Source of the DNA: Poseidonibacter lekithochrous | GTDB taxonomy: Bacteria; Campylobacterota; Campylobacteria; Campylobacterales; Arcobacteraceae | Length of the DNA stretch: 64,000 bases | NCBI RefSeq assembly: GCF_013283835.1 | Contig: NZ_CP054052.1 | Coordinates: forward strand, 2,108,001-2,172,000 | Reading direction: 5' to 3' | In this document: positions 1 to 64,000 of the stretch, piece after piece | Numbering within the stretch: position 1 is the first letter of the stretch | Layout of the letters: each line of letters opens with the position of its first letter | The notes under the pieces: generated by a model | Told to the model about the DNA's origin: nothing | What the model saw: only the letters and a program-made list of their open reading frames with translations | Database searches by the model: none | Position numbers and translations under genes: made by a program

Positions 1-395
1 GTCCCTCTTTGACCTACTGTAAATACATAATCATAGGCTTGAGATTGATTAGATCGCATTGATTCCTTTTCACTCTCACCATGATTTAAATGAACATGAT
101 AACCTCTACTATATCTTACTGATTGGAAATTTTTAAGAGAGTTATTAATATATAATAAAACTGCAAATTCATTTTCATCATAAAATTCTATTAAATCACT
201 AAATGATTCAAGATAAACAACTTCAATAGATTGATCTTTTAAATATTGTTTATAAACCTCATAATCAGTTATAATATATAAAACCTTATGTTTCTTATCT
301 AATTCCTCAAATGGTCTTTGCCATTGTTTTATCTGATAGTATGAGTTAATACCACCAGAAAAATATACTATTACTTCGCAGTTTTTATGATTCAA
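1..395 (-). CDS. CDP-glycerol glycerophosphotransferase-like protein (partial, N-terminal part)
   Basis: The N-terminal ~131 codons of a gene that runs off the left edge. A TTG start at 395 sits 5 bases after an AGAGG ribosome site and 8 bases after the stop of the upstream cytidylyltransferase, so the two are translationally coupled. No ATG fits. The protein begins with a Rossmann-like strand (VIVYFSGG) and carries YHVHLNHGESEKESM, which resembles the HG-containing motif of the CDP-glycerol:glycerophosphate glycerophosphotransferases (TagB/TagF family). Those enzymes transfer glycerol-phosphate from CDP-glycerol onto a surface polymer. The neighbour makes CDP-glycerol-type donors, which supports the call. 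The catalytic C-terminal part lies outside the window, so specificity cannot be judged. Another nucleotide-activated polyol transferase is possible. Confidence 0.6.
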   Translation of the reverse strand, partial: MNHKNCEVIVYFSGGINSYYQIKQWQRPFEELDKKHKVLYIITDYEVYKQYLKDQSIEVVYLESFSDLIEFYDENEFAVLLYINNSLKNFQSVRYSRGYHVHLNHGESEKESMRSNQSQAYDYVFTVGQRG

Positions 396-403
396 TTTAA
401 CCT

Positions 404-796
404 CTATAATGTTTTGATTTTTTCTATAAGTTCTGTAGTTGAGATATCTGGAGTTCTAGGTAGATATATAACTTCACAAATATCACTAAATTCGTCAAAT
501 TTTCCAGTCCAATCACATCCCATAATAAGACAGTCTGCTTTATGTTCTAGCAAATATTCTCTTTTTAATTCAAGAGATTCTTCTAAAAAGACTTCATTTA
601 CAAAGTCTAAGGATGAAATAATATGCATTCTTTCATCTTCAGTATAAAAAGGCTTTCTTCCCTTTTTTTTAAAGTTTAATTTATCAGAAGATATTCCAAC
701 AACTAACTCATTTCCATGAGACGCAGCTCTTTCTAGGATTCTTAAATGTCCTAAGTGAAAGATGTCAAAAGTTCCAAATGTTAAAACTCTTTTCAT
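404..796 (-). CDS. tagD: Glycerol-3-phosphate cytidylyltransferase-like nucleotidyltransferase
   Basis: A 130-residue single-domain cytidylyltransferase, the usual length of TagD/GCT. It shows the family motifs in order: GTFDIFHLGH near residue 8 (the HxGH nucleotide-binding signature), an RxxxI-type helix (ERMHIISSLDFV), and ISTTELIEKI at the C terminus (the RTxGISTT-like motif). It would join CTP and glycerol-3-phosphate, or a related polyol phosphate, to give a CDP-activated donor in the cytoplasm. It is first in an operon with the downstream glycerophosphotransferase-like gene, so the pair probably builds a glycerol-phosphate modification of capsule, LPS or another surface glycan. The substrate is not proven by sequence: family members also activate ethanolamine phosphate or sugar phosphates. 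Confidence 0.8.
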   Translation of the reverse strand: MKRVLTFGTFDIFHLGHLRILERAASHGNELVVGISSDKLNFKKKGRKPFYTEDERMHIISSLDFVNEVFLEESLELKREYLLEHKADCLIMGCDWTGKFDEFSDICEVIYLPRTPDISTTELIEKIKTL

Positions 797-924
797 TAAT
801 ACCTTTTCTAAATAATATCTATAACATATAACGATTATATAACTTAAAAAATTAATTAGTTATTAAATTTACTATTTACATTAAATCTACAAAATATAGT
901 TTAATTTCATAAAATATTGATAAA

Positions 925-957
925 TTTCATTTAAGTTTCATTTAATTTCACTATAAT
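925..957 (+). promoter_or_regulatory. Promoter with tandem TTTCATTTAA repeats before the NSS transporter
   Basis: Three TTTCA units start at 925, 936 and 946 (the first two extended as TTTCATTTAA), spaced 11 and 10 bp, i.e. one helical turn. They run directly into a perfect TATAAT at 952-957. Helically phased direct repeats against a -10 box are typical of OmpR-type activator sites. The regulator is unknown. Confidence 0.55.
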
Positions 958-982
958 TACCTAAAAATTTTAGGGGTTTTTT

Positions 983-2317
983 TTGAATAAATTTTCAAGA
1001 ATTGGATTTATCCTTGCTGCAGCGGGTTCTGCTGTTGGTTTAGGAAATATATGGAAATTCCCATATGTTACAGGAGAGTATGGAGGTGGTGCATTTGTAC
1101 TAGTATACCTTCTTGCTATTTTATTTATTGGTTTAACAGTATTCTTAGCAGAAGCAGTTATCGGTCAAAACGCACAATCAGATGTAGCTACGTCATTTGT
1201 AAAGACTTCAAAAACAAAAAATGAAAATTGGAAGTTTGCAGGATTTATGATTATTAGTGGTTTACTAATTTTATCATTCTATTCAGTTGTATTAGGATGG
1301 ATTTTAAATTATGTATTTACTTCATTCTCAGCATTACCTACAGAAGCTGCTGTTGCAGGAGCTGCGTTTGAAAAGCTAATTAGTGACGATATTGGTTCAT
1401 TAATTGTTTATCATACACTTATTGCGGGAACTGTAGTATTTATTGTTCTAAAAGGTATCAAAGACGGAATTGAAAAAATCAACTTAATCTTAATGCCATT
1501 ATTAGGTCTTATTTTAGGTGGTTTATTAATCTACGCATTAACTTTAGATTCATTCTCACAAGCTGTATCATTTATGTTTACACCTGATTTCTCTAAGATT
1601 AATGGTGATGCATTACTTGCAGCATTAGGACAAGCATTCTTTACACTATCACTTGGTGTTGGTACAATTATGACTTATTCTGCTTCATTACCAAAAGAAG
1701 CTAACTTTGTTAAATCATCATTTATGGTTGCTATTGTTGATACAAGTATTGCAATTATTGCTGGTTTAATTATTTTCTCATTCCTATTTGAAGCTGGTGC
1801 TCCAAGTGCAGCAGGACCTGGATTAGTATTTATTTCATTACCAGTTATTTTCTCTGGATGGGGAGTATTAGGACAAGTTATTGCTGTTTCATTCTTTGTT
1901 GCATTAGTATTCGCAGGAATCACTTCTGCTGTATCAATGATTGAACCATCACTTAAATTCTTCATTGAAAGATTTAATTTTACTAGAAGAAAAGCTACTA
2001 TTCTTTGTGGTTCTATTTTCTATGTATTAGGTATTGTTGCATTATTATCAATGTCTAAATCTTATGGTGCGGAGTTAACATTCTTTGGTAAAAATGCCTT
2101 TGATTGGATGGACTTTGCAACATCATCTGTAATGATGCCATTAGCAGCATTAATCACTTGTATTTTCTTAGGATATTTTGTTGATCAAGATATGTTAAAA
2201 GAGAAGTTTACAAAACACACAAGTCAAGCAGTATTTAATATCTGGTATTCGCTGATCAGATATATTGTACCTCTTGCAATTATTGTTTTATTCTTAAATA
2301 AATTAGGATTAATATAA
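983..2317 (+). CDS. NSS-family sodium-dependent transporter (LeuT fold)
   Basis: A 444-residue polytopic inner-membrane protein of the neurotransmitter:sodium symporter family. TM1 carries SAVGLGNIWKFPYVTGEYGG, the unwound helix that binds sodium and substrate in LeuT. TM6 has the matching FFTLSLGVGTIMTY break. It would import an amino acid or similar small solute driven by sodium. The substrate cannot be read from sequence. The start is a TTG at 983, 6 bases after an AGGGG ribosome site; the repeat-bearing promoter lies just upstream and a hairpin terminator just downstream, so it appears to be a single-gene transcript. Length is slightly short of LeuT (about 510), consistent with the many bacterial NSS proteins that lack the twelfth helix. 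Confidence 0.92.
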   Translation: MNKFSRIGFILAAAGSAVGLGNIWKFPYVTGEYGGGAFVLVYLLAILFIGLTVFLAEAVIGQNAQSDVATSFVKTSKTKNENWKFAGFMIISGLLILSFYSVVLGWILNYVFTSFSALPTEAAVAGAAFEKLISDDIGSLIVYHTLIAGTVVFIVLKGIKDGIEKINLILMPLLGLILGGLLIYALTLDSFSQAVSFMFTPDFSKINGDALLAALGQAFFTLSLGVGTIMTYSASLPKEANFVKSSFMVAIVDTSIAIIAGLIIFSFLFEAGAPSAAGPGLVFISLPVIFSGWGVLGQVIAVSFFVALVFAGITSAVSMIEPSLKFFIERFNFTRRKATILCGSIFYVLGIVALLSMSKSYGAELTFFGKNAFDWMDFATSSVMMPLAALITCIFLGYFVDQDMLKEKFTKHTSQAVFNIWYSLIRYIVPLAIIVLFLNKLGLI

Positions 2318-2323
2318 TACTTT

Positions 2324-2349
2324 AATCAAAGGCTTAGGCCTTTGATTTT
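2324..2349 (+). terminator. Rho-independent terminator
   Basis: A perfect 10-bp stem (AATCAAAGGC / GCCTTTGATT) with a TTAG loop at 2334-2337, followed by a short T run, 7 bases after the NSS transporter stop. Confidence 0.8.
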
Positions 2350-2420
2350 CTACTAAACTCTACAAAGTTAATTATCATTAAATACATTTAATATTATTTA
2401 CTGTACTATATCATCAACTT

Positions 2421-2494
2421 TTGAGGATGTGACATAGTGGCTGTGTGCTGGGCTCCAATCCAAATATACTAGCCCGATTTCCATTGTCACTCAA
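2421..2494 (+). ncRNA. Candidate structured RNA or 5' leader
   Basis: A GC-richer 74-nt stretch in the otherwise AT-rich gap between the transporter and the next operon. It can fold into a closed structure: TTGA (2421-2424) with TCAA (2491-2494), GTGACA..GTGG (2429-2440) with CCATTGTCAC (2481-2490, small bulges), and an inner GGGCT (2450-2454) with AGCCC (2471-2475). It ends 39 nt before the start of the downstream gene. It matches no tRNA (no T-arm GGTTCGA) and no riboswitch I recognise. It may be a cis-regulatory leader of the 2534 operon or a small RNA. Confidence 0.4.
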
Positions 2495-2533
2495 ACATCA
2501 ATATACTTTTATATAGAAATTTTAGGAGATATT

Positions 2534-4120
2534 ATGAATAAACAAGTAAAAACAACACTACTTCATATTCCACTTTTAGTATTTCAATACTATGCTATTT
2601 TATCTTGTACTCAAAAAAATATTGAGTATTCAAATATAAATTATTTAGAACCACTTGGTTTATTAATCCTTATTCCAATGATTATCATTACTATATATAT
2701 GACTTACAGATTAAAATCTATACATAAATATACAAGAGAATTATATTTATTTGTACTACTTTTTACTCCTACTTCTGTTGGATTCCTGGATAATCATATT
2801 GTATCTTCTCTTATTCCATTTTTAATCTATTCAATAAGTTTTTTCTATATTGACAATATAAAAAATGATGATTTTAGTGAAAATGATAATAAAAAAGAGA
2901 TAGCTCCAAGAGTTTATAATCAATTTTTAGATAACACTTTAGATGAGGGATTTGAAAAGTTTGATTGTAAAAAAGAATTGATTTTATTTGATGATATCAA
3001 AGATTGTGAAATATTAGAAGTAAACAAACTAAATGAAGAAATAGGTATAGTTTACATGAAAAATAATACAAAAAAGTTTTTAAAAATAGAACCAATTTAT
3101 CATATGAGTTCAATAAATGGAATAACTACATTTTTTAAAATTGACTCTAAACCATTAGATCAGATCATTACAAATACTCTTTATAGTGAAGAAGAAAAGA
3201 AAATGGTTGATCAGAATTTTATAAAAACTTCTCATGATATATTAACGGGAATAAAACAAATTGTTAATATATTTCATTTATCAAATAAGCATGATATACA
3301 CAATAGAAATGATATACTTGAAATTATTTATAAAGATAATAAAAACTTAACTAACTCATATAGACTACATTTCACTAATAATGAAAATGAAGATATAAAA
3401 CTAGATATTAAAAAGTATGAAGATATTTTCTCTTTTAAAACAAGAGTTTTAGAGGATAAAGATAAAACACAATTATTATACTCTTATGATCAAAAATATT
3501 TTTGTCCTAAGATGGAATATAACTATTTAGAAGAAGTATATGATGAATCAAAAGATTGTGAGAACTTATCTCCTCAAATAAGAAGAAAAGCTATATGTTC
3601 TTATGATTATGATTTTCCTTTAACTACATTTGGTAGGAAAATTAGATTTGTATTAGATGATAAGGAAGGTATAAAAGCATATAACATATCTCATTCGCAT
3701 CTTTTGAATCCTCTCTTTCTACCTAGTAAAGAAATCTATGCTTATTTAAATGAAAAAGAAAAGAAAAAACTACATCATTTTTTAGCTATTGCACAAATGT
3801 ATTTAAATGACTTATATGTGAATAGAGAGTTTGATAATCAATTTGTAATAGATACTTTTGAAAATGAAGATGATGATTGGAGATTTGATAAGTTAGAAGA
3901 AATTCTTGAAAATAGTAACTGGATAAAGAAAAGATACTATGATAATGCAGAGCAAGGTCATTCTGCTTCAATGTTAGTAGATATTTATTATAAAGAAAAT
4001 AATGAAGATAAAAAGTTTGTACTGTTTAATGAAAATGATTGGTTAAGTTTTAAAATATCAGTTAAATATAATGATGATGTAAAAAGTGAAGTTGAAGAGT
4101 TACTGAAGGATATAATGTGA
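2534..4120 (+). CDS. Membrane-anchored protein of unknown function
   Basis: A 528-residue protein I do not recognise. The first ~120 residues hold three to four hydrophobic segments (around residues 8-25, 40-60, 75-85 and 90-110). They are followed by a hydrophilic ~400-residue domain rich in Lys, Asp and Glu, probably cytoplasmic, with no motif I can assign. The start is ATG after a clear AGGAG ribosome site. It is the first gene of a tight operon: the next gene starts at GTG 4117, overlapping this stop by four bases, and a third follows with a one-base overlap. The other two products carry a signal peptide or membrane anchor, so the set may form an envelope complex. No function is proposed. 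Confidence 0.75.
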   Translation: MNKQVKTTLLHIPLLVFQYYAILSCTQKNIEYSNINYLEPLGLLILIPMIIITIYMTYRLKSIHKYTRELYLFVLLFTPTSVGFLDNHIVSSLIPFLIYSISFFYIDNIKNDDFSENDNKKEIAPRVYNQFLDNTLDEGFEKFDCKKELILFDDIKDCEILEVNKLNEEIGIVYMKNNTKKFLKIEPIYHMSSINGITTFFKIDSKPLDQIITNTLYSEEEKKMVDQNFIKTSHDILTGIKQIVNIFHLSNKHDIHNRNDILEIIYKDNKNLTNSYRLHFTNNENEDIKLDIKKYEDIFSFKTRVLEDKDKTQLLYSYDQKYFCPKMEYNYLEEVYDESKDCENLSPQIRRKAICSYDYDFPLTTFGRKIRFVLDDKEGIKAYNISHSHLLNPLFLPSKEIYAYLNEKEKKKLHHFLAIAQMYLNDLYVNREFDNQFVIDTFENEDDDWRFDKLEEILENSNWIKKRYYDNAEQGHSASMLVDIYYKENNEDKKFVLFNENDWLSFKISVKYNDDVKSEVEELLKDIM

Positions 4121-5361
4121 TTAAATTCCAAAATAGTATTTTATTTGTATTTTTATTTATAAGCACTATAAATCTTAATGCATCAGAAGAAATAGAACTT
4201 AATAATGAGTTCAAAAAATATGTTCCAAAAGAGTCTCAATACAAATGTAATGGGTTAAATGACTTATGTAAAAAGTTTTACATAGGATACAATCTATTTT
4301 CTGTTCAAGGAAGAACAAAACAGAGTTTAGAATATTTACTTGAAGCATATGAAAATAATATATCTTCTATACTTAAAGATGATTGGGATGCTAAAGATAA
4401 CTATTTAACTGATAATATATCTAGACTTTATGGAAGACTTGGTGATAAAAAAAATCAAATTAAATATTTAAAACTTTCAATAAAAGCAGGGGAAGACCAG
4501 AATATTTGTTATCTAGGAAGAGAATATGATAAGTTAGATATGCTAAAAGAAGCACATGAACTTTTTAAAGAAGGCTCTTCTAAAAACTATACTGAATGCT
4601 TTACAGACTATGGAATGTATCTTTTTAATGGAAGATATGTAAAAAAAGATGAAGAATTAGCAGGTAAATATTGGGAAAAAGCTTATTGGGACGATAGTTA
4701 TGGAGATATAGCAAATTATAATATGGCTGTATATTATGGCTATAAAAACAATGATAGACTCTATAAGTATCATATGCTAAAAGCATCACTATTGGGAGAT
4801 GAGGAAGCTAAATCTTATCTAAAAAGCCCATATATAAAAAGTATAAGTACCACAAAACTATTTTTAGAAGAAGCATTAGGAAGTAAATATAAAGATATTT
4901 CAAAAGTAAAAAATCTAGAGTTCTCAAATAGTTTTGATTTATACTATAGACTAAAAAAAATGTTTAATAGAAAAAATAAACTTTATACTAAATGGGAAGA
5001 AGACTATGAATATCAAGATAAAAGATGGGATGAAGATAAATCAAATGTAGTTAAGTTTTATAGAGACCAAAGTTCATTGATTTTTGAAGATAAAAAACTG
5101 ATACTAGAAACAACATTAAATAATCACTTTAATCAAAGAAAAATAATAGTAGATATGAAGCTTTTATATAAGGTTTTATTAGTTGATTTAAGTGAAGCTA
5201 AGGAATTTAATAAATTTTATACTGTAACAGTTGGCTTAATATCAAAAAATGAAAGCTTTGAATTTAAAAATAAAATATCACAATATAATTATAAGTTTTA
5301 CTGGTATGCAAAATATGATAAAGGTAGTGGTAAATTAATAGTTGAGATAGGAATAGTTTAA
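4117..5361 (+). CDS. Exported protein with TPR/SEL1-like repeats
   Basis: A 414-residue protein beginning at GTG, overlapping the previous stop. The first ~22 residues form a signal peptide (hydrophobic ILFVFLFISTINL, then NASEE), so it is probably periplasmic. Residues ~50-230 read as helical TPR/SEL1-like repeats (for example LYGRLGDKKNQIKYLKLSIK, YDKLDMLKEAHELFKEG and a YGMYLFNGRYVKKDEELAGK unit), a scaffold that usually mediates protein contacts. The C-terminal ~180 residues show no recognised motif. As the middle gene of a translationally coupled trio it may bridge the two membrane proteins. The repeat call is by eye and moderately sure; the role is unknown. Confidence 0.7.
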   Translation: MIKFQNSILFVFLFISTINLNASEEIELNNEFKKYVPKESQYKCNGLNDLCKKFYIGYNLFSVQGRTKQSLEYLLEAYENNISSILKDDWDAKDNYLTDNISRLYGRLGDKKNQIKYLKLSIKAGEDQNICYLGREYDKLDMLKEAHELFKEGSSKNYTECFTDYGMYLFNGRYVKKDEELAGKYWEKAYWDDSYGDIANYNMAVYYGYKNNDRLYKYHMLKASLLGDEEAKSYLKSPYIKSISTTKLFLEEALGSKYKDISKVKNLEFSNSFDLYYRLKKMFNRKNKLYTKWEEDYEYQDKRWDEDKSNVVKFYRDQSSLIFEDKKLILETTLNNHFNQRKIIVDMKLLYKVLLVDLSEAKEFNKFYTVTVGLISKNESFEFKNKISQYNYKFYWYAKYDKGSGKLIVEIGIV

Positions 5362-6035
5362 TGAGTTCAAAACAACAAAAAAGAAATCTTTTTATTGCCT
5401 ATATTGTTTTATTTTCTTTTATTATATGGGGTACATTTTTTAATGATAATGAAAAAGAAAATAGTTCTTCTAATACATCTCTATCAAATGAACAAATCAA
5501 AATATTATCAAACTCTTTAATCAGACCAACTCAAGGTGATATGCCAACAAATGAATATTTAAAAATGAAAGAGGTTTTTGAGAAAGACTTTATTGTTAAT
5601 TTTCTAGATTCATTTAAGGAACTAAGTACTAGTGATAAAAAACTTATAGGGAATAGCTTTAAAAAGTTTTATCATAATCAAATAAAACTAAAAAAACTTT
5701 TTGAAGAAGAATTAATTTATAAGTTTATGGAAAGAAATATTTCTTATAAATATGACTTTACTATTAAGACTATATCAGAATATAATATCTATTTAAAACT
5801 GTTTGATAACCATGAAGAAAAAATAGTTTTTAAAATAGACTTTGAAAAAAAAGAAAAAGAATACTCTTCAAAATATTTTTCAAAAGAGTATATAAAAGTA
5901 TATTTACCATATATAAATACAACCCTTTATACACCTTTAGATAAAAAAATAGTAGTGGAAAAAATGTTTAATCTTTTGGAAAATTCAGCCAAACAATTAA
6001 AACTAATAAATGAAAAACTTAAAATAAGAAAATAG
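5361..6035 (+). CDS. Single-pass membrane protein of unknown function
   Basis: A 224-residue protein with one N-terminal transmembrane segment (about residues 9-27, IAYIVLFSFIIWGTFF) and a charged, mostly helical remainder. The start overlaps the previous stop by one base, so it belongs to the same operon. No recognised motif. It is followed 8 bases later by a decayed gene that was probably once the fourth member. Confidence 0.7.
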   Translation: MSSKQQKRNLFIAYIVLFSFIIWGTFFNDNEKENSSSNTSLSNEQIKILSNSLIRPTQGDMPTNEYLKMKEVFEKDFIVNFLDSFKELSTSDKKLIGNSFKKFYHNQIKLKKLFEEELIYKFMERNISYKYDFTIKTISEYNIYLKLFDNHEEKIVFKIDFEKKEKEYSSKYFSKEYIKVYLPYINTTLYTPLDKKIVVEKMFNLLENSAKQLKLINEKLKIRK

Positions 6036-6043
6036 GAATAACC

Positions 6044-6682
6044 ATGTTTGAAGTAAGAGTTGGTGAATGTATAGAAACTGCTAGTAAATATTTATCGAAA
6101 AACAATTAGATGAAAATCTTAAACTATTTGCTGTACGTTGCGATACAAAAGAAGAATTAATTGAAGATTGGAATACTTATGGAGATTTTTATTTTATACG
6201 TGGATATGAGGATTATTATTTTTCAATCCACTATGTAGAAGAAAATGCCCAAAAGATTGTAGAAGAAATCAATAAAAAGAATATAAACATACACAAACAG
6301 TTAAAGGCATAGATTTAGATAATAAAGAATTAGCTATAAGAGTTGGAGATTTATATTATGATTCACTTTCAGAGTTTCTAGAAGCCTTATCTGAAAAACT
6401 ACATGAAGATGGAATTGCTGATAAAAACAGAGGAAGAAAGAAATTATCAGATTCTCTATTTCAAGCTTCACAAGATATAAAAAAAGCTAGTGAATCTATA
6501 GATATTGCTTGGGATATATGTGAGCCTTTTGTAAAGTCATGGCACGATAAGAATGATTTAGAGTATAATCAGTAAAAGATAAAAAGTCCTATTATAAAAT
6601 ATTTTGTGATGGAGTAATAAGTATTGAACTACATGGTAATTCAATAAAAACTCTTATAAAAAATTATGCTTTATTCTACTAG
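6044..6682 (+). pseudogene. Decayed gene with three frameshifts
   Basis: Four protein-like segments follow one another in different frames: ATG 6044 to about 6090 (MFEVRVGECIETASKYL), about 6090-6312 (from FIEKQLDENLKLF to INKKNI), about 6290-6575 (from KGIDLDNKELAIRVGDLYYD to EPFVKSW) and 6572-6682 (from VKDKKSYYKIFCDG to NYALFY, stop TAG). Joined, they would give a soluble protein of about 210 residues. Three frameshifts in 640 bp, with intact genes on both sides, points to genuine decay rather than random sequencing error, though that cannot be excluded. The family is not recognised. Confidence 0.65.
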
Positions 6683-6697
6683 ATAAATAGCAGAATT

Positions 6698-7837
6698 TTA
6701 CATAGATAAGCACTTGGCTATATTAAAAGCTGTTAGTTCTAGATTTCTTTTTGACTCTTTTTTAATTGTTTCAAAATCCATAGATATTGGTGTTATATCA
6801 AAAACTGCATCAATTCCATAATCAAATACAACTTCATAATCATTGCTAACGCATCCAGCAATTGCAATTACTTTTTTATCATATTTCTTTGCTAGTTTTG
6901 CTACACCAATTGGAGTTTTCCCATTAATAGTTTGAGAATCAATTTTACCCTCACCTGTTATAACTAAATCTGCTTTTTGTATTATTTGCTCTAAACCAGC
7001 TTTATCCATAATTATATCAATACCACTTTTTAGTTTTGCATCTAAGAATGTAATCAAAGCAAATCCTAATCCCCCGGCAGCTCCACAACCTTCTATATCT
7101 CTTCTTTTTATAGATAGTGTGCTTTCGCATAAATCTGCAAAACTTGAGACATAAGAGTCAAGAGTTTTTATCATATCTTTATTTGCGCCTTTTTGTTTTC
7201 CAAAAACATAAGAAGCACCATTTGAGCCACATAAAGGATTTTTTACATCACAAGCAACTTCAATATTAATATTTTTGAATTTTTCTTTTAATAAACTTGC
7301 ATCAAAACTTGAGATATTTTCTAAGTCTTTTCCACACACTAAAGGTAAAATATTATTTTTGTTATCATAAAAAATAACCCCTAAAGCTTGAAGCATACCA
7401 ATACCACAATCATTTGTAGCACTTCCTCCAAGACCTAAAACAAAATCTTTTACACCATTTTCTAGGGCATGATTTATTAATTGTCCAAAACCATAAGAGC
7501 TTGTATTCATAGGATTTTTCTCGTTTTGAGATAGAAGTTCTAATCCACTAGCACTAGCCATTTCAATAATTGCTGTTTTTTTATCTCCTAATATTCCGTA
7601 AAAAGATTCTACTTCACGAAAAAGTGGATCATAAACTTTTGTTTTAATAATCTCCCCAGAAGTTGAGTTTACTAAAACTTCTACAGTACCCTCACCTCCG
7701 TCAGCTAGGGGAATTGTATGAAAGTTTGCATTTGTAAACACTCTTTGAAAACCATTTTTTATACCATCACAAACTTCTTGTGCACTCATGGTTTCTTTGA
7801 AAGAATCAGGAGCAATAATAATATTTTGTTTATTCAT
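6698..7837 (-). CDS. Glycerate kinase (GarK/GlxK family)
   Basis: A 379-residue glycerate kinase that phosphorylates D-glycerate, feeding glyoxylate or tartronate carbon into glycolysis. The N terminus APDSFKETMSA is the family signature, followed by PLADGGEGTVE and LGLGGSATNDCGIGML (about residue 130), then GCGAAGGLG and ITGEGKID near 260-300, the conserved glycine-rich and catalytic loops. Length matches the family (~380). An upstream in-frame ATG at 7879 lies over a TATAAT-like sequence, so I prefer ATG 7837. The ribosome site is weak. It is transcribed divergently from the DCC-family gene and appears monocistronic. Confidence 0.92.
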   Translation of the reverse strand: MNKQNIIIAPDSFKETMSAQEVCDGIKNGFQRVFTNANFHTIPLADGGEGTVEVLVNSTSGEIIKTKVYDPLFREVESFYGILGDKKTAIIEMASASGLELLSQNEKNPMNTSSYGFGQLINHALENGVKDFVLGLGGSATNDCGIGMLQALGVIFYDNKNNILPLVCGKDLENISSFDASLLKEKFKNINIEVACDVKNPLCGSNGASYVFGKQKGANKDMIKTLDSYVSSFADLCESTLSIKRRDIEGCGAAGGLGFALITFLDAKLKSGIDIIMDKAGLEQIIQKADLVITGEGKIDSQTINGKTPIGVAKLAKKYDKKVIAIAGCVSNDYEVVFDYGIDAVFDITPISMDFETIKKESKRNLELTAFNIAKCLSM

Positions 7838-7924
7838 TATTTTTCTTTTTAATTTTAATCTTAGGTATATTATAGCCAATGTTAAGTACTATACGTTTAA
7901 GCAAAATATAATGAAGGCTAAATT

Positions 7925-8311
7925 TTGATTATGATTTACGATAGTAATTGTACATTATGTGAATCTTCTGTTCATTGGATTATTAAAAACGATAAAAATA
8001 AACATTTTAAATTTTTAAGTGCCCATTCAAGATTAGGTAAAAATTACTTATTAAAATACAATCTTGACCCAGATGATTTAGAAACTGTAACATTAATAAG
8101 AAATGATATTGCATATATAAAAAGTGATGCTGTTCTAGAAACTGCAAAAGAACTAGATGGTTCATGGAAACTATTTTATATATTCAAAATCATACCAAGA
8201 TTTTTAAGAGACAAAATATATATGTATGTTTCTAGAAATAGATTTAAACTCTTTGGGGATAGAGAAAAATGCATCTTACCTGAAGATGACATCAAAGATA
8301 GATTTATTTAG
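7925..8311 (+). CDS. DCC-family thiol-disulfide oxidoreductase-like protein (DUF393)
   Basis: A 128-residue protein with the DxxCxxC signature at the N terminus (IYDSNCTLCESSV), which names the DUF393 or DCC family. The rest is thioredoxin-like, ending in a basic segment (RFLRDKIYMYVSRNRFKLFG) and a CxLP motif typical of the family. The biochemical role in bacteria is unproven. TTG 7925 is the likely start because GAAGG lies 7 bases upstream; the ATG at 7931 would be 13 bases away. A strong hairpin follows the gene. Confidence 0.85.
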   Translation: MIMIYDSNCTLCESSVHWIIKNDKNKHFKFLSAHSRLGKNYLLKYNLDPDDLETVTLIRNDIAYIKSDAVLETAKELDGSWKLFYIFKIIPRFLRDKIYMYVSRNRFKLFGDREKCILPEDDIKDRFI

Positions 8312-8316
8312 CCATT

Positions 8317-8357
8317 AAAAAAGGGGAGAAATACGCAGATTTCATCCCCTTTTTTTC
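8317..8357 (+). terminator. Bidirectional terminator
   Basis: AAAAAGGGG (from 8317) pairs with CCCCTTTTTTT (to 8357), with an additional GAAAT/ATTTC step inside. The T run on one strand and the A run on the other let it serve transcripts from both sides. Confidence 0.75.
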
Positions 8358-8429
8358 ATTATTTACGTAAACTCTATGTTTACATTTCACTATATAGTGA
8401 ACTTTTATTTAATTAAATTTGTTACAATA

Positions 8430-8453
8430 TTAAAAATGATAATCCTTTGTCAT
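8430..8453 (-). CDS. Possible micro-ORF of seven codons behind a strong ribosome site
   Basis: On the minus strand a perfect TATAAT (8488-8483) is followed by GGAGG (8463-8459), 5 bases, and ATG 8453, reading MTKDYHF then TAA. The transcript could end at the terminator at 8317. Promoter, ribosome site and start are correctly spaced, but the product is only 7 residues. It may be a leader peptide, part of a small RNA, or chance. Confidence 0.2.
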   Translation of the reverse strand: MTKDYHF

Positions 8454-8496
8454 TAGCACCTCCATATTGTTTGGTTACTCTAATTATAACATCATT

Positions 8497-9294
8497 TTAA
8501 GTTAAAGCCAACTTAAATTCATTCAAATTATTTTCAAAATGATTTTCTTCAAACTTTTCTTTAAACCATTCTGGTAAGATTTCAAGTAAATATGGGTACT
8601 TAATAATCATGGTTAAAAACACATCATATACACAAGAAGAATCTTCACTTGCATATTTAATTTGAGACTCTGTAAGTTGCCTATTTTCCCAGTTTGATCT
8701 AGAAGCTCTACCTGTTTTTTGTAGTCTTTGATTTAAGAAAAATAGTACACTTTTTTTAGCTCCAATTTCATTTGGATATGAAAGTTTTGATTTAAATAAT
8801 GCACCAAAATCAATACAACTTTTTAAATGAATTTTATACTCATCAAATAAAGATTTACTATCTCCTCTAAGACCAATTCCTACTTTTGTTACATCAGGAC
8901 TTGATAAAACATCTAATAATGGACTTAGATTTTGAATTTTCTGAACTTGAATTACATATGAGTAATATTGATCTGACAATTGAACGATTGCCATTTTACT
9001 AGGAGTTTCACCTTTTTTGAATACTGGTTTTTGTTCTGTATCAAAACCTACAATTTTTGATTTTATGATATTTTTTATAGCAATATTTAACTGTTTTTGA
9101 TTATCAATAATTTGGACTTTTCTTTGTCCTACTGTATATGCAGTTTTATCTTTATCATCTAAGTCATTAATATGATCTAATTTTGCAAGAAATTCTAAAA
9201 ACTCTAATGTAGATGTATCTACATCAGAAAGTGCCGTGTCAAAAGCCGAATTATAGGCTTGTTTTAGTTTTGTAGCAGAGTCTTCTCCACACAT
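8497..9294 (-). CDS. RNase D-like 3'-5' exonuclease (DEDD family)
   Basis: A 265-residue (or longer) DEDDy exonuclease. Exo I is VGFDTEQKP (about residue 85), Exo II lies in KVGIGLRGDSKSLFDEY (about 140), and Exo III is QIKYASEDSSCVYDVF (about 215), which supplies the catalytic Tyr and Asp. It would trim RNA or single-stranded DNA ends in the cytoplasm. The first ATG (9294) has no ribosome site. The frame stays open and protein-like upstream (SILSKKRLDLIAK) to an in-frame stop just after a GAAGGA site, with only ATA 9348 or ATT 9342 in starting position. The true product may therefore be 16-18 residues longer with a non-AUG start. It follows dgt on the same strand and both act on nucleic acid or nucleotide ends. 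Confidence 0.85.
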   Translation of the reverse strand: MCGEDSATKLKQAYNSAFDTALSDVDTSTLEFLEFLAKLDHINDLDDKDKTAYTVGQRKVQIIDNQKQLNIAIKNIIKSKIVGFDTEQKPVFKKGETPSKMAIVQLSDQYYSYVIQVQKIQNLSPLLDVLSSPDVTKVGIGLRGDSKSLFDEYKIHLKSCIDFGALFKSKLSYPNEIGAKKSVLFFLNQRLQKTGRASRSNWENRQLTESQIKYASEDSSCVYDVFLTMIIKYPYLLEILPEWFKEKFEENHFENNLNEFKLALT

Positions 9295-9360
9295 CTTAGC
9301 AATTAAATCTAATCTTTTTTTACTTAATATCGAATCTGAAATATTTATAACTTATCCTTC

Positions 9361-10797
9361 TTATTTCAATGCATTTAGAGTTTTATACTCATCATAAGCA
9401 TAATCGTCCGTCATTCCCGTAATATAATCTATTAATAACCTAGCTCTAAAATACCACTCTTCAAGTTGGTATCTTTCTTCATTGTTATTTTCAATATTTG
9501 TCACACTATTTTTATAGGCAACAATATGTTTTGAAGATAATCTTCTAATTAGTCTATGAGAAATAAAACATGATATTTGTTCATCATTAACTAATTTTTG
9601 GAAATCTTCACTTGATAGTTTTAATAAAGGCGTATAGTTATCAAACAAACTAGTAAGTATCTTGTGACCTTTTAACTCTAGTGTTTGAATGTCTTTATTG
9701 TTATAAATATATTTTATAGAAATATTTTGTAATACTTCTACAGCTTTTGTATATTTACTGCTTTTATCATATTCTAATAAGGCATTATTAAAACTACCAT
9801 TAAATAAAGCTTCATGGTTTTCTAAATAAACATCAGAAACATGTTCAACTAAAGCATGAGTTAGTTTAGCTCGTGTTAAAGTCAAAAATAGATTAAACTG
9901 ATAAGGTTCATCTTCTTTTTCTTTTGCTTTATTGTAAAAACCTTCTACTAAATCTAGAAGATATGTTTCATTCATTTTTTCACATTCTTCTTTTATTAAT
10001 CTAAAAATATCTTCAAATTTTAAGATACCTTTATCAACAGCATCTTCAATATCTGCATTTAAATAAGAGATATCATCAGCAGCTTCCATAATATAAGTAA
10101 TAGGGAATCTACATCCCTCTTCTAATAATAAAGCATCTTTGATTTTAGATACTATTTCTTTTTCAGAGTAGTAATATCCTGGCTTCTTTTTTAAATATGA
10201 ATACTTATCATCTTTATTTGGTTTTTCTTCATATGCAGCTCTTGTATATTTTAGAATTGAAGCTATTTGTGAATATGAAAGGTTTAGTCTTTGAAGTTTT
10301 GTAACTACTCTAATGGCTTGAGCATTTCCATCAAAATTACAAATATCAGCAACTAACATATTTTTTAAATCTAAGTTCTCTTCATTAACGTTCACATGAT
10401 TATCAAATATTTCCATACCTGATTTACTCATCCAATCATTTATAGCAATTTCTGCAAAATGTCCGAAAGGAGGATTTCCAATATCATGAAGTAAACTTGT
10501 CATTTCAGCAGTAGAAATAAAAGCATCTTCTAGCCCAGCTAATCCAAACTGACCTTTTGCTTTTTTCAAAATAGTTTTTGATATAAATCTAGCTGTTTGA
10601 GAAACTTCTAAAGAGTGAGTTAGTCTACTTCTTACAGCTGCATTAAGCTCAAGTGGGAATACTTGTGTTTTCTTTTGCAGTCTTCTCAACGAAGGAGCTG
10701 ATAGAATTCTTCCCCTATCACTTTCACAAGAAATATTAATATCCCTCATAGGATATAGTTCTCTATGAAGCGTTAGTTTTTTATTATAGTCAATCAT
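9361..10797 (-). CDS. dgt: Deoxyguanosinetriphosphate triphosphohydrolase-like protein (dGTPase)
   Basis: A 478-residue HD-domain dNTP triphosphohydrolase. Metal-binding residues are visible: RLTHSLEVSQTARF (first His, about residue 60), LLHDIGNPPFGHFAE (HD pair, about 110) and EAADDISYLNADIEDA (distal Asp, about 235). It releases triphosphate from dGTP or other dNTPs and so adjusts the nucleotide pool; related enzymes also limit phage replication. A GTG at 10803 is possible, but ATG 10797 stands 5 bases after AAAGAG and is preferred. The downstream exonuclease gene follows after 66 bases, so the two may be co-transcribed. The length lies in the range of the long dGTPase class, not the short YfbR type. 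Confidence 0.9.
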   Translation of the reverse strand: MIDYNKKLTLHRELYPMRDINISCESDRGRILSAPSLRRLQKKTQVFPLELNAAVRSRLTHSLEVSQTARFISKTILKKAKGQFGLAGLEDAFISTAEMTSLLHDIGNPPFGHFAEIAINDWMSKSGMEIFDNHVNVNEENLDLKNMLVADICNFDGNAQAIRVVTKLQRLNLSYSQIASILKYTRAAYEEKPNKDDKYSYLKKKPGYYYSEKEIVSKIKDALLLEEGCRFPITYIMEAADDISYLNADIEDAVDKGILKFEDIFRLIKEECEKMNETYLLDLVEGFYNKAKEKEDEPYQFNLFLTLTRAKLTHALVEHVSDVYLENHEALFNGSFNNALLEYDKSSKYTKAVEVLQNISIKYIYNNKDIQTLELKGHKILTSLFDNYTPLLKLSSEDFQKLVNDEQISCFISHRLIRRLSSKHIVAYKNSVTNIENNNEERYQLEEWYFRARLLIDYITGMTDDYAYDEYKTLNALK

Positions 10798-10836
10798 TTT
10801 CACTCTTTTTAAATTAAAGCTGTTATTATATCCTAT

Positions 10837-11583
10837 CTAGGATTGATTCTTTCTTCGTTTTTTGTCATTTAACTTTTCTAATAAAGCAGATGTAAAAATA
10901 CTTCCCGGAATTGCATAAAAAGCAATACCTAAAAAGCTTACAAAAGTAGTAAGAATTCTACCTCCTAAACTAATAGGATACATATCTCCATAACCAACAG
11001 TAGTAAATGTAATAATAGCCCACCACATGGTAGCTCCCATACTAGTAAAGACTTCTGGTTGTATGTCTTTTTCAAAATAATAAACTAGTGGTGTTACTGT
11101 TATTAAAAGTACCATTACAACCACTGTAATGAAAATAAGTTCTTCTTTTTTTTCTTTTAAAATTGATGCAAAAAGATTATCAACTTCTGCAAATTTTCCA
11201 AGTCTAAATAGTTTAAAAATTCTTAATATTCGTAAAGCTCGTAAGAATCCAAAGTCAATATTAAATAAGGAAAGATAAAAAGGTAGAATTGCAATTAGGT
11301 CAATAATCATCATAGGTCTAAATAAATATTTGATTTTTTCCATCTTTTTGTTATAAGAAATACTATAAACACGTAATAAATATTCAAGAGTAAATAGTAT
11401 TATATTAATAAAATTAATTATACTAAACAACTCAAAGTATTCACTCAAACCTTTTTCTGATTGTAAAAAAAGTATTACTATACTTATAAGTATATTTAAG
11501 AAAATAGCTATTTGTATTGCTATTCCAAACCTATGTTTTTTGGGATGTTCAAATATTAAATATAACTCTTTTTTTATGTTCAT
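10837..11583 (-). CDS. Voltage-gated-type potassium channel
   Basis: A 248-residue six-helix ion channel subunit. S4 carries regularly spaced arginines (FLRALRILRIFKLFRLGKF, about residues 112-130), the mark of a voltage sensor. The pore loop has TFTTVGYGDMYP (about 193-204), the potassium selectivity filter. It is expected to form tetramers in the inner membrane and conduct K+. There is no C-terminal RCK/TrkA domain, so gating by ligand is not indicated. The start at ATG 11583 is followed directly by a basic cytoplasmic N terminus. It probably has its own promoter; dgt lies 33 bases downstream on the same strand. Confidence 0.9.
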   Translation of the reverse strand: MNIKKELYLIFEHPKKHRFGIAIQIAIFLNILISIVILFLQSEKGLSEYFELFSIINFINIILFTLEYLLRVYSISYNKKMEKIKYLFRPMMIIDLIAILPFYLSLFNIDFGFLRALRILRIFKLFRLGKFAEVDNLFASILKEKKEELIFITVVVMVLLITVTPLVYYFEKDIQPEVFTSMGATMWWAIITFTTVGYGDMYPISLGGRILTTFVSFLGIAFYAIPGSIFTSALLEKLNDKKRRKNQS

Positions 11584-11658
11584 GGATTATCTTTATTTTG
11601 ATATGAAATCTAATTTTATCAAAAGTTTTTATATAATAAGTTTTTAAAGGATTAATTG

Positions 11659-11826
11659 ATGTTTTCAAAGATAAAAAAACTTTTTGTTAAAGAAGTGACT
11701 TTCCCTTGTATTATCTGGGATGGAAAAACTATGAAGTATTTAGACTTAACTCAAAATGAAATTGATGATATAAATACACTTGAAAAATATGAAGGTTGGA
11801 CAGTCACAAAAAAAGATGATTGTTAA
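11659..11826 (+). CDS. Small conserved-looking hypothetical protein (55 aa)
   Basis: ATG at 11659 stands 9 bases after AAAGG, with a stop at 11826. The product begins MFSKIKKLFVKEVTFPC and ends TVTKKDDC, hydrophilic with two Cys. It is too short for a domain call, but codon use, the ribosome site and an isolated position between the channel gene and the lipoprotein gene support a real gene. Function unknown. Confidence 0.6.
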   Translation: MFSKIKKLFVKEVTFPCIIWDGKTMKYLDLTQNEIDDINTLEKYEGWTVTKKDDC

Positions 11827-11935
11827 ACTTTTATTTCCCTTCTAAATTCTCACATTTTAAGTAAAAATGCAATTTCTGCATTTTTTCTGCATTTTCTATT
11901 TTTATAATTAACAAGCTACAAACAAGGAGTTTGTT

Positions 11936-14560
11936 ATGTATAGAATAATCTTATTTATATTTATAGTAATTTTTTTTAATAGTTGTGGCTCTAATAATGA
12001 AAATAAAACTGGATACTTTATTGATGCACCAGTAAGTGGGATTGAATACACTTGTGGTTCTCAACAAGGATTTACAGGAGAAAATGGAGAGTTCACATAT
12101 AATTCCTCGTGTAAAGTAGTATTCACAGTAGGTGGAATTGTATTAGGAGAAATTAATGGTGAGGATATCAACACTGATAGCAATGTTTTGCCTTCTGATA
12201 TTATGGGTGTTAGTAGAGAGAACATAACTGATACAAAAGTTGTAAAGTTAATACAATTCTTACAATCTATAGATAATGATGATAATCCAGACAACAATAT
12301 TGTCATTACAAAAGATACTCATAAAGCCTTACTAAATTGTGATTTTAATTTTGAAAAAGACAAAGATCATACTGCTGATATTGTAGAAGCAATAACAATA
12401 TTAAATAAAAAGCTAGTTTCTAAAGAACAAGCAATTTCACACTACAAAAAAGAACTAGAAAAAAGACTTCTTATAAAACCTACGAAAGAGGAAGTAAAGA
12501 CTGTAAACATTCCAAAAGAAGAAGTAAGTGAAAATATAGTTCTTGATGAACCAGAAAAAGAAATAAAAGAGCCCAAAATAACGCCTATTAAAATAGTGAT
12601 TAAAAAACCTATTGAAAAAATAGCTATTGTAGAGGAAACTCCTGAAGTAATCGAAGAGATTGCTCTAGTGGAAGAAGTTGTTGAACAAGAAGAAACTCCC
12701 GAGGTAGTTGAAGAAGTAATAGAGGAAATTGCTTTAGTTGAGGAAATTGTTGAGCAAGAAGAAGAGATAGCTGAACCTATCGTTGAAGAAATTGCTCAAG
12801 AAGAAACTCCTGAAGTAGTTGAAGAACCAATTGTAGAAGTTGCTCTTCTAGAAGAAGTTATTGAACAAGAAAAAGTGATTGTTGAACCTATCGTTGAAGA
12901 AATTGCTCAAGAAGAAACTCCTGAAGTAGTTGAAGAACCAATTGAAGAAATTACTTTAGTTGAGGAAGTTATTGTTGAGCAAGAAGAAATAATAGTTGAG
13001 CCTATCATTGAAGAAATAGTTCAAGAAGAAACTCCCAAAGTAGGAGAAGAAGCAATCGAGGAAATCGTTCTTGTGGAAGAAGTGATTGCGCAAGAAGAAA
13101 TAATTGTTGAACCTATCGTTGAAGAGGTAGTTCAAGAAGAAACTCCAGAAGTGGTTGAAGAACCGGTTGAAGAAATAGCTCTTGTGGAAGAAACTATTGA
13201 ACAAGAAGAAGTAATTATTGAACCTATCGTTGAAGAAATTGCTCAAGAAGAAACTCCTGAAGTAGTTGAAGAACCAATCGAAGAAATTGCTTTAGTTGAG
13301 GAAATTGTTGAGCAAGAAGAAGTAATTATTGAACCTATCGTTGAAGAAATTGTTCAAGAAGAAACTCCTGAAGTAATTGAAGAACCAATCGAGGAAATTG
13401 TTGAGCAAGAAGAAGAAATAGTTGAACCTATCATTGAAGAAATAGTTCAAGAAGAAACTCCCGAAGTAGTTGAAGAACCAATCGAAGAAATTACTTTAGT
13501 TGAGGAAGTTATTGTTGAGCAAGAAGAAATAATAGTTGAGCCTATCATTGAAGAACTTGTTCAAGAAGAAACTCCTGAAGTAATTGAAGAGCCAATTGTG
13601 GAAGTTGCTCTTGTGGAGGAAGTGATTGAGCAAGAAGAAATAATAGTTGAACCTATCGTTGAAGAAGTTGTTCAAGAAGAAACTCCAGAAGTTGTTGAAG
13701 AACCAATCGAAGAAGTTGCTCTTGTGGAAGAAGTGGTTGAGCAAAAAGAAGTGATTGTTGAACCTATCGTTGAAGAAGTTGTTCAAGAAGAAACTCCCGA
13801 AGTAGTTGAAGAACCAATCGAAGAAGTTGCTCTTGTGGAAGAAACTATTAAACAAGAAGAAGTAATTGTTGAACCTATCATTGAAGAAATAGTTCAAGAA
13901 GAAATTCCCGAAGTAATTGAAGAACCAATTGTAGAAGTTGCTCTTGTGGAAGAAGTTGTTGAGCAAGAAGAAGTGATTGTTGAACCTATCGTTGAAGAAG
14001 TTGTTCAAGAAGAAACTCCTGAAGTAATTGAAGAGCCAATTGTAGAAGTTGCTCTTGAGGAAGAAACTATGGAACAAGAAGAAGTGATTGTTGAACCTAT
14101 CGTTGAAGAAATAGTTCAAGAAGAAACTCCTGAAGTGGTTGAAGAAGCAATTGAAATAGAAGAAGAAATAGTTGAGCCTATTGTGGAAGAAGAAGTTCTA
14201 GATGAAAGTTCACCATTTAATCTAAGTATAGAAACAGAAAACATAAATACAAATCAAGATGATATAGGGTTCTCTTATGAAAACCAAAGAGATGTAAATA
14301 TAAATATCTCTGTTGAGAATTCATTGTCAAACAAACAAGTACTACTATATGAAAATATGAGTATTACTCCTACACCAGTAGGTGATTTGGAAAAACTAGA
14401 AAACATAATAATATCAACTGTATTTAATTTAGATGGAGAATTAAACCTAACTTATACATTAGGTAATCATATAACAAGCATATGGTTAGTTATCCCATTT
14501 TATGGCTTAACTATGGAAATACCAATTTCTGATAACAATGTTTATTTAGTATTAGAATAA
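11936..14560 (+). CDS. Lipoprotein with long acidic Glu/Val/Pro repeat region
   Basis: An 874-residue protein with a lipobox (IFFNSCGS, Cys at about residue 17). Residues ~25-165 form a globular domain of a type common in surface lipoproteins (starting YFIDAPVSGIEYTC, with GFTGENGEFTY and a LIQFLQSIDNDDNPD segment). Residues ~230-755 are an acidic repeat array of about 13 units of the pattern EPIVEEIVQEETPEVV plus a variable EEIALVEEVVEQEE part. The last ~120 residues are a beta-rich domain. It is probably surface- or periplasm-anchored, with the array as an extended spacer. Start ATG follows an AAGGAG site. It is 9 bases upstream of the LruC gene, so they are one operon. The repeats create long open frames on the opposite strand that I regard as artefacts. 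Confidence 0.85.
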   Translation: MYRIILFIFIVIFFNSCGSNNENKTGYFIDAPVSGIEYTCGSQQGFTGENGEFTYNSSCKVVFTVGGIVLGEINGEDINTDSNVLPSDIMGVSRENITDTKVVKLIQFLQSIDNDDNPDNNIVITKDTHKALLNCDFNFEKDKDHTADIVEAITILNKKLVSKEQAISHYKKELEKRLLIKPTKEEVKTVNIPKEEVSENIVLDEPEKEIKEPKITPIKIVIKKPIEKIAIVEETPEVIEEIALVEEVVEQEETPEVVEEVIEEIALVEEIVEQEEEIAEPIVEEIAQEETPEVVEEPIVEVALLEEVIEQEKVIVEPIVEEIAQEETPEVVEEPIEEITLVEEVIVEQEEIIVEPIIEEIVQEETPKVGEEAIEEIVLVEEVIAQEEIIVEPIVEEVVQEETPEVVEEPVEEIALVEETIEQEEVIIEPIVEEIAQEETPEVVEEPIEEIALVEEIVEQEEVIIEPIVEEIVQEETPEVIEEPIEEIVEQEEEIVEPIIEEIVQEETPEVVEEPIEEITLVEEVIVEQEEIIVEPIIEELVQEETPEVIEEPIVEVALVEEVIEQEEIIVEPIVEEVVQEETPEVVEEPIEEVALVEEVVEQKEVIVEPIVEEVVQEETPEVVEEPIEEVALVEETIKQEEVIVEPIIEEIVQEEIPEVIEEPIVEVALVEEVVEQEEVIVEPIVEEVVQEETPEVIEEPIVEVALEEETMEQEEVIVEPIVEEIVQEETPEVVEEAIEIEEEIVEPIVEEEVLDESSPFNLSIETENINTNQDDIGFSYENQRDVNINISVENSLSNKQVLLYENMSITPTPVGDLEKLENIIISTVFNLDGELNLTYTLGNHITSIWLVIPFYGLTMEIPISDNNVYLVLE
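12640..14200 (+). repeat. In-frame tandem repeat array (about 13 units of 108-120 bp)
   Basis: Units share the core GAACCTATCGTTGAAGAA and CAAGAAGAAACTCC (with silent and conservative changes) and average about 110 bp. One unit near 13,380-13,420 is shortened by an in-frame deletion, which suggests that the copy number changes by recombination or slippage. Confidence 0.9.
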
Positions 14561-14569
14561 GGAGATGTT

Positions 14570-16324
14570 ATGAAAAATTTATTAATCACGGTACTGTTTA
14601 TTAGTAGCCTGTTTTCAGAGGACTTTGTACCTGAAACTCATGATCCAAGTTGGAATTATCTTTTTGATTCCTATACTTACAAATCATCATCAGGAGCAGG
14701 AATAAAAACTGAAAATCTTGCAACTCCTGATTTTGAAGTAAGTACTGAGATATTAAACACATTCTTATATGCTTTACCAGAAGGAGTAAAATCTGATATT
14801 TCAAATCCAGATTATTTTCCTACTGATGAGCCTGAAATATTAATAGAAAAAGATGCTGATGCTTTCGTAACATTTTATTCAGAAGGTGCTGGATATAAGA
14901 ATACTCTTGGTTATTATACTTATGAAGGAGATACAGGTAGAGAATCTCCAACATCAAGAGCAGAACTTAAAGAACATGGAGTAATCATATTTCCAAATAC
15001 ATCATTTTATTATAGTGGTGGGAAATTAAGATATGGACAAACAGTATCTTTAGGGGAACTAAAAGCGGGAACAAAAGTGATATTTTTTATAGTATCAAAT
15101 GGTTGGACAGGAAGTGGTATTAGAACAACAGACTGGATGTTCTCTACAAAATCATCATTAAATCTAGAATATGATGAAAACTCTACAAAACAAGTACCTG
15201 ATCATAAACATGTTGCACTATTGTGGAGTAATGTTGGTGCAGGAAATATACTACTAATGGGGTTTGAAGATATTCTAAGAACACATGGTGGTTGTGACCA
15301 TGATTATAACGATGCCCTATTCTCATTTTCAACAAATCCAATGGATGCTCTAAGTTCTGCAAATGGAGAATTTACTGTAGCTCCTGCTGAATCTGACTCA
15401 GATAATGACGGAGTAAGCGATGCATTCGATGAGTTTGATCATGATCCAGAACGTGCATATACACTTCATTACCCTAAAGAAGGTGATAATGCAACTTTAT
15501 TATATGAAGATATGTGGCCTAAAGAAGGTGACTATGATATGAATGACATGAGTATAGAACTGCATATTACAGAAATAAATGACAGCGCAAATAAAGTAAA
15601 AGAAGTACAATTTAGTACTAAATTACAAGCAAATGGAGCTGCTTATAAAAATGGTTTTGCTATTCAAATAAATTCACCTATTGAAAATATTGAATCATCA
15701 ACTTTTTATGTAAATGGAGTTGAAACATATTCTAATGTATTAAAAAAAGATAATGAAACTACTATAGTTACATTCTTTACTGATGCAGTAGGAGAGTTTA
15801 AAAGAATGGGTACATATTATGACTTTGCTGTTTCTTCAAAAGAAAATAGTTCATGTGATGACCCATATAATAGATTTATTAATGTATGTCTAAATCGACC
15901 AAGTGTTGAAACCCCAACAATTACAGGAAATATTATATTTACAAACACAGTAGACTTAACAAGTCCACCATATAATCCTTTTTTAGTTGTTAATAATGGT
16001 GTTCTTCAATACAATGAAGTTCATCTTCCAAATTATATGCCTACTTCATTAGCAGATCTTAGTTATTTTAATATAAAACATGATGCCTCTGATATTGCTA
16101 ATAATATTACATATAAAACATCTGAGGATAAACCTTGGGGATTATTAATACCTACATCTTTTTCTTATCCAATTGAAAGAGAAAATATAGGTGATGTTTA
16201 TAGACACTATAATGATTGGGTTCAAAGTAATGGAACTGAATATTCAGACTGGTATATTCACACAAAAACTGATAATGAAGGAAGACTATACGCAAATCCA
16301 AACAAAATATATACTCCTCAATAA
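14570..16324 (+). CDS. Secreted DUF4114/LruC-domain protein
   Basis: A 584-residue exported protein (signal peptide LLITVLFISSLFS, mature from about residue 17). Residues ~150-265 match the DUF4114 type (HVALLWSNVGAGNILLMGFE and GGCDHDYNDALFSF, acidic Ca-binding-like loops). Residues ~275-290 have a calcium-binding DSDNDGVSDAFDEFDHD motif. Residues ~300-570 form a LruC domain (MWPKEGDYDMNDM is its hallmark). Such proteins are secreted or surface-associated, with unknown ligands. It is co-transcribed with the repeat lipoprotein, so the two may form a surface pair. A hairpin terminator follows the stop. Confidence 0.85.
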   Translation: MKNLLITVLFISSLFSEDFVPETHDPSWNYLFDSYTYKSSSGAGIKTENLATPDFEVSTEILNTFLYALPEGVKSDISNPDYFPTDEPEILIEKDADAFVTFYSEGAGYKNTLGYYTYEGDTGRESPTSRAELKEHGVIIFPNTSFYYSGGKLRYGQTVSLGELKAGTKVIFFIVSNGWTGSGIRTTDWMFSTKSSLNLEYDENSTKQVPDHKHVALLWSNVGAGNILLMGFEDILRTHGGCDHDYNDALFSFSTNPMDALSSANGEFTVAPAESDSDNDGVSDAFDEFDHDPERAYTLHYPKEGDNATLLYEDMWPKEGDYDMNDMSIELHITEINDSANKVKEVQFSTKLQANGAAYKNGFAIQINSPIENIESSTFYVNGVETYSNVLKKDNETTIVTFFTDAVGEFKRMGTYYDFAVSSKENSSCDDPYNRFINVCLNRPSVETPTITGNIIFTNTVDLTSPPYNPFLVVNNGVLQYNEVHLPNYMPTSLADLSYFNIKHDASDIANNITYKTSEDKPWGLLIPTSFSYPIERENIGDVYRHYNDWVQSNGTEYSDWYIHTKTDNEGRLYANPNKIYTPQ

Positions 16325-16350
16325 AAAGATGAAGATTTTTCTTCATCTTT
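16325..16350 (+). terminator. Rho-independent terminator after the LruC gene
   Basis: A perfect 10-bp stem AAAGATGAAG (16325-16334) / CTTCATCTTT (16341-16350) with a six-base T-rich loop and a T-rich tail. Confidence 0.8.
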
Positions 16351-16377
16351 ATTCTTATTTAGATACTATTGCGCAAT

Positions 16378-17046
16378 ATGGAATTATTAGATAAAGAACA
16401 CTGCATATATCTTCTAGATGAAGATAACTTTGATTTCCCTACTTTGGAAATGATGAACGATGACTTAGTAGCTGTTGGTGGAGATTTTCACCCTCAAAGA
16501 CTTATTAATGCCTACTCAAATGGAATTTTCCCATGGTTTATAGATGAGTACAATCATATACATTGGTATAGCCCTCAAAAAAGAATGGTACTAGAACCTC
16601 AAAATATGAAAATATCAAAAAGCCTCAAAAAATCTATTAAAAACAAAGGTTTTGTTATCAAATCAAATGAGAACTTTGAAGAGGTAATAAAAAACTGTGC
16701 TAATATAAAAAGAAAACATGAAGATGAAACATGGATAAGTGATGAATTTATTCAAGCATATACTAATTTATTTCATTTAGGTTATGCTTTTTCAATTGAA
16801 TGTTACTTAGAAGATGAACTTGTTGGTGGATTATATGGATTAATGATTGGTAATGTTTTTTGCGGTGAAAGTATGTTTGCTAAAGAAAGTAATGCTTCAA
16901 AAGTTGCATTTTATCATTTATGTAATCAAGCTAGAAAAAATGATATAAAACTAATAGATTGTCAAGTGCATAATGATCATTTGGAGAGTCTTGGAGCTAG
17001 TGAGATATCAAGAGAAGAATATTTTAAAATCTTAGAAGGTAAATAA
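16378..17046 (+). CDS. aat: Leucyl/phenylalanyl-tRNA--protein transferase
   Basis: A 222-residue aminoacyl-tRNA-protein transferase that adds Leu or Phe to N-terminal Arg/Lys of proteins, tagging them for ClpS/ClpAP degradation (N-degron pathway). The family signatures are clear: VGGDFHPQRLINAYSNGIFP (about residues 29-48), WYSPQKRMVL, ELVGGLYGLMIGNVFCGESM (about 145-165), and DCQVHNDHLESLGA near the C terminus. Length fits the family. ATG 16378 is used. An in-frame TTG at 16369 is possible; neither has a strong ribosome site. It has its own terminator and lies just after the LruC operon terminator, so it needs its own promoter in the short gap or read-through. Confidence 0.95.
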   Translation: MELLDKEHCIYLLDEDNFDFPTLEMMNDDLVAVGGDFHPQRLINAYSNGIFPWFIDEYNHIHWYSPQKRMVLEPQNMKISKSLKKSIKNKGFVIKSNENFEEVIKNCANIKRKHEDETWISDEFIQAYTNLFHLGYAFSIECYLEDELVGGLYGLMIGNVFCGESMFAKESNASKVAFYHLCNQARKNDIKLIDCQVHNDHLESLGASEISREEYFKILEGK

Positions 17047-17057
17047 ACTACCTTCTA
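17033..17057 (+). terminator. Bidirectional hairpin between aat and the mcrB remnant
   Basis: A perfect 9-bp stem TAGAAGGTA (17033-17041) / TACCTTCTA (17049-17057) spanning the aat stop codon and the end of the convergent remnant gene. Confidence 0.6.
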
Positions 17058-17495
17058 ATTATAAATTTTTAAATAACTAGTAATATTTAAAAATGCTTCT
17101 TCGTTGATTTTATATTCTTGTTCTTCTGTTTTTATAAATTGATATTTTTTATTATCATCAATTTTTTTATCATCCCCTAAAACTATTCTTATCTTTTCCC
17201 AGTCATTATCAAAATATTTTTGTAATAATGGAATAATTCTGTCTTTGAAGATAACACCTAATTCAATTTTCGCTTCAGTATTTTGCTTCCCTACTAAACT
17301 TGTAAAATATCCATGTGAAATAATATGGCTTCTACCCTGCTCAAGTTGAATTCTTTTGTTAACAGTTTTTAATAAAAGTTTGATATTTATTCCCTCAATA
17401 TCTTCAATTTCATTTAAAACTTTTAGATTTGGATCTAAATCATTTCTTGGTATTTTTTTGCTCATCTTCGAGATAATCCTAACTTCTAGCTTCAT
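17055..17495 (-). pseudogene. C-terminal remnant of an McrB-like restriction AAA+ ATPase
   Basis: A 146-codon frame whose last ~115 residues look like the C-terminal end of McrB-type AAA+ GTPases: IEGINIKLLLKTVNKRIQ, then GRSHIISHGYFTSL (usually IGHSYF), then FKDRIIPLLQKYFDNDWEKI with IVLGDD. McrB proteins are normally 450 or more residues. Walker A and B are missing here, so this is a truncated relic of an McrBC-type modified-DNA restriction system. The first ~25 residues do not fit the family. A second short frame just upstream (ATG about 17555, MKQEIKNMISKFKELEFM, stop at about 17,484) may be another scrap. No mcrC is nearby. Confidence 0.7.
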
Positions 17496-17643
17496 TGTTC
17501 ATAAATTCTAATTCTTTAAACTTACTTATCATATTTTTGATTTCTTGTTTCATTTTCTAACTATAATTTAAGTGCTTATAGAAATAATTATTGATATAAA
17601 ATTTGCACTTAATCTTCAATTCATGTATATAATACCTTTTTTA

Positions 17644-17681
17644 CGTCACAACTAGCGTCACAAATGTGACAAAATTATGAC
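17644..17681. promoter_or_regulatory. Operator cluster before the 7TMR-DISM kinase gene
   Basis: On the minus strand 17661-17644 reads GTGACGCTAGTTGTGACG, two GTGACG half-sites 12 bp apart. On the plus strand TGTGAC (17665-17670) and ATGAC (17677-17681) add two more half-sites. The 18-bp block recurs with three mismatches before the acyltransferase-like gene at 20425. It lies about 40-75 bp upstream of the kinase -10 box and is probably the site of the neighbouring response regulator. Confidence 0.6.
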
Positions 17682-17720
17682 AAATTTCAAATATTTAATA
17701 TTTTAACACTTTACTTAATG

Positions 17721-17726
17721 TATAAT
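17721..17726 (+). promoter_or_regulatory. -10 box of the kinase/regulator operon
   Basis: A perfect TATAAT preceded by TTAATG, 26 bp before ATG 17753; downstream of the half-site cluster. Confidence 0.6.
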
Positions 17727-17752
17727 ATTCAAAAATATAGGTTTTCATTATT

Positions 17753-19597
17753 ATGTGGCATTACAAAATATTATTAATTATTTTTATCAACAGCTATCTA
17801 TCTGCGCAAGTTTTAAACATTCCTAATCAAAATGGTTTTTATGATCTACTACCAAAATCTCAAATTTATGTGGATAATTCTCAAAAGAAAACATTTGAAG
17901 AAATATCAAATAACCCTCAATATTTCATTAAAAATGACAAAAAATTAATTGGCTATGGATACTCACCAAATATAAATGTATGGATTAAATTCAAAATTCA
18001 TAATAAAACAAATAAAAAAGTCTATAGAGTTTTAGAATATGATAATGCACTAACTACAAACATAAAATTTTATTCTCCTGATAATGAATATAAGTATGTA
18101 CAAGAGGGGCTTTATAATATAAATGAGAATAGAAAAACTATTAATCCTAATTTCTCAATTCAATTAGAAGCAAATGAAAGTAAAACTTATTATATACAAG
18201 CCTCTTCTTATATAACTACACTTATTGTAAAACTAAATCTTTGGGAAAATGATTCTTATTTTACAAATGAAATTAAGTACCAAATTATATTAGCCTTTTT
18301 CTTTGGAGCTATGATTATTCTAGCTTTATATAATCTATTTATCTATTTTATCACTAAAGATAATAGTTACTTATTTTATGTAATTTATATTTTTGGAATT
18401 GTACTTCATCAGTTAATGTACAGAGGTATTGCAAATATTTATATGTTGAGTCCAGAATGGGTAGAAAATGTAATTAGATATGCCTCTTTAATTACTGGAT
18501 TACCAGTACTTGCGTTAGCACTGTTTACAAGATCATTTCTTCGTACACAACAATATCCTAAACTTCATAAACTACTAAATATTTATCTTTTAGCTTTTCC
18601 TTTTATATTAACAATCTTTTTATTCACAGACATGTTTAATAAATATAGAAATGTATTTAGTGTTCTATTATTAGTATTTTTAATTAGTATTACTATTTAT
18701 GCCACATTCAAAAAAAACAGACAAGCTTATTTTGTACTCTTTGGCTGGGCGATGTTCTTTACTGTTGGTATGTTTATGTACCTATCAAGTCTAGGAGTTT
18801 TTAATATTTATAGCTCTTTCCCTTATTATATTGAAGTTGCTTTGATTATTGAAGCTATTGTTTTCTCTATTGCCTTAGCTGATAGAATCAAACAATTACA
18901 GGTGGATAAAGAAAATGCAAATAAAGAACTAATACTTCAACAAGAAAATGAGAAAAATAGACTGGAAATAAAAGTAGAAGAAAAAACCCATGATTTAAAA
19001 ACTGCATTAGATGAAAAAGGTCTTTTGTTAAAAGAATTAAATCATAGAGTAAAAAACAATATGCAAACTATAGTATCCCTAATTAGGCTACAAAGTGATG
19101 AAATAGAAGATGAAAAAGTTCAAGATTTATTTATCACTATTCAAAATAGAATTAATGCGATGAGTCATTTACATGAACTACTATACAAACAAGATAATAT
19201 CGCAAATGTTAATGCTTATGAGTATTTTGAGCTATTAATTGAAGAGGTTCAATATAGTTATAACACTGCTGTTCAAATAAAATTTGATATTAAAACACAA
19301 CTAAAAATTGAGCAGGCTATTTATTGTGGATTGATTCTAAATGAGTTGATTTCAAATTCATTCAAATATGCCTTTCCTACGAATGAAGGAAAAGTATTTA
19401 TTAATTTAGAAAAAAAAGAAGATACCTTTGTATTAACAGTAAAAGATAATGGTGTTGGTTACGATCAAAGTGCACCATCAAACTCTTTGGGTTTAATTCT
19501 AGTAGAAACACTAGCAAAAGAACAACTAAAAGGTGATATAAAAATCAAAACTAATGATGGGGTTACAGTAATAATAAGTTGGAAAGAAAACATATGA
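17753..19597 (+). CDS. 7TMR-DISM sensor histidine kinase (HisKA_2 type)
   Basis: A 614-residue membrane sensor kinase. After a signal sequence, residues ~30-165 form a periplasmic 7TMR-DISMED2-like sensing domain (WIKFKIHNKTNKKVYRVLEY). Residues ~180-380 carry seven transmembrane helices (7TMR-DISM). A coiled coil at ~385-425 leads to a HisKA_2 phosphoacceptor ELNHRVKNNMQTIVSL (His at about 430) and an HATPase domain with GLILNELISNSFKYAF and DNGVGY. It senses an unknown, possibly small-molecule, signal outside the inner membrane and phosphorylates its partner. The response regulator ATG overlaps this stop (ATGA). The matching operator before this gene suggests autoregulation. Confidence 0.9.
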   Translation: MWHYKILLIIFINSYLSAQVLNIPNQNGFYDLLPKSQIYVDNSQKKTFEEISNNPQYFIKNDKKLIGYGYSPNINVWIKFKIHNKTNKKVYRVLEYDNALTTNIKFYSPDNEYKYVQEGLYNINENRKTINPNFSIQLEANESKTYYIQASSYITTLIVKLNLWENDSYFTNEIKYQIILAFFFGAMIILALYNLFIYFITKDNSYLFYVIYIFGIVLHQLMYRGIANIYMLSPEWVENVIRYASLITGLPVLALALFTRSFLRTQQYPKLHKLLNIYLLAFPFILTIFLFTDMFNKYRNVFSVLLLVFLISITIYATFKKNRQAYFVLFGWAMFFTVGMFMYLSSLGVFNIYSSFPYYIEVALIIEAIVFSIALADRIKQLQVDKENANKELILQQENEKNRLEIKVEEKTHDLKTALDEKGLLLKELNHRVKNNMQTIVSLIRLQSDEIEDEKVQDLFITIQNRINAMSHLHELLYKQDNIANVNAYEYFELLIEEVQYSYNTAVQIKFDIKTQLKIEQAIYCGLILNELISNSFKYAFPTNEGKVFINLEKKEDTFVLTVKDNGVGYDQSAPSNSLGLILVETLAKEQLKGDIKIKTNDGVTVIISWKENI

Positions 19598-20286
19598 AAA
19601 GAAGAATATTAATAGTAGAAGACCAAACAGTGATTTCACTTGGACTTAAAAGAGAAATCATAAAGCTTGGACATGAAGTTGTAGCAACTGCTACAAACTA
19701 TGATGATGCCATATATAGTATTGAACAAAAAAAACCTGATATTATAATCATGGATATACACTTAGGAAATGATTGTAAAGATGGTATTGATATAGCTGAT
19801 ACTATTAGACTAGAAGGTAATCAAACACCTATTTTGTACATAACAGCCTATTCAGACGAAATAACTCTAAGTAGAGCGGCACAAACTAATCCTGTTGGAT
19901 ATATGACTAAACCATATAAGAATGATGATTTAAAATCAACATTAATATTAACTATCTATAAAATTGAACAAGCAAATAAGGAGATGATTGAAAAAATAAG
20001 AAAACCACTTGGTTATGACTATTATTATGACCCAGAAAATGAAAACCTTTTTTACAAGGATATACCAATACAATTAAGTGTAAAAGAGTCTACATTACTA
20101 AAAATGCTTTTTGAAGCAAAAGAAATGATAGTACCTTTTAGCAAACTAGAATATATAATTTGGCCTGATGGTCCAGTATCAAATAGCACGCTTCGAACAC
20201 TAAATTACAGACTTAGAGCAAAACTTGACAACAAACTTATAGAAACAATCCCCTCTTTTGGCATAAAATTAACAATTCATAAATAA
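19594..20286 (+). CDS. Response regulator, receiver plus OmpR-type winged helix
   Basis: A 230-residue regulator starting at ATG 19594, which overlaps the kinase stop as ATGA. A TTG at 19579 is less likely. The receiver domain (~1-120) shows VEDQ acidic residues, phospho-acceptor Asp in IIIMDIHLG (about 50), Thr/Ser in YITAYS and Lys in MTKPYK. The C-terminal ~90 residues are a Trans_reg_C winged helix (LSVKESTLLKMLFEA, recognition region STLRTLNYRLRAKL). It should bind DNA as a dimer on direct half-sites and is the natural candidate for the GTGACG repeats found upstream of its own operon and of the next gene. Confidence 0.9.
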   Translation: MKRRILIVEDQTVISLGLKREIIKLGHEVVATATNYDDAIYSIEQKKPDIIIMDIHLGNDCKDGIDIADTIRLEGNQTPILYITAYSDEITLSRAAQTNPVGYMTKPYKNDDLKSTLILTIYKIEQANKEMIEKIRKPLGYDYYYDPENENLFYKDIPIQLSVKESTLLKMLFEAKEMIVPFSKLEYIIWPDGPVSNSTLRTLNYRLRAKLDNKLIETIPSFGIKLTIHK

Positions 20287-20314
20287 TCTTTTTTTATACC
20301 TTATCAAATTTATA

Positions 20315-20345
20315 ATATTACTCATCCCTAGCGATGATGTAATAT
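20315..20345 (+). other. Hairpin in the gap between the regulator and the acyltransferase-like gene
   Basis: ATATTACTCATC (20315-20326) pairs with GATGATGTAATAT (20333-20345) with one bulge and loop CCTAGC. No T run follows on the plus strand, so it may attenuate or stabilise the mRNA rather than terminate it. Confidence 0.4.
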
Positions 20346-20424
20346 CTACAAAAAAACACAATCCTTTACTTATTTAATCACCTATTCTAAAAAATTATTA
20401 CTTCCTAATGCCTAATTTTTTCTT

Positions 20425-20450
20425 GTGACGCTAGCTATGACGCCGCATAA
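20425..20450 (+). promoter_or_regulatory. Operator and -10 box of the LuxI/FeeM-like gene
   Basis: GTGACGCTAGCTATGACG (20425-20442) has two TGACG half-sites 12 bp apart and matches the block upstream of the kinase operon at 15 of 18 positions on the opposite strand. A CATAAT at 20445-20450 follows at once as a probable -10 box, placing the site where an activator would contact polymerase. The start codon is 39 bp further on. Confidence 0.6.
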
Positions 20451-20488
20451 TTAGTATCCGTCCTATCTTAAAAGATAAGGATGAAAAA

Positions 20489-21247
20489 ATGTTTAACATA
20501 AACAAAAATATAACGTTAAACCAACTAGAAAAAAATATACAAGAAATCTTGTATAAAAAAATCGATTGTATGCCAGAAGATTTCAATCATGAAATGAAAT
20601 TGGCTCTAGAATTATTTCAAAAAAGAGTTTTTTTAGAAAAAACTATAGATGAGACTATCTCTTTCAACAAACAGTTTATTTGGGAAAATAAAAACAAAAA
20701 TCTTTCATTAGCAACTACTGCTGAAGACCTACTCAATGTATTCAAATTAAGAAGTAATATTTATGGAAACTTGAATTATCAAGATGAATTTCCTGATTTT
20801 ATAAATGGATTAAATTTTGATAATTATGATTTTACATCTGCTATTATTTTGTATAAAAGCAATGGTGTTATTTCAGGTACTACAAGAATAATTGTAGACT
20901 CAGAAAACAGACTTCCAATTGAGCATAAATTCTCATTAGATAACTATCGTGGTATAAATAAAACAATAGCTGAACTATCAAGACTAATTGTAAGTAATGA
21001 AAATAAAGGTTTGAATCTAGAATTCAAATATCTAATGCAGGGAATATATCAACTATATTCTCAAAATGATTTAGATCTAATGTTTTTGGTTATTGTAAAA
21101 GAACACTATAAACTGTATTCAAAATTTGGAGGCAGTGAGATAATTAAGGAGTTTGATGACTATGGAAATTTAGGTCATGGAACTATGATTTTATCATGGG
21201 ATCCAAGTAAGGTTTCAAAATTCTTTGAAAAAGCATTTTTGAAATAA
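20489..21247 (+). CDS. LuxI/FeeM-fold N-acyltransferase-like protein
   Basis: A 252-residue protein whose C-terminal ~180 residues resemble the autoinducer-synthase/FeeM branch of the GNAT fold. Features are VFKLRSNIYGNLNYQDEFPD (the R..Y/F...EFPD entry of the family, about residue 85), SGTTRIIVDSENRLPIE (R..RL...LP strand, about 130) and IAELSRLIVSNENKG (the ELSR motif, about 165). Such enzymes move an acyl chain from acyl-ACP onto an amine such as homoserine lactone precursor or an amino acid. The first ~70 residues are not recognised. Start ATG lies 8 bases after AAGG. It has its own promoter with the kinase/regulator operator, suggesting it produces or modifies a signal under their control. 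Product unknown. Confidence 0.65.
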   Translation: MFNINKNITLNQLEKNIQEILYKKIDCMPEDFNHEMKLALELFQKRVFLEKTIDETISFNKQFIWENKNKNLSLATTAEDLLNVFKLRSNIYGNLNYQDEFPDFINGLNFDNYDFTSAIILYKSNGVISGTTRIIVDSENRLPIEHKFSLDNYRGINKTIAELSRLIVSNENKGLNLEFKYLMQGIYQLYSQNDLDLMFLVIVKEHYKLYSKFGGSEIIKEFDDYGNLGHGTMILSWDPSKVSKFFEKAFLK

Positions 21248-21250
21248 AAT

Positions 21251-21282
21251 AAAAAAGAGTCTTAACTTAAGACTCTTTTTTT
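21251..21282 (+). terminator. Bidirectional terminator between the acyltransferase-like gene and rlmF
   Basis: Perfect stem GAGTCTTAA (21257-21265) / TTAAGACTC (21267-21275) flanked by A6 and T8, symmetrical and usable from both convergent genes. Confidence 0.9.
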
Positions 21283-22228
21283 ATTGCCAGTTTTTTGACC
21301 ACTCTTTTTGTTCTTCTTTACTTAAGAAAGTCCAGATTACAATTCTAGATATTTTTTGTCCATGTTGCATTTCTATAGTATCAAATTCAACTGGTTTGAT
21401 TTCTTCGATTGTTTTATAAATATAAGGTAAATTGTCTTTTTTAGAAACGATTGTACTAAACCAAAAACAGTTTTTAGCATATTTTTTACTTTGTCTCATC
21501 ATTGATTTAATAAAAGCAACTTCTCCACCTTTGCACCATAGTTCATTGCTTTTTCCACCGAAGTTTAATGAAGCTTTTTCAACTACTCTTTTTGTAAGGT
21601 TTTGAACTTTTCTTTTACTTCCAGCTTCTGCTTCTTTTTGTGATTTATGGAAAGGAGGATTACATAAAGTAAAATCAAATCTATCATTTTCTTTGATAAT
21701 TCCAGTGAAAATACTATCATGATTTAATTGTAATCTACACTCAACATTTCCTACTAAAGATTTGTTTGCTTCAACAATACTTTGAGATGATTCTATTGAT
21801 TCTTTTTCAATATCACTACCTACAAAAGACCAACCATATACACTATTTCCAATAATAGGATAAATACAGTTTGAACCAATACCAACATCTAAACCTTTGA
21901 TGTTTTTACCTGTTGGTGCTTTTCCACCATTGAACTCAGCTAATAAATCAGCAATATAGTGAAGATAATCAGCTCGCCCTGGAATTGGAGGACATAAATA
22001 TCCTTTTGGAATTGACCATTTTTTAATACCGTAAAAATGAGCTAATAAGGCTTTGTTTAAAGTAAGTACTTCTTCTGCATTTGCAAAGTCAATTGATAAA
22101 TCACCATATGCGTTCTCTGCTACAAACTCACCTAGTTTTGGTAAGCTTTTGATAAGTGCAGGAAAATCATATCTTTTGTTGTGAGGATTACGTGGATGTA
22201 ATCCTTTTTTGTGTTGTTTGTGTGCCAT
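21281..22228 (-). CDS. rlmF: 23S rRNA (adenine-1618 N6)-methyltransferase
   Basis: A 315-residue RlmF. It begins with the characteristic basic stretch KGLHPRNPHNKRYDFPALIK and SLPKL, then IPKGYLCPPIPGRADYLHY (about 95), a SAM-binding LDVGIGSNCIYPI (motif I, about 125), and the N6-adenine methyltransferase catalytic FTLCNPPFH (NPPF, about 190). It methylates A1618 of 23S rRNA on the large subunit. Length and motifs are complete. It closes the minus-strand run that includes the Wadjet genes but is a core gene, and it probably marks the chromosomal border of the defence island. Confidence 0.95.
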   Translation of the reverse strand: MAHKQHKKGLHPRNPHNKRYDFPALIKSLPKLGEFVAENAYGDLSIDFANAEEVLTLNKALLAHFYGIKKWSIPKGYLCPPIPGRADYLHYIADLLAEFNGGKAPTGKNIKGLDVGIGSNCIYPIIGNSVYGWSFVGSDIEKESIESSQSIVEANKSLVGNVECRLQLNHDSIFTGIIKENDRFDFTLCNPPFHKSQKEAEAGSKRKVQNLTKRVVEKASLNFGGKSNELWCKGGEVAFIKSMMRQSKKYAKNCFWFSTIVSKKDNLPYIYKTIEEIKPVEFDTIEMQHGQKISRIVIWTFLSKEEQKEWSKNWQ

Positions 22229-22305
22229 AATATTGTCTTAATATTTAAATTTTTTGTATTGTACTATGATATTTCTAATTTTGAATGAATTTTGCTATTT
22301 TTAAT

Positions 22306-23442
22306 TTATTTAATCAAATCTAATTCAACAATTTCTTGGTCTAAAAATAAATTAGTTTTATTTAATGACGGTATTAATTCTTCATTTGTATATTTACAAC
22401 TAGAATTTGTAACAGTTTTTTGATTTTGTTTATCTACCATATTAGGTCTATGTGCTTCAGATAACTCTAGTTTTTTAACCATTAAAGAATATGCTTTTTC
22501 CCAAGCTTTTAAATTTTGGAAATTATCTTTTAAAGAATTTAGAATAGAAATTCCAGAATAATCTAAATCACCCCAAAAATATACTTCTCTTTTTTCATTA
22601 TCATTAGAGTAAAACCAATCAAGAAACTCTTGTTTTTCTTTTGTATCAAAAAAATCAGTATTACTAAAAAATATTTTACTTCCTTCTTCTTGACGCACTC
22701 TTTTTGCAGAAGCTTTAAAGCCAGAAGCAAAAATTAGTATTAACTCATCAAATACACTATTTTTACACTCAATACATGCAATAAAAGTTTCTAGATTTTC
22801 AATAAATAATACATCTTTTGCATTTTTTGTTTTAACATGTAGTTGTAATAATATAGGCTTATCTAATAAATGGAAGTATTTACATAATTCATATTTATTA
22901 TCAAAAACTTTTGACATACCCCAAAAACATCTAGCACTTTCTTGTCTTATTGAATTGCTTTTTTTATTAGATTTAACCCAAATTTCAAATTTTTCTAAAA
23001 CTTCTAAATGTGATTTAGTCTTAATTCCTATTGGCGATTTTTTTAGTATTTCAAGAAGTTCATCATCAAAATTAAATTTTAATAAGGCATTTTCCCAAGT
23101 ATCGACAATCTTATTTCTATAATAAAATTCTCTAATTATGTTTTCAAAATCTTTATTAAAAATAAGTTTTACATTTCGTTCAATTAAAGGAAGAAAACTT
23201 TTACTGTTTTTAGAAAAAGAAAAAAGTCCTTGTTTTACAAGACTTTCAATATCTTTTTCTAAATACTCATCATTTAATTCTTCACTTGGTTCATATAACT
23301 CTTTAAAATTTTTCTCATTTATTGCAATATTAATATTATTTGTTCTTTGAGAAAAAGGCTTTTTATCTAATTGATTTAATATATCATTTAGCACTTTACT
23401 TATAGAAGGATTTTCTAAAGAACAAATAAGTTTATCATTCAT
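22306..23442 (-). CDS. jetD: Wadjet subunit JetD (Toprim-type nuclease subunit)
   Basis: A 378-residue protein at the end of the jet operon. The N-terminal ~180 residues are the DUF3322-like arm, and residues ~220-370 a DUF2220/Toprim-like domain with EVYFWGDLDYSGISIL (acidic DxD-type metal site) and the usual C-terminal FLDQEIVELD. In known Wadjet systems JetD is the topoisomerase VI-related nuclease that cleaves plasmid DNA after JetABC extrudes a loop. The start overlaps the end of jetC by 8 bases. The Toprim acidic residues are present, so it is expected to be active. Confidence 0.88.
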   Translation of the reverse strand: MNDKLICSLENPSISKVLNDILNQLDKKPFSQRTNNINIAINEKNFKELYEPSEELNDEYLEKDIESLVKQGLFSFSKNSKSFLPLIERNVKLIFNKDFENIIREFYYRNKIVDTWENALLKFNFDDELLEILKKSPIGIKTKSHLEVLEKFEIWVKSNKKSNSIRQESARCFWGMSKVFDNKYELCKYFHLLDKPILLQLHVKTKNAKDVLFIENLETFIACIECKNSVFDELILIFASGFKASAKRVRQEEGSKIFFSNTDFFDTKEKQEFLDWFYSNDNEKREVYFWGDLDYSGISILNSLKDNFQNLKAWEKAYSLMVKKLELSEAHRPNMVDKQNQKTVTNSSCKYTNEELIPSLNKTNLFLDQEIVELDLIK

Positions 23443-26400
23443 AAACTTTCTCAGCTTCTCTTGTCACTTCATCAAAAAGATTTTGTTCTTCAACTTCATA
23501 TAGTTTTTTAATCTCTTTATTGTTTCTGCTTTTAAACTCTACAAATGTTTGATAATCTAACTCACCATTATCATATGCTCCTAGTGGGAACTGTACAAAG
23601 TGATAGTTTGAGGAGTCAATCTCGTAGAATGTTCCTACATTTTTTGTAGGCATTGCACATATGATTTGGAAACCTAAACTTTCATTTAAATATGAAAGAA
23701 TCTCTTTTGATCTTTTTTCATTTGATTTTAGGAAACTCTCATCGATAATAATAGCTTCTAGTGAGTTTGTATTTGTTTCGCTTGGTTTTAGTGCTGATTG
23801 AAGGTTGATTGATCTGATAATATAATATGACGTTTCACCCTGACCACCTGAGTTTTTACCATTTCTAGATAAAGAAATACTAGCTCCATCTATTTCTTGG
23901 AAAATATCATAGTTGTTGTAGTTTCTATAATCAGAGATTCTAAGAAGCTCTGTAATATGCTTCTCATTATCCATAAATAGTGATAATAGAGAGTTTGAAA
24001 TATCTACAAAACCTTGTTTTTCTAACTCTTCAAAAAGTGAACCATCTTCTACTGTATCTTTACTCTCATGTATGATTTTAAAATACTCTTGATATTGACG
24101 TAGTTCTTCATCTGCTACACTTCTTTTGATTTTAAATGTTTCATTTCCAAACTTATGTTTTTTCAAAGTATCATTTAAAATATCTATTGAGTGTTCCCCT
24201 CTTTTGATATTTTGATAGATTGCATTACAGAAGTCATTTAAGAATGTATTTTTGAACTTCTTGTCTGCATCTTGGATTTCATTTTTATACTTAAATGTTA
24301 AAGAATTGTTTTTATCATCAATTCTATTGATAAGCTCTTTTTTAAAGCCTATAAGCTCTTCAAAGTGGTTTGAGCATACAATTATCTCTTCAAAACTAAG
24401 TGGCTGTGGTAAGCTTACTTTTTGAGATAGATTTTGAATTGTATAGTAGTTATCAAACTCGTGCCATAAACTAGCTAAGTTTGATAATAAATTTGATGGA
24501 GCTTTCATATCATGTGATAAATCAATCATTTTGATTAGATTTTTCTCATAGTTTTCAAAACCTATATTTGATTGAATTACTAATTTATCATAAACTACTT
24601 CTTGTGTGTTTCTACTAAGACTTAAAGTATTTTTCTTATCTTCAAGTACTAAAAGATTGTTCTTCTCTACTAGTTCTTTTTCTCCAAAAGATCTAGTGTT
24701 TGAACCTATATCTTGATTTAATTGTTTTGATTCTTGCTTGATTTGCTCTAATCTTAGTTTTGTATTGTTTATCTCTTGTGATATTTCATCAAAAGCAGAA
24801 GTGTCTATTAGCTGTTTTATCTTTTGATTATCAGCGTAGGCTTTATAGTTTGCATTTATATAAGAAATATCATCTAAATTTGCTATTTTTTTGTTTTTAT
24901 CAAAAGTATTTAAAAGCATTGTAACTTGTCTTGAAATATCAATACTTCCTTCGATACTATTTCTTTGTAACTCTAAAGCTTTTAACTCATCTTTCATTTT
25001 GTATAAAGTCTGTCTTTGAGCTTCTTCTCCAAAAATAAATCTTTTGTCTTTTAAATCACAAGTAAATAGAAGATTTCCACTAGCAGCTTTACAGTCAACT
25101 GTCACACCTCTTTTTGCTTTTGTAAGCTCGTAAGAGTTTTGTACTTGTAATACATCACCATAGGCTGTAATTAGGTAAGCTTCGGCTTTTTCATTTGTAA
25201 TTTTTAGTAAATTTACTATTGATTCTTCATCTATACTTTTACCTCTATAAGAAAGCTCATCTAATACTTTTTTACCTTGAATGATTTTGATTTTTAGATT
25301 ATTTTGCCTTACTATATCAATAGCTTCTTTTTCATATTCACTTGATACGATTACTGAAAATCTATTGTTACCAATATATCCTTCAATAGCTTCTCTCCAC
25401 TCATCATCTAATAATTCCACATATTCATATAATAGATGAGCATTAGCATTTGGAAGTTTCTTAGTCAAAAAATCAAAAGAGTCTTGGATAAAAGAAGGAC
25501 AGAAAAATCTAGTCTCTTCTAAAGACTTAATCTCACTTTGTATTGTTTTTATCTCTTCGCTTAATTCTTCTTTTTGCATCTTCTTTTGGATGAAGTCTTC
25601 TTCTATTTTCTCTTTTTCTTGAGAGAACTCCAAAGAATTAACAAAAGCAAAATATGCATCTATAACTTTATCTAGAAGTTCTCTAAATCTTACTACTTGA
25701 TACTTTAAATCAGGTGAGTTAATATCATTATTTAAAAAGTATTGATTAAATGATTCGTTTTCAAACTCATTTAAAATCACTTTGAAATCACTCAGAATCA
25801 TACAAATATTTTCATGTTTTTCTCTATGTACAAAAACAGAAGAGATATCTCTAGAAATCTTTTCTATATTTCCAATAATATGAATAGTATTTGAAATACC
25901 TTTGTTGAAATCTTTTCTAATATCATCAAGTTTTTTATTTATATCGTTTAGCTCTTTTACTTTATCATTTGCATTTTGAGCTACTTTTAATTCAAGTAGA
26001 TTATCTTTTAGAGTATCTTCTTCTAAGTCTAGTTTTTTGGCTTTGTTTTCTAGTCTTTTTATTTCTCTTTCAATTTTTATATACTTTTTTTCATCTGTTA
26101 TGATTTTTTTCTCTTGTTTTAAAACCTCATAATGATTGTATATAAAATGTTCTTCCCCTAAAATATGCCATTTTCTAATAATCGCAGACATTTTAGACTC
26201 TAGTTTTGAAAGTATTGAGATGCCCTCTTCTACTTCTTTTGCATCTTTTTTTAGCTTGTCTAAGGCTCGAATAGTATCTGATAAAGAAGATACTTCATCT
26301 TTCATATCTTTTGGAGCTAAGAATTCATTTCTTACAAAAGCATTGATATTATCAACTGGTCTTGCATGGATGAAGTTTGAAAAAGCTCGTGCAGCTTTTT

Positions 26401-27016
26401 CTGATAAGGCTGATGTTGTTTTTGTTTTACCCCATAGGTTTCCATATAGAGTATTTAAATAGTCACTTTTATCTAAACATCTGATTACATTTTCTTTTTC
26501 ATACTTTGCAGATAAACTTTTGTATAGCTCTTTATGATCTAAAAGCTTATTGTTTTCATCTTTTATATCATCTTGACATAGTTGTGTATCTTTAATTACA
26601 AAGAAATTCAAGCTATCTAAAATAGGTCTTTTCTCACCCTTTGACTCTTCAAAAGAAACAGTTCCTGTAATAAGTGCTGAGAAGTTGGCAATATCTTCAC
26701 CTTTTGTACTTTGGAAACATACAGCGATTGTAGATCTACATCCATTTGGTCGTGAGAATTTAAATCTATCTTCCCCTGCAAAATACCCTTGGATAGTTCG
26801 ATACTCTTTATTTCTCTTTTTATTTTGAGCTTCATCTTGCCCTGCGTTGTATTGAACAATACCTTTTTTATTTGCTGTCATTAGAGTCTGGATAGCATCA
26901 AGCATAGTACTTTTTCCTACACCTGTTTCACCAGTTAGAAATACTAAATCAGATAAGTCATACTCTTGGTTTGGGATATTTGCCCAGTTTGCAATAATAA
27001 GTTTATTTATCTTCAT
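23435..27016 (-). CDS. jetC: Wadjet subunit JetC (SMC-like ATPase)
   Basis: A 1193-residue SMC/MukB-like motor. Walker A FLTGETGVGKSTMLDAIQTL is at about residue 28. Two long coiled-coil arms (about 270-480 and 690-1000) flank a hinge-like segment with YIGNNRFSVIVSSEYEKEAI (about 560). The C-terminal half-site has the signature NSGGQGETSYYIIRS (about 1060) and Walker B LEAIIIDESF with following Ser/Asn. With JetA and JetB it forms a condensin-like loop-extruding complex that recognises small circular DNA. It overlaps jetB by 14 bases and jetD by 8. No frame damage was seen, so the motor appears intact. Confidence 0.92.
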   Translation of the reverse strand: MKINKLIIANWANIPNQEYDLSDLVFLTGETGVGKSTMLDAIQTLMTANKKGIVQYNAGQDEAQNKKRNKEYRTIQGYFAGEDRFKFSRPNGCRSTIAVCFQSTKGEDIANFSALITGTVSFEESKGEKRPILDSLNFFVIKDTQLCQDDIKDENNKLLDHKELYKSLSAKYEKENVIRCLDKSDYLNTLYGNLWGKTKTTSALSEKAARAFSNFIHARPVDNINAFVRNEFLAPKDMKDEVSSLSDTIRALDKLKKDAKEVEEGISILSKLESKMSAIIRKWHILGEEHFIYNHYEVLKQEKKIITDEKKYIKIEREIKRLENKAKKLDLEEDTLKDNLLELKVAQNANDKVKELNDINKKLDDIRKDFNKGISNTIHIIGNIEKISRDISSVFVHREKHENICMILSDFKVILNEFENESFNQYFLNNDINSPDLKYQVVRFRELLDKVIDAYFAFVNSLEFSQEKEKIEEDFIQKKMQKEELSEEIKTIQSEIKSLEETRFFCPSFIQDSFDFLTKKLPNANAHLLYEYVELLDDEWREAIEGYIGNNRFSVIVSSEYEKEAIDIVRQNNLKIKIIQGKKVLDELSYRGKSIDEESIVNLLKITNEKAEAYLITAYGDVLQVQNSYELTKAKRGVTVDCKAASGNLLFTCDLKDKRFIFGEEAQRQTLYKMKDELKALELQRNSIEGSIDISRQVTMLLNTFDKNKKIANLDDISYINANYKAYADNQKIKQLIDTSAFDEISQEINNTKLRLEQIKQESKQLNQDIGSNTRSFGEKELVEKNNLLVLEDKKNTLSLSRNTQEVVYDKLVIQSNIGFENYEKNLIKMIDLSHDMKAPSNLLSNLASLWHEFDNYYTIQNLSQKVSLPQPLSFEEIIVCSNHFEELIGFKKELINRIDDKNNSLTFKYKNEIQDADKKFKNTFLNDFCNAIYQNIKRGEHSIDILNDTLKKHKFGNETFKIKRSVADEELRQYQEYFKIIHESKDTVEDGSLFEELEKQGFVDISNSLLSLFMDNEKHITELLRISDYRNYNNYDIFQEIDGASISLSRNGKNSGGQGETSYYIIRSINLQSALKPSETNTNSLEAIIIDESFLKSNEKRSKEILSYLNESLGFQIICAMPTKNVGTFYEIDSSNYHFVQFPLGAYDNGELDYQTFVEFKSRNNKEIKKLYEVEEQNLFDEVTREAEKVYE

Positions 27017-27698
27017 TTATATCTTCCTCTGTTTGTACTTCAGTAACTACATCATCAGTTACTATCATCTCTTCATTTTCTAAAAAAGGTTTTAACATAT
27101 CTGGTAAAATCACTTGTTTGATATATGGTCTTATAATCAAAGGTCTATCTTCATCTTCAAATACACCCTTTGCAAACTTGATAACTTTTAGTTTTCGTAA
27201 AGTTCTTAGAGAATCATCTCTTACAGATTTATTCTCATTTGCAGTAAATGAAAGATAAGAAGCTAAAGCAGTATTGAACTCTTCTAGTTCTACTTCAACA
27301 CTAGCATCGTCTTCTACATCTCCTTCATTGAATTTTTGGTTATATAAAATAGCAAGGGCGATAAGATAAGCGCTCTCTTCACTTGTCAAAGACATAGACA
27401 TATTTGATTTCATATCAATATCTTCGAATGAGTCAGGAAAATCAGAACCAGGAGCATATAATCGAATAGATAATAAATCTTCATCATGAATTACATTTAT
27501 ATTTATAAGGTTCAAATAGTCTTTGATAATACTCTCTAATCTTAAAAATTGGTCATAGTATTTTTCTTCTTTTTGAGTGTCTTCTCTACAAATCACACCA
27601 TTTTCTAAAAGATAAGATGTGATTGCCTGAAAATCTTCAAGATTAAGACCTGTTTCTTCCATTAGGTCTATAAAGCTATTATAAATATTAATTGCCAC
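27003..27698 (-). CDS. jetB: Wadjet subunit JetB (DUF4194, kite-like)
   Basis: A 231-residue protein of the DUF4194/JetB type: an N-terminal winged-helix region (ITSYLLENGVICREDTQ), a DYLNLININVIHDEDLLSIRL strand-helix core and an EEFNTALASYL helix before a second winged helix (RTLRKLKVIKF). The MukE-like (kite) subunit dimerises and binds the JetC heads and JetA. It is coupled by overlap to jetA (11 bases) and jetC (14 bases). The acidic tail (VVTEVQTEEDINEDK) is not unusual for this family. Confidence 0.88.
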   Translation of the reverse strand: MAINIYNSFIDLMEETGLNLEDFQAITSYLLENGVICREDTQKEEKYYDQFLRLESIIKDYLNLININVIHDEDLLSIRLYAPGSDFPDSFEDIDMKSNMSMSLTSEESAYLIALAILYNQKFNEGDVEDDASVEVELEEFNTALASYLSFTANENKSVRDDSLRTLRKLKVIKFAKGVFEDEDRPLIIRPYIKQVILPDMLKPFLENEEMIVTDDVVTEVQTEEDINEDK

Positions 27699-29094
27699 TT
27701 GTTTTTTCCTTTTTTCTAATTATATATTCGTCTGTTTCAAAATAGATATTTTTACACTTATTACCAGTATAAATCACTTCATAAGTTTCTTTATCTTGCT
27801 TCATAATATCTGTCGCATAAAGTGCTATTAACATCTCTTTTGGATTTGTGATACTGAAACTATTGTTTGTAATACTCTCACTTTGTGCTTCATCAAAATG
27901 TCTTTGTATATACTCTCTAATCTCTTTTTGAGAATAAGAAAATGATAGATGTTTTCTTTGTTCAAAATTACTCTTAATATATGCATCTTTTGGCATAGTA
28001 ATTTGAGGATTTAGGAAACTTACAGCTTCATCTTTTTTGCTTTTTCTTTTTATTTTAATAGCTGAGAGATTTAGCATCGTAAGGTTTGGATATTTTACTG
28101 CTTTTCCAATACCTTCTAATAACTCTTGTTTTTCTTCTTTTGACTTTGATTTTATGATACTTGCTATTTTTAGAACTTCTTTATTTTTATTAAAAAACAA
28201 AGAGTTTGTTTGTCTAAAAATTACAGTTCCTCTTTGAATATAAGAAGAAATCTCTTTTTTAAGTTGTGGTAGTTTCGTATCACAAGCGTTTTTTAGTCTA
28301 AAATCAATAGCATCTAAGATATTTTTTAAAGCATTTGGATTTTTCTTATACATTGGGAAATGCGCTAGTAGTCGCTTTTGTCTAGCATCTAAACCATCAA
28401 GAGATAAATCTCTTACAATCTCTTCAATATCTAAGATATATCTATTTGCAGAATCCTTACCAAATTTAACGGCAATATCAGAAGCAAACTTGTCTTTTAC
28501 AAAATCGATAAACTTCCCACCTGCTACTTTTACGTCTTCCATTGCTAGTTGCATAAGTACATTTTTTTCATCTCGAAGGTCGTTTATATTGTCTGTTAAA
28601 TCAGAAACTATATATTTTGAGAAGTTAATAGCATCTATTAAATCTGCTGGGTCATCTGACTTTCTATATGATTCTAGTGAGGCTTTTGTAGCTCTTACAT
28701 TTCTTTGTCGTACTAGTATATTTTCTTCATCACTTGAAGCATATAAAACTTGTGCAAACTTCTTTCCACTTTTTGTGAAGTTAAAAGTTTTTATAAGAAG
28801 TGCTTTATCCATGATAAAATCAATCCAACCACAATCTTTTAGTCGTCGTATAATGTAAGAAGCTTTGTCTTTATCATTTTCAAAAGCATTTTCTTCATCG
28901 TCCCTTTGCCATGGGATTTCTTGAATTACAGAATATACAATTTCTCTAGCTTTTTTTCTATCTAATATCTCATCTACTATAAAATCATTGCCATAAAGTG
29001 CTTCGTATAAACAAATCAAAGATTGCTCTACGATTTTGCTGTTTGCACCTGTGAGGGCATTGAAAAAATCTGGATGATTCTGTGTAATTAGCAT
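27688..29094 (-). CDS. jetA: Wadjet subunit JetA (kleisin-like)
   Basis: A 468-residue protein in the JetA position of a complete jetABCD operon. It starts with the type II/III-like opening QNHPDFFNALTGANSKIVEQ, has a winged-helix portion (IIRRLKDCGWIDF), long central helices (about 180-380), and a C-terminal winged helix (AYIKSNFEQRKHLSFSY and beyond). JetA is the MukF/kleisin-like bridge closing the JetC ring. The ATG follows AAAGGTG. It is the first gene of the operon, with a TATAAT at 29129-29124. The subtype (II versus III) cannot be settled by eye. Confidence 0.85.
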   Translation of the reverse strand: MLITQNHPDFFNALTGANSKIVEQSLICLYEALYGNDFIVDEILDRKKAREIVYSVIQEIPWQRDDEENAFENDKDKASYIIRRLKDCGWIDFIMDKALLIKTFNFTKSGKKFAQVLYASSDEENILVRQRNVRATKASLESYRKSDDPADLIDAINFSKYIVSDLTDNINDLRDEKNVLMQLAMEDVKVAGGKFIDFVKDKFASDIAVKFGKDSANRYILDIEEIVRDLSLDGLDARQKRLLAHFPMYKKNPNALKNILDAIDFRLKNACDTKLPQLKKEISSYIQRGTVIFRQTNSLFFNKNKEVLKIASIIKSKSKEEKQELLEGIGKAVKYPNLTMLNLSAIKIKRKSKKDEAVSFLNPQITMPKDAYIKSNFEQRKHLSFSYSQKEIREYIQRHFDEAQSESITNNSFSITNPKEMLIALYATDIMKQDKETYEVIYTGNKCKNIYFETDEYIIRKKEKTSGN

Positions 29095-29123
29095 TTACAC
29101 CTTTCATTACTTTTTAGAATGGA

Positions 29124-29129
29124 ATTATA
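29124..29129 (-). promoter_or_regulatory. jetA: -10 box of the jet operon
   Basis: A perfect TATAAT on the minus strand, 30 bp before the jetA ATG. The 185-bp gap to the HNH gene holds no terminator hairpin with a T run that I can see, so partial read-through from upstream is possible. Confidence 0.5.
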
Positions 29130-29279
29130 CTTTAATAAGTTAAATTGGAATTTAGGTTTTGAGGTTTTTGGAAGAAATATTTGAAGAAATAATGTACTTA
29201 CTTCTTCCTTTGAATAAATATATTTATTTTATTAGCTTGATATAATTATATTTAACCAATAATTGATTCGGATAATTTG

Positions 29280-29999
29280 TTAGCCCTTAAATATATTTTC
29301 TCGATGAAATTTTAAATATTCTTTATGCTTATTTTCAATTCTTTTTAATTTAAAGTTACTATTTATATTAAATATTAAAGGACTTGTTAAAATACTTGAT
29401 ATTTTAATACAACAATCATCTCGAAATGTAATATATCCTTTATCAAATAATTCATCCAACATTGGATTTAATAATAAACCATTATATTTATCAATTCTTT
29501 CATTATCATTTGAATCTTTCCATGGCTTGATATGTGAAGCTTTTAACAACTCTACAATATCAACATTTGTTACAGCGCATTCTGAATTCCAATATTTAAT
29601 TAATGATTCTCTAAATTTATTTTGACCAATTCTAGTATTAATTGTTAATGAACCTGTTGTAGAATATTGTTTTAATAATTCTTGATTATCATTATCTGTA
29701 TTTCCATCTAATACAGTAACAATAAAAAAAGATTCTGGATTATTCCATATAATTGGTTCAAATAGTTTTTGAAGTCTTACTGGAAAACTTATTGCTTTAC
29801 CACTTGTAATTTGAAAGTTATCAATTATATCAATATTAAAATGATTCTCAAATTTAATATGTAACAATCTTTTTGTACCATCTTGTAAATTACAATGTGT
29901 GGAAACATCTTTTTGTGTTGTAAATAAATGTAATTCTTTTTTTCTATCTTTAAATGGTTGTTTCCAACTAATATTACTTAATTTTTCTAATCTTGCCAA
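29280..29999 (-). CDS. HNH endonuclease (HNH_2 type)
   Basis: A 239-residue protein. The C-terminal half is an HNH_2 nuclease: WNSECAVTNVDIVELLKASH, HIKPWKDSNDNERIDKYNGL and LLLNPMLDELFDKGYITF, with catalytic His in ASHI and metal ligands in the following Asn/His-type positions. The N-terminal ~120 residues are a beta-rich specificity-type domain not recognised further. Such proteins are widespread restriction-like endonucleases. The start is TTG 29999, 9 bases after AAGGA. It lies between the jet operon (185 bp) and the large ATPase (143 bp), on the same strand; it may work with the latter or independently. Confidence 0.85.
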   Translation of the reverse strand: MARLEKLSNISWKQPFKDRKKELHLFTTQKDVSTHCNLQDGTKRLLHIKFENHFNIDIIDNFQITSGKAISFPVRLQKLFEPIIWNNPESFFIVTVLDGNTDNDNQELLKQYSTTGSLTINTRIGQNKFRESLIKYWNSECAVTNVDIVELLKASHIKPWKDSNDNERIDKYNGLLLNPMLDELFDKGYITFRDDCCIKISSILTSPLIFNINSNFKLKRIENKHKEYLKFHRENIFKG

Positions 30000-30142
30000 A
30001 ATGTACTTTCCTTGTGACTAACTCTTGACTTCTGCGACGCTTGCCTACGCTGCAAAATTTTGTTTATTTTTGTTTATTCTTTTAATAATTTTGAATAGTG
30101 TCCCGTTATTTTGAGTCAAAAATTATATATATTTTGATTTTT

Positions 30143-33100
30143 TTAACTCGATTCAATTATTTTATTTAATAGATTTTGATAGATATTTCCTATATCGTAT
30201 ATTTTTTGATTTTCAACTAAATATATATGATATTTAATACCTTTTTCTTTTGCTATTTTGAGTTCATTTTCACTCATTATAAAATGTCCTTTTGAGAAGT
30301 TTTTAACTTCAACAAAGTGTTTTTGGTTATCTTCTATATATTCAAAATCATAACCTAAACTATCATCTCCATTTTCAGCATATCCAGAAACTTGTATATA
30401 ATCTGGGAAATTATCTTTAACAATATTTTCAGCTTCTTCTCCAGCTTTAACCTTGAATTCATTTTGTTGCTCTTGAGATAAATTTGAATAGTTATTATTA
30501 AAATGATTATTCTTATATTTAGTTTTTAATGAATCTTTAAAATTATTGCAAGTTTTATGAAATTTAGGAAAACTTTTAATTAATTCAGGCATTTCATTAA
30601 ATATATTTTCAAATTCTAGAACTGAATTATCAATAAATCCATTTTTTATTTCTTCATTTTCTAATATATTAGAATTATTACTTTTACTTTTTCCTTGATT
30701 ATCTATAACATATTCAGAAACACTATTTATATCATTGTCTTGTTTTACTTTATTTTCAATTTGAATATCTAATGTGTCGACTATATACATATCTTCTTTT
30801 TTATTTAATAATTTTTTTATATCATTTAAAAGATTTGAACCATATTTATTTGTTAATTCATACTCATACTCACCGAAATCAGCATTTCTAAAAATATTTC
30901 TAAATTTACCATTATCATCAAAGTCAATCGTTAAAAGAATATTTTCTATACTGTTAGTTAAGTTTAAGTTTTTTGAGAATTCATTAATAATATCCTTTGA
31001 ATGAATATAAAAAATATTATTTGAATAAATCATTTCAAAATTTTCTATTTCTACTTTTAATTTATTAGCAAAGCAGTCAAAAGTACCAAATTTAATATCT
31101 AAAATATTTAATTCATTTGCTAATCTTTCTTTTTCTTTATTATTTTTATTTAAAGAGCCAAAAGCTAAAAAATATGCTTTTAAAGAATTAAAATATTTAT
31201 CAAAATCTATACTATTTATTTTTCGAAAGTTCTTTATCTCATAATTATAAGTAGGAAATCTTTCAACTCCAAAAGTTTTTATAACTTTATTTATATTAAG
31301 ATTTATTGGTAAATCTATTAATTCATATCTATTCTGAATTGATTGAAGTTGTTTGCTATTATCTAAATAATAAAGTTTTTTGCTATCTTCATAATCTTGC
31401 CTTTTAGTAAAGACTTGGAAAGTTTCATTTTGAAAATTAAACTCTTTGCCTAAGATTTCTTTATATACTTGTGGTGCAAAATTACCTTTTTTATCTATTT
31501 TATATAAATTTTGAAGTAAAAATAGACTATTAATTTCATCAAAATCTTGTTTAATTCCAAACTCTTCTAATAACTTTATTCTATAAGAATTGTTTTCATA
31601 TTCAATAGGCGGATTTATTAAAGAAATACCATAATCTTTTAAAATCCAATATTGATAATTTAAAAACTTATTTTGTAAACATTCTAAAACACCTTTAGTT
31701 TTAACAATATTTTCTTTTTCAAGAAGCAAAATTAATTTATCAAATTGTAATTCTGAAATATTTTTTAATTTATAAATTTCATTTACATTATCTATTTTTA
31801 TATATTTAACATATCTATTTACACCAAGCCAAACTAAAAAATTTTCTACTTCATTTATATCAAAATTATCTAAACCTAAACCTTTAAATTCAATCACTAT
31901 CTCATTATCATTATAAAAAGGCGTTTCAACATTCTTTAAAAATAAATCATGAACTAAAGTCTCTTTATTATTCCTATTTAATAGTTTTGGAGATTGTATT
32001 TTAATTTTACTATTATTTAAACTTTCTCCAAGAATATCTTTTTTTGTTTCTTTCCAAACTTCAAAAATATCAGAATAATTTGGATTATCTTTTTTTAATA
32101 AAGTTTTAATAATCTTTTTATTATTAGGTTTTTCTATTCCAATCCATTTTAAAAAATCTTCATCTAAATTTAAATTACTGTTAATTAAATCATTGGGAAT
32201 ATGTTTTTTCGCAACTTCTGTACATTGAAAGAGTTTTGAATTTTTCATAATATTATCTTGATTATTTAATAAAAATAAAACTTGGTTTTTTTCTCTTTTG
32301 TCATCTTTTTGATATTTTTTAGATAAAAGAATTATTATCTCTTTTCTATCTTTAATTGTTATATTATTTTCTTGAGATAAAAGTTCTAAAAATCTTGTTA
32401 CTAAATCTTCTCTTTTTGGTTCAGATAATCCAAGCCATTCTAAAAATTCTTGGCTAACTTCAAAATCAAATTTAGCTATTACCTGCCTAGGGTGACAAAA
32501 TTTAGATTTTTCATTATTTAAATATAAATATTTGGCTTTCTCTAAAATATTATTATATGTCGTCTTTAATTTAAATTCAATGTCAGGTAAATCAATTTTA
32601 TTGTTTTTTTTATAGATAAAAATCAAATCTTTTATTTTTTCATAAAGATCTATTTTACTTAAAAAAATCTTTTTAACTATTTTATTATCTGTAGCTTCTT
32701 TGACCCTTAACCATTTTAAAAATTCATCTGTGTTTTTTGATTTTTTTAAACCTAATTTTTCATAATTAAAGATTAATTCACTTTCTGAAAAATATTTTTC
32801 TGTAAATTTAGTTCTTAAAAATAAACTATTAGATAACCTACCAAAAATAAAAATATCATCTGTATCAGGCTTAAAATGTATCTCTTGTTTTTCTTTAGAA
32901 TTAAATAAAAATTTTAGAATAGATTTGCTTTTATCAATATCTAAATCTTTTTTTCTTAATAAATTAATTTTTTCAATTGCAATGTTTTCAGGATTAAATT
33001 CTTTAATGTTCAACCATTCCAAAAATTCTTGGATTTTTTCATTAGAATATTTAGCTAAACCTAAACTATCTTTAGAAGCTATGATACTTTCTTTTTCACA

Positions 33101-35083
33101 ATTTTCATTATATGGAAAAAGCGTTTCTACATCTGATATTACATTATTTCCGTCTAAAACTAATATTTTTTTAACTGTTCTAATCTTTTTATTATCTAAA
33201 TTATCATTAAATTCATTTTTTAAAATAAATAAAGAGTGTAAAGATTTTTGAATATCTTTTTTATTATTATTTTCTTCAATTACTTTATCTAAAACTTCTT
33301 GGGCATTAAAATTTTTAGCTCCAAGCCAAAAAAGAAAATTATCAATATCTTTAAATTTATCTATTTCTAAAGTTTTATAGTTTTCAATAATACTTTCTTC
33401 ATCACAAATTTTAAGAATTCTTGTATCTCTAATATATTTATCTGAAATTTCCAAAAGTTTTATAGATGGTTTTTTAAATTTTATTTTATTTTTAAACAAT
33501 GCGTAAAGTGCTTTTAATTTAACTTGAATAGTTTTATTAGAATTAATAATAGGGTTAATTAAATTTTTTTGTATATCAAATTCATAAACAGAAGTAATAT
33601 TATCTAATCTATCTTTATCTAATTTATTCTGTAAATCAGGATAAATATAATTAATTTCTACAAAATCAGGTATTTCTAAATTTAAAAATATATCATCATA
33701 AAAAAATATTTCATCTTTTAATTTTTTATCTTGATTAATTAAAAGAGATAAATTTTTATTTATATAAGATGTATTATTCTTTATAACTAAAATATTCTCT
33801 ATAAGTTCTATTCTCTCGTCAATAGAGAGTTTTTTATTACTTATATTATTTAAAGCCAATATTAAATCAGGAGAACTATACTTAATATAATTAGACTTAA
33901 ATTCATAAAAATATTCATTAGCTTTAATACAATTAGATAATGTTTCAGAATGATTTTCTAAAAAGTTTGAAAACTTTTTACTATAAAAAGACATACTTTT
34001 AATGTCAATATATTTATTATTTATACATGGATATATTTCTGCTGTTTCTTTCCATTCTTCTATAATTTTATAAAAATCAAATTTTTCTAAAACCTCATTT
34101 TTATGTGTAATATTTACAAACTCATAAGCTTTCCAATTAGATATTTTCTCTTTTAAATTTTCGGCCGTTTTAATAATAAAATAAGCCAGTTCTTTAACTA
34201 TAAATCTATTCTTTTCAGTATCCACAATTGTATTTCTTGAAGAATCTAAATCAAAAGTTGTATGAATTAATGCAGGAAAATCTATTTTAATATTAGTTGG
34301 AAAATAAGAGAATAGGAATGAATTAAATTTTTCATTTTTGGGTGGTATAATAATTTTAATTTGATAATGTTCATTTTCATCATCTTCTTCTTTTAAATCA
34401 TCAGGTAAACCTTTTTCTTCTGTAAAAACTTTCCAATCTTTTTTAGAAAAACTTCTTTCTTCCTCATCTTTAATTATTCTTATTTCTTTTATATGGTTGA
34501 TAAATAATAGTAATTCTTCTGAAATATTTTCTATTTGTTCAATAATACTATCTTGAGATTCTTTTTTATAGTGAATAGCAATATATGTAATATATTTATT
34601 TGAAATATGAATATTTTTTATCCAACATCTCGTATTATTTTCATCAATCCATTCAGGAGCAGATAAAATTGCTCTTTTTTTATCTTGTTGCAGTCTATTT
34701 CGGTTTTCTTCAGAAAACTCTATATTTAAGTTTTCACTTTTTACATAAATTTCTCCAGCCCAATTTAATAAAGAACGAAAACCTAAACCTTTATTTCCTA
34801 TAAATGTTTTGTCTTTTGAGCTTAAATGAGCCATCATTAAAGATTTTAAACCTTTTTCTGAAAAAGCATTACCACTATTAGCAATAATTACTATTCTATT
34901 TTTTGTATCTAGTTTAATTATTGCTTGTTCAGATTTTTGATCATCTATATTTTGAAGTAGTTCTAAAAGTTGTCGGCCATTATATTCTTTTAATATCTCT
35001 TTCTCTTGTTTATAATCTGCGATTTTTCTTTCAGGTATCTCATTATTAAGTTTTTCTCTAAACTCTTCAAATATTTTTTTCAA
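30143..35083 (-). CDS. Sacsin-like GHKL ATPase with six FLxWLG repeats and a C-terminal DUF3883 nuclease-like domain
   Basis: A 1646-residue protein. TTG 35083 is chosen because AAAGGA lies 8 bases before it; an earlier TTG at 35119 has none. Residues ~40-100 contain a Bergerat/HSP90-type ATP site: RQLLELLQNIDDQ (N box), IIANSGNAFSEKGLKSLM and FIGNKGLGFRSLLNW, as in sacsin and NO VEIN-like proteins. From about 580 to 1090 six ~100-residue repeats each begin with FLxWLG or a close variant (FLFWLGAKNF, FLEWLNIKEF, FLKWLRVKEA, FLEWLGLSEP, FLKWIGIEKP, FLVWLGVNRY). The last ~100 residues are a DUF3883 domain with GYDFEYIED and HFVEVKNF, resembling a PD-(D/E)XK nuclease core. Similar proteins occur in defence islands. 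Codon use is extremely AT-rich, even here. Confidence 0.8.
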   Translation of the reverse strand: MKKIFEEFREKLNNEIPERKIADYKQEKEILKEYNGRQLLELLQNIDDQKSEQAIIKLDTKNRIVIIANSGNAFSEKGLKSLMMAHLSSKDKTFIGNKGLGFRSLLNWAGEIYVKSENLNIEFSEENRNRLQQDKKRAILSAPEWIDENNTRCWIKNIHISNKYITYIAIHYKKESQDSIIEQIENISEELLLFINHIKEIRIIKDEEERSFSKKDWKVFTEEKGLPDDLKEEDDENEHYQIKIIIPPKNEKFNSFLFSYFPTNIKIDFPALIHTTFDLDSSRNTIVDTEKNRFIVKELAYFIIKTAENLKEKISNWKAYEFVNITHKNEVLEKFDFYKIIEEWKETAEIYPCINNKYIDIKSMSFYSKKFSNFLENHSETLSNCIKANEYFYEFKSNYIKYSSPDLILALNNISNKKLSIDERIELIENILVIKNNTSYINKNLSLLINQDKKLKDEIFFYDDIFLNLEIPDFVEINYIYPDLQNKLDKDRLDNITSVYEFDIQKNLINPIINSNKTIQVKLKALYALFKNKIKFKKPSIKLLEISDKYIRDTRILKICDEESIIENYKTLEIDKFKDIDNFLFWLGAKNFNAQEVLDKVIEENNNKKDIQKSLHSLFILKNEFNDNLDNKKIRTVKKILVLDGNNVISDVETLFPYNENCEKESIIASKDSLGLAKYSNEKIQEFLEWLNIKEFNPENIAIEKINLLRKKDLDIDKSKSILKFLFNSKEKQEIHFKPDTDDIFIFGRLSNSLFLRTKFTEKYFSESELIFNYEKLGLKKSKNTDEFLKWLRVKEATDNKIVKKIFLSKIDLYEKIKDLIFIYKKNNKIDLPDIEFKLKTTYNNILEKAKYLYLNNEKSKFCHPRQVIAKFDFEVSQEFLEWLGLSEPKREDLVTRFLELLSQENNITIKDRKEIIILLSKKYQKDDKREKNQVLFLLNNQDNIMKNSKLFQCTEVAKKHIPNDLINSNLNLDEDFLKWIGIEKPNNKKIIKTLLKKDNPNYSDIFEVWKETKKDILGESLNNSKIKIQSPKLLNRNNKETLVHDLFLKNVETPFYNDNEIVIEFKGLGLDNFDINEVENFLVWLGVNRYVKYIKIDNVNEIYKLKNISELQFDKLILLLEKENIVKTKGVLECLQNKFLNYQYWILKDYGISLINPPIEYENNSYRIKLLEEFGIKQDFDEINSLFLLQNLYKIDKKGNFAPQVYKEILGKEFNFQNETFQVFTKRQDYEDSKKLYYLDNSKQLQSIQNRYELIDLPINLNINKVIKTFGVERFPTYNYEIKNFRKINSIDFDKYFNSLKAYFLAFGSLNKNNKEKERLANELNILDIKFGTFDCFANKLKVEIENFEMIYSNNIFYIHSKDIINEFSKNLNLTNSIENILLTIDFDDNGKFRNIFRNADFGEYEYELTNKYGSNLLNDIKKLLNKKEDMYIVDTLDIQIENKVKQDNDINSVSEYVIDNQGKSKSNNSNILENEEIKNGFIDNSVLEFENIFNEMPELIKSFPKFHKTCNNFKDSLKTKYKNNHFNNNYSNLSQEQQNEFKVKAGEEAENIVKDNFPDYIQVSGYAENGDDSLGYDFEYIEDNQKHFVEVKNFSKGHFIMSENELKIAKEKGIKYHIYLVENQKIYDIGNIYQNLLNKIIESS

Positions 35084-35105
35084 ATTCTTTATTCCTTTAA
35101 AATTT

Positions 35106-35230
35106 AAGAGGACAGGCAACTTTAATTTATTAGATTCTAAGTAACATAAAATTCAATAGTAATACTTCTTGCAATAAACAAGATATACTACATATATTAA
35201 AGTTTTACATTTAAAGTTGGCTATCCTCTT
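35106..35230. repeat. 20-bp imperfect inverted repeat upstream of the large ATPase gene
   Basis: AAGAGGACAGGCAACTTTAA (35106-35125) and TTAAAGTTGGCTATCCTCTT (35211-35230) are inverted copies matching at 18 of 20 positions, 85 bp apart. The copies flank the likely promoter region of the ATPase gene. They may be terminal repeats of a small inserted element, a regulator site pair, or a long-range mRNA stem. Confidence 0.6.
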
Positions 35231-35324
35231 TTTTGTAAATATGTATATTTATAAGATTAATTCCAACAAAACCTAAAAAATGATACTAATGTAAAATATA
35301 TTATATTAAGTAACTATCTAGATA

Positions 35325-35387
35325 TAACGTTTTAAATGAGCCAATAAATTGCCCGCAGGGTAATTTATTGGCTCCACTGATTTGTTA
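35325..35387 (-). other. attC-like integron recombination site
   Basis: Read on the minus strand, the 63-bp site runs from TAACAAATC to AACGTTA, the R'' and R' boxes of attC. Between them lies a nearly perfect inverted repeat, GAGCCAATAAATT / AATTTATTGGCTC, with a short CCC/GGG top. Terminal TAAC/GTTA complementarity plus a central palindrome is the diagnostic layout. It lies 24 bp downstream of the stop of the HEPN gene on the same strand, exactly where a cassette gene carries its attC. A broken integron integrase lies on the far side of that gene. Confidence 0.75.
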
Positions 35388-35410
35388 TCTTGTATTTCTG
35401 TTTCTCAAAT

Positions 35411-36619
35411 TTAAATAAGATTTTCAGCATCTTTTTTCCATTGTTCAAAATTAGTTCTTTTAGGAGTTATATCTCTTATATGACTAGCCAAATTTATATT
35501 TAATATCATTTTGGAGTTTTTTTGGAGTTTTTCAAGTTTAGTATCTATTGCTACCTCAAGTAAGTTTAATAAGATTATCCAAAGTTTTATTACATTTTCT
35601 CTATTTGGTAGTGTACCTTTGTGTATCAAATCATTTCTATCACTTCTATTTTTTAATAAAACTTGAAATATATTTTCACTAATTATTTTTGTTTCATGCA
35701 AAATATCATGTTTTGTTTTTATATTAATATTCTTTGGCAATGCTCTTTTCAAAATCTTTAATATAGAATTATCTATTTTATTTTGATATAAAGAATCGGT
35801 TAATTGCTCTATCACAATCCATAAGTTGCTCAAAGCTTCAGCTATCTTACCTTGATTTAAATAATGGTATCCAAGTGCTAAAAAAATGGGTGAGAAATCA
35901 ACTTTATTAATTATATTTATACCAAAGTTGTAAGCTTCTGTAAATTCTTCTACTTGTATATGGTTTGGATGATGTGCTTTTATCCTTTCTGTTATACTTA
36001 CAGATTTATTTCTAAAATCATTATTTGGTGATGGTATATAAGAAAAATTTGAACCACCATTCTCTATAATACAACCTTGATGTAGCTTAGTTAAATCAAT
36101 AGGTTTAACTAAAATTCCACCTAAAAATAAAGCCCCTATTATTTCATTGAATTTATTTACAGCTTTTTCAGGTGTGTTATAGTTTTCATCTACTGGCAAC
36201 ATAACAGAACCATCAAAAGTGACTAAAATATCTAATTGAGAATTTTCGTTGTAATCTTTTAGTTTTGCAACAAACTTTGATAGCATTCTTGTATCGTATA
36301 AATTTGTATTTATTTCATCTAAGCTAACTATAAAATCATCTTTGGTTTTAGATATAAGTACAAGTGGTTCAAAAAGAAATGTTATCCAAGCAGGGTCATA
36401 GCTAGGTATTTCAGATATAGGTTCTTTATAATCTAGTGGCTTATGTTTTTCATGAATCCAATCTCCATTATGCCAAATATAATTATCACTAGGTTTTTCT
36501 TTTACATTATCTGTCAAAGTTTTTGGAATATTTCTTCTTGTCTGCATCAACTTTACTACATTATCATGTTCATAAAAAGCATATACTTGACCTGTTAGCG
36601 TATCCTGATAATGTTTCAA
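35411..36619 (-). CDS. HEPN-domain protein in integron-cassette position
   Basis: A 402-residue protein. The C-terminal ~130 residues are all-helical and carry NRSDRNDLIHKG (about 322-333), the RxxxxH-type motif of HEPN RNase domains, in the Apea-like context (NLWIVIEQLTDSL before it, ENVIKLWIILLNLLEVAI after). The N-terminal ~270 residues are alpha/beta and unrecognised (LDILVTFDGSVMLPVD, GGILVKPIDL). HEPN proteins are often RNases of toxin-antitoxin, abortive infection or defence systems. No partner antitoxin gene is adjacent. The start is TTG 36619, about 10 bases after AAGGAA. The attC 24 bp downstream suggests it was delivered as a gene cassette. Confidence 0.7.
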   Translation of the reverse strand: MKHYQDTLTGQVYAFYEHDNVVKLMQTRRNIPKTLTDNVKEKPSDNYIWHNGDWIHEKHKPLDYKEPISEIPSYDPAWITFLFEPLVLISKTKDDFIVSLDEINTNLYDTRMLSKFVAKLKDYNENSQLDILVTFDGSVMLPVDENYNTPEKAVNKFNEIIGALFLGGILVKPIDLTKLHQGCIIENGGSNFSYIPSPNNDFRNKSVSITERIKAHHPNHIQVEEFTEAYNFGINIINKVDFSPIFLALGYHYLNQGKIAEALSNLWIVIEQLTDSLYQNKIDNSILKILKRALPKNINIKTKHDILHETKIISENIFQVLLKNRSDRNDLIHKGTLPNRENVIKLWIILLNLLEVAIDTKLEKLQKNSKMILNINLASHIRDITPKRTNFEQWKKDAENLI

Positions 36620-36947
36620 TTTATATTACTTCCTTTTTTGATTCTCAATATTAATTAGTATTTAAGATAACTATTTACTCAAGGAACACTATATTCTAAT
36701 TAATCACTATTAGCATAGTGTGAGTATTTACACATAAGAAAAAAAAGGAGAAAAGGTTACTTATTTAAAATATTTTTTGTTATTATATCAAAAAATATTT
36801 AATATAATATCAATTTTTCTACTAGAACACTTAAATATAAAATGTCTTTTTTGCCTCAATAAAAGCTATTAAAAGGACAAAGTATTCCGTAATTTGTTAA
36901 ATATCTTGGTATTAGGACATTATATCCCTTAAGAAAAAGGTTTTATT
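36620..36947. other. Gap between the cassette gene and the intI remnant: possible attI/promoter region
   Basis: About 330 bp with no gene. It holds the 37-bp promoter-like repeat (36670-36706). In an integron this interval, between divergent intI and the first cassette, would contain attI and the cassette promoter. I cannot identify an attI core site by eye. Confidence 0.3.
36670..36706 (-). promoter_or_regulatory. Promoter-like repeat, copy A
   Basis: TAACTATTTACTCAAGGAA then TATTCTAATTAAT (plus-strand reading) resembles copy B at 37973-38009 over 37 bp (about 75% identity, matching ends). Both copies lie just upstream of a minus-strand gene (51 bp before 36619, 23 bp before 37950), so they may bind the same regulator or carry the same promoter. 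Confidence 0.45.
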
Positions 36948-37237
36948 ATGGAAGTTAAAAAAAGTTATTAGATATAGTTAGAGATAAGGTTAGATTTAAA
37001 CATTATAGTATTTCTACGGAGAGAACATATACACATTGGATTAAGCATTATATTTTCTTTCATAATAAAAAACATCCTATTAAAATGGGTAAACTTCTAA
37101 TAGAAGAATTTTTGACTTATTTAGCTGTAAAAAAGCATGTAGCTCCTACAACACAAAATCAAGCTTTTTCGGCAATATTATTCTTGTATAAAGAAGTCTT
37201 AGGGATTGATTTAACAAATGAAAACATACAAGCATAA
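36948..37237 (+). pseudogene. intI: Truncated integron integrase (IntI) remnant
   Basis: From 36965 the frame reads LLDIVRDKVRFKHYSISTER, TYTHWIKHYIFFHNKKHP, MGKLLIEEFLTYLAVKKHVA and TQNQAFSAILFLYKEVLGID, the N-terminal core-binding (SAM-like) domain of integron tyrosine recombinases. ATG 36948 is out of phase by one base; restoring one A in the run of seven A at about 36957-36963 joins it. After about 96 codons it stops (TAA 37235), so the catalytic domain with the RHRRY residues is absent. It is on the opposite strand to the HEPN cassette, the usual integron arrangement. A dead integrase. Confidence 0.8.
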
Positions 37238-37304
37238 GAGAGGAAACTTATACTGGTAGTTCAAATTAATTAAGTATCCTATTCCCGTAATTTTGCGAAA
37301 CTCC

Positions 37305-37553
37305 CTATGTATTTGATGTACAACCATGTTCTTTTAGTACTCGATTAATTGATGCTGGATTATCTTTTAATGCAAGTACAGGTCTTATTGGACGATTAAC
37401 AAAATTGCCGCCACAATTAGGACATTGGTTATTGAAAATATTTTCTACACAATTTGTACAAAATGTACATTCAAAAGTACAAATATGTGCTTCTGTTGAT
37501 TCTGGTGGTAAGTCCTTATTACAGCATTCACAATTTGGTCTTAATTCTAACAT
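37305..37553 (-). CDS. DUF1272 zinc-ribbon-like small protein
   Basis: An 82-residue protein with the DUF1272 pattern: LRPNCECCNKDLPPES, ICTFECTFCTNCVEN, and CPNCGGNFVNRPIRP. Eight or more Cys arranged as C-x2-C pairs suggest two zinc sites. Length is typical of the family, whose function is unknown. ATG follows an AGGA site. It lies downstream of the cupin gene on the same strand, 85 bp apart, probably in one transcript. Confidence 0.9.
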   Translation of the reverse strand: MLELRPNCECCNKDLPPESTEAHICTFECTFCTNCVENIFNNQCPNCGGNFVNRPIRPVLALKDNPASINRVLKEHGCTSNT

Positions 37554-37638
37554 TTTAAATTCCTAATATGTTTTATTTATTTGAGATTGAAAAGCTTGAT
37601 ATTTTCGATCTACTAACTTGTTCTTTTCATATTCCTTG

Positions 37639-37950
37639 TTATACACTACCATCTTTTTCAATTACTAATATTCTTGCTTCTCCTATTGGATGAGCATAAT
37701 GTTCCGTTCCAACTGAAGCATAAAAAATATCTCCAATATTTAATATTGATGATTTTTCTTCATTGTTTTCTTTGTAAAACATTTTTACTTGTCCATCTAA
37801 AACAACGAAAATCTCTTCTCCATCATTAATATGCCATTTATATGGTTTATCAGTCCAATGTAGTTTAGTAGTAATACCATTCATATTTGAAATGAATTTT
37901 GAATCCCAAGCTTTATTTGATTTAAATTCTTTACTTCTAGTTATTTCCAT
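37639..37950 (-). CDS. Small cupin-domain protein
   Basis: A 103-residue single cupin barrel. Motif 1 is spread over HWTDKPYKWHINDGEEIFVV LDG (His, His, Glu ligands) and motif 2 over GDIFYASVGTEHYAHPIGEA (last His ligand). Binding of a metal and small ligand is likely, but the substrate is unknown; such small cupins are often fused to or neighbours of regulators. ATG has a clear AAGGA site. The upstream region holds promoter-like repeat copy B. Confidence 0.85.
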   Translation of the reverse strand: MEITRSKEFKSNKAWDSKFISNMNGITTKLHWTDKPYKWHINDGEEIFVVLDGQVKMFYKENNEEKSSILNIGDIFYASVGTEHYAHPIGEARILVIEKDGSV

Positions 37951-37972
37951 ATTTAATATTTCCTTATGTGTG

Positions 37973-38009
37973 TAACTATTTATTCAGGAAATATTCTATC
38001 CTAATTAAT
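37973..38009 (-). promoter_or_regulatory. Promoter-like repeat, copy B
   Basis: TAACTATTTATTCAGGAA then TATCCTAATTAAT; see copy A at 36670-36706. It stands 23 bp before the cupin start codon on the minus strand. Confidence 0.45.
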
Positions 38010-38200
38010 ATTTATATACATTATTAAAACATATAAATATACTATTAATAATCAATTTAAAGAAATATTAGTATTTAAATTTAAATACAAAACCTACTTA
38101 AATCCCATCAATTTTTACTTTCAGTACATCTATACTATAATTATAAAAAAATTACATACAAAAACAATATTGTTTTGCTTATAAAAGGACTTTAAAACTA

Positions 38201-38767
38201 ATGTTTAAAACAAAAAATCTATTCTTGATTCTAATTTTCATATCTTCGTTTGCTAATGCAGCAACTTCTTATATTTCAGATGACTTACATACTTTTATAC
38301 ACTCAGGCCCTGGTACTAAATATAAAATTATTGGTAGTGTAAATACAGGTGATCGTATTGAAATTATTCGTAAGAATTCAAAGTACACTCTAATAAAAGA
38401 CTCAAAAGGTCGTAGTGGTTGGGTTAACTCAAAATATATTTCTGCACAACCTGGATTAAAAGAGCGTTTACCACAGCTAGAAACTCAACTAATAAAGGTT
38501 CAAGCACAACTAGATGAGTATAAAACAAATATAGAATCTCAGGATAATAAGCTTGAGAAATTAGAAAATATAAATCTAACTCTAAATAAACAAATAGAAG
38601 AAATTCAAATATTAAATGCTAATTTAAATGATAAACTTGATACTAAAAAGAATGATTTATTAATGCGTTGGTTTAGTTACGGTGGAATGGTTGCAGGTGG
38701 TGGTCTTGTATTAGGACTAATTCTTCCTTATTTAATTCCAAGTCGTCGTAAAAAAAGTCGTTGGTAA
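38201..38767 (+). CDS. TIGR04211-type SH3 and coiled-coil membrane protein (YgiM-like)
   Basis: A 188-residue protein. It has a signal peptide (residues 1-20, ending in FANA), a bacterial SH3 domain at ~22-85 (YISDDLHTFIHSGPGTKYKI, RIEIIRKNSKYTLIKDSKG, GWVNSKYIS), a coiled coil at ~90-150, and one C-terminal transmembrane helix (GGMVAGGGLVLGLILPYLIP) followed by a basic tail. This is the layout of the TIGR04211/YgiM family, anchored in the inner membrane with the SH3 domain in the periplasm and thought to bind peptidoglycan-related ligands. ATG follows AAAGGA. It is monocistronic, with a terminator after it. Confidence 0.9.
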   Translation: MFKTKNLFLILIFISSFANAATSYISDDLHTFIHSGPGTKYKIIGSVNTGDRIEIIRKNSKYTLIKDSKGRSGWVNSKYISAQPGLKERLPQLETQLIKVQAQLDEYKTNIESQDNKLEKLENINLTLNKQIEEIQILNANLNDKLDTKKNDLLMRWFSYGGMVAGGGLVLGLILPYLIPSRRKKSRW

Positions 38768-38776
38768 GATGAAACT

Positions 38777-38807
38777 AAATATAGTTGTTAATAAAACAAC
38801 TATATTT
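38777..38807 (+). terminator. Bidirectional terminator
   Basis: A perfect 13-bp stem AAATATAGTTGTT (38777-38789) / AACAACTATATTT (38795-38807), between the convergent SH3 gene and sorB. Confidence 0.85.
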
Positions 38808-38814
38808 ATTGGCT

Positions 38815-39159
38815 TTATTTTGGTAACTTATCTTTTGATAAATTTGGTCTTCTAGATGCTTGATCAGGAGCATAATTCTTTTCTAGATAAGTTAGAATAA
38901 TATCTTCTGTTTTATCATCAAATTTCCATAAACCTTGAGTATCTTGCATCCATCTAATCATAGAAAGCCAAGTATCTCTATCTCCTTTTTGCAAAGTGAT
39001 AAACTTAGCACTATGACAAACAGTACAATTTGCTTTTACTATCTCCATTCCAGGAGCTACTATTAAACCTGTTTCTTTATCTATTTCTTTTGCATTTATA
39101 TTCAAAGACAAAATAGTAAAAGATGCTGTTAATAATGCTATTTTTTTTAGATTTTTCAT
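38815..39159 (-). CDS. sorB: Sulfite:cytochrome c oxidoreductase, monohaem cytochrome subunit
   Basis: A 114-residue exported c-type cytochrome. Residues 1-23 form a Sec signal (LTASFTILSLNINA), followed by a single CxxCH haem site ANCTVCHSAK (about residue 45) and a Met-type ligand region near WMQDTQG. In Campylobacter, the small haem subunit (Cj0004c) receives electrons from the molybdenum subunit and passes them to cytochrome c and the oxidase. It lies 8 bases downstream of sorA in the same operon. Confidence 0.85.
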   Translation of the reverse strand: MKNLKKIALLTASFTILSLNINAKEIDKETGLIVAPGMEIVKANCTVCHSAKFITLQKGDRDTWLSMIRWMQDTQGLWKFDDKTEDIILTYLEKNYAPDQASRRPNLSKDKLPK

Positions 39160-39167
39160 ATTAATTC

Positions 39168-40487
39168 CTAAACTACTTTTACAGCAATTCTATGACAAGC
39201 ATTGTTTAAATAACCTCGTGGATTCCATCCTGGTAAAATAATAGGTTGTTTAACTCCTAAACTATCAGTTGCTCTTGCCCAAACTTCGTAATAACCAGTT
39301 TTAGGGAATTTAACAGAAGCTTGCCATGATTGCCAAGCTAGTCTATTTGCTGGATCTTTTAGTTTTTTAACTTTTTTCCATGTAGCACCAAAGTCAATAG
39401 ATACTTCCATTTCATCAACTTCTAAATCCCCTGCCCATGCTTTTCCTCTGAACTTAAACTTCTTATCAATTTTATGAGTGATTCCAGATTCTGGATAAGT
39501 AATCAGTGATTTAACAGGCATAGATTCAATAATACACATTTCATCATCAGGTACTTTTGTTCCTGGAGCCACTGGTTTACAAGGAACTCTATATGATTGT
39601 CCTTTCATCTTTTTACCATCATGAACTTTGTTTCTTACTACAATTTTTTTAACCCATTTTCCAGAAACAGATGCAGGCCATCCACCCATTACAAGTCTTA
39701 ATGGATATCCATTACTTAATGGAATATCTTCACCTTCATATGCCCAAGCTAATAAAGATTCATCCTCTAAGGCTTTTGACATTGGAGCACCTCTTGAGAT
39801 TGTAACTTTTGTAGGATCTCCACTTAGGTGTGTATCTCTACCGTAGTATCCAATATATACTGCATCTTTTTTGATTCCACAATACTCTAATACATCTTTT
39901 AATTTAACACCAGTCCATCTACCACAACCTATTGCTCCAGTTGACCATTGGTTTCCTTTTGCAGGTGGATTGTATTCACTTCTACCATTTCCTCCACACT
40001 CTAACTGTAATGCGTAAGTATGGTGTTTAAACTTTTTCTTTAGTTCAGCAACTGTAAAAGTCATAGGTTTTTCACAGCTTTCCCCTGTGATTTCAACTGT
40101 CCAGTTTTCTGGGTCTTTTGATTTTTCTGGTGGAACACCGTTATTTCTAATAAAGAAGTGTTTTGCAGGTGTAAAATCATCATCTAATAAATGTGGTGGT
40201 GTTTCTGCATTTACTGGTCTGTCATTTAAATAAACTAGACCATCTTTTCCTTCAATCTTAAAAGGTTTATCAGAATTTGCTAAAGCAGCAGGAATTAAAC
40301 CTGATGGCATATTTGAACCAAAAGGAATGTTTGAGCCAACAACAGCAGCCATTGCTAACATAGATGATTTTTTCAAAAATCCTCTTCTAGATTCTTCTGG
40401 AGTCTGACGACCAAAAATATCTAAGTCACTTTTAACTGGGTCGTTATGGTAAGCCTCATGTATACCAATTTCTTTTTTTTCTTTCAT
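39168..40487 (-). CDS. sorA: Sulfite:cytochrome c oxidoreductase, molybdopterin subunit
   Basis: A 439-residue periplasmic sulfite oxidase-family enzyme. The N terminus has a twin-arginine signal ESRRGFLKKSSMLAMAAV. The molybdopterin domain shows LQLECGGNGRSEYNP (ligating Cys at about 180), WSTGAIGCGRWTG and NGYPLRLVMGGWPASVSGKW. The C-terminal dimerisation domain ends ARATDSLGVKQPIILPGWNP. It oxidises sulfite to sulfate and gives electrons to the haem subunit encoded next. Sequence order, length and tandem sorB match the Campylobacter Cj0005c/Cj0004c pair. Start ATG follows GGAG. It is divergent from a two-component system. Confidence 0.92.
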   Translation of the reverse strand: MKEKKEIGIHEAYHNDPVKSDLDIFGRQTPEESRRGFLKKSSMLAMAAVVGSNIPFGSNMPSGLIPAALANSDKPFKIEGKDGLVYLNDRPVNAETPPHLLDDDFTPAKHFFIRNNGVPPEKSKDPENWTVEITGESCEKPMTFTVAELKKKFKHHTYALQLECGGNGRSEYNPPAKGNQWSTGAIGCGRWTGVKLKDVLEYCGIKKDAVYIGYYGRDTHLSGDPTKVTISRGAPMSKALEDESLLAWAYEGEDIPLSNGYPLRLVMGGWPASVSGKWVKKIVVRNKVHDGKKMKGQSYRVPCKPVAPGTKVPDDEMCIIESMPVKSLITYPESGITHKIDKKFKFRGKAWAGDLEVDEMEVSIDFGATWKKVKKLKDPANRLAWQSWQASVKFPKTGYYEVWARATDSLGVKQPIILPGWNPRGYLNNACHRIAVKVV

Positions 40488-40497
40488 ACTATCACTC

Positions 40498-40597
40498 CAT
40501 AAAATCTTATTTATTAAATTATAATGAAGGATTATTGAGATTGTATGGAGGAATTGTTAAGATTTTATGAAGATGATTCTACAAATTTTATGTAGAA
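40498..40597. promoter_or_regulatory. Inverted repeats in the sorA/response-regulator intergenic region
   Basis: CATAAAATCTTA (40498-40509) and TAAGATTTTATG (40558-40569) are perfect 12-bp inverted copies. A further palindrome TTCTACA (40577-40583) / TGTAGAA (40591-40597) lies beside them. The region separates sorAB (minus) from the response regulator (plus), which has TATAAT at 40643-40648. They may be operators for one or both operons; the first repeat overlaps the sorA leader. Confidence 0.5.
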
Positions 40598-40682
40598 ATC
40601 TAATAAAATAATTAATTTCTATCCTTCTTAATAAATAAAGTGTATAATCACTATAGCTACGAAGACAAGAGATAAAAAGTAC

Positions 40683-41366
40683 ATGAAAAAAAGTATATTA
40701 ATAGTTGAAGATGAAGAATTAATAGTCAATTTTATAAATAATCGTTTAGATGAAGACCTTTATAATATTGACATTGCATTGGATGGGCAAAGTGCTCTTA
40801 TGAAGATAAAAAATAACAATTATGATTTGGTTACCCTTGATATAATGTTGCCATTTATCGATGGTTTCTCATTATGTAATAGTATTAGAGAAAAATCTAA
40901 AAAGACATTAATTGTTATGATTAGTGCATTAGATACTGGGGATTCAAAAGCCAAAGGTTATGATTATGGTATTGATGATTATATTGCAAAACCATTCTCA
41001 GCAAAAGAGCTTTGTTTAAAAATAAAATCCTTACTAAAAAGAAGAGAAGAATTAACTTCCTCTAAAATAGAGGGCAAATCTATCCTTATTTTAAATGATG
41101 AATCAAAAGAAATAACAGTAAACAGTAATCCAGTTGATTTTACTCCAAGTGAATATTTGATTTTATCAGTTTTTATAAATAATAAAAATAGAGCCTATTC
41201 TAGACAAGAACTAGCCCAACTAATTTATGATAATTATTTAGGTGAAATTGATGATAGAGGAATAGATAGCCATATTTGTAATATTAGAAGAAAAATAGCT
41301 AAACATGAAGAAAAAAATCTAATAAAAACAGTACGTGGAATAGGATATAAAATCGATGAAAATTAA
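40683..41366 (+). CDS. OmpR-family response regulator
   Basis: A 227-residue two-domain regulator. The receiver has EDEE acid residues, phospho-acceptor Asp in LVTLDIMLPFIDG (about 54), Ser/Ala in MISAL, and Lys in YIAKPF. The C-terminal Trans_reg_C winged helix has VDFTPSEYLILSVFI and the recognition region DSHICNIRRKIA with KTVRGIGYKI at the end. It acts with the kinase starting at 41356 (11-base overlap). Its promoter region is shared with sorA, so control of sulfite oxidation is a reasonable guess but not shown. Confidence 0.92.
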   Translation: MKKSILIVEDEELIVNFINNRLDEDLYNIDIALDGQSALMKIKNNNYDLVTLDIMLPFIDGFSLCNSIREKSKKTLIVMISALDTGDSKAKGYDYGIDDYIAKPFSAKELCLKIKSLLKRREELTSSKIEGKSILILNDESKEITVNSNPVDFTPSEYLILSVFINNKNRAYSRQELAQLIYDNYLGEIDDRGIDSHICNIRRKIAKHEEKNLIKTVRGIGYKIDEN

Positions 41367-42360
41367 AACTTTTGTAGTAGTCCTATCTACTATTGCTGGG
41401 CTTATAGTTTCTATATTTACAGCTGTTATGACTTTTGTTATTATTGGTGAACCAATATGTAGTGTGATGTTAATCAAAATTACAGTGACTGTATTATCAG
41501 TATTACCCGTAATTGCTTTCCTTAGTTTGTTCGCGGGAACATATATGTCTAAGAAATTTAAATTTATTGAATACAGGTTAGAGAAAATACGAAATCAAAA
41601 GTTTAATCAAGAGGAAGAAAAACACTATATTAGAGAAGTGCAAGAAATGCATGATGATATAAACTTCTTATCTAATCAACTAGAAGATTTAATTGGGGAT
41701 TTAAGACAAAAGAATCACAACTTATCAAACTTACTTATTTCAATGTCCCATGATATAAAAACACCAATTACTATTATAAATGGATATATAGAAGAGATTG
41801 AAGATGGACTTGTAACCCCACAAAAAATGCCAGCAGCACTAAAACATATGAAAAAAGAAGTTGAGTTTCTAGATGAACTTACTATTGATATGTTAGAGTT
41901 TATCTCTTCGATGGAGCAATACAAAACAAAAGAAAAAATTATGTTGTATTATTTCATCAAAAATGAGGTATTTCCTCTGCTTCCACAAAATGATAAAGTA
42001 AAACTTTTAAGTACTATTGACAAAGATTATGTAGTTAAGTTCAACAAAGTTGACTTAAAAAAGATATGTGTAAATATCCTATCAAATGCCATCAAATACA
42101 CAAAAGAAGGATATGTAAAAGTATCTGCACTAGATAATAATATTTTATTTGAAAACAATGGAGAAGAGATAAAAGACGAATTCAAAGACAAAATATTTGA
42201 ACCATTTTTTACAATCTCTACAAGTAAAAATAGAAAAGATAGTGGTTTTGGATTAGGGCTTTCAATAGTAACTAATCTTAGTAAAAACAACGACTATAAA
42301 TGTACTTTAGACAGTAGTACAAAAGAGAAAACAGTCTTTAGTTTAGAAGCTATGAGTTAG
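41356..42360 (+). CDS. Two-component sensor histidine kinase
   Basis: A 334-residue membrane kinase with two N-terminal helices (about 5-30 and 36-60) and almost no periplasmic loop between them. HisKA follows with SMSHDIKTPITIINGYIEEI (His at about 134), then HATPase_c with KKICVNILSNAIKYTKEG (N box) and DSGFGLGLSIV (G box). The very short extracytoplasmic part suggests that the signal is sensed within the membrane, or that this kinase senses through a partner. It is cotranscribed with the regulator by overlap. The last codons and stop are part of a strong hairpin terminator. Confidence 0.9.
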   Translation: MKIKTFVVVLSTIAGLIVSIFTAVMTFVIIGEPICSVMLIKITVTVLSVLPVIAFLSLFAGTYMSKKFKFIEYRLEKIRNQKFNQEEEKHYIREVQEMHDDINFLSNQLEDLIGDLRQKNHNLSNLLISMSHDIKTPITIINGYIEEIEDGLVTPQKMPAALKHMKKEVEFLDELTIDMLEFISSMEQYKTKEKIMLYYFIKNEVFPLLPQNDKVKLLSTIDKDYVVKFNKVDLKKICVNILSNAIKYTKEGYVKVSALDNNILFENNGEEIKDEFKDKIFEPFFTISTSKNRKDSGFGLGLSIVTNLSKNNDYKCTLDSSTKEKTVFSLEAMS

Positions 42361-42370
42361 CTTCTAAACT
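42340..42370 (+). terminator. Bidirectional terminator spanning the kinase stop codon
   Basis: A perfect 13-bp stem AGTTTAGAAGCTA (42340-42352) / TAGCTTCTAAACT (42358-42370) with a TGAGT loop. It overlaps the end of the kinase gene and the end of the convergent helicase gene. Confidence 0.85.
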
Positions 42371-44100
42371 AGTACCATTTTTATATCGTCGTATGATACT
42401 TCTTCATTTAATTTTACAAAGATAGGTTTTAATTTTATCTTTCCATCCTCACTAAAGTCTTCTTCATTTTTAGCTTCTTCTATTTCATTTACTGCTTGTT
42501 TTACTTGATTTATAACACTTAGACTTGGCATATATTTTGAGATATCAAAGCTTGGTATTTCTTCTTTGATTAGTGATAAATGCTTCATAATTGTAGATAC
42601 AGAGAACCCTGCACTTTTTGCTAAAATGGCAAGGGTAGCAGAAGATTCTATAAGATTTTTTGTCTTAATATGATTTGCTACTTTTTCTTCTATCTTTGGT
42701 TCTTTATCTAGCTCTTCTCTCTCTTTATTTATTGCTTTTTGGTCAACTAATCCACCTAGTCTTTCAATATATGATAGATTAATCATTTCTAATTGTTTTT
42801 CATCTTGCGATTCTATATTATCAGCTGCTTTTTTTGAAGCTTGTTTGATACGTGGGTCAATACTAAGAATTAGAGGATCTACACTTAAAGCTTTTTCATT
42901 AAAGCCCATTAGTTTTAGACCTTCAATATTTTTGATTCTTGAAAGGGCAACATATCCTTGCCCTACTTCAAAAGTCTTCGATAAATCAATCTGAGCAGCA
43001 TCTAGTGTCATACCTTGAGATTTATGAATAGTAATAGCCCATGCAAGTTTCAGAGGTATCTGAGAGATTTTGGCTTGGACTTTTCCTTTATCATTTTCAA
43101 TAGCCCAGTCTTCGAATTCAACTTTTATGACATATCCATTTGATAGTTTTACTATTGGAAGTTGTTTTTCATCTTTTGAGAAGTCTATAACTACACCTGT
43201 AGTACCATTGATATAGTACTTTTCTGGATTGTTTTTGATGAACATAACTACTGCATCTTTTTTTAGCGTTAGCTCTTCTTGAACAAGTGCAGATTTGAAT
43301 AGTTTTTCAATATTTGTTTTAGCACCTTCACTATCATAATTAAAAGTAACTGCAGGTGTTGGAAGCCTATCTAACTCATCATTGTTGATTCTATCTACAT
43401 CCATATTATGAGTATAAAGCTTCGTAGGAGTGAACTCAATATCTAAATCTTTTTGATGTCTTTCATTTAAAATATCATAAGTTTTTTGCGATATTTGTCC
43501 TGATCTGATTTCATCTAATACAAAAATTAGTTGATTATCATCTTGTCTAAACTTTTTTTCTAAATAACAAGTTTGTAAATCAAGAGCTTTCCAAGATGGA
43601 CTTTGCCATGCAAATCTCTTAGAATCATTTGATTGTGAGATAGGAGGTAACTGGAAGAAATCCCCTGAAAGTATCACTTGAATTCCTCCAAATGGTTCTT
43701 CATTTTCTTTGAAAGCTTGAAGAATCTTATCAATTGCAGTGAAAATATTAGGGCTTACCATAGATATCTCATCGATGATTAAAACTTTTAGCTTTTTAAA
43801 TCTAGTTTGCAAATACTTTTTTTCTAGTAAGTTAGAGATAAAATACTCATCAACACTATCTCTAATTCCTAATGAGAAATAAGAGTGAATAGTCTGACCA
43901 TTTAGATGTGAAGCAGCAATACCAGTAGGAGCTACAACAGTAGGAATGATTTTTCTTGATCGTAAATATAAAGTATATTCATTTAATATATATGTTTTAC
44001 CAGTACCTGCTGATCCTGTTAGAAAAACATTTTGACCAGATTTTAGTATTTTTAGAGCTGTTGATTGCATTGATTGCCTATTTAGATATTTTGTTAGCAT
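42364..44100 (-). CDS. PIF1-like DNA helicase
   Basis: A 578-residue superfamily 1B helicase. Walker A is VFLTGSAGTGKTYILNEY (about 25-40), motif Ia VVAPTGIAASHLNG, Walker B LKVLIIDEISMVSP (about 105), motif III QVILSGDFFQLPP, and motif VI in AWAITIHKSQGMTLDAAQID with GQGYVALSRIK (about 340-385). The C-terminal ~120 residues are a helix-turn-helix-like module (AKSAGFSVSTIMKHLSLI). It should unwind DNA 5'-3', acting on forks or G-quadruplexes. ATG 44100 has no ribosome site, while ATG 44070 (MQSTALKIL) follows a TAGG; either may be used. Confidence 0.88.
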   Translation of the reverse strand: MLTKYLNRQSMQSTALKILKSGQNVFLTGSAGTGKTYILNEYTLYLRSRKIIPTVVAPTGIAASHLNGQTIHSYFSLGIRDSVDEYFISNLLEKKYLQTRFKKLKVLIIDEISMVSPNIFTAIDKILQAFKENEEPFGGIQVILSGDFFQLPPISQSNDSKRFAWQSPSWKALDLQTCYLEKKFRQDDNQLIFVLDEIRSGQISQKTYDILNERHQKDLDIEFTPTKLYTHNMDVDRINNDELDRLPTPAVTFNYDSEGAKTNIEKLFKSALVQEELTLKKDAVVMFIKNNPEKYYINGTTGVVIDFSKDEKQLPIVKLSNGYVIKVEFEDWAIENDKGKVQAKISQIPLKLAWAITIHKSQGMTLDAAQIDLSKTFEVGQGYVALSRIKNIEGLKLMGFNEKALSVDPLILSIDPRIKQASKKAADNIESQDEKQLEMINLSYIERLGGLVDQKAINKEREELDKEPKIEEKVANHIKTKNLIESSATLAILAKSAGFSVSTIMKHLSLIKEEIPSFDISKYMPSLSVINQVKQAVNEIEEAKNEEDFSEDGKIKLKPIFVKLNEEVSYDDIKMVLV

Positions 44101-44428
44101 AATAGCGTATATGGTTTTGAAGATAGATAATATTGAGTGATAATTTATATTTATTGTTTAGTAAAATACATTATAAACTTTATTTCCTCTAAATATACAT
44201 TTAAAAATCAACACTATCTTGATATAGATTATCATTTATATCAAAAGTTCATAAATTTAATTTACTTATTATTTACATTTATAATTAATATTACTTGTAG
44301 ATATTAAAAGTTAAATTATTAAAAGTTGTATACTAAAGTTTTTTCTTTTCTATAAAAAGATATCTTTAAATAAATAATAATATAAATTTGTTATTATTTT
44401 ATAACTTTAATACAACAAAAGGAAATAA
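44101..44428. other. Gap between the helicase and DUF898 genes, with an inverted repeat
   Basis: About 330 bp without a gene. TTGATATA (44219-44226) and TATATCAA (44237-44244) form a perfect inverted repeat around GATTATCATT, resembling a Fur/PerR-like operator. Two copies of ATTAAAAGTT lie at about 44,305 and 44,320. The DUF898 gene start has an AAAGGA site. Confidence 0.4.
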
Positions 44429-45580
44429 ATGAAGGCAATAACTTTTAAGGGAAATGCATTTGAGTACTTCAAAATATGGATTGTAAATATACTACTTACA
44501 ATAATAACTCTAGGGATATATTACCCTTGGGCAAAAGTTAGAAATAATAAATATTTCTATTCAAATAGTTTTTTTGATGAAAATAATTTTGATTACCATG
44601 CTACAGGTAAACAGCTATTTATTGGTTATTTAATTGGAGTAGTTTTATTTATAGCATATACTATAATAAACGAATTCTTTCCAATTATAGGATTAGTTTT
44701 ATTTGTTTTATTATTCATATCAATTCCTTGGCTTATATATAGAAGTATGAAATTTAATATGAATATAACAAGTTTTTCTAATGTAAGATTCTCTTTTGAT
44801 GGAGAACTTAAAGATTCATATATTATATACTTTGCATATCCACTTTTATTCTTATTATTACTAGCTTCTTTAATTTTTTGTACAACATTTTTTGATAATA
44901 TAATTGTTGTTGTAGGAACTATAATAACAACTTTAATTTTATATATTATTGCATTTGCATTTTTTTCTATGAAATCATCTACATATTTATTAAATCATTC
45001 AAAGTTTGGTCAAGGTAAATTTTCAACTGACTTAAAAGTTTCAAAATTTATAACAATATTGCTAAAAACTTTCGGTATTACAATACTTTCATTTATCGGT
45101 TGTACAGTTATTTGTACAAGTATTTTTTATTTATTCTTAGATTCATCTAACATTATAAATAGCGTAATGGCAGGAGTTAATGATCCAACTCGTATAACAG
45201 CTGTTATATTATCGATCTTACCTTTTTTGTTTTTTTCATATTTCTTATTGATTCTTATTAACTTTACTGCAATTTCTTATTACATAGTTAAACAAAGAGA
45301 ATATATCTTTGAAAACTCAAAACTTGATGAAGAAATTCAATTTGAATCAAAACTAAAATTTACAAGATTAGTATTTATTATGGCTACGAATATGATAGCA
45401 ATCATTCTTACATTAGGTCTTGCAATTCCATGGGCTAAAATTAGATATACAAGATATATGCTAAGTAATACTTACATAAAGGCAGATAATCCTAAAGAGT
45501 ATATAAGTACTACTCAAAAACAATCAGCTATTGGAGAAGAGATTGGTGATGTATTTGATGTGGATGTTGCAGCATTTTAA
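44429..45580 (+). CDS. DUF898/YjgN-family inner-membrane protein
   Basis: A 383-residue membrane protein of the YjgN/DUF898 family. The N-terminal FKGNAFEYFKIWIVNILLTI and GIYYPWAKVRNNKYFYSN form the family's signature, repeated in a degenerate way near residues 300-350 (FIMATNMIAIILTLGLAIPW then AKIRYTRYMLSNT). About eight transmembrane helices. Function is unknown. The next gene, an M48 peptidase, starts at the last base of its stop codon, a coupling often seen in this family, so they probably work together in the membrane. Confidence 0.9.
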   Translation: MKAITFKGNAFEYFKIWIVNILLTIITLGIYYPWAKVRNNKYFYSNSFFDENNFDYHATGKQLFIGYLIGVVLFIAYTIINEFFPIIGLVLFVLLFISIPWLIYRSMKFNMNITSFSNVRFSFDGELKDSYIIYFAYPLLFLLLLASLIFCTTFFDNIIVVVGTIITTLILYIIAFAFFSMKSSTYLLNHSKFGQGKFSTDLKVSKFITILLKTFGITILSFIGCTVICTSIFYLFLDSSNIINSVMAGVNDPTRITAVILSILPFLFFSYFLLILINFTAISYYIVKQREYIFENSKLDEEIQFESKLKFTRLVFIMATNMIAIILTLGLAIPWAKIRYTRYMLSNTYIKADNPKEYISTTQKQSAIGEEIGDVFDVDVAAF

Positions 45581-46638
45581 TGATTGAAGGAATTTTATAT
45601 AAACAAAATAGTACAACAAATCAAAAAGTTGTACTTATTTTGGAAGAAACAAACTTTTTAATTAAAACAAATGAAGAGGTTATCTTTGAGGGTTTAATTT
45701 CTGAACTTATTATCTCTAATAGACTAGGAAATACAAAAAGAGTTATTACTCTTAAAAATGGAGATTCATTTTCAACTTTTGAAAATGACTTCATAGATGA
45801 ATACCTATTAAAAAAAAGAAATCTTTTATATAAATTCGAAAAAAACATCCTATTAGTACTTGTATCTATAGTCATTACTGCTTTATTTACATTTTCTATA
45901 TTTAAATGGGGGATTCCTATTGTAAGCGAGAAAATAGCACATATTATTCCTCATGAGGCAAATGAACTTATATCTAATGAATCAATAGAGTTTTTAGATG
46001 AGCATATATTTACAAAAACCAAACTTTCAAAAGAAACACAAAAAATAATACTAACTAACTTTAATAAAAAAATTTTACCTTTAATTCAAAATGAGGAAAA
46101 TATAAAATACAAAATCATTTTTAGAAACTGGAAAGTTAAAGATAAATCTATAGCAAATGCTTTTGCTCTTCCTAATGGTAATATTATTTTAACTGATGAA
46201 TTTATAAAGTTAAGTTCAAATCAGAATGAAATAGATTCTGTGATTCTTCATGAAGTGGGACATGTATACTTTAAACATGGAATGCAAAGATTAACACAAA
46301 GTACATTTACTGCACTTATTACTATGTATATAACTGGGGATTTAAGTTCTTTTGCACAAATAGGTGTTGGATTTGGCTCTTTATTTATATCAAGTAATTA
46401 TTCAAGAAATCATGAATTACAGGCGGATCTATACTCTTTTGAAAAAATGATTGAAGCAAAAATTGATCCTATTCATTTTGCTAATATTATGGAAAAGCTA
46501 AGTACTGAAGAAATTAAAGATAGTAATACTATTGAATATTTATCTTCTCATCCACAATCACAAGATAGAGTATTCAAAGCTAAATATTATAGTAACTGCT
46601 TTAATCAAAAAATAGAGTGTAAAGAAATAAAAAAATAA
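45580..46638 (+). CDS. M48-family membrane metalloprotease
   Basis: A 352-residue zinc peptidase. One transmembrane helix at ~90-112 (ILLVLVSIVITALFTFSIFK) separates a short cytoplasmic N-terminal region, including a PH-like strand pattern, from a periplasmic M48 domain. Zinc ligands are in VILHEVGHVYFKHG (HExxH, about 224) and NHELQADLY (third ligand Glu, about 287). It probably degrades or matures misfolded envelope proteins, as BepA/YfgC or HtpX relatives do. It is coupled to the DUF898 gene by start/stop overlap and followed by a hairpin terminator. Confidence 0.9.
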   Translation: MIEGILYKQNSTTNQKVVLILEETNFLIKTNEEVIFEGLISELIISNRLGNTKRVITLKNGDSFSTFENDFIDEYLLKKRNLLYKFEKNILLVLVSIVITALFTFSIFKWGIPIVSEKIAHIIPHEANELISNESIEFLDEHIFTKTKLSKETQKIILTNFNKKILPLIQNEENIKYKIIFRNWKVKDKSIANAFALPNGNIILTDEFIKLSSNQNEIDSVILHEVGHVYFKHGMQRLTQSTFTALITMYITGDLSSFAQIGVGFGSLFISSNYSRNHELQADLYSFEKMIEAKIDPIHFANIMEKLSTEEIKDSNTIEYLSSHPQSQDRVFKAKYYSNCFNQKIECKEIKK

Positions 46639-46650
46639 ATTTCTTTACAC
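46617..46650 (+). terminator. Bidirectional terminator between the M48 gene and sbcC
   Basis: A perfect 12-bp stem GTGTAAAGAAAT (46617-46628) / ATTTCTTTACAC (46639-46650); the first arm lies in the end of the peptidase gene. Confidence 0.85.
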
Positions 46651-46652
46651 CC

Positions 46653-49022
46653 TTACAACTCCACCACACTCTCAAACATCTCTTTTATTTCCATCTCATG
46701 TGATATCAAAAATATCTGTCTATATTGTTCTTTGATTGTATGGAAGGCTTCTAGGATTTCCATTCGTCTTGCTTCATCTTGGCTTCCAAATACTTCATCA
46801 AAAGCTAGGAATCCAATACTACTAGCTCCACTTAGTTCTGTTAGAGTTTTAGATATTGCTATTCGTAGAACTAGGTTTGCTAGGTCTACTTCTCCCCCTG
46901 AGAATCTCTCAATTGGGAATTTTCTTCCTTCATCATAGATATAAAAATCAAAGTCATTTGATACTTCTATATGTTGGTATTTTCCTTTTGTGATTAGGCT
47001 ATACATATTTGAGGCAATATCTGAGATTCTTGGAGCTACTTTGGCATTTAGTTTTGTTTTGAAATCCCCTAGGCTTATTTTGATTTTTTCGTAGTCTATT
47101 AAATCATCTTTTTTATCTTGTACTTTGGCTAGTTGGATACTGTTATTATCCAAGCTTTGTTGGATTGTTTTGATTTGACCTTGGATTGTGGCTATTTGTA
47201 CTTTTAGTTCATTTAGCTGATTTAGCTTTTTCTCTTTATTCGCACTTACCTCATCGCTTTCTTTTTGCTTTTGTTTGTGTTTTACCTCATCATAGTTCAC
47301 ACTTTTATATTCTAGCTCTTTTTCATTATAATCGTTGTTTAGTTTTTCTATATTTGTACTTGTTTGTTTTAACTCTTCTTTTATACTATCTAGTCTTTGA
47401 AGCATAGTTTCTAAGCTTAGTACATACTCATACTTAGACTTTAGCTCTTTTTGCTCTTCTAGTAAGTCCTCATGTGTTTTCTTATCATACTCATAAGATT
47501 CTAGTTTGAACAGTTCTTCTTTATTCTTAAGACCTTGAGCTTCTACTTTTTCAAAGTGCTCATTTTCTTTTTGTAAGTCTCTCTTCTTACTCTCCATTAG
47601 ATTAATAGTCTTTGATAGTTCAAAATGCTCTTTTGAAACTATTGTCTTTTTATCTTCATAAGTTTTCTTTGACTTTTGAATCTCTTTACACTCTTGTTTT
47701 GCTATTTCTATCTTATCTCTTTGAGTATTATTTACTATACACTCCAATGAAGCTAATACACTATCATACTCATCAAGTAAAGGTCTAGTACAAGTAGGAC
47801 AATCAGACCCTGCTCCTAAGTTTTTGATATTATCAATCTTTGAATTAATATCTTTTATTAGTTTCTCTTCCCCTGCTATATGATTTAGTAGTTCTCTCTC
47901 TTTATTATTTAGAGATTCTAGTTGTTTTTGTAGTTCTTCTAGTTGTGATTCAAACTCTTTTTCTTTTTGGGCAAACTCTTGATGTTGGCTTGTTTCATTC
48001 TCTAGTCTTCTTATAGTATCTCTTGACTTTGTATAGTGCTCTCGTAAGTTCGTTTGCTCTTCTACTAAGCTTTGTTTTCTTATATAGTATTCTTTTAGCT
48101 TATCTTGTTCTTTTAGTTTATCATGTAGTACTACATACTCACTCTTTACAGATTCTAAGCCTCGTAGTTCCGTTTGTTTTAATTCTAGTTTGCTTACTTC
48201 TTCGCTTAGATTGCTTTGTCTTTGTATATGAGAGTTTATAGTACTTTTTAATAACTCACATTTAGAGTATAAGTCTTGTTTTTGCTCTTTGCTCTTTTGA
48301 TATGATTCTAACTCTTTTTTGATATCTAGCTCTAATAGCTTTATACTATCTACTTCTTTAGCTCTTAACTCTACATCTGTTTCTAAGTCTTGGGTTTTAT
48401 TTTTGTATTCTTGTATATGTTCTGTTTTACTCTGTACTTCTTCATCACTTAGTAGTACTTCTGCAAAAGCTGCTATTTCTCTTTTTAGTTCACGGCTTTT
48501 CTCTACTAGTTCTTTTTCTATAAAGTCTATCTTCTCTAAACCTAGTAGTTTTCTAATCATCTTTTTTCTATCTTCGTTTTTTAGACTACTTAAAGATGTT
48601 AGTTCTTTTTGAGAAGCAAATAGTGTATGTAAAAATGCATCCTTACTCATCTTTGTAAGATTTATAATAGAAGCTGTAACTTCTTTGGCTCCTGTCGTTA
48701 TAAGCTCATCTGTTTTATAGAACTTCGCATTAGCACTAAGAGCCTTTCCTCTAAACTCTCTACTTACTCTATACTCTATTCCCTCAAACTCAAAGTCTAG
48801 TTCTACTACTACTGCATCTTTTGTAGTTGCATTTGCATTTCGTATTACTTCTTTATACCCTTTGTTTTTAAGCTCACCATATAAAGCAAATAGTATTGCT
48901 TCAAAGATTGTAGATTTACCACTACCGTTTTTCCCTATTATTCCTATAAGACCTTGATTAAACTCCATAGAGTAATATGAGTACTTTTTGAAGTTTTCTA
49001 GTTTTAGTTTACACAGTATCAT
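46653..49022 (-). CDS. sbcC: SbcC-like nuclease complex ATPase (Rad50 type)
   Basis: A 789-residue ABC-type ATPase, shorter than the E. coli SbcC (1048). Walker A is GIIGKNGSGKSTIFEAILFA (about 28-47). Long coiled coils flank a zinc-hook DCPTC (about 405). The C-terminal half has the signature FSGGEVDLANLVLRIAIS (about 690) and Walker B SIGFLAFDEVFGSQD (about 735). With SbcD it forms a complex that opens hairpins and processes DNA double-strand ends. It is coupled to sbcD by a 14-base overlap. Confidence 0.92.
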   Translation of the reverse strand: MILCKLKLENFKKYSYYSMEFNQGLIGIIGKNGSGKSTIFEAILFALYGELKNKGYKEVIRNANATTKDAVVVELDFEFEGIEYRVSREFRGKALSANAKFYKTDELITTGAKEVTASIINLTKMSKDAFLHTLFASQKELTSLSSLKNEDRKKMIRKLLGLEKIDFIEKELVEKSRELKREIAAFAEVLLSDEEVQSKTEHIQEYKNKTQDLETDVELRAKEVDSIKLLELDIKKELESYQKSKEQKQDLYSKCELLKSTINSHIQRQSNLSEEVSKLELKQTELRGLESVKSEYVVLHDKLKEQDKLKEYYIRKQSLVEEQTNLREHYTKSRDTIRRLENETSQHQEFAQKEKEFESQLEELQKQLESLNNKERELLNHIAGEEKLIKDINSKIDNIKNLGAGSDCPTCTRPLLDEYDSVLASLECIVNNTQRDKIEIAKQECKEIQKSKKTYEDKKTIVSKEHFELSKTINLMESKKRDLQKENEHFEKVEAQGLKNKEELFKLESYEYDKKTHEDLLEEQKELKSKYEYVLSLETMLQRLDSIKEELKQTSTNIEKLNNDYNEKELEYKSVNYDEVKHKQKQKESDEVSANKEKKLNQLNELKVQIATIQGQIKTIQQSLDNNSIQLAKVQDKKDDLIDYEKIKISLGDFKTKLNAKVAPRISDIASNMYSLITKGKYQHIEVSNDFDFYIYDEGRKFPIERFSGGEVDLANLVLRIAISKTLTELSGASSIGFLAFDEVFGSQDEARRMEILEAFHTIKEQYRQIFLISHEMEIKEMFESVVEL

Positions 49023-50130
49023 TATTGGCCTCTTCGTACTTAGAGAATAACTCTTGGACTTTTAGTTTTAATCTATCGTTTTCTTTATCATCTTTTACAT
49101 CTTCTTTTATATGCTCTAAAAAGTAGTCTTCCAAACTAAGTGCTTCTATATCATCTACACTTACATCATTGGTATTTTTTTTGAATTCTCTTTTGATACT
49201 AACACTCATAGCATCTTCAAAAAGCTCTTTTATCTCTTTGTTTTGTATATCTATTGATTGTAAAGCTGTTAGGTTGATTAGTTTTACTTCTACTATTGCA
49301 TCTTTTGTATCTGATACATCTAAGCTCTTTATCTCTTCTACGTAATTCTCACAATCTATTTGTTTTAATATTATAGGTCTTATGTTTATCTCTTTATACT
49401 CTATATCTAGACTTTCATCTATATTTGCAAGTATAAAACCTTTTGAGTTTCTTTTGTCATTTAGACTAGTTCTCTCTGTACTACCGCTATAATATACATT
49501 TTCATGTTTTCCAACAGAGCCAAACCCATGCCAATGTCCAAGTGCTACATAGTCCATTGATTGGAATATATACTCTTTGTCAGTTGGATATACCCACTCT
49601 CCAAACTCTTGCATTAAATACCATGCCCCTACACTACAATGTAACATCATGATATTCTTTTTTGTTTTATCTATATTTGATTCACACTTTTCTATTTGCT
49701 CTAAGGCTCTTGTATCATCGTTCATATGAGGAAGTGTATGAAATACTATATTATCAAACTCTATTTTCTTATACTCTTGTGAGTAAGATAAATAAATGTT
49801 TTCATAACTTTCGAATATTTTTAGAATTGGGGAACTTAGGTTTGTTCTAGGTGTTGAGTGGTTTCCTGCGATTATCACAAAAGGAATTCCAAAAGAGTTG
49901 ATTCGGGAAAACTGCTCTAGTGCGAAAGTAATAGCTCTATTACTAGGACTTGACCTATGGAATAGATCTCCTGTATGTATAATATAATCTGGTTTGATTT
50001 CTTCGATTTGTTGTACTACTTGAGTAAAAGCATCATAGAAGTCTGCTTCTCTTTGGTTTACATTGTTCTCATCTAGAATATCTAAGTCGTTGTACCCTAA
50101 ATGAGTATCAGAAAAATGTAGTATTTTCAA
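49009..50130 (-). CDS. sbcD: SbcD-like exonuclease (Mre11 type)
   Basis: A 373-residue calcineurin-like phosphoesterase with the five Mre11 motifs: FSDTHLGYND (about 6), IIHTGDLFHRSSPSNRA (about 52), IIAGNHSTPR (about 88), MLHCSVGAWY (about 163) and ALGHWHGFGS (about 197). The manganese-dependent nuclease works with SbcC on hairpins and DNA ends. It is the first gene of the sbcDC operon. The C-terminal ~150 residues are the SbcC-binding capping region and acidic tail. Confidence 0.92.
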   Translation of the reverse strand: MKILHFSDTHLGYNDLDILDENNVNQREADFYDAFTQVVQQIEEIKPDYIIHTGDLFHRSSPSNRAITFALEQFSRINSFGIPFVIIAGNHSTPRTNLSSPILKIFESYENIYLSYSQEYKKIEFDNIVFHTLPHMNDDTRALEQIEKCESNIDKTKKNIMMLHCSVGAWYLMQEFGEWVYPTDKEYIFQSMDYVALGHWHGFGSVGKHENVYYSGSTERTSLNDKRNSKGFILANIDESLDIEYKEINIRPIILKQIDCENYVEEIKSLDVSDTKDAIVEVKLINLTALQSIDIQNKEIKELFEDAMSVSIKREFKKNTNDVSVDDIEALSLEDYFLEHIKEDVKDDKENDRLKLKVQELFSKYEEANNDTV

Positions 50131-50225
50131 GGTATTTCCTATAGTAATATTTTAAGTATTATAGCAGGATAGATTAATAGCAAATTAAAAGAATACAAAC
50201 AAATATTATTTATAAAAGTTTTTGA

Positions 50226-50231
50226 TATAAT
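50226..50231 (+). promoter_or_regulatory. -10 box of the c-di-GMP/histidine-kinase cluster
   Basis: A perfect TATAAT preceded by TTTGA, 24 bp before the TTG start at 50255. Confidence 0.5.
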
Positions 50232-50254
50232 TATTTAAAAGCAAAAGGGTTAAT

Positions 50255-51766
50255 TTGTTCAATATTAAACTTTTAAAAAAAGAAGCAGAAAACTTAACTG
50301 TTTTATATGTAGAAGATGATATTAACATTAATAAATCAGTAGCTACATATTTAAGAAAACTATTTAAAACGGTTACTGCTAAATTTAATGGACTTGAAGC
50401 TTTAGAATCTTATAAAATAGGTACATATGATTTAGTAATTACTGATATAAATATGCCTATTATGGACGGTTTAACAATGTCCAAAAAAATAAAAGAGTTA
50501 AATAGCGAACAAAATATATTAATAACTTCTGCATACTCAGATTCATCAAAATTTATTGCCTCTATAAAAATAGGTATAGATGGATATATTATTAAACCAA
50601 TAAACTATGATGAATTCAATACAATACTAATAAAGACTACTACAAAAATAAATAAATTTAAAGATAATGAATTATATTCTACAGAATTAGAAAATTTAAT
50701 AGAAATGAAAACAAGTGAAAACTCTAAATTAGAATTAGACAAAATCAATAATTATGAGAAAACCCTCTTTTCATTAGTTGAAATGATAGAAACAAGAGAT
50801 CCATATACAGGACAACATAGTCATAGAGTAGCAAAATACTCAAAGATGATTGCAGAACAAATGGCTTATTCACAAGTAGAGTGTGAAGAAATATATAAGG
50901 CAGGTATCTTACATGATATAGGTAAGATTTCTATCCCTGACACAATTCTTTTAAATCCTAATAAACTTACAAATTCTGAATATCATCTAATTAAAAATCA
51001 TGTTCAAATTGGTTATGAATTTATAAGCAAAATTCCTTTGTTTAAAAATATTGCAGAAATCATGTATTCTCATCATGAAAGACTTGATGGTTCTGGCTAT
51101 CCAAATAATTTAAAAGAAGATGAAATCTCTATTAAAAGTAATATAATTGCAGTAGCTGATACTTTTGATGCTATTTCAACTAATCGAATTTATCAAAAGA
51201 GTCGTTCTGTCCAAGAGGCACTTCAAGAAATTAAATCATTATCAGGAATACATTTTAGAGAACAAATTGTTGATGCAGCGCAGATAATATTAAAAGATAT
51301 CGAAATTAAATTTAATACTTCTCAACTTCCACAAAGTAAGTTTGAAGAGCAACGTTTTTCTTATTTTTATAAAGATAATTTAACACAGTTATATAATGAT
51401 TCATATTTAGATTTGATATTAAAAGATAAAACATCTAAAATAGAATATACAAAAATCTATCTAATCTCACTAAATAACTTTGGGGCTTACAATAGAGAAT
51501 ATAGTTGGTATAAAGGTAATGAATTACTTGTTAAAATTGCAAATTTCTTTATTCAAACATTTAAAGATTCATTGATTTTTAGAATATATGGTGATGACTT
51601 TATACTTCTAAATAAAAATAATTTTATTCCAAAAGATAAAATACATGAATTAAATAATATTCTTAAATCTCATTATTCAAAGCTTACTTATACTTTGAGA
51701 ATTATGGATATTAAAGAAAAAAATATAAACTCTGCTTTTGAAATTGAGAAGCTAATTTTTAATTAA
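50255..51766 (+). CDS. Response regulator: receiver, HD-GYP and degenerate GGDEF domain
   Basis: A 503-residue protein. The receiver at ~1-130 has phospho-acceptor Asp in DLVITDINMPIMDG. A linker coiled coil precedes an HD-GYP c-di-GMP phosphodiesterase domain (about 165-350) with GQHSHRVAKYSK, ILHDIGKISIPD (HD) and HHERLDGSGYPNN (the GYP-type motif). The C-terminal ~130 residues look like a GGDEF domain whose active motif has become YGDDF, so cyclase activity is unlikely. It would lower c-di-GMP on phosphorylation. The start is TTG after AAAGGG. It lies 12 bp before the first kinase gene, one operon, and its receiver closely resembles that of the regulator at 55576. Confidence 0.88.
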   Translation: MFNIKLLKKEAENLTVLYVEDDININKSVATYLRKLFKTVTAKFNGLEALESYKIGTYDLVITDINMPIMDGLTMSKKIKELNSEQNILITSAYSDSSKFIASIKIGIDGYIIKPINYDEFNTILIKTTTKINKFKDNELYSTELENLIEMKTSENSKLELDKINNYEKTLFSLVEMIETRDPYTGQHSHRVAKYSKMIAEQMAYSQVECEEIYKAGILHDIGKISIPDTILLNPNKLTNSEYHLIKNHVQIGYEFISKIPLFKNIAEIMYSHHERLDGSGYPNNLKEDEISIKSNIIAVADTFDAISTNRIYQKSRSVQEALQEIKSLSGIHFREQIVDAAQIILKDIEIKFNTSQLPQSKFEEQRFSYFYKDNLTQLYNDSYLDLILKDKTSKIEYTKIYLISLNNFGAYNREYSWYKGNELLVKIANFFIQTFKDSLIFRIYGDDFILLNKNNFIPKDKIHELNNILKSHYSKLTYTLRIMDIKEKNINSAFEIEKLIFN

Positions 51767-51778
51767 TAAGGATAAATT

Positions 51779-53971
51779 ATGAATATAATTAAATATTCTA
51801 CAATTATTTTATTTCTATATATAAATACACTTTATGCTTCTTCTAATTCTATTTCTAACAAAAATAAAATACTTTTTATTTCCTCTTATAATTATTCATT
51901 TCCTACAATTAGCAATCAAATAAAAGGTATTGAAGAAATCTTAGATAAAAAGAATTATCAGATTGATATTGAATTTATGGATACTAAAAGGTTTGACCCA
52001 ACTATTGTAGAACCGTTATTTTACAATACCTTAAAAATGAAAGAACGCTTACTTAAAGATTATGATGTAATTCTAGTAGGAGATGACAATGCATTACATT
52101 TTATAAAAAAATATCAAAAAGAGTTTTTTTATAAAAAGCCTATAGTATTCCTTGGAATAAACAATATTCTTTTTGCAAAAGAAATGGCAAAAAACAAATA
52201 TATAACAGGTGTTCTTGAAGAATCTAGTATTCCTGAAACAATTAATTTAATAGAAACATTACATCCAAGTAAAAACAAAATCTTAACAATTATTGATGAT
52301 ACAAATACAACAAAAGGAATTCTTAATAGTTTTACTCCAGAAATATTGGAAAAGCTTATCCTTTTAAATATCTCAAACTTTTCTTTTAATGAAATAAAAG
52401 AGAAACTAGAAACCATACCTAGTGGAGTACCACTATTATTTATATCCGCAGTTAAAGATAAAAATTCAAAAATATTAGAATTCAATTCTTCTGTTAACTT
52501 TATAAAAAAATATACTTCTTCACCTATTTATCATTTTTATGAGCATGGTATTGGCAATGGATTAATTGGTGGTAAAGTTATAATGTTTATAGATCAAGGA
52601 AGAAAAGCAGCATTTTTAGTAAAAGATATCATTTCCGGTAAAAATATAGAAAATATAAATTTACAGAAAACTGAAAATAAATACCTCTTTGACTATAAGG
52701 AAATAACAAAATATAATTTATTAGATAAAATACCAGAAAATTCTACTTTGATAAATGAACCTAAAAGCTTTTTAAATCAACCAATAACTGATATATTATA
52801 CGAGATTATTGGCTTTCTAATAATTATATCTATATGGATTATCTATTTATTATATAAATTAAATAAAAATTCAAAAAAGATCATAAATTCATATAGAGAT
52901 GTTCAGCACATTATAAATGGAACTGTAGAAGGAATTATCCTAAGTAAAAATAACATCTGTACAAAAGTTAATACATCAACATTAGAATTATTAAATTTTA
53001 AAAAAAATGAAATAGTTGGAAAAAATATTCAAGAACTATTTAGTAAAAAATATAGAGATAAATTTAATCATAAACTTGAAAAAGACAGTATTTATAAATA
53101 TGAAGCTAATTTAGTAAATTCAGAAGGAAAAGAGATTACTTTTCTAATTAAAGAAAGAGAAATAAAATTACAAAATGAATTACTTAGAATCTCTTCAATT
53201 CTAGATTTAACAGAAATAAAAAAGAAAGATGAACTACTTCAGGAACAATCAAAAATGCTTGCAATTGGAGAAATGATAGGAAATATTTCCCATCAATGGA
53301 GACAACCCCTAAGTGTAATTAGTTCAATTCTTAATAACTGGAAAGCTTTTGAAGAACTTGGAGAATTAAATAAAAAGACGATACTTGAAGAGACTGATAT
53401 AATAATTGAAAATACACAGCAGTTGTCATCTACAATTGATGATTTTATGTATTTTTTTAAAAATGAAAATATATCTTCTGAATTTACAGTATCAGAATTA
53501 ATAGATAATATACTTCGTCTTGAAAATTCATCTTTAAAAATGAATAATATAAAACCAATTGTAAATATAAATTCTCAGACCAAATTATATTTAAATAGAA
53601 ATAAACTATTACAAGCCTTTATTAATATCCTAAATAATAGTATTGAAGCATTATCTCATAATAAAGATGACAATAGAATACTACTTATTTCGGCTAAAGA
53701 AACTACAGATAATATTATTATTACTATAGTTGATAATGCAGGTGGAGTAAAAGATGAAATTTTAAATAAAATTTTTGAGCCCTATGTTTCTACAAAAGAA
53801 CAATTAAATGGTTTTGGCTTAGGTTTATATATGACCTATACAATATTAAATAAAATGAACAGTCAAATTACAATAGAAAATAAAAAATTTGCTATAAAAG
53901 ATATTGAACAAAAAGGTATAGAAATTACAATTACTATTGCAATTCAAACTAAAGAAAATGATTACAATTAA
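51779..53971 (+). CDS. Periplasmic-binding-type sensor PAS histidine kinase
   Basis: A 730-residue kinase. A signal peptide (ending LYASS) leads into an ABC-type substrate-binding domain (about 30-310; ILFISSYNYSFPTISNQI, DVILVGDDNALHFIKKY, and KPIVFLGINN). One transmembrane helix at ~340 (ILYEIIGFLIIISIWIIYLL) is followed by a PAS domain (about 370-480), then HisKA (IGNISHQWRQPLSVISSIL, His at about 506) and HATPase (NILNNSIEALSH, GFGLGLYMTY). The binding domain suggests a small ligand. It overlaps convergently by 4 bases with the next kinase and follows the HD-GYP regulator, its probable partner. Confidence 0.88.
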   Translation: MNIIKYSTIILFLYINTLYASSNSISNKNKILFISSYNYSFPTISNQIKGIEEILDKKNYQIDIEFMDTKRFDPTIVEPLFYNTLKMKERLLKDYDVILVGDDNALHFIKKYQKEFFYKKPIVFLGINNILFAKEMAKNKYITGVLEESSIPETINLIETLHPSKNKILTIIDDTNTTKGILNSFTPEILEKLILLNISNFSFNEIKEKLETIPSGVPLLFISAVKDKNSKILEFNSSVNFIKKYTSSPIYHFYEHGIGNGLIGGKVIMFIDQGRKAAFLVKDIISGKNIENINLQKTENKYLFDYKEITKYNLLDKIPENSTLINEPKSFLNQPITDILYEIIGFLIIISIWIIYLLYKLNKNSKKIINSYRDVQHIINGTVEGIILSKNNICTKVNTSTLELLNFKKNEIVGKNIQELFSKKYRDKFNHKLEKDSIYKYEANLVNSEGKEITFLIKEREIKLQNELLRISSILDLTEIKKKDELLQEQSKMLAIGEMIGNISHQWRQPLSVISSILNNWKAFEELGELNKKTILEETDIIIENTQQLSSTIDDFMYFFKNENISSEFTVSELIDNILRLENSSLKMNNIKPIVNINSQTKLYLNRNKLLQAFINILNNSIEALSHNKDDNRILLISAKETTDNIIITIVDNAGGVKDEILNKIFEPYVSTKEQLNGFGLGLYMTYTILNKMNSQITIENKKFAIKDIEQKGIEITITIAIQTKENDYN

Positions 53972-55455
53972 ACCAATAAAGGTAACTTAATAGTAAAACT
54001 TGCTCCTTGGTATTCAATATTTTTATATTTATATACAACATTATCTACAAAAATTTCACCGTTCATATGCTTTGTAATAATTTCATTAGTCATATAAAGA
54101 CCTATTCCTGTTCCTTGACTTTGATGTTTTGTTGTAATATATGGTTCTAACACTTTATTAATTATACTTTCTTCAATTCCACCGGCATTATCTTTAATGG
54201 TAAGAGTTATGTGAGAATTCACTTCTAAGTTGATAAATATAAGTTTATTTGCTTTAAAATTTGTTTGTTCAAAAGCATCTTTACTATTGTTTAGAATATT
54301 TATTAATACTTGAATAAATTCATTATAAATACCAACAACATCAGTATTCTCAATATTAACAATAATTTCAATATCATGTCTTTTAAACTGAACATCAATT
54401 AAACTCAAAGTCTTTTCAATAACTTTTGCTAAATTAAATTTAGTTATTTCATTACTATTACTAAAAAAATTTCTAAAATCTTCTATAGTATTTGACAAGT
54501 ATTCTGTTTGTGTAATAATTTCACGAATATCTCTTGTAAACGAATCTATTTTTATTTCATCTAAATCAATGTCCGCTTTCATACTATTTGCACTCATTGA
54601 TACAACTGTTAGCGGTTGCCTCCATTGATGTGCTATATTACCTATCATTTCACCAATTGAAGCCATTTTTGATTGCTGGTTTAATAATTTAGTATACTCA
54701 TCTTTTTCTTGTATATTTCTGTTTATTTCTTTTTTATAATTATTGAATTTTTGCTTAACCATTTTTGAAAAATAAAATGAAAAAAGTAACATTATAAAAA
54801 AAGAAAATATTGCAATTGTTATACCTTGAAGAAGTTGCTGTTTATAATAAATTTCAAGACTTTCTGTTTTATCTTTGATAGCTTTATTAACATTATCATG
54901 ATAAAACCCAGTTCCAATAAACCATTTCCAATCATTTAAACCAAGGATATAACTAGTTTTATCTACAAACTCTTTAGTGCTAGGTTTTATAAATTGACTA
55001 TAAGTTAAAAAGCCTCCGCCTTTTTTAGCAAGAGCAATTATCTCTCTAGTCTCATTTTTTATTTTTTCAGAAGATGACTCTTTAAAAATATTTTTGTTTA
55101 GTATCTTTTTGTTAGCATGAATTAAAACATTACTATTATAATCGATAATAAAAATATATCTATCTTTTTGATATTCAAACTTCTTAATTTCACTAATAAC
55201 CTTCTTTTTTAGTTCTTCTTCTTGTATTTCACCTTTACTGTTTAATATATATCTTTCAACCATTTTTACCTGATTTTTAACTTCTTCTTTTTTAATTTTT
55301 ATAAAGTTCTCTTTTACTTTTAAAACTTCATTATTTAAATTGATTCTATGCTCATAATAAAGAATTATTATCATAAATAAATAAGTTAAAATAACAAATA
55401 AAGGTGGGGTAAATTTGATAAAGTTTAATATTTTCTTTTCGTTATTTATTAACAT
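53968..55455 (-). CDS. Cache-domain sensor histidine kinase
   Basis: A 495-residue kinase starting at ATG 55455, 5 bases after GGAG; the ATG at 55485 has no ribosome site. Two transmembrane helices (about 12-35 and 205-228) enclose a single-Cache periplasmic domain with KDRYIFIIDYNSNVLIHANK and LNDWKWFIGTGFYHDNV, a fold that binds small organic ligands. HisKA (IGNIAHQWRQPLTVVSMSA, His at about 278) and HATPase (NILNNSKDAFEQ, GTGIGLYMTNEI) follow. It is divergently transcribed from the REC-PAS gene at 55576 and convergent with the previous kinase. Its HisKA closely resembles the kinase at 51779, so both may phosphorylate similar regulators. Confidence 0.88.
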   Translation of the reverse strand: MLINNEKKILNFIKFTPPLFVILTYLFMIIILYYEHRINLNNEVLKVKENFIKIKKEEVKNQVKMVERYILNSKGEIQEEELKKKVISEIKKFEYQKDRYIFIIDYNSNVLIHANKKILNKNIFKESSSEKIKNETREIIALAKKGGGFLTYSQFIKPSTKEFVDKTSYILGLNDWKWFIGTGFYHDNVNKAIKDKTESLEIYYKQQLLQGITIAIFSFFIMLLFSFYFSKMVKQKFNNYKKEINRNIQEKDEYTKLLNQQSKMASIGEMIGNIAHQWRQPLTVVSMSANSMKADIDLDEIKIDSFTRDIREIITQTEYLSNTIEDFRNFFSNSNEITKFNLAKVIEKTLSLIDVQFKRHDIEIIVNIENTDVVGIYNEFIQVLINILNNSKDAFEQTNFKANKLIFINLEVNSHITLTIKDNAGGIEESIINKVLEPYITTKHQSQGTGIGLYMTNEIITKHMNGEIFVDNVVYKYKNIEYQGASFTIKLPLLV

Positions 55456-55575
55456 AAAAGCTCCAGAACTTATTAGTAATTTCATTATAACAAAATGATT
55501 TAAAATAAGTTAATATTCTTATTTTTTTTGTATACTATCTCTACACATTGATTTTTAATCTCCAAGGAATAACTT

Positions 55576-56856
55576 ATGATTAATATTAGAGAAATTAAAG
55601 AAATTACATCCTCATTAAACATCTTATATGCAGAAGATGATAAAGACATAGCAAAAACAGTAATAAATTATTTATCAAAAATATTTAAAGAAGTTGTTTA
55701 TGCAGAAAATGGAGAAGAAGCATTAAATCTTTATAATCAAGATGAATACGATATTGTAATAACAGATATTAATATGCCTAAAATGAATGGTCTTCAATTA
55801 ATTGAAGAAATAAAAGGTATTAATATTAATCAAAATGTAATAATAATCTCTGCATACTCAGATTCAAGTAACTTTATTTCTTCTATAAAACTTGGAGTAG
55901 ACGGATATATTATTAAACCTATAAACTATGATGATATGAATCAACTTTTATTTAAACTTGGAAGTAAAATAAAAAAATTTAAAGAGCATGATATTAATCT
56001 TGAACAACAAAAGTTCCTATTAGATCATATTTATCAAAAAAATCACTTATTAAAACAATATACTGATGTAATAGATAAAGTTGCAATAGTTTCTAAGACC
56101 GATTTAAAGGGAGTAATTACCTATGTAAATGATTTCTTTTGTGAAATAAGTGGTTATTCAAAAGAAGAAGTAATAGGGAAAAGTCATAATATTGTAAGAC
56201 ATGAAGATATGCCCAAAAGTGTCTATATTGAATTATGGGAAACTATAAAAAATGGTGAAGTATGGGAAGGCACAATTAAAAATAAAAACAAAGATGGTAG
56301 TGCCTATTTTGTTCATGCTACAATATTTCCAATGTTCGACAATGAAAAAAATATAAAAGAATATATTGGGATAAGGTTTCTTACAACAAAAGAAGAAATT
56401 GGGAAACGAGAATTTAAAAAGAAAGTAAGAAATACTTATTTAGAATATAAAAAATCTGCATATGAAGCAAGTAAAAAAATTGAAATATTAAGTGAACAGT
56501 TATCATCAAATCAACAAAACGATACCTTTAAAAACTCAACTATTAATGATTTAAATACAAGATTAAGAAAAGCTATCTCACAAATAAAATTTTATGAAGA
56601 TATGATTGAAGATATTAAATTAAATAATGAAAAAAAAGTAAATCATTTTGCAGATAAAACAACAGAGTTTAATAATAAAATTATAGATAATCATAAAGAA
56701 ATGGATAAAAAGAAATCTATAATTCATAAGCTAAAAGAAGATATGGAAATAAAAAATAATGAAATATTAAAACTTAATAGTGAATTAATAGATCAAAGGA
56801 ATATTATTTTTGATCTTAGAGATACCATAAAAAACATAGATGAAGAAAAAAGTTAG
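55576..56856 (+). CDS. Response regulator with PAS domain and coiled coil
   Basis: A 426-residue protein. The receiver (about 1-125) has phospho-acceptor Asp in DIVITDINMPKMNG, and TSAYSD-like and YIIKPINYDDM segments match the HD-GYP regulator at 50255. A PAS domain at ~150-270 includes NDFFCEISGYSKEEVIGKSH and the ENKDGSAYFVHATIFPMF-like end. The last ~150 residues are a long helical coiled coil with no output enzyme. It probably signals through protein contacts. ATG follows an AAGGA site. It has a TATACT -10 box at 55531-55536. Confidence 0.85.
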   Translation: MINIREIKEITSSLNILYAEDDKDIAKTVINYLSKIFKEVVYAENGEEALNLYNQDEYDIVITDINMPKMNGLQLIEEIKGININQNVIIISAYSDSSNFISSIKLGVDGYIIKPINYDDMNQLLFKLGSKIKKFKEHDINLEQQKFLLDHIYQKNHLLKQYTDVIDKVAIVSKTDLKGVITYVNDFFCEISGYSKEEVIGKSHNIVRHEDMPKSVYIELWETIKNGEVWEGTIKNKNKDGSAYFVHATIFPMFDNEKNIKEYIGIRFLTTKEEIGKREFKKKVRNTYLEYKKSAYEASKKIEILSEQLSSNQQNDTFKNSTINDLNTRLRKAISQIKFYEDMIEDIKLNNEKKVNHFADKTTEFNNKIIDNHKEMDKKKSIIHKLKEDMEIKNNEILKLNSELIDQRNIIFDLRDTIKNIDEEKS

Positions 56857-56881
56857 ATTATAAATAGAAAACTACAAAGAA

Positions 56882-56908
56882 AGATATAAACTATAAAAGT
56901 TTATATCT
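56882..56908 (+). terminator. Bidirectional terminator after the REC-PAS gene
   Basis: A perfect 11-bp stem AGATATAAACT (56882-56892) / AGTTTATATCT (56898-56908), overlapping the stop of the convergent 4Fe-4S protein gene. Confidence 0.8.
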
Positions 56909-58331
56909 ATTTCTTCATATGAGTGTGAGTATGAGTACTATGGCCTCTTTGTTTAACTCCATATGTTTTAAAAGCATATATTTTATACATACTTAACCCT
57001 AAATACAGAAGTATCAATGATGAAGCAGCTACGTAAGCTAAGGCTTTTCTCATTTTTGAGACTTTGAATAAATTAACTCTTTTATATAAAATCACTAAAC
57101 CTAAAATCATTGCAAGATATACAAATAATTCAAAAGCCATAAGCCAAGAATCACCCCTCGAAGCTAGTGATTGAACTTTGTTTATATCAAGAGAGAAGCC
57201 TTGAATAAAACCATTTAGTACATTTGAGTATGTCTTAGTAAAAAATCCGCTTAATAGATGTCCTAAACTAGCGATTATAAACAATGGAGCATAAGCATAT
57301 CCAAGAGAAGAGAAAGTACTAGAGAACTTCTGCCCTAAAGCTTTTGAAGCTAGGAATATTCCAGCAAAGGTAGTAGATACAACTAAAACTAGTGAGTAAA
57401 GATATGCAAAAAATCCTATAAAGTCCACACCTTTTATAGAAATATACTGCCCTACATATTGTGCACTAGTTGCCCACGGTAGTGAATCAGCAATATTTGT
57501 TCTTCCTAGTGCATGATGAAAACTCATAGTAAAAGTAATAGAAGCAAATACAAGAATATATACCCAAATATCTGATTTTTCAACTTTCGTTTTTTTGTAT
57601 AAAGTTGAAGTAGGAGGAATGATTTTGAAATCCACACTATCACAAGCTCTAGTACAGTCCATACATAAACTACAATCATCCATAGAATTTTTCTTATCAA
57701 AAGTAAAAGGTTTTAGATTATATGTACATGCCGTACTACACTCAAAAGTTCTACATGAAGCACAATGTTCGCTATTTGTTCCTAGTTTTGTAAAAGATAC
57801 TTTTTGATAAGCTTTTGTAAGATTTCCAATAGGACAGATATATTTACAATAACTCATATCTTTGTATAAAAAGAATATCACAAAAGCTACTATTGTTAAT
57901 ACTGTAAACATAATAGCAGTAGCAAGAGGTATTTTTAAAGCCCCAGGAATTGTATAGTAAACTCCCCACCATCCAACTACAAGTAGTGTAATACCAATAT
58001 ATCTATTTTTTAAAAACTTTGGCATTTCTAAATTCATACCATACTTTGTAATATACTTGCCTAAAAATCCATGAGGACAAATACCACAGAAGATTCTTCC
58101 AAAAGTAGTAAGTGTTAAGACCATAAAAAATGACCAAAACAATCCCCAAAATACATTCTTTGTGAAAGTATTCTCTTTTGTTGGATTTTCATAACCATAA
58201 TAAATAGCATATACAAATAAAGCAAGAGTTATTATTTGAATAGTTCTTTGAAATGCTTTATTTTTAAATACTGTTTTAAATATAGGCATTGCCAAAAGGT
58301 CGTTTTTAGCTCTTTTTATATTTTTTACCAT
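56907..58331 (-). CDS. Membrane-bound 4Fe-4S ferredoxin-type protein (NapH/NosR/CcoG-like)
   Basis: A 474-residue polytopic membrane protein. The N-terminal half has four or five helices and GRIFCGICPHGFLGK, then SYCKYICPIGNL. A cytoplasmic loop carries two ferredoxin-like clusters, CASCRTFECSTAC and CSLCMDCTRACD (about 190-250). Four more helices follow, and the C terminus is His-rich (HSTHTHTHMKK). The two CxxxCP motifs and the paired clusters match NapH/NosR-type electron carriers of the membrane. It lies 9 bp after a TonB-dependent receptor, so I infer a role in reducing the imported metal or supplying electrons to its uptake, with the His tail as a possible metal site. Confidence 0.8.
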   Translation of the reverse strand: MVKNIKRAKNDLLAMPIFKTVFKNKAFQRTIQIITLALFVYAIYYGYENPTKENTFTKNVFWGLFWSFFMVLTLTTFGRIFCGICPHGFLGKYITKYGMNLEMPKFLKNRYIGITLLVVGWWGVYYTIPGALKIPLATAIMFTVLTIVAFVIFFLYKDMSYCKYICPIGNLTKAYQKVSFTKLGTNSEHCASCRTFECSTACTYNLKPFTFDKKNSMDDCSLCMDCTRACDSVDFKIIPPTSTLYKKTKVEKSDIWVYILVFASITFTMSFHHALGRTNIADSLPWATSAQYVGQYISIKGVDFIGFFAYLYSLVLVVSTTFAGIFLASKALGQKFSSTFSSLGYAYAPLFIIASLGHLLSGFFTKTYSNVLNGFIQGFSLDINKVQSLASRGDSWLMAFELFVYLAMILGLVILYKRVNLFKVSKMRKALAYVAASSLILLYLGLSMYKIYAFKTYGVKQRGHSTHTHTHMKK

Positions 58332-58340
58332 TTATTATCC

Positions 58341-60470
58341 TTAGAAACTATATTTAAGACCAGCGTAATACTCTCTACCTGGATCAACTACAATACTTAC
58401 ATCTTCACTATCTACTCCTACATCACCTCTTTTATCTCTGTGTAAGTATGCAGCTCTGTAGTATTGTTTATCAAATACATTGTTTGCTTTTACAAAAAAC
58501 TCTAAATTGTTCTTTTTCATTTTTGTTTTATATCTAGCTTGTAAATTCAAGATTCCATATCCTGGCATTTTTACAATATTTGTTTCATCAGCATAGTACG
58601 AAGATTTAGCATAGATTTCAGAAATAAGTGTTAATTTTTGCGTTGCTCTGTAGTTTAAAAATAGATCTACTGTATGTTTTGAAGTTCTAGGAATTGTATT
58701 TCCTACAATATCAAAGTTGTGAGTTGATCTGTCTTGATAAGTGTGTTTAAAAGTATTGTATCTTGTATAACTTGTATGTAAATACGTATATGCAAAATCA
58801 AAAGATACAGTTTTTTGGGCATCACTTTTTAATGACAATTCTAAACCTCTACTTCTAGTATCTCCTGCATTATCTGTAGTATCACCAAAAGAGTATGTTC
58901 CACCTTCAGGACCTATAATATTTCTATTGTCTAATTGATAAACAGATGTTTCATAAGTAAAGATGTCTTTATTACCTCTAAGACCTAATTCATAGTTTCT
59001 ACTTGTTTGTTCTTTGATATTTTCATTACTTTCAATATCTTCTACATCTGGTGTTTCAAAAGCAGTTGAGTAACTAGCAAAAATTGAGTTATTATCATTT
59101 AGTTTATAAGTACTTCCTAATCTATATGAGAAGTTTCTAAATGTTTTTTCTTTAGTACTATTTGTATTACTCCATACAGTTCCATCAAAATCTCTCTCTT
59201 TTGTATTTAGTTCTTTATCTTGGTAGTCATATCTGATATTAAAAGTTGTAGTTAATTTAGGAGTAAAATTGTATTTGAACTCAGTATATAATCCTACAAT
59301 TGTTTCTTCATCACTTGAAAGTGTTGATTCCCCATCATAGTAGTTTACATTTGCTCTTTTTCTTCTATCATAAGCAGTATAATTCTCAATAGTATCATCT
59401 TTGTTTTCATACTCTCTTTTTCCAAACTCAAGTCCTAGTAGAGAAGCAAACTTATCATCATTGATTGTATATTCTGCTTTGATTCCACTTTGACTTAGGT
59501 TTTGCTCTGAGTAGTGAGTATATACATCTGGTGTAGCAGAGTTTGAATCACTATCTTGTGGATTTGAAGTCTTTTTATAAAAGTCTTTATAAAAATATGT
59601 AGAGATTAAAAGATTTGTATCATTCTCAAAACTTTTATTGTAAGATAAAGTAAATTTATCTAAATCAATATAATTATCTTTTGAGTAACTATCTCCATCT
59701 CCTTTAGGATTTGATTGAGCTTCACTAACTCCTGCTGTTACAGATCTAGAACCTGCTTGGTCATACTTATTTGTAATATCAGCAGTAAATGATACATCAC
59801 TTGTATCATCTAAGAAATACATTAGTTTTCCATTTATAGATTTTGTCCAAAGTTCAGAATCAACCCAGTAGCCATCACTTGTTCTTTGAGATCCATTTAG
59901 AGCAAATGCAACACTATCATTACTTTTGTACAGAGATAATAAATAGTCCCTATAATTATGACTTCCAAGTGTTGCTTCTAAATCAATTGAGTTTTTGTCT
60001 TTTGGCTTTTTAGTAGTAATAATCAAAGCCCCAGCTAAAGCAGTATCTCCATATAAATATGAAGCAGAACCTTTGATAACTTTGATAGTTTCAATATCTT
60101 TTAGGTTTAGTCTAATTCCACCTGATTGTTGACGTACAGGAACTCCATCAACAATAATAGCAACCCCCGAGTTCTCACCCATAAACTGTTGTTGTCCTAC
60201 ACCTCTAAAATGTATTTGAGCCATCTCTCCTGTTCTTGTACTAATAGTAGTTCCTGGGATTGTTTTTAATACATCATTGATATTGTTTATGCCAACTGTT
60301 TCAATTTTCTCTTCATTTATAATACTTGATGATGATACTTCTGTTTTCTTATCTTCATTAATTCCAATAGTTGATGATTCTACACTAATTAAATCCAAGT
60401 TTTCACTTGCATTTATACTCATATTTCCTAATAAAATTGCACTTAGTACAATTGATTTACCTATATTCAT
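58341..60470 (-). CDS. TonB-dependent outer-membrane receptor
   Basis: A 709-residue outer-membrane receptor. Signal peptide ends NASENL. The plug domain (about 45-150) reads INDVLKTIPGTTISTRTGEM, IHFRGVGQQQFM, IIVDGVPVRQQSGG and KVIKGSASYLYGD, standard for TonB plugs. A 22-strand barrel ends with an aromatic YYAGLKYSF, the outer-membrane insertion signal. The substrate could be a metal chelate or siderophore; the coupled 4Fe-4S membrane protein suggests a redox metal such as iron or copper. The ribosome site of this gene is part of a hairpin. Confidence 0.9.
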   Translation of the reverse strand: MNIGKSIVLSAILLGNMSINASENLDLISVESSTIGINEDKKTEVSSSSIINEEKIETVGINNINDVLKTIPGTTISTRTGEMAQIHFRGVGQQQFMGENSGVAIIVDGVPVRQQSGGIRLNLKDIETIKVIKGSASYLYGDTALAGALIITTKKPKDKNSIDLEATLGSHNYRDYLLSLYKSNDSVAFALNGSQRTSDGYWVDSELWTKSINGKLMYFLDDTSDVSFTADITNKYDQAGSRSVTAGVSEAQSNPKGDGDSYSKDNYIDLDKFTLSYNKSFENDTNLLISTYFYKDFYKKTSNPQDSDSNSATPDVYTHYSEQNLSQSGIKAEYTINDDKFASLLGLEFGKREYENKDDTIENYTAYDRRKRANVNYYDGESTLSSDEETIVGLYTEFKYNFTPKLTTTFNIRYDYQDKELNTKERDFDGTVWSNTNSTKEKTFRNFSYRLGSTYKLNDNNSIFASYSTAFETPDVEDIESNENIKEQTSRNYELGLRGNKDIFTYETSVYQLDNRNIIGPEGGTYSFGDTTDNAGDTRSRGLELSLKSDAQKTVSFDFAYTYLHTSYTRYNTFKHTYQDRSTHNFDIVGNTIPRTSKHTVDLFLNYRATQKLTLISEIYAKSSYYADETNIVKMPGYGILNLQARYKTKMKKNNLEFFVKANNVFDKQYYRAAYLHRDKRGDVGVDSEDVSIVVDPGREYYAGLKYSF

Positions 60471-60473
60471 TCT

Positions 60474-60497
60474 ATTCCTTCAAAAAATCTAAGGAAT
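60474..60497 (-). promoter_or_regulatory. Hairpin that can sequester the TonB receptor ribosome site
   Basis: On the minus strand ATTCCTT and AAGGAAT (arms 60497-60491 and 60480-60474, 10-nt loop) pair; the second arm is the AAGGA ribosome site, 6 nt before the ATG at 60470. Three TGTTAA copies lie at about 60,510, 60,531 and 60,544. A translational or transcriptional switch is possible. Confidence 0.4.
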
Positions 60498-60557
60498 AAT
60501 AAAATCATTCTGTTAACTTTCCATTAATTATCTGTTAAGTATATGTTAAGTTGTAAT

Positions 60558-61811
60558 TTATACAAATAAATTAAGAATAAAGAGTTTAAAAAGAAAGATT
60601 GTAAGTAAAATGTTCAAAATATAAAATGCTTTTTTATTAAAGATACTTAGAAAAGAGATAATTAAATAAACAATAAAAAAGAGTAAACTAGTACTTGTTT
60701 CATAAATAACAAACTTATGGGATAAAAATATATTTAGATACTCATCCAAAATATATCCATAGTTTAATAAATGAGCTACCAACTCAAAAGGATAAAAAAT
60801 AGTAAATAACAAAGTCAATATAGGTGAGTATAACTGCTCATAAGAAGTAGTATGAAAAAAGAAATGAACTACAGGATTCATTGCAAAATAAATCCAAAAA
60901 TTAAAAAACAAAACTTGGAATATTCTGCTTTTTATATCTTTGAAGTATTGAATAAATAAAAATATATAAAACACTCCAAATAGTGAAAACCATAAAGACA
61001 AAGAAAATATATATTTAGGAAACAAAGCTATGATAATCAAAAATACAAAAAACAGATTTATAAAAGAAAATAGTTTGATATTTTGCCTCAGGAGATAAAT
61101 CCCCAAACACATCATAATAAAAGCTCTCAATAGTGAAGCTATCATATTCGTAAAAACAAGATATACAAAAAGTACAGATAATACAACTAATAATAAATCA
61201 TACTTCTTATTTCTATAAGGAAAGTATCTAGTATGAAAAAACGAATAAGGATAATACAAAAACCAATAAATCAAAAAAGACAATACACCTAAATGGAAAC
61301 CAGAAAGCGCAATCAAATGACTAATGCCATAAGAAGCACATATATCTCTTAACTCTTTTGATACAGGTTTTGCAAAGAATAAAGCTGAATAAAGATCTTT
61401 TATCACTTCGTTATAATGTTGTGAATCACTGATTTTTATTAGGGTTTTATAATTACTTTGTTTTTGCTCTAATTCTTCATAAAAAACTAACTTTGTATAA
61501 AAACCTTTTAAATATGTAAAAAAGTTTATTCTTGTAGTAATAAAAGCGATATTTATATCATCTAATTGTTTGAGATTATCAAGCTTATCTATATTTGTAA
61601 AGAATTGGAAATTATTAGCTTTTAATTTTAAAACATAAAACTTATCTTTTTCATAGATATTTAAAACTTGAACTTTTGTTTCATATATTTCTTCATCTAC
61701 TAACTCTTGGTATTTTGAATACTCTATTGATAAATTTATTGTAAATATAATCAATATAAAAATAATAACTAAGAAAAATTCACTGTAAGTTTTCAATACT
61801 CTAATAATCAT
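60558..61811 (-). CDS. comEC: Competence-type DNA channel protein ComEC/Rec2 (short form)
   Basis: A 417-residue membrane protein with the ComEC core: ELRDICASYGISHLIALSGF, HLGVLSFLIY (about 160-185), and six to seven transmembrane helices. The short soluble N-terminal region (about 30-130) fits the OB-fold area. The C-terminal metallo-beta-lactamase domain of long ComEC is absent, as in other Campylobacterota. It forms the inner-membrane channel for single-stranded DNA in natural transformation. ATG 61811 lies 7 bp after a TATAAT, so the mRNA would be almost leaderless, or a downstream start is used. Confidence 0.85.
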   Translation of the reverse strand: MIIRVLKTYSEFFLVIIFILIIFTINLSIEYSKYQELVDEEIYETKVQVLNIYEKDKFYVLKLKANNFQFFTNIDKLDNLKQLDDINIAFITTRINFFTYLKGFYTKLVFYEELEQKQSNYKTLIKISDSQHYNEVIKDLYSALFFAKPVSKELRDICASYGISHLIALSGFHLGVLSFLIYWFLYYPYSFFHTRYFPYRNKKYDLLLVVLSVLFVYLVFTNMIASLLRAFIMMCLGIYLLRQNIKLFSFINLFFVFLIIIALFPKYIFSLSLWFSLFGVFYIFLFIQYFKDIKSRIFQVLFFNFWIYFAMNPVVHFFFHTTSYEQLYSPILTLLFTIFYPFELVAHLLNYGYILDEYLNIFLSHKFVIYETSTSLLFFIVYLIISFLSIFNKKAFYILNILLTIFLFKLFILNLFV

Positions 61812-61818
61812 AAAAATT

Positions 61819-61824
61819 ATTATA
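61819..61824 (-). promoter_or_regulatory. comEC: -10 box of comEC, very close to the ATG
   Basis: A minus-strand TATAAT at 61824-61819, 7 bp before the ATG at 61811, leaving room for only a few leader nucleotides. Confidence 0.45.
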
Positions 61825-61890
61825 CTATAAAGTGAATTATTTATATATAATATTTTTCAAGTATAATCTTCTTATTTATAAGAGGAAGTA

Positions 61891-62928
61891 ATTATCAAAA
61901 CTTACATAGAAAACTATAGAAATAAACTATTAACACAATATATCTATTTAGGATTATTCTTTTCTATATTTCTCTCACCTTTTTATTATTATATAGATAA
62001 TTTTGCTTTAGCTATAACCCTTAATATATTTACATTAATGATGTTTTTTCTGTACCTTATACGTTTACAAACTAATAAATATACTCTTAAATCTAGAGGT
62101 TTTATATTAGCTATTACTATTTTATTTATAAGTGGTTTTATAAATGGAAACCAAGAAATAAATAGCACCTTTTTTCTATTGCTTTATCCTATTGCTTCTT
62201 TCTCAATTAGAGGATTAAAAGAAGGTTTAGTCTGGACTTTTTCATTATTACTTATACTAATCACTATTTATACTCAAATGAGTTTTTTATATAATGTTTA
62301 TTCATTTATATTTTTTTGTATTGCTTACTTTATGGTTTCATATTTGCTTTATTGGTATAGGCATTATGAACTTAAAATATTTACGAAGATGTTTCAAGTA
62401 AACAAATTAAAAGAAGAACTAGAAGAGAAAAATAAAGAACTAAAAAGAATTGCAATTACAGATAAATTAACAAATATTTATAATAGAGTAAAACTTGATT
62501 CAAAAATGGAAGCGGAGATGAATAGAGCCCAAAGATTTGGACATGGTTTTAGTATTATAATTATAGATATTGATTATTTTAAAGAAGTAAATGATAACTA
62601 TGGTCATCAAATAGGTGATTGTGTATTAATTGAAATGGCAAATTTACTAAAATCTCATGTAAGAAATACCGATACTCTAGGAAGATGGGGTGGAGAAGAG
62701 TTTCTTATTATTTGTCCTGAAACAAAAGAAGAAGGTGTTTTAAAATTAGCTAATAATCTTCAAAAAACTATAGAAGAAAATACTTTTTCTACCATAGGTT
62801 CTAAAACTGCAAGTTTTGGTATAACTACATACATAAACGGTGATAATACAAACTCAATTTTAAAACGTGCTGATGATGCCTTATACAAAGCAAAAACAAC
62901 AGGACGAAACAAAGTAGAAATACTTTAA
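61891..62928 (+). CDS. Diguanylate cyclase with membrane-sensor N terminus (likely non-AUG start)
   Basis: A 345-residue protein if it starts at ATT 61891, directly after AGAGGAAGTA and an in-frame TAA. The first ATG (62038) would remove the first transmembrane helix (YIYLGLFFSIFLSPFYYYI). Six or so helices (about 15-175) lead into a coiled coil, then a GGDEF domain: ITDKLTNIYNRVKLDSKM, IDIDYFKEVNDNYGHQIGD, GRWGGEEFLIICPE (active GGEEF, about 265). It makes c-di-GMP at the membrane. The sensor type is not recognised. The ATT/ATC start is an inference from the ribosome site and frame. Confidence 0.85.
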   Translation: MIKTYIENYRNKLLTQYIYLGLFFSIFLSPFYYYIDNFALAITLNIFTLMMFFLYLIRLQTNKYTLKSRGFILAITILFISGFINGNQEINSTFFLLLYPIASFSIRGLKEGLVWTFSLLLILITIYTQMSFLYNVYSFIFFCIAYFMVSYLLYWYRHYELKIFTKMFQVNKLKEELEEKNKELKRIAITDKLTNIYNRVKLDSKMEAEMNRAQRFGHGFSIIIIDIDYFKEVNDNYGHQIGDCVLIEMANLLKSHVRNTDTLGRWGGEEFLIICPETKEEGVLKLANNLQKTIEENTFSTIGSKTASFGITTYINGDNTNSILKRADDALYKAKTTGRNKVEIL

Positions 62929-62977
62929 AGAAAAATAAGATAATATAAATACATATTTTATTCTGTAGGAGTCAAAC

Positions 62978-63604
62978 TTGGAAGTGAATTACAATAATAC
63001 TCAAAAGATTACATACAACGCAGCAGGTTACGAAGTAGTTGAAGAAAAAAACACAGTAAACTCTGCTTTTGCAAATGATTACGATGAAGCAAAAAAAGCT
63101 TCCAATGAAAAATCAAATAGTATTTTTGCCGATAGCACAGATGATGCTAGAGAAGCAAATAAAAAAGAAGAAAAAATATCAGAAACTCAAACTGATGCAG
63201 AAATAAGAGAAGAAACTAAAAAACTTTTAGAAGATATTAACTCTTTATTTAAAACTGGTCTTACAGTTGAAGAGTTAGAGAAGTTAAAAGAATTGCTAAA
63301 AGCCATTAAAGATGCTATTAAAGATGCAGAAAAAAACAACTCATCAACATCAGATATTGAAACAATGATTAGTGGTATGGAAGAAGCCATGATGTTACTT
63401 CAAAAAAGAATTGGTGGAGAAACTGTAATAAAAGCAAATAAAGAAAATGATTCAAATGATGATATGTTAGGCTTTGCTTCTAGAATTGAAGGAATTGAGA
63501 AATCACTAAAAGATTTAGAGCAAGGAAATCAAGATAATGGAATTAGTTCTACATCTACAAGTGAAGAACTTGAACTACTAAACAGACTTAAACAAAATCA
63601 ATAA
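62978..63604 (+). CDS. Acidic helical hypothetical protein
   Basis: A 208-residue hydrophilic protein with no signal or membrane segment. It starts at TTG 62978, 5 bases after AGGAGTC. The first ~60 residues are low-complexity and disordered-looking; ~60-160 are helical with heptad patterns (EIREETKKLLEDINSLF, LEKLKELLKAIKDAIKDAEK), and the C terminus is Ser/Glu-rich. Not recognised; may be a flagellar or surface-associated accessory protein, but this is a guess. A strong terminator overlaps its stop. Confidence 0.7.
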   Translation: MEVNYNNTQKITYNAAGYEVVEEKNTVNSAFANDYDEAKKASNEKSNSIFADSTDDAREANKKEEKISETQTDAEIREETKKLLEDINSLFKTGLTVEELEKLKELLKAIKDAIKDAEKNNSSTSDIETMISGMEEAMMLLQKRIGGETVIKANKENDSNDDMLGFASRIEGIEKSLKDLEQGNQDNGISSTSTSEELELLNRLKQNQ

Positions 63605-63628
63605 TAGAAGGGGAAACCTTCTATTATT
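63600..63628 (+). terminator. Bidirectional terminator at the end of the acidic protein gene
   Basis: A perfect 12-bp stem AATAATAGAAGG (63600-63611) / CCTTCTATTATT (63617-63628), GGAAA loop, T-rich tail; overlaps both convergent stop codons. Confidence 0.9.
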
Positions 63629-64000
63629 TCTTTTTCCAAATACTCATTTGAGAAATTGTATGTTGGAACTTTCTATTTGTTTCTTTGATTACAAAAGGAA
63701 CATCAATAGTATCTACTAATTCATATCCATTAAGTTCCGTTTTTAAAGTCTCTAAAGTAGAAACTTCTTTATTATCTTTGATATATCCACCAAGCCAATT
63801 CTCTTTTGGAGTGTACTCTTCTAGCCATGTATAAGGTGATAATAATACTAATAAACCACCATCATTAACTCTATTTGGTACATCATCTAAGAACTTTTGA
63901 GGATAATATAATCTATCAATTAAATTTGAACAAAAGATTAAATCATATCCTGAATATACATCTTTTAAATTACAAGCATCACCTTGCATAAATGAAACAT
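63624..64000 (-). CDS. ovoA: Putative 4-mercaptohistidine N1-methyltransferase, OvoA C-terminal type (partial)
   Basis: The C-terminal ~125 residues of a gene that continues beyond the right edge (the frame is open through 64000, reading VSFMQGDACNLKD). The sequence YDLIFCSNLIDRLYYPQKFL, LLVLLSPYTWLEEYTPKENW, LGGYIKD and PFVIKETNRKFQHTISQMSI matches the C-terminal methyltransferase half of OvoA, which methylates the mercaptohistidine product to make ovothiol, a redox thiol. Whether the upstream iron-dependent sulfoxide synthase domain is fused or separate lies outside the window. Because it is truncated, activity cannot be judged. Confidence 0.75.
   Translation of the reverse strand, partial: VSFMQGDACNLKDVYSGYDLIFCSNLIDRLYYPQKFLDDVPNRVNDGGLLVLLSPYTWLEEYTPKENWLGGYIKDNKEVSTLETLKTELNGYELVDTIDVPFVIKETNRKFQHTISQMSIWKKK

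Follow-up and report, generated by a model that had tools for sequence, protein, structure and literature searches.

The 74-nt element at 2421-2494 (+ strand) of the window, which is the whole 64,000-nt stretch of Poseidonibacter lekithochrous DNA that was analysed, is with a probability of about 0.8 the pseudogene of an accessory tRNA, termed tRNA alpha, and together with a scrap of an RBDp gene in the same segment the relic of a horizontally spread cassette with a proposed private code, intact copies of which seem to recode UGA. The window by itself records a gene that decayed in the usual way, however unusual the gene; if the reading is right, it also records the death of a private code.

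Composition, folding and database searches

The element was presented in a preliminary description as a GC-richer region with a multi-stem fold, placed as the structured 5′ leader of an operon, and as neither a known riboswitch nor a tRNA. Its GC content was 46% against 26.7% for the window, a value reached by only 0.034% of 74-nt windows, and the arms described were located as TTGA 2421-2424 with TCAA 2491-2494, GTGACA 2429-2434 with TGTCAC 2485-2490, and GGGCT 2450-2454 with AGCCC 2471-2475; the spacing of 39 nt from 2494 to the ATG at 2534 was likewise correct. The structure drawn from these arms came to −13.3 kcal/mol against a minimum of −19.9 kcal/mol, and the fold was not significant (z −1.35 on the + strand, with 21/200 shuffles equally stable; z −0.18 on the − strand, with 78/200). 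Among 12,786 sampled 74-nt window folds, 43 equalled the + strand of the element in stability. The Rfam search over the window at gathering gave no match on the element, and a search around the element relaxed to E 10 left it equally unmatched, in line with the absence of a known riboswitch, and ARAGORN called no tRNA there. The element is odd, GC-rich and RNA-derived.

The position 39 nt before the ATG and the extreme local GC would suit a riboswitch or other structured 5′ leader for the operon that starts at 2534, but this interpretation is highly improbable, since the fold is no better than shuffles, Rfam has no match, the element directly matches tRNAs, and the only two other genomes in which the first operon gene has a homologue, G015 and G005, contain no match to the model of the element. 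BLAST of the element in its own 3.57-Mb genome returned a single full copy and otherwise short matches. Across the genus the best E elsewhere among the matches listed was 6.4e-4, on a flank, and a few short matches touched the element. An exact 26-nt pattern was not found in viral contigs. Readings as a MITE, an attC site or a transposon end were considered by eye and dropped when the tRNA match appeared.

Assignment to tRNA alpha

A covariance model of the element alone (R1) was searched over 104 genomes of the family. Besides the element it matched G077 (E 5e-6), G051 (2.9e-4 and 0.86) and G059 (0.0032); these first four places are tRNA genes of 91-93 nt with the anticodon UCA, labelled tRNA-SeC by ARAGORN and tRNA by Rfam (44.8-57.7 bits), and the weaker matches in G090, G026 and G101 are not called tRNAs by ARAGORN. 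A reciprocal model of ten alpha tRNAs, built with the window left out (R2), found 2421-2492 as the sole place in the window (22.3 bits, E 3e-4). Over the whole genome the element came last among 37 R2 matches (E 0.016), so that R2 also detects ordinary tRNAs and specificity rests on direct comparison scores.

The direct score of the element was 59 with the alpha of G077, an intact tRNA-UCA to which it is identical at 34/37 positions over the best stretch, 34-59 with 8/10 alphas and 15-16 with the two most distant ones (L106 and L107). Scores of 10-19 were obtained with 29 tRNA genes of its own genome (from selected genome stretches with repeat copies omitted, and so not all tRNAs of the genome) and of 12-19 with six betas, the second tRNA of intact cassettes, while 1000 shuffles reached 29.5 at most. 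The genome's own selC, which lies elsewhere, scored 13, and G000 and G077 each have a separate selC. An origin from one of the genome's ordinary tRNAs (its selC, a Ser or Leu tRNA, or another), decayed and without any tie to a cassette, would agree with the higher R2 scores that such tRNAs reach; the gap between 59 for the G077 alpha and at most 19 for the other tRNAs tested, together with the RBDp remnant in the same segment, makes such an origin very unlikely.

The statement that the element is not a tRNA was therefore overturned: it is a broken tRNA gene that retains 15/26 cloverleaf pairs (D-stem 5/5, acceptor 5/7, anticodon 3/5, T-stem 2/5), against 21-26 of 26 in the alphas, and lacks the variable arm. 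It shows neither the complete cloverleaf nor the tRNA-finder call of a functional tRNA. Covariation, which had been proposed as a check, was found for the cloverleaf that the intact tRNAs share (two-sided changes at 11 pairs, with as many in 0/500 shuffles) and not for the fold as drawn. The gap in the element can be placed after an anticodon loop altered from UCA to CCA or, by eye, across the loop, and under either placement the element is a dead tRNA. Its identity as a remnant of tRNA alpha is well supported.

The 4.34-kb segment and its second relic

Alignment with the closest compared genome, G005, showed that a segment of ~4.34 kb at 2354-6695 is present here and absent there: G005 (L042) matches window positions 1-2353 at 96.3% and 6696-8162 at 91.2%, the two blocks are contiguous in G005, where the glycerate kinase gene comes straight after that for the SNF transporter. 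Four other members of the genus, compared in the matching orientation (L043, L045, L046 and L048), carry different sequence downstream of the SNF gene. The element, the operon and both relics all lie inside the segment.

The second relic, at 6569-6687 (+ strand), is a frameshifted remnant of the C-terminus of RBDp, a protein encoded just downstream of tRNA alpha elsewhere. It was found by hmmsearch with profile A5, built with the window left out, which matched 6569-6679 at E 1.5e-6 among 2235 six-frame stretches, and by tblastn (E 0.002); a possible continuation at 6640-6687 lies in a different frame (E 0.81 on its own). The operon consists of cargo gene 1 at 2534-4120 (528 aa; no Pfam, NCBIfam or PADLOC match), cargo gene 2 at 4117-5361 (414 aa; weak Sel1/TPR matches below cut-off) and cargo gene 3 at 5361-6035 (224 aa; no Pfam match), all on the + strand. 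Three-frame translation of 6045-6568 (+ strand), between the operon and the RBDp remnant, gave one or more broken frames with two shifts and, as far as seen, no relation to RBDp. The genome contained no further RBDp match at E 1e-5 and no U32B gene. Searches of the segment gave no match in phages and two short matches in plasmids, and the first operon protein was not found in viral contigs.

Because the alpha relic and the RBDp remnant lie at its ends, the segment has the look of an alpha-RBDp cassette that has died with the operon inside it, and by sequence comparison the element and the scrap at 6569-6687 are probably the relic of a horizontally spread cassette. With the tRNA and RBDp dead and no recoded gene found in the window, this copy is most likely inactive now. 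As candidates for a recoded gene of the window, six TAA-free frames were considered that span 300 codons or more and hold eight or more TGA or TAG codons; the three of them that were compared with genes overlap an ordinary repeat gene at 11936-14560. That gene (+ strand) encodes a standard-code lipoprotein with long Glu/Val-rich repeats, the N-terminus of which is homologous to the recoded-type lipoprotein of L105 (tblastn E 2e-21).

Intact cassettes

Intact alpha is 87-93 nt long and has a long variable arm and an anticodon UCA that is invariant in 10/10 sequences. It lies 10-37 nt upstream of the RBDp gene (208-231 aa), which in L102 and G301 is disrupted by a TAA or a frameshift. When GTDB contigs were scanned with RBDp, at least nine loci came up, in Campylobacterota MAGs and one Hydrogenothermus (Aquificota). 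ARAGORN called a tRNA-UCA just upstream of RBDp in eight of the nine loci listed; the ninth, L104, is a shortened copy next to a transposase gene. Four of the nine are not independent, since their contigs are those already present in G051 (three) and G059 (one). The second long-armed tRNA, beta, adjoins U32A and U32B. Its anticodon is CCG in G051 and G405, both CUA and CCG occur in G059, and in G077 and L101 a 93-nt CUA tRNA and the U32 pair both lie in the neighbourhood. The locus L107 carries U32A, U32B, a 90-nt tRNA with CCG, tRNA-UCA and RBDp in a single stretch.

U32B was present in 3/104 family genomes, exactly those with strong alpha matches. Among 397 genomes of the phylum, RBDp was found in four (broken or partial in three) and U32B in two: G077 has both genes, and in G405 U32B lies on a 3-kb contig without RBDp. 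No nearby tRNA was found by ARAGORN or R2 at the RBDp relics of G354 and G223. The cassette is rare and often decaying, and since many of its genes are broken, decay plays a part in what is seen. The in-frame stops of cassette proteins were considered as recoded sites and dropped, as those stops are TAA.

Some 1 kb away from the U32 genes of G077, at L093:487-3278, an AAA ATPase and an HNH protein match PDC-M62, a candidate pair of PADLOC; the G077 cassette may lie in a defence island.

UGA-rich frames beside the cassettes

In G077 (L093) a single frame of 1098 codons lies between alpha and beta; it has 21 TGA and two TAG and reads as an Ig-repeat surface protein. Further frames were found by a TAA-to-TAA scan, in which the absence of TAA is thus built in. 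These were frames of 536 codons (21 TGA) and 475 codons (12 TGA) in L102, 619 codons (33 TGA, three TAG) in L105, 414 codons (10 TGA) and 330 codons (11 TGA, one TAG) in L099, 509 codons (22 TGA) in L122, 344 codons (12 TGA) in L107 and, by eye, 380 codons (16 TGA, one TAG) in L101 and 230 codons (six TGA) in L135 (G405). L105 is contig CAMCYD010000159.1 of G059, a member of the window's own family, and L099 and L122 are copies within one genome. A frame of recoded type, with 6-33 in-frame UGA, thus accompanies the cassette at 8/14 places (L093, L099, L122, L105, L101, L102, L107 and L135); no clear recoded frame was seen at the other six, namely L100, L103, L106, L118 and the relic loci L119 and L120. 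Under standard translation UGA-rich genes are fragmented, so that such proteins are easily missed.

When stops were written as X, Big_9, DUF4214, a surface Ig domain, He_PIG or FecR scored above the Pfam cut-off in 6/7 frames searched; L099 2629-3870 gave no Pfam domain above cut-off. In the two neighbouring frames TAA made up 25-63% of stops, and the chance of finding no TAA, computed after frame selection, was 0.03 to 2e-10 depending on the frame. Ordinary pseudogenes, beside odd tRNAs that act outside translation, are a minor possibility as an account of these frames. Several cassette genes are indeed broken by TAA or frameshifts, the machinery genes end in UGA, and chance TAA-free frames exist, as the six in the window used as a control show. 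Against it stand the protein-like G077 frame, open over its whole length apart from its TGA and TAG codons, the Pfam domains, the post-selection chances just given, the preference for Gly in three genes described below, and a tRNA of matching, invariant anticodon that adjoins the frames.

UGA occurs soon after the likely ATG in several frames, as MKY-UGA (G077), MKIK-UGA (G059), MK-UGA (L107) and MKK-UGA (L101). Two UGA-rich frames on the − strand, L122:614-2140 and L099:4469-5458, have a type IV pilin-like start and a FecR domain, an odd combination. An EF-hand loop usually has Gly at one fixed position; the L135 (G405) frame from 39 (+ strand) contains the EF-hand-like loop DYNHN-UGA-IID, with UGA at that place.

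Reading of UGA, UAG and CGG

Trial translation of the L102 frames with all 20 residues gave the best score for Gly (71.5 + 54.5 = 126.0 bits), followed by Asp (68.1 + 44.1 = 112.2). Gly was also best among nine residues in L101 (43.4, next Ala 35.7) and among ten in L105 (47.0, next Asn 43.0). In the L102 pair, 3/4 one-sided UGA codons of the well-aligned first part were opposite Gly (one opposite Asp), and 0/13 in the weakly aligned rest. By eye, 2/5 aligned UGA codons of L105 were opposite Gly in the window lipoprotein, the others being opposite Tyr, Asn and Leu. A Gly-type acceptor (G1:C72, C2:G71, G3:C70, U73) was present in 8/10 alphas and in the genome's own tRNA-Gly; the alphas of G051b and L102 have no 3:70 pair. 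By the same features Gly acceptors had been recognised among the tRNAs of Absconditabacteria and Gracilibacteria (PMC8629427). The computed decoding favours Gly for UGA in these three genes.

The 17 RBDp, U32A and U32B genes end in UGA (seven), UAG (four) or UAA (six). Eleven counted cassette genes have no in-frame stop, and other copies are broken by TAA. With 7/17 cassette genes ending in UGA beside UGA-rich surface frames, UGA is a stop in some genes and seemingly sense in another. The recoded-type gene of G059, the genome with both betas, has six CGG and three TAG codons, of which 7/9 fall within 16 codons, a clustering matched by 0/100,000 random placements; six other G059 genes contain no CGG in 1945 codons. 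This suggests that UAG and CGG stand for one residue read by both betas; CGG may still stand for Arg.

Proposed mechanism and significance

In the proposed mechanism, host GlyRS would charge alpha, which would decode UGA as Gly in the linked surface gene and nowhere else, and beta would read UAG or CGG. U32A and U32B would modify beta or its amino acid, and RBDp, at a guess, might bind alpha or the mRNA and so confine recoding to that mRNA. The early UGA of several surface genes would make their expression dependent on the cassette, a possible lock. We infer from these comparisons a mobile, gene-restricted code. We know of gene-restricted recoding in bacteria only for selenocysteine and pyrrolysine, and of UGA as Gly only as a genome-wide code. 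It is conceivable, as a tentative proposal, that intact cassettes form a third natural gene-restricted code expansion beside those two, with UGA as Gly, UAG or CGG as a residue, U32A-U32B hydroxylating its tRNA or its side chain, and surface proteins carried along and locked by early UGA.

A portable cassette with which a standard-code host reads one surface gene privately would show codes changing piecemeal. It would also illustrate a way of blocking the expression of a surface gene in other settings, and would be a source of new tRNA parts.

Comparison with known systems

The use of a stop-codon-reading tRNA as a general trick is already known. The cassette itself departs in a defining trait from every known system with which it was compared. 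The selenocysteine system has an 8-bp acceptor stem, G73, linked selA/selB and SECIS. Like it, the cassette has a dedicated long-armed UCA tRNA that would read UGA as sense in particular genes while the host keeps UGA as a stop, and ARAGORN names alpha tRNA-SeC; unlike it, alpha combines U73 with an acceptor stem of 7 bp, and the cassette's surface genes have tens of UGA each, with Gly as the best fit.

The tRNA-Gly-UCA of Absconditabacteria and Gracilibacteria is not known to have a long arm. An origin of the cassette contigs in such bacteria, in which UGA is Gly genome-wide, or a recent donation from them, is very doubtful. The reassignment of UGA to Gly, as proposed here, and a tRNA-UCA with Gly acceptor features, found here in 8/10 alphas, are shared (PMC8629427), but in those lineages UGA is no longer a stop, whereas here it seems to be sense in some genes and is a stop in others of the same cassette, with 7/17 counted genes ending in it and none of the 11 counted genes carrying it in frame. 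The cassettes moreover lie in standard-code hosts, that of G077 inside a single 3.27-Mb contig, and differ in the long variable arm, RBDp and the U32 pair.

In phage suppressor-tRNA recoding (crAss-like phages and others) a mobile element likewise supplies a stop-reading tRNA (PMC10879173); the cassette differs in its chromosomal surface genes and in UGA that would be read as Gly. A phage tRNA with recoded phage genes was not what was found, as RBDp had no match in viral contigs and U32B none in phages; neither gene had a match in plasmids.

The selC* tRNA-Cys and the allo-tRNAs have altered acceptor/T-stem lengths. Alpha differs from them in its 7/5 form, its Gly-type acceptor and the lack of any linked synthetase seen, and resembles them as odd long-armed tRNAs with an opal anticodon and U73 (PMC7609411). 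No such cassette is described in the literature covered, PMC7609411, PMC13092985 and PMC8629427 among it, a scope that did not extend to subscription papers and preprints.

Cassette proteins and neighbouring genes

U32A matched the profiles of the U32 hydroxylases UbiU (E 3e-14 and 5e-16) and TrhP (E 4e-9 and 2e-13), in this resembling the UbiU/UbiV, TrhP and RlhA group. Unlike these, it is linked to tRNA beta, has a partner, U32B, without a family, and scored far below the curated cut-offs (440 and 534 bits). The U32 peptidase family PF01136 was matched above its cut-off of 22.4 bits by U32A of G077 (36.9 bits) and of G051 (50.6 bits). U32B was named for its gene position only, as the constant partner of U32A, and had no family match, including PF01136; the sole stray hit was nanA at E 0.011.

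In the RBDp model (mean pLDDT 79.5) helices precede three strands, after which comes one more helix. A Foldseek search with this model had no match below E 1e-3, with a weak list of mostly mitoribosomal, Dicer and dsRBD chains, and the RBDp profile had no match among PDB sequences; as modelled, the C-terminus looks dsRBD-like. PADLOC returned no match for U32A, U32B or RBDp except a weak AbiTi (E 0.0022).

In G059 a radical SAM-like gene (L121:2797-3834; CxxxCxxC by eye) directly follows U32B. At L130 (G000:C1:788600-791300) a tRNA block Asp-Val-Glu-Lys is repeated five times in tandem within 2.7 kb.

Follow-up and report, generated by a model that had tools for sequence, protein, structure and literature searches.

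Genes and features of the locus

The locus lies within a stretch of DNA of 64,000 nt, the whole of which was analysed and is referred to here as 'the window'. A sensor kinase, a response regulator and an N-acyltransferase are encoded in one direction, with promoter elements of a common kind at either end of the two-component pair. The features are listed below, with the evidence for each in parentheses.

17055–17495, minus strand: small gene 3' of the leftward box, similar to a C-terminal part of the McrB GTPase (6ut3 match)
17630–17635, minus strand: leftward promoter, –10 element TATTAT (family-wide –10 alignment)
17644–17661, minus strand: box of the leftward promoter, upstream of the kinase gene (motif search and family-wide –10 alignment)
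17666–17682, plus strand: degenerate half-site pair GTGACAAAATTATGACA, with an 11-base period, facing the kinase; role putative (sequence)
17753–19597, plus strand: sensor kinase, 614 aa, with 7TMR-DISMED2, 7TMR-DISM_7TM, HisKA_2 and HATPase_c domains (Pfam)
19594–20286, plus strand: response regulator, 230 aa, with a receiver (Asp54) and a Trans_reg_C winged helix, and presumed to read the box (Pfam; box counts across genomes)
20425–20442, plus strand: acyltransferase promoter box, predicted to occupy –39 to –22 (motif search, orthologous loci, –10 alignment)
20452–20457, plus strand: –10 element TAGTAT, with a predicted transcription start near 20464 (TANNNT position fixed in 153 sites)
20459–20483, plus strand: inverted repeat with the Shine-Dalgarno sequence in its 3' arm; the 5' arm spans the predicted start (arms 20459–20468 and 20473–20483)
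20489–21247, plus strand: LuxI/FeeM-fold N-acyltransferase, 252 aa (PF21926, predicted model, FeeM match)
21251–21281, strand unassigned (listed on the minus strand): terminator-like stem 3' of the acyltransferase

The Pfam domains support the original prediction of a 7TMR-DISM kinase with its regulator. The phospho-acceptor of the kinase is His431, in the motif LNHRVKNN, and the regulator, with its receiver aspartate and Trans_reg_C domain, is of the OmpR/PhoB type. A terminator was looked for between regulator and acyltransferase, and none was found; the stem beyond the acyltransferase is symmetrical and flanked on each side by a run of T.

The acyltransferase

The LuxI/FeeM-type fold proposed for the third gene, whose absence had been defined beforehand as refuting, is present. 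The protein belongs to the FeeM family (PF21926; 62.7 bits, cut-off 27), and its AlphaFold2 model (pLDDT 87.1) finds its best fold match in FeeM (2g0b_C; Z 18.6, 170 residues, rmsd 2.7), followed by the acyl-homoserine lactone (AHL) synthases LasI, RpaI, BjaI and MesI (Z 16.6–17.2). PF00765, the profile of the LuxI AHL synthases, gave no match for the window protein in the profile search of its own genome; a homologue in another genome (G043) does match it (29.6 bits, cut-off 24). Residues E162 and R165, together with R88, D111, D114 and R133, resemble the LuxI residue set. Membership of the PEP-CTERM/exosortase acyltransferases was rejected (TIGR03694; 33.1 bits against a cut-off of 111.95), as was a PEP-CTERM context, a search of the 104 genomes of the family having found no exosortase at E 0.001. 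FeeM (2g0b), an N-acyl amino acid synthase, is of the same Pfam family as the window enzyme; the two differ in that the sequence match is weak (E 0.0074), in an extra N-terminal part of ~68 residues, and in gene context. Enzymes related to FeeM make lipids. The reaction of the window enzyme is probably the transfer of a fatty acyl group onto an amine.

The box and its promoter architecture

Two GTGACG-type blocks had been predicted, and they lie at the positions and on the strands proposed: GTGACGCTAGTTGTGACG at 17644–17661 on the minus strand, and GTGACGCTAGCTATGACG at 20425–20442 on the plus strand. Their identity is 16 of 18 bases rather than 15. At no more than one mismatch these are the only two copies in the window; shuffled windows contain 0.02 on average, and none of 100 shuffles contains two. 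The whole genome (3.57 Mb) has exactly five exact matches, and the reversed-pattern control none. GTGACGCTAG is common to all five, and is absent from the two one-mismatch sites. Weaker boxes in this genome were set aside, matches at three mismatches being as numerous as in the reversed control. The occurrence of the box at both loci is confirmed, and is stronger than first stated. Chance resemblance of two sequences, a reading to which the presence of just two copies in the window lends itself, is ruled out by the genome count (five against none in the control), by boxes at orthologous positions in dozens of genomes, and by the link between box and regulator described below.

The box is part of a larger promoter. 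A TANNNT element stands at the family's fixed distance from all five genome boxes, and its position relative to the box is constant across 153 sites in the family-wide alignment. The extended form TGTGAC-N6-TGTGAC-N10-TANNNT fits all five, the acyltransferase copy among them with one mismatch. This alignment corrects the claim that the downstream box touches its –10: TAGTAT lies nine bases past it. The upstream box, with TATTAT at 17635–17630, is a leftward promoter that points away from the kinase. What was described as an operator shared by the kinase operon and the acyltransferase is present at both, but the copy at the kinase end faces the other way; judged from sequence, it is a promoter element of class II-like type that serves several targets. 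The extra TGAC half-sites proposed ahead of the kinase do exist (GTGACA at 17666 and ATGACA at 17677). Leftward of the divergent box lies the small McrB-like gene (E 4.5e-8, residues 19–119). Divergent transcripts from the kinase side have related products within one genus; a single such product across genera was looked for and not found.

Conservation of the module and of the box–regulator link

We surveyed 104 genomes of the Arcobacteraceae. The acyltransferase occurs in 41 and adjoins the kinase in most of these, and the full module—kinase, regulator, box and acyltransferase—is found in most of the 41. The box lies 35–46 bases 5' of the acyltransferase start, exactly in 26 of 41 loci and with one mismatch in five more, and is missing at a few; absence of the repeat from orthologous loci, the outcome defined beforehand as refuting, did not occur. 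The module extends beyond these 104 genomes too, and cultured carriers include Malaciobacter halophilus DSM 18005 and, for the acyltransferase, Sulfurospirillum arcachonense DSM 9755. Kinase and regulator are kept without the acyltransferase in genomes G006, G013, G014 and G031, and in such genomes the boxes lie elsewhere, a distribution that fits either eavesdropping or an output-only enzyme.

The box follows the regulator, in support of the link proposed between the two. At least two boxes are present in 38 of 47 genomes that carry the regulator, and in three of the 57 others (Fisher 2.6e-16, a value that overstates independence because the genomes are related), and the link is also seen in genomes without the acyltransferase. 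The regulator of the window is presumed to be the reader. The box might instead be a promoter recognised by an alternative sigma factor, or be read by another regulator, the neighbouring two-component system being incidental; we consider this very improbable. A fixed distance from box to –10 would suit a sigma factor too, but tandem half-sites with a 12-base period and a TANNNT –10 fit a winged-helix dimer working with the housekeeping polymerase. Genomes contain several regulator paralogues, any of which could read the box; box number, however, tracks close homologues of the window regulator, and in relatives boxes also precede a second regulator gene. Several targets of the box are of conflict type (SIR2, TIR, HetE-N, KAP, Old/GajA-like and Tmn/YobI). 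We do not claim that the regulon is enriched for defence: by PADLOC tally, 69 targets were not clearly richer than 78 neighbouring genes.

An inverted repeat over the Shine-Dalgarno sequence

The inverted repeat in the acyltransferase leader has a mean z of –3.5, against +0.15 in other box-driven leaders. Because the lengths of arms and loops differ from leader to leader, RNAalifold on a MAFFT alignment gave no consensus structure; an arm-swap (permutation) test was used in its place, and none of 20,000 arm permutations reached the native level of pairing. The sequences themselves reveal that the repeat covaries. It is stronger where a co-directional gene lies upstream (p 3e-5, again overstated, the leaders being related), and occurs also at some non-tandem loci. 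We abandoned the idea that the hairpin is simply an RNA switch within the mRNA of the gene itself, as the predicted start falls in the 5' arm. By analogy with phage, RNA that reads through from upstream should be silent, and RNA from the gene's own promoter translated. The repeat could alternatively be a DNA operator for a putative repressor. This is improbable: a repressor site would be expected to overlap the –10 and the predicted start, and the 5' arm does so, but pairing is preserved between species whose repeats differ greatly in sequence and loop length, the Shine-Dalgarno sequence sits in the 3' arm, and the repeat is weaker or absent without a co-directional gene upstream.

Proposed circuit

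We propose that the phosphorylated regulator would bind TGTGACR-N5-TGTGACR over the –35 region and recruit polymerase to the TANNNT –10 at its fixed distance. The promoter would drive the acyltransferase, a second regulator gene in many relatives, and a small, variable regulon. Transcription start would cut the inverted repeat, such that read-through from the kinase and regulator genes is sealed and own-promoter RNA translatable; with the regulator inactive, little enzyme would then be made. An acyl-amine is the probable product, and its probable target is the kinase, which would close a quorum-type loop with LuxM/LuxN-like logic. To this account as a whole we assign a probability of about 0.45. 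Its weakest step is the last, the putative identity of enzyme product and kinase ligand; with that step removed, the same account is highly probable.

The main alternative, which we put a little short of an even chance, leaves box, promoter and gate unchanged and makes the enzyme an output only. The kinase would sense an envelope or surface cue (an ion, a carbohydrate or stress), and the acyl-amine would be a membrane lipid, surfactant or antimicrobial rather than a kinase ligand. Several observations suit it. FeeM itself yields N-acyl amino acids, and related enzymes yield lipids; calcium binding is reported for the DISMED2 of the related sensor LadS, and the RetS counterpart is similar to a carbohydrate module; and the sensor co-evolves with the acyltransferase no more specifically than the module does as a whole (partial r 0.50 for the 7TM part against 0.49 for the regulator receiver). 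Kinase and regulator also occur without the enzyme, with boxes elsewhere, but receiver-only genomes are common for quorum receptors too. Adjacency of acyltransferase and kinase in most carriers argues against it, and a tight gate with positive control suits a signal synthase.

The loop in which the kinase senses the product can be carried further. Campylobacterota may have an acyl-signal quorum system of their own, with a FeeM/LuxI-fold synthase, a 7TMR-DISM receptor kinase, a dedicated TGTGAC promoter regulon to which, in some species, cell-defence genes belong, eavesdropping species that only receive, and a start-in-hairpin gate that silences the synthase until the regulator fires. We offer this tentatively, and would bet against it in its full form.

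Significance and relation to known systems

There is hardly any description of acyl-type signalling in Campylobacterota, and the module may be a chemical signalling circuit there; it could also supply a ligand class for 7TMR-DISM kinases. A conserved module with a defined promoter element, in cultured strains, makes the question directly testable, and the promoter rule would make the regulon readable from sequence in any Arcobacter relative. We found no publication on the kinase–regulator–acyltransferase module in the open-licence literature, where most subscription papers are missing.

The promoter resembles those of PhoB-type class II activation in the Trans_reg_C family of its regulator, and in tandem half-sites over the –35 at a fixed distance from the –10. 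The PhoB half-site is TGTCA, with a period of 11; that of the window is TGTGAC, with a 12-base period, and the kinase is of the HisKA_2 type with a 7TMR-DISM sensor. The predicted gate resembles hairpins of phage T4 (I-TevI, e and soc), in which the ribosome site is sealed on long RNA and freed on own-promoter RNA (PMC2988022): in both, a conserved hairpin covers the ribosome site and the gene's own start, here predicted from the –10, lies in the 5' arm or beyond it. The window differs in having a bacterial, signalling-type gene and an activator-dependent promoter, with the effect predicted from sequence, and the gate would extend the T4 arrangement to a bacterial signalling circuit. Finally, in LuxM/LuxN and AinS/AinR of Vibrio, an acyl-homoserine lactone synthase has a histidine kinase in the membrane as its receptor (PMC5007282). 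The window, like them, couples an acyl synthase to a multi-pass membrane kinase, the synthase gene being linked to that of the kinase as in LuxM/LuxN-type quorum sensing. The differences are a synthase of another fold family (LuxM bears little resemblance to LuxI), a 7TMR-DISM sensor with a putative ligand, and a regulator predicted to bind DNA directly, in place of LuxU/LuxO.

A conserved module and its acyltransferase

The genes for a sensor kinase, a response regulator and an acyltransferase, together with a shared DNA block termed the 'box' (TGTGACR-N5-TGTGACR), form a real, conserved regulatory module. In the window the genes, the first two assigned by domain content, are:

17753-19597, plus strand: sensor kinase, 7TMR-DISMED2/7TMR-DISM with HisKA_2
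19594-20286, plus strand: response regulator, receiver with Trans_reg_C
20489-21247, plus strand: acyltransferase, Pfam FeeM member (62.7 bits; cut-off 27)

His431 of the kinase and Asp54 of the regulator are both in place. The acyltransferase has the LuxI/FeeM-type fold proposed in the original prediction: besides the Pfam match, an AlphaFold2 model built with 24 sequences (mean pLDDT 87.1) found RpaI, FeeM and LasI within the top six Foldseek entries, and on realignment was closest to FeeM (Z 18.6), followed by AHL synthases (16.6 to 17.2) and the best general GNAT enzyme (15.6). Searched against solved sequences, the acyltransferase profile found FeeM as the sole acyltransferase (E 0.0074). 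Invariant or near-invariant residues include E162, R165, R88, D111, D114 and R133; residues 1-67 are an extra part, outside the region covered by the fold matches. PF00765 (AHL synthase family) has matches in four Arcobacteraceae genomes, in one of them (G043) at the acyltransferase homologue itself, and FeeM and LuxI types are therefore close here. The separate matches over cut-off are G060:C18:41875, G061:C13:7097 (L327, L328) and G073:C11:3734. A PEP-CTERM-linked identity was ruled out, the window protein being a non-member; exosortase is absent from the 104 Arcobacteraceae genomes.

The acyltransferase occurs in 41 of these 104 genomes, mostly at 40-62% identity, and in 12 of 298 sampled across the phylum, where carriers fall in two families. 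Records include Malaciobacter halophilus DSM 18005, Sulfurospirillum arcachonense DSM 9755 and MAGs labelled Sulfurimonas, Sulfuricurvum, Sulfurovum and Nitratifractor, several with the box immediately 5' of the gene. Most carriers have the order kinase, regulator, box, acyltransferase, often with a second box and second regulator added. At eight loci (L098-L100, L102, L105, L107-L109) the acyltransferase lies between two regulator genes that both have a box of their own, a layout that suggests a feed-forward step.

The box as a promoter element

Both blocks reported in the window (17644-17661, minus strand; 20425-20442, plus strand) are present and alike, at 16 of 18 bases rather than the 15 claimed. 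Two matches with at most one mismatch occurred in none of the window's shuffles. The 3,568,672-base genome has five exact boxes (reversed control, 0); its next-best sites are clearly separated from these and lack their common CTAG. Among relatives, the repeat was found as anticipated at orthologous acyltransferase loci, 35-46 bases 5' of the start, exact in 26 of 41 (one copy is broken) and with one mismatch in 5 more.

Judged by its sequence context, the box is a promoter element. The consensus of 153 distinct aligned sites is TGTGACR-CAAAC-TGTGACR-N9-TANNNT, where the bases at fixed places in the −10 are T in 96%, A in 98% and T in 97%. Every one of the five sites in the P. lekithochrous genome fits this rule, four without mismatch. 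The predicted elements in the window are:

17635-17630, minus strand: −10 of the leftward promoter, TATTAT (promoter rule, box 17644-17661)
20452-20457, plus strand: −10 of the acyltransferase, TAGTAT (family-wide promoter rule)
20459-20468, plus strand: 5' arm of the inverted repeat discussed below (predicted start near 20464)

The downstream box, which ends at 20442, thus does not touch its −10, contrary to what had been claimed. The leftward box points to a small gene (17055-17495, minus strand) resembling the C-terminal part of McrB; it appears to be a C-terminal fragment of this GTPase encoded on its own. About 10 further loci likewise have the box and the kinase gene in divergent orientation, so calling the kinase-side box the kinase promoter would be too simple. 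Elsewhere in the window, ORF 11936-14560 (plus strand) is predicted to encode a lipoprotein of 874 aa. It contains a long tandem array rich in Glu, Val and Pro at 12671-14155, repeating every 111 bases (222 and 333 also occur as periods), with 6-7 copies in each block.

The regulator is the putative reader of the box. Genomes with a close regulator homologue (at least 150 bits) average 4.8 boxes versus 0.4 without (reversed control, 0.5 versus 0.7), and at least two boxes occur in 38 of the 47 with the homologue but in 3 of the 57 others (Fisher 2.6e-16, a value that overstates independence as the genomes are related). Six genomes have the regulator and no acyltransferase, and five of these still have at least two boxes; the presence of boxes thus tracks the regulator rather than the enzyme.

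Boxes elsewhere are nearly all intergenic. They precede genes for small membrane proteins, lipoproteins, pseudopilin-like proteins and AraC, and conflict-type genes (SIR2, TIR, HetE-N, KAP, Tle1-like, Old, YobI/Tmn). The latter, as single genes, suggest a defence focus of the regulon, one not shown by comparison with neighbouring genes. In the P. lekithochrous genome, the box promoter at 2704144-2704161 (L007:5645-5662) precedes an apparent decayed stretch with an SbcC-like remnant and has no intact gene close downstream; that at 1520217-1520234 (L006:5218-5235) is followed 42 bases on by a 49-aa predicted membrane protein, then a fumarase gene. In G035, a box-driven 101-aa protein (L171:1117-1419) consists of a Trans_reg_C DNA-binding domain alone, lacking a receiver, and may be a competitor or co-regulator at the box.

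A repeat over the ribosome site

In most acyltransferase leaders the Shine-Dalgarno lies in the 3' arm of an inverted repeat. The mean z of the repeat is −3.5 in 38 such leaders (33 below −1) versus +0.15 in 64 other box-driven leaders. Native arms pair at −7.65 kcal/mol versus −4.44 when swapped between species, the native level being reached in 0 of 20,000 permutations, and they also pair better outside the commonest sequence class. The 5' arm lies 14-22 past the box in that class; in the rest it falls mostly between 15 and 27. It spans the predicted transcription start, about 22 past the box, and RNA from the gene's own promoter would therefore lack much or all of the arm. A terminator was sought between regulator and acyltransferase in the window and none was found; read-through RNA from the kinase-regulator operon would keep the whole repeat, sealing the ribosome site. 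If such a gate operates, the repeat should matter only where the upstream gene is co-directional. Mean z is −3.87 at 36 co-directional loci and −1.45 at the remaining 13 (p 3e-5, without correction for kinship); the repeat is nonetheless present in some of the 13.

Signal circuit or output only

Whether the enzyme's product acts on the kinase, closing a signalling loop, or the kinase senses another cue and the enzyme is output only, we put at about even odds. The coupling of a signal-type synthase to a membrane kinase, the apparent positive control of the acyltransferase, the second regulator and the predicted tight gate speak for a signal circuit. Against the loop, or neutral towards it, are kinase-regulator pairs without acyltransferase in four genomes (G013, G014, G006, G031), the finding of no specific kinase-acyltransferase co-evolution, and the related sensor LadS, whose reported ligand is calcium (PMC7695008).

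Comparison with known systems

Hairpin control of this kind is known from I-TevI, e and soc of phage T4 (PMC2988022), the same scheme as is predicted for the acyltransferase leader from its sequence. In its logic the module is an analogue of LuxM/LuxN (PMC5007282); it does not belong to that family.
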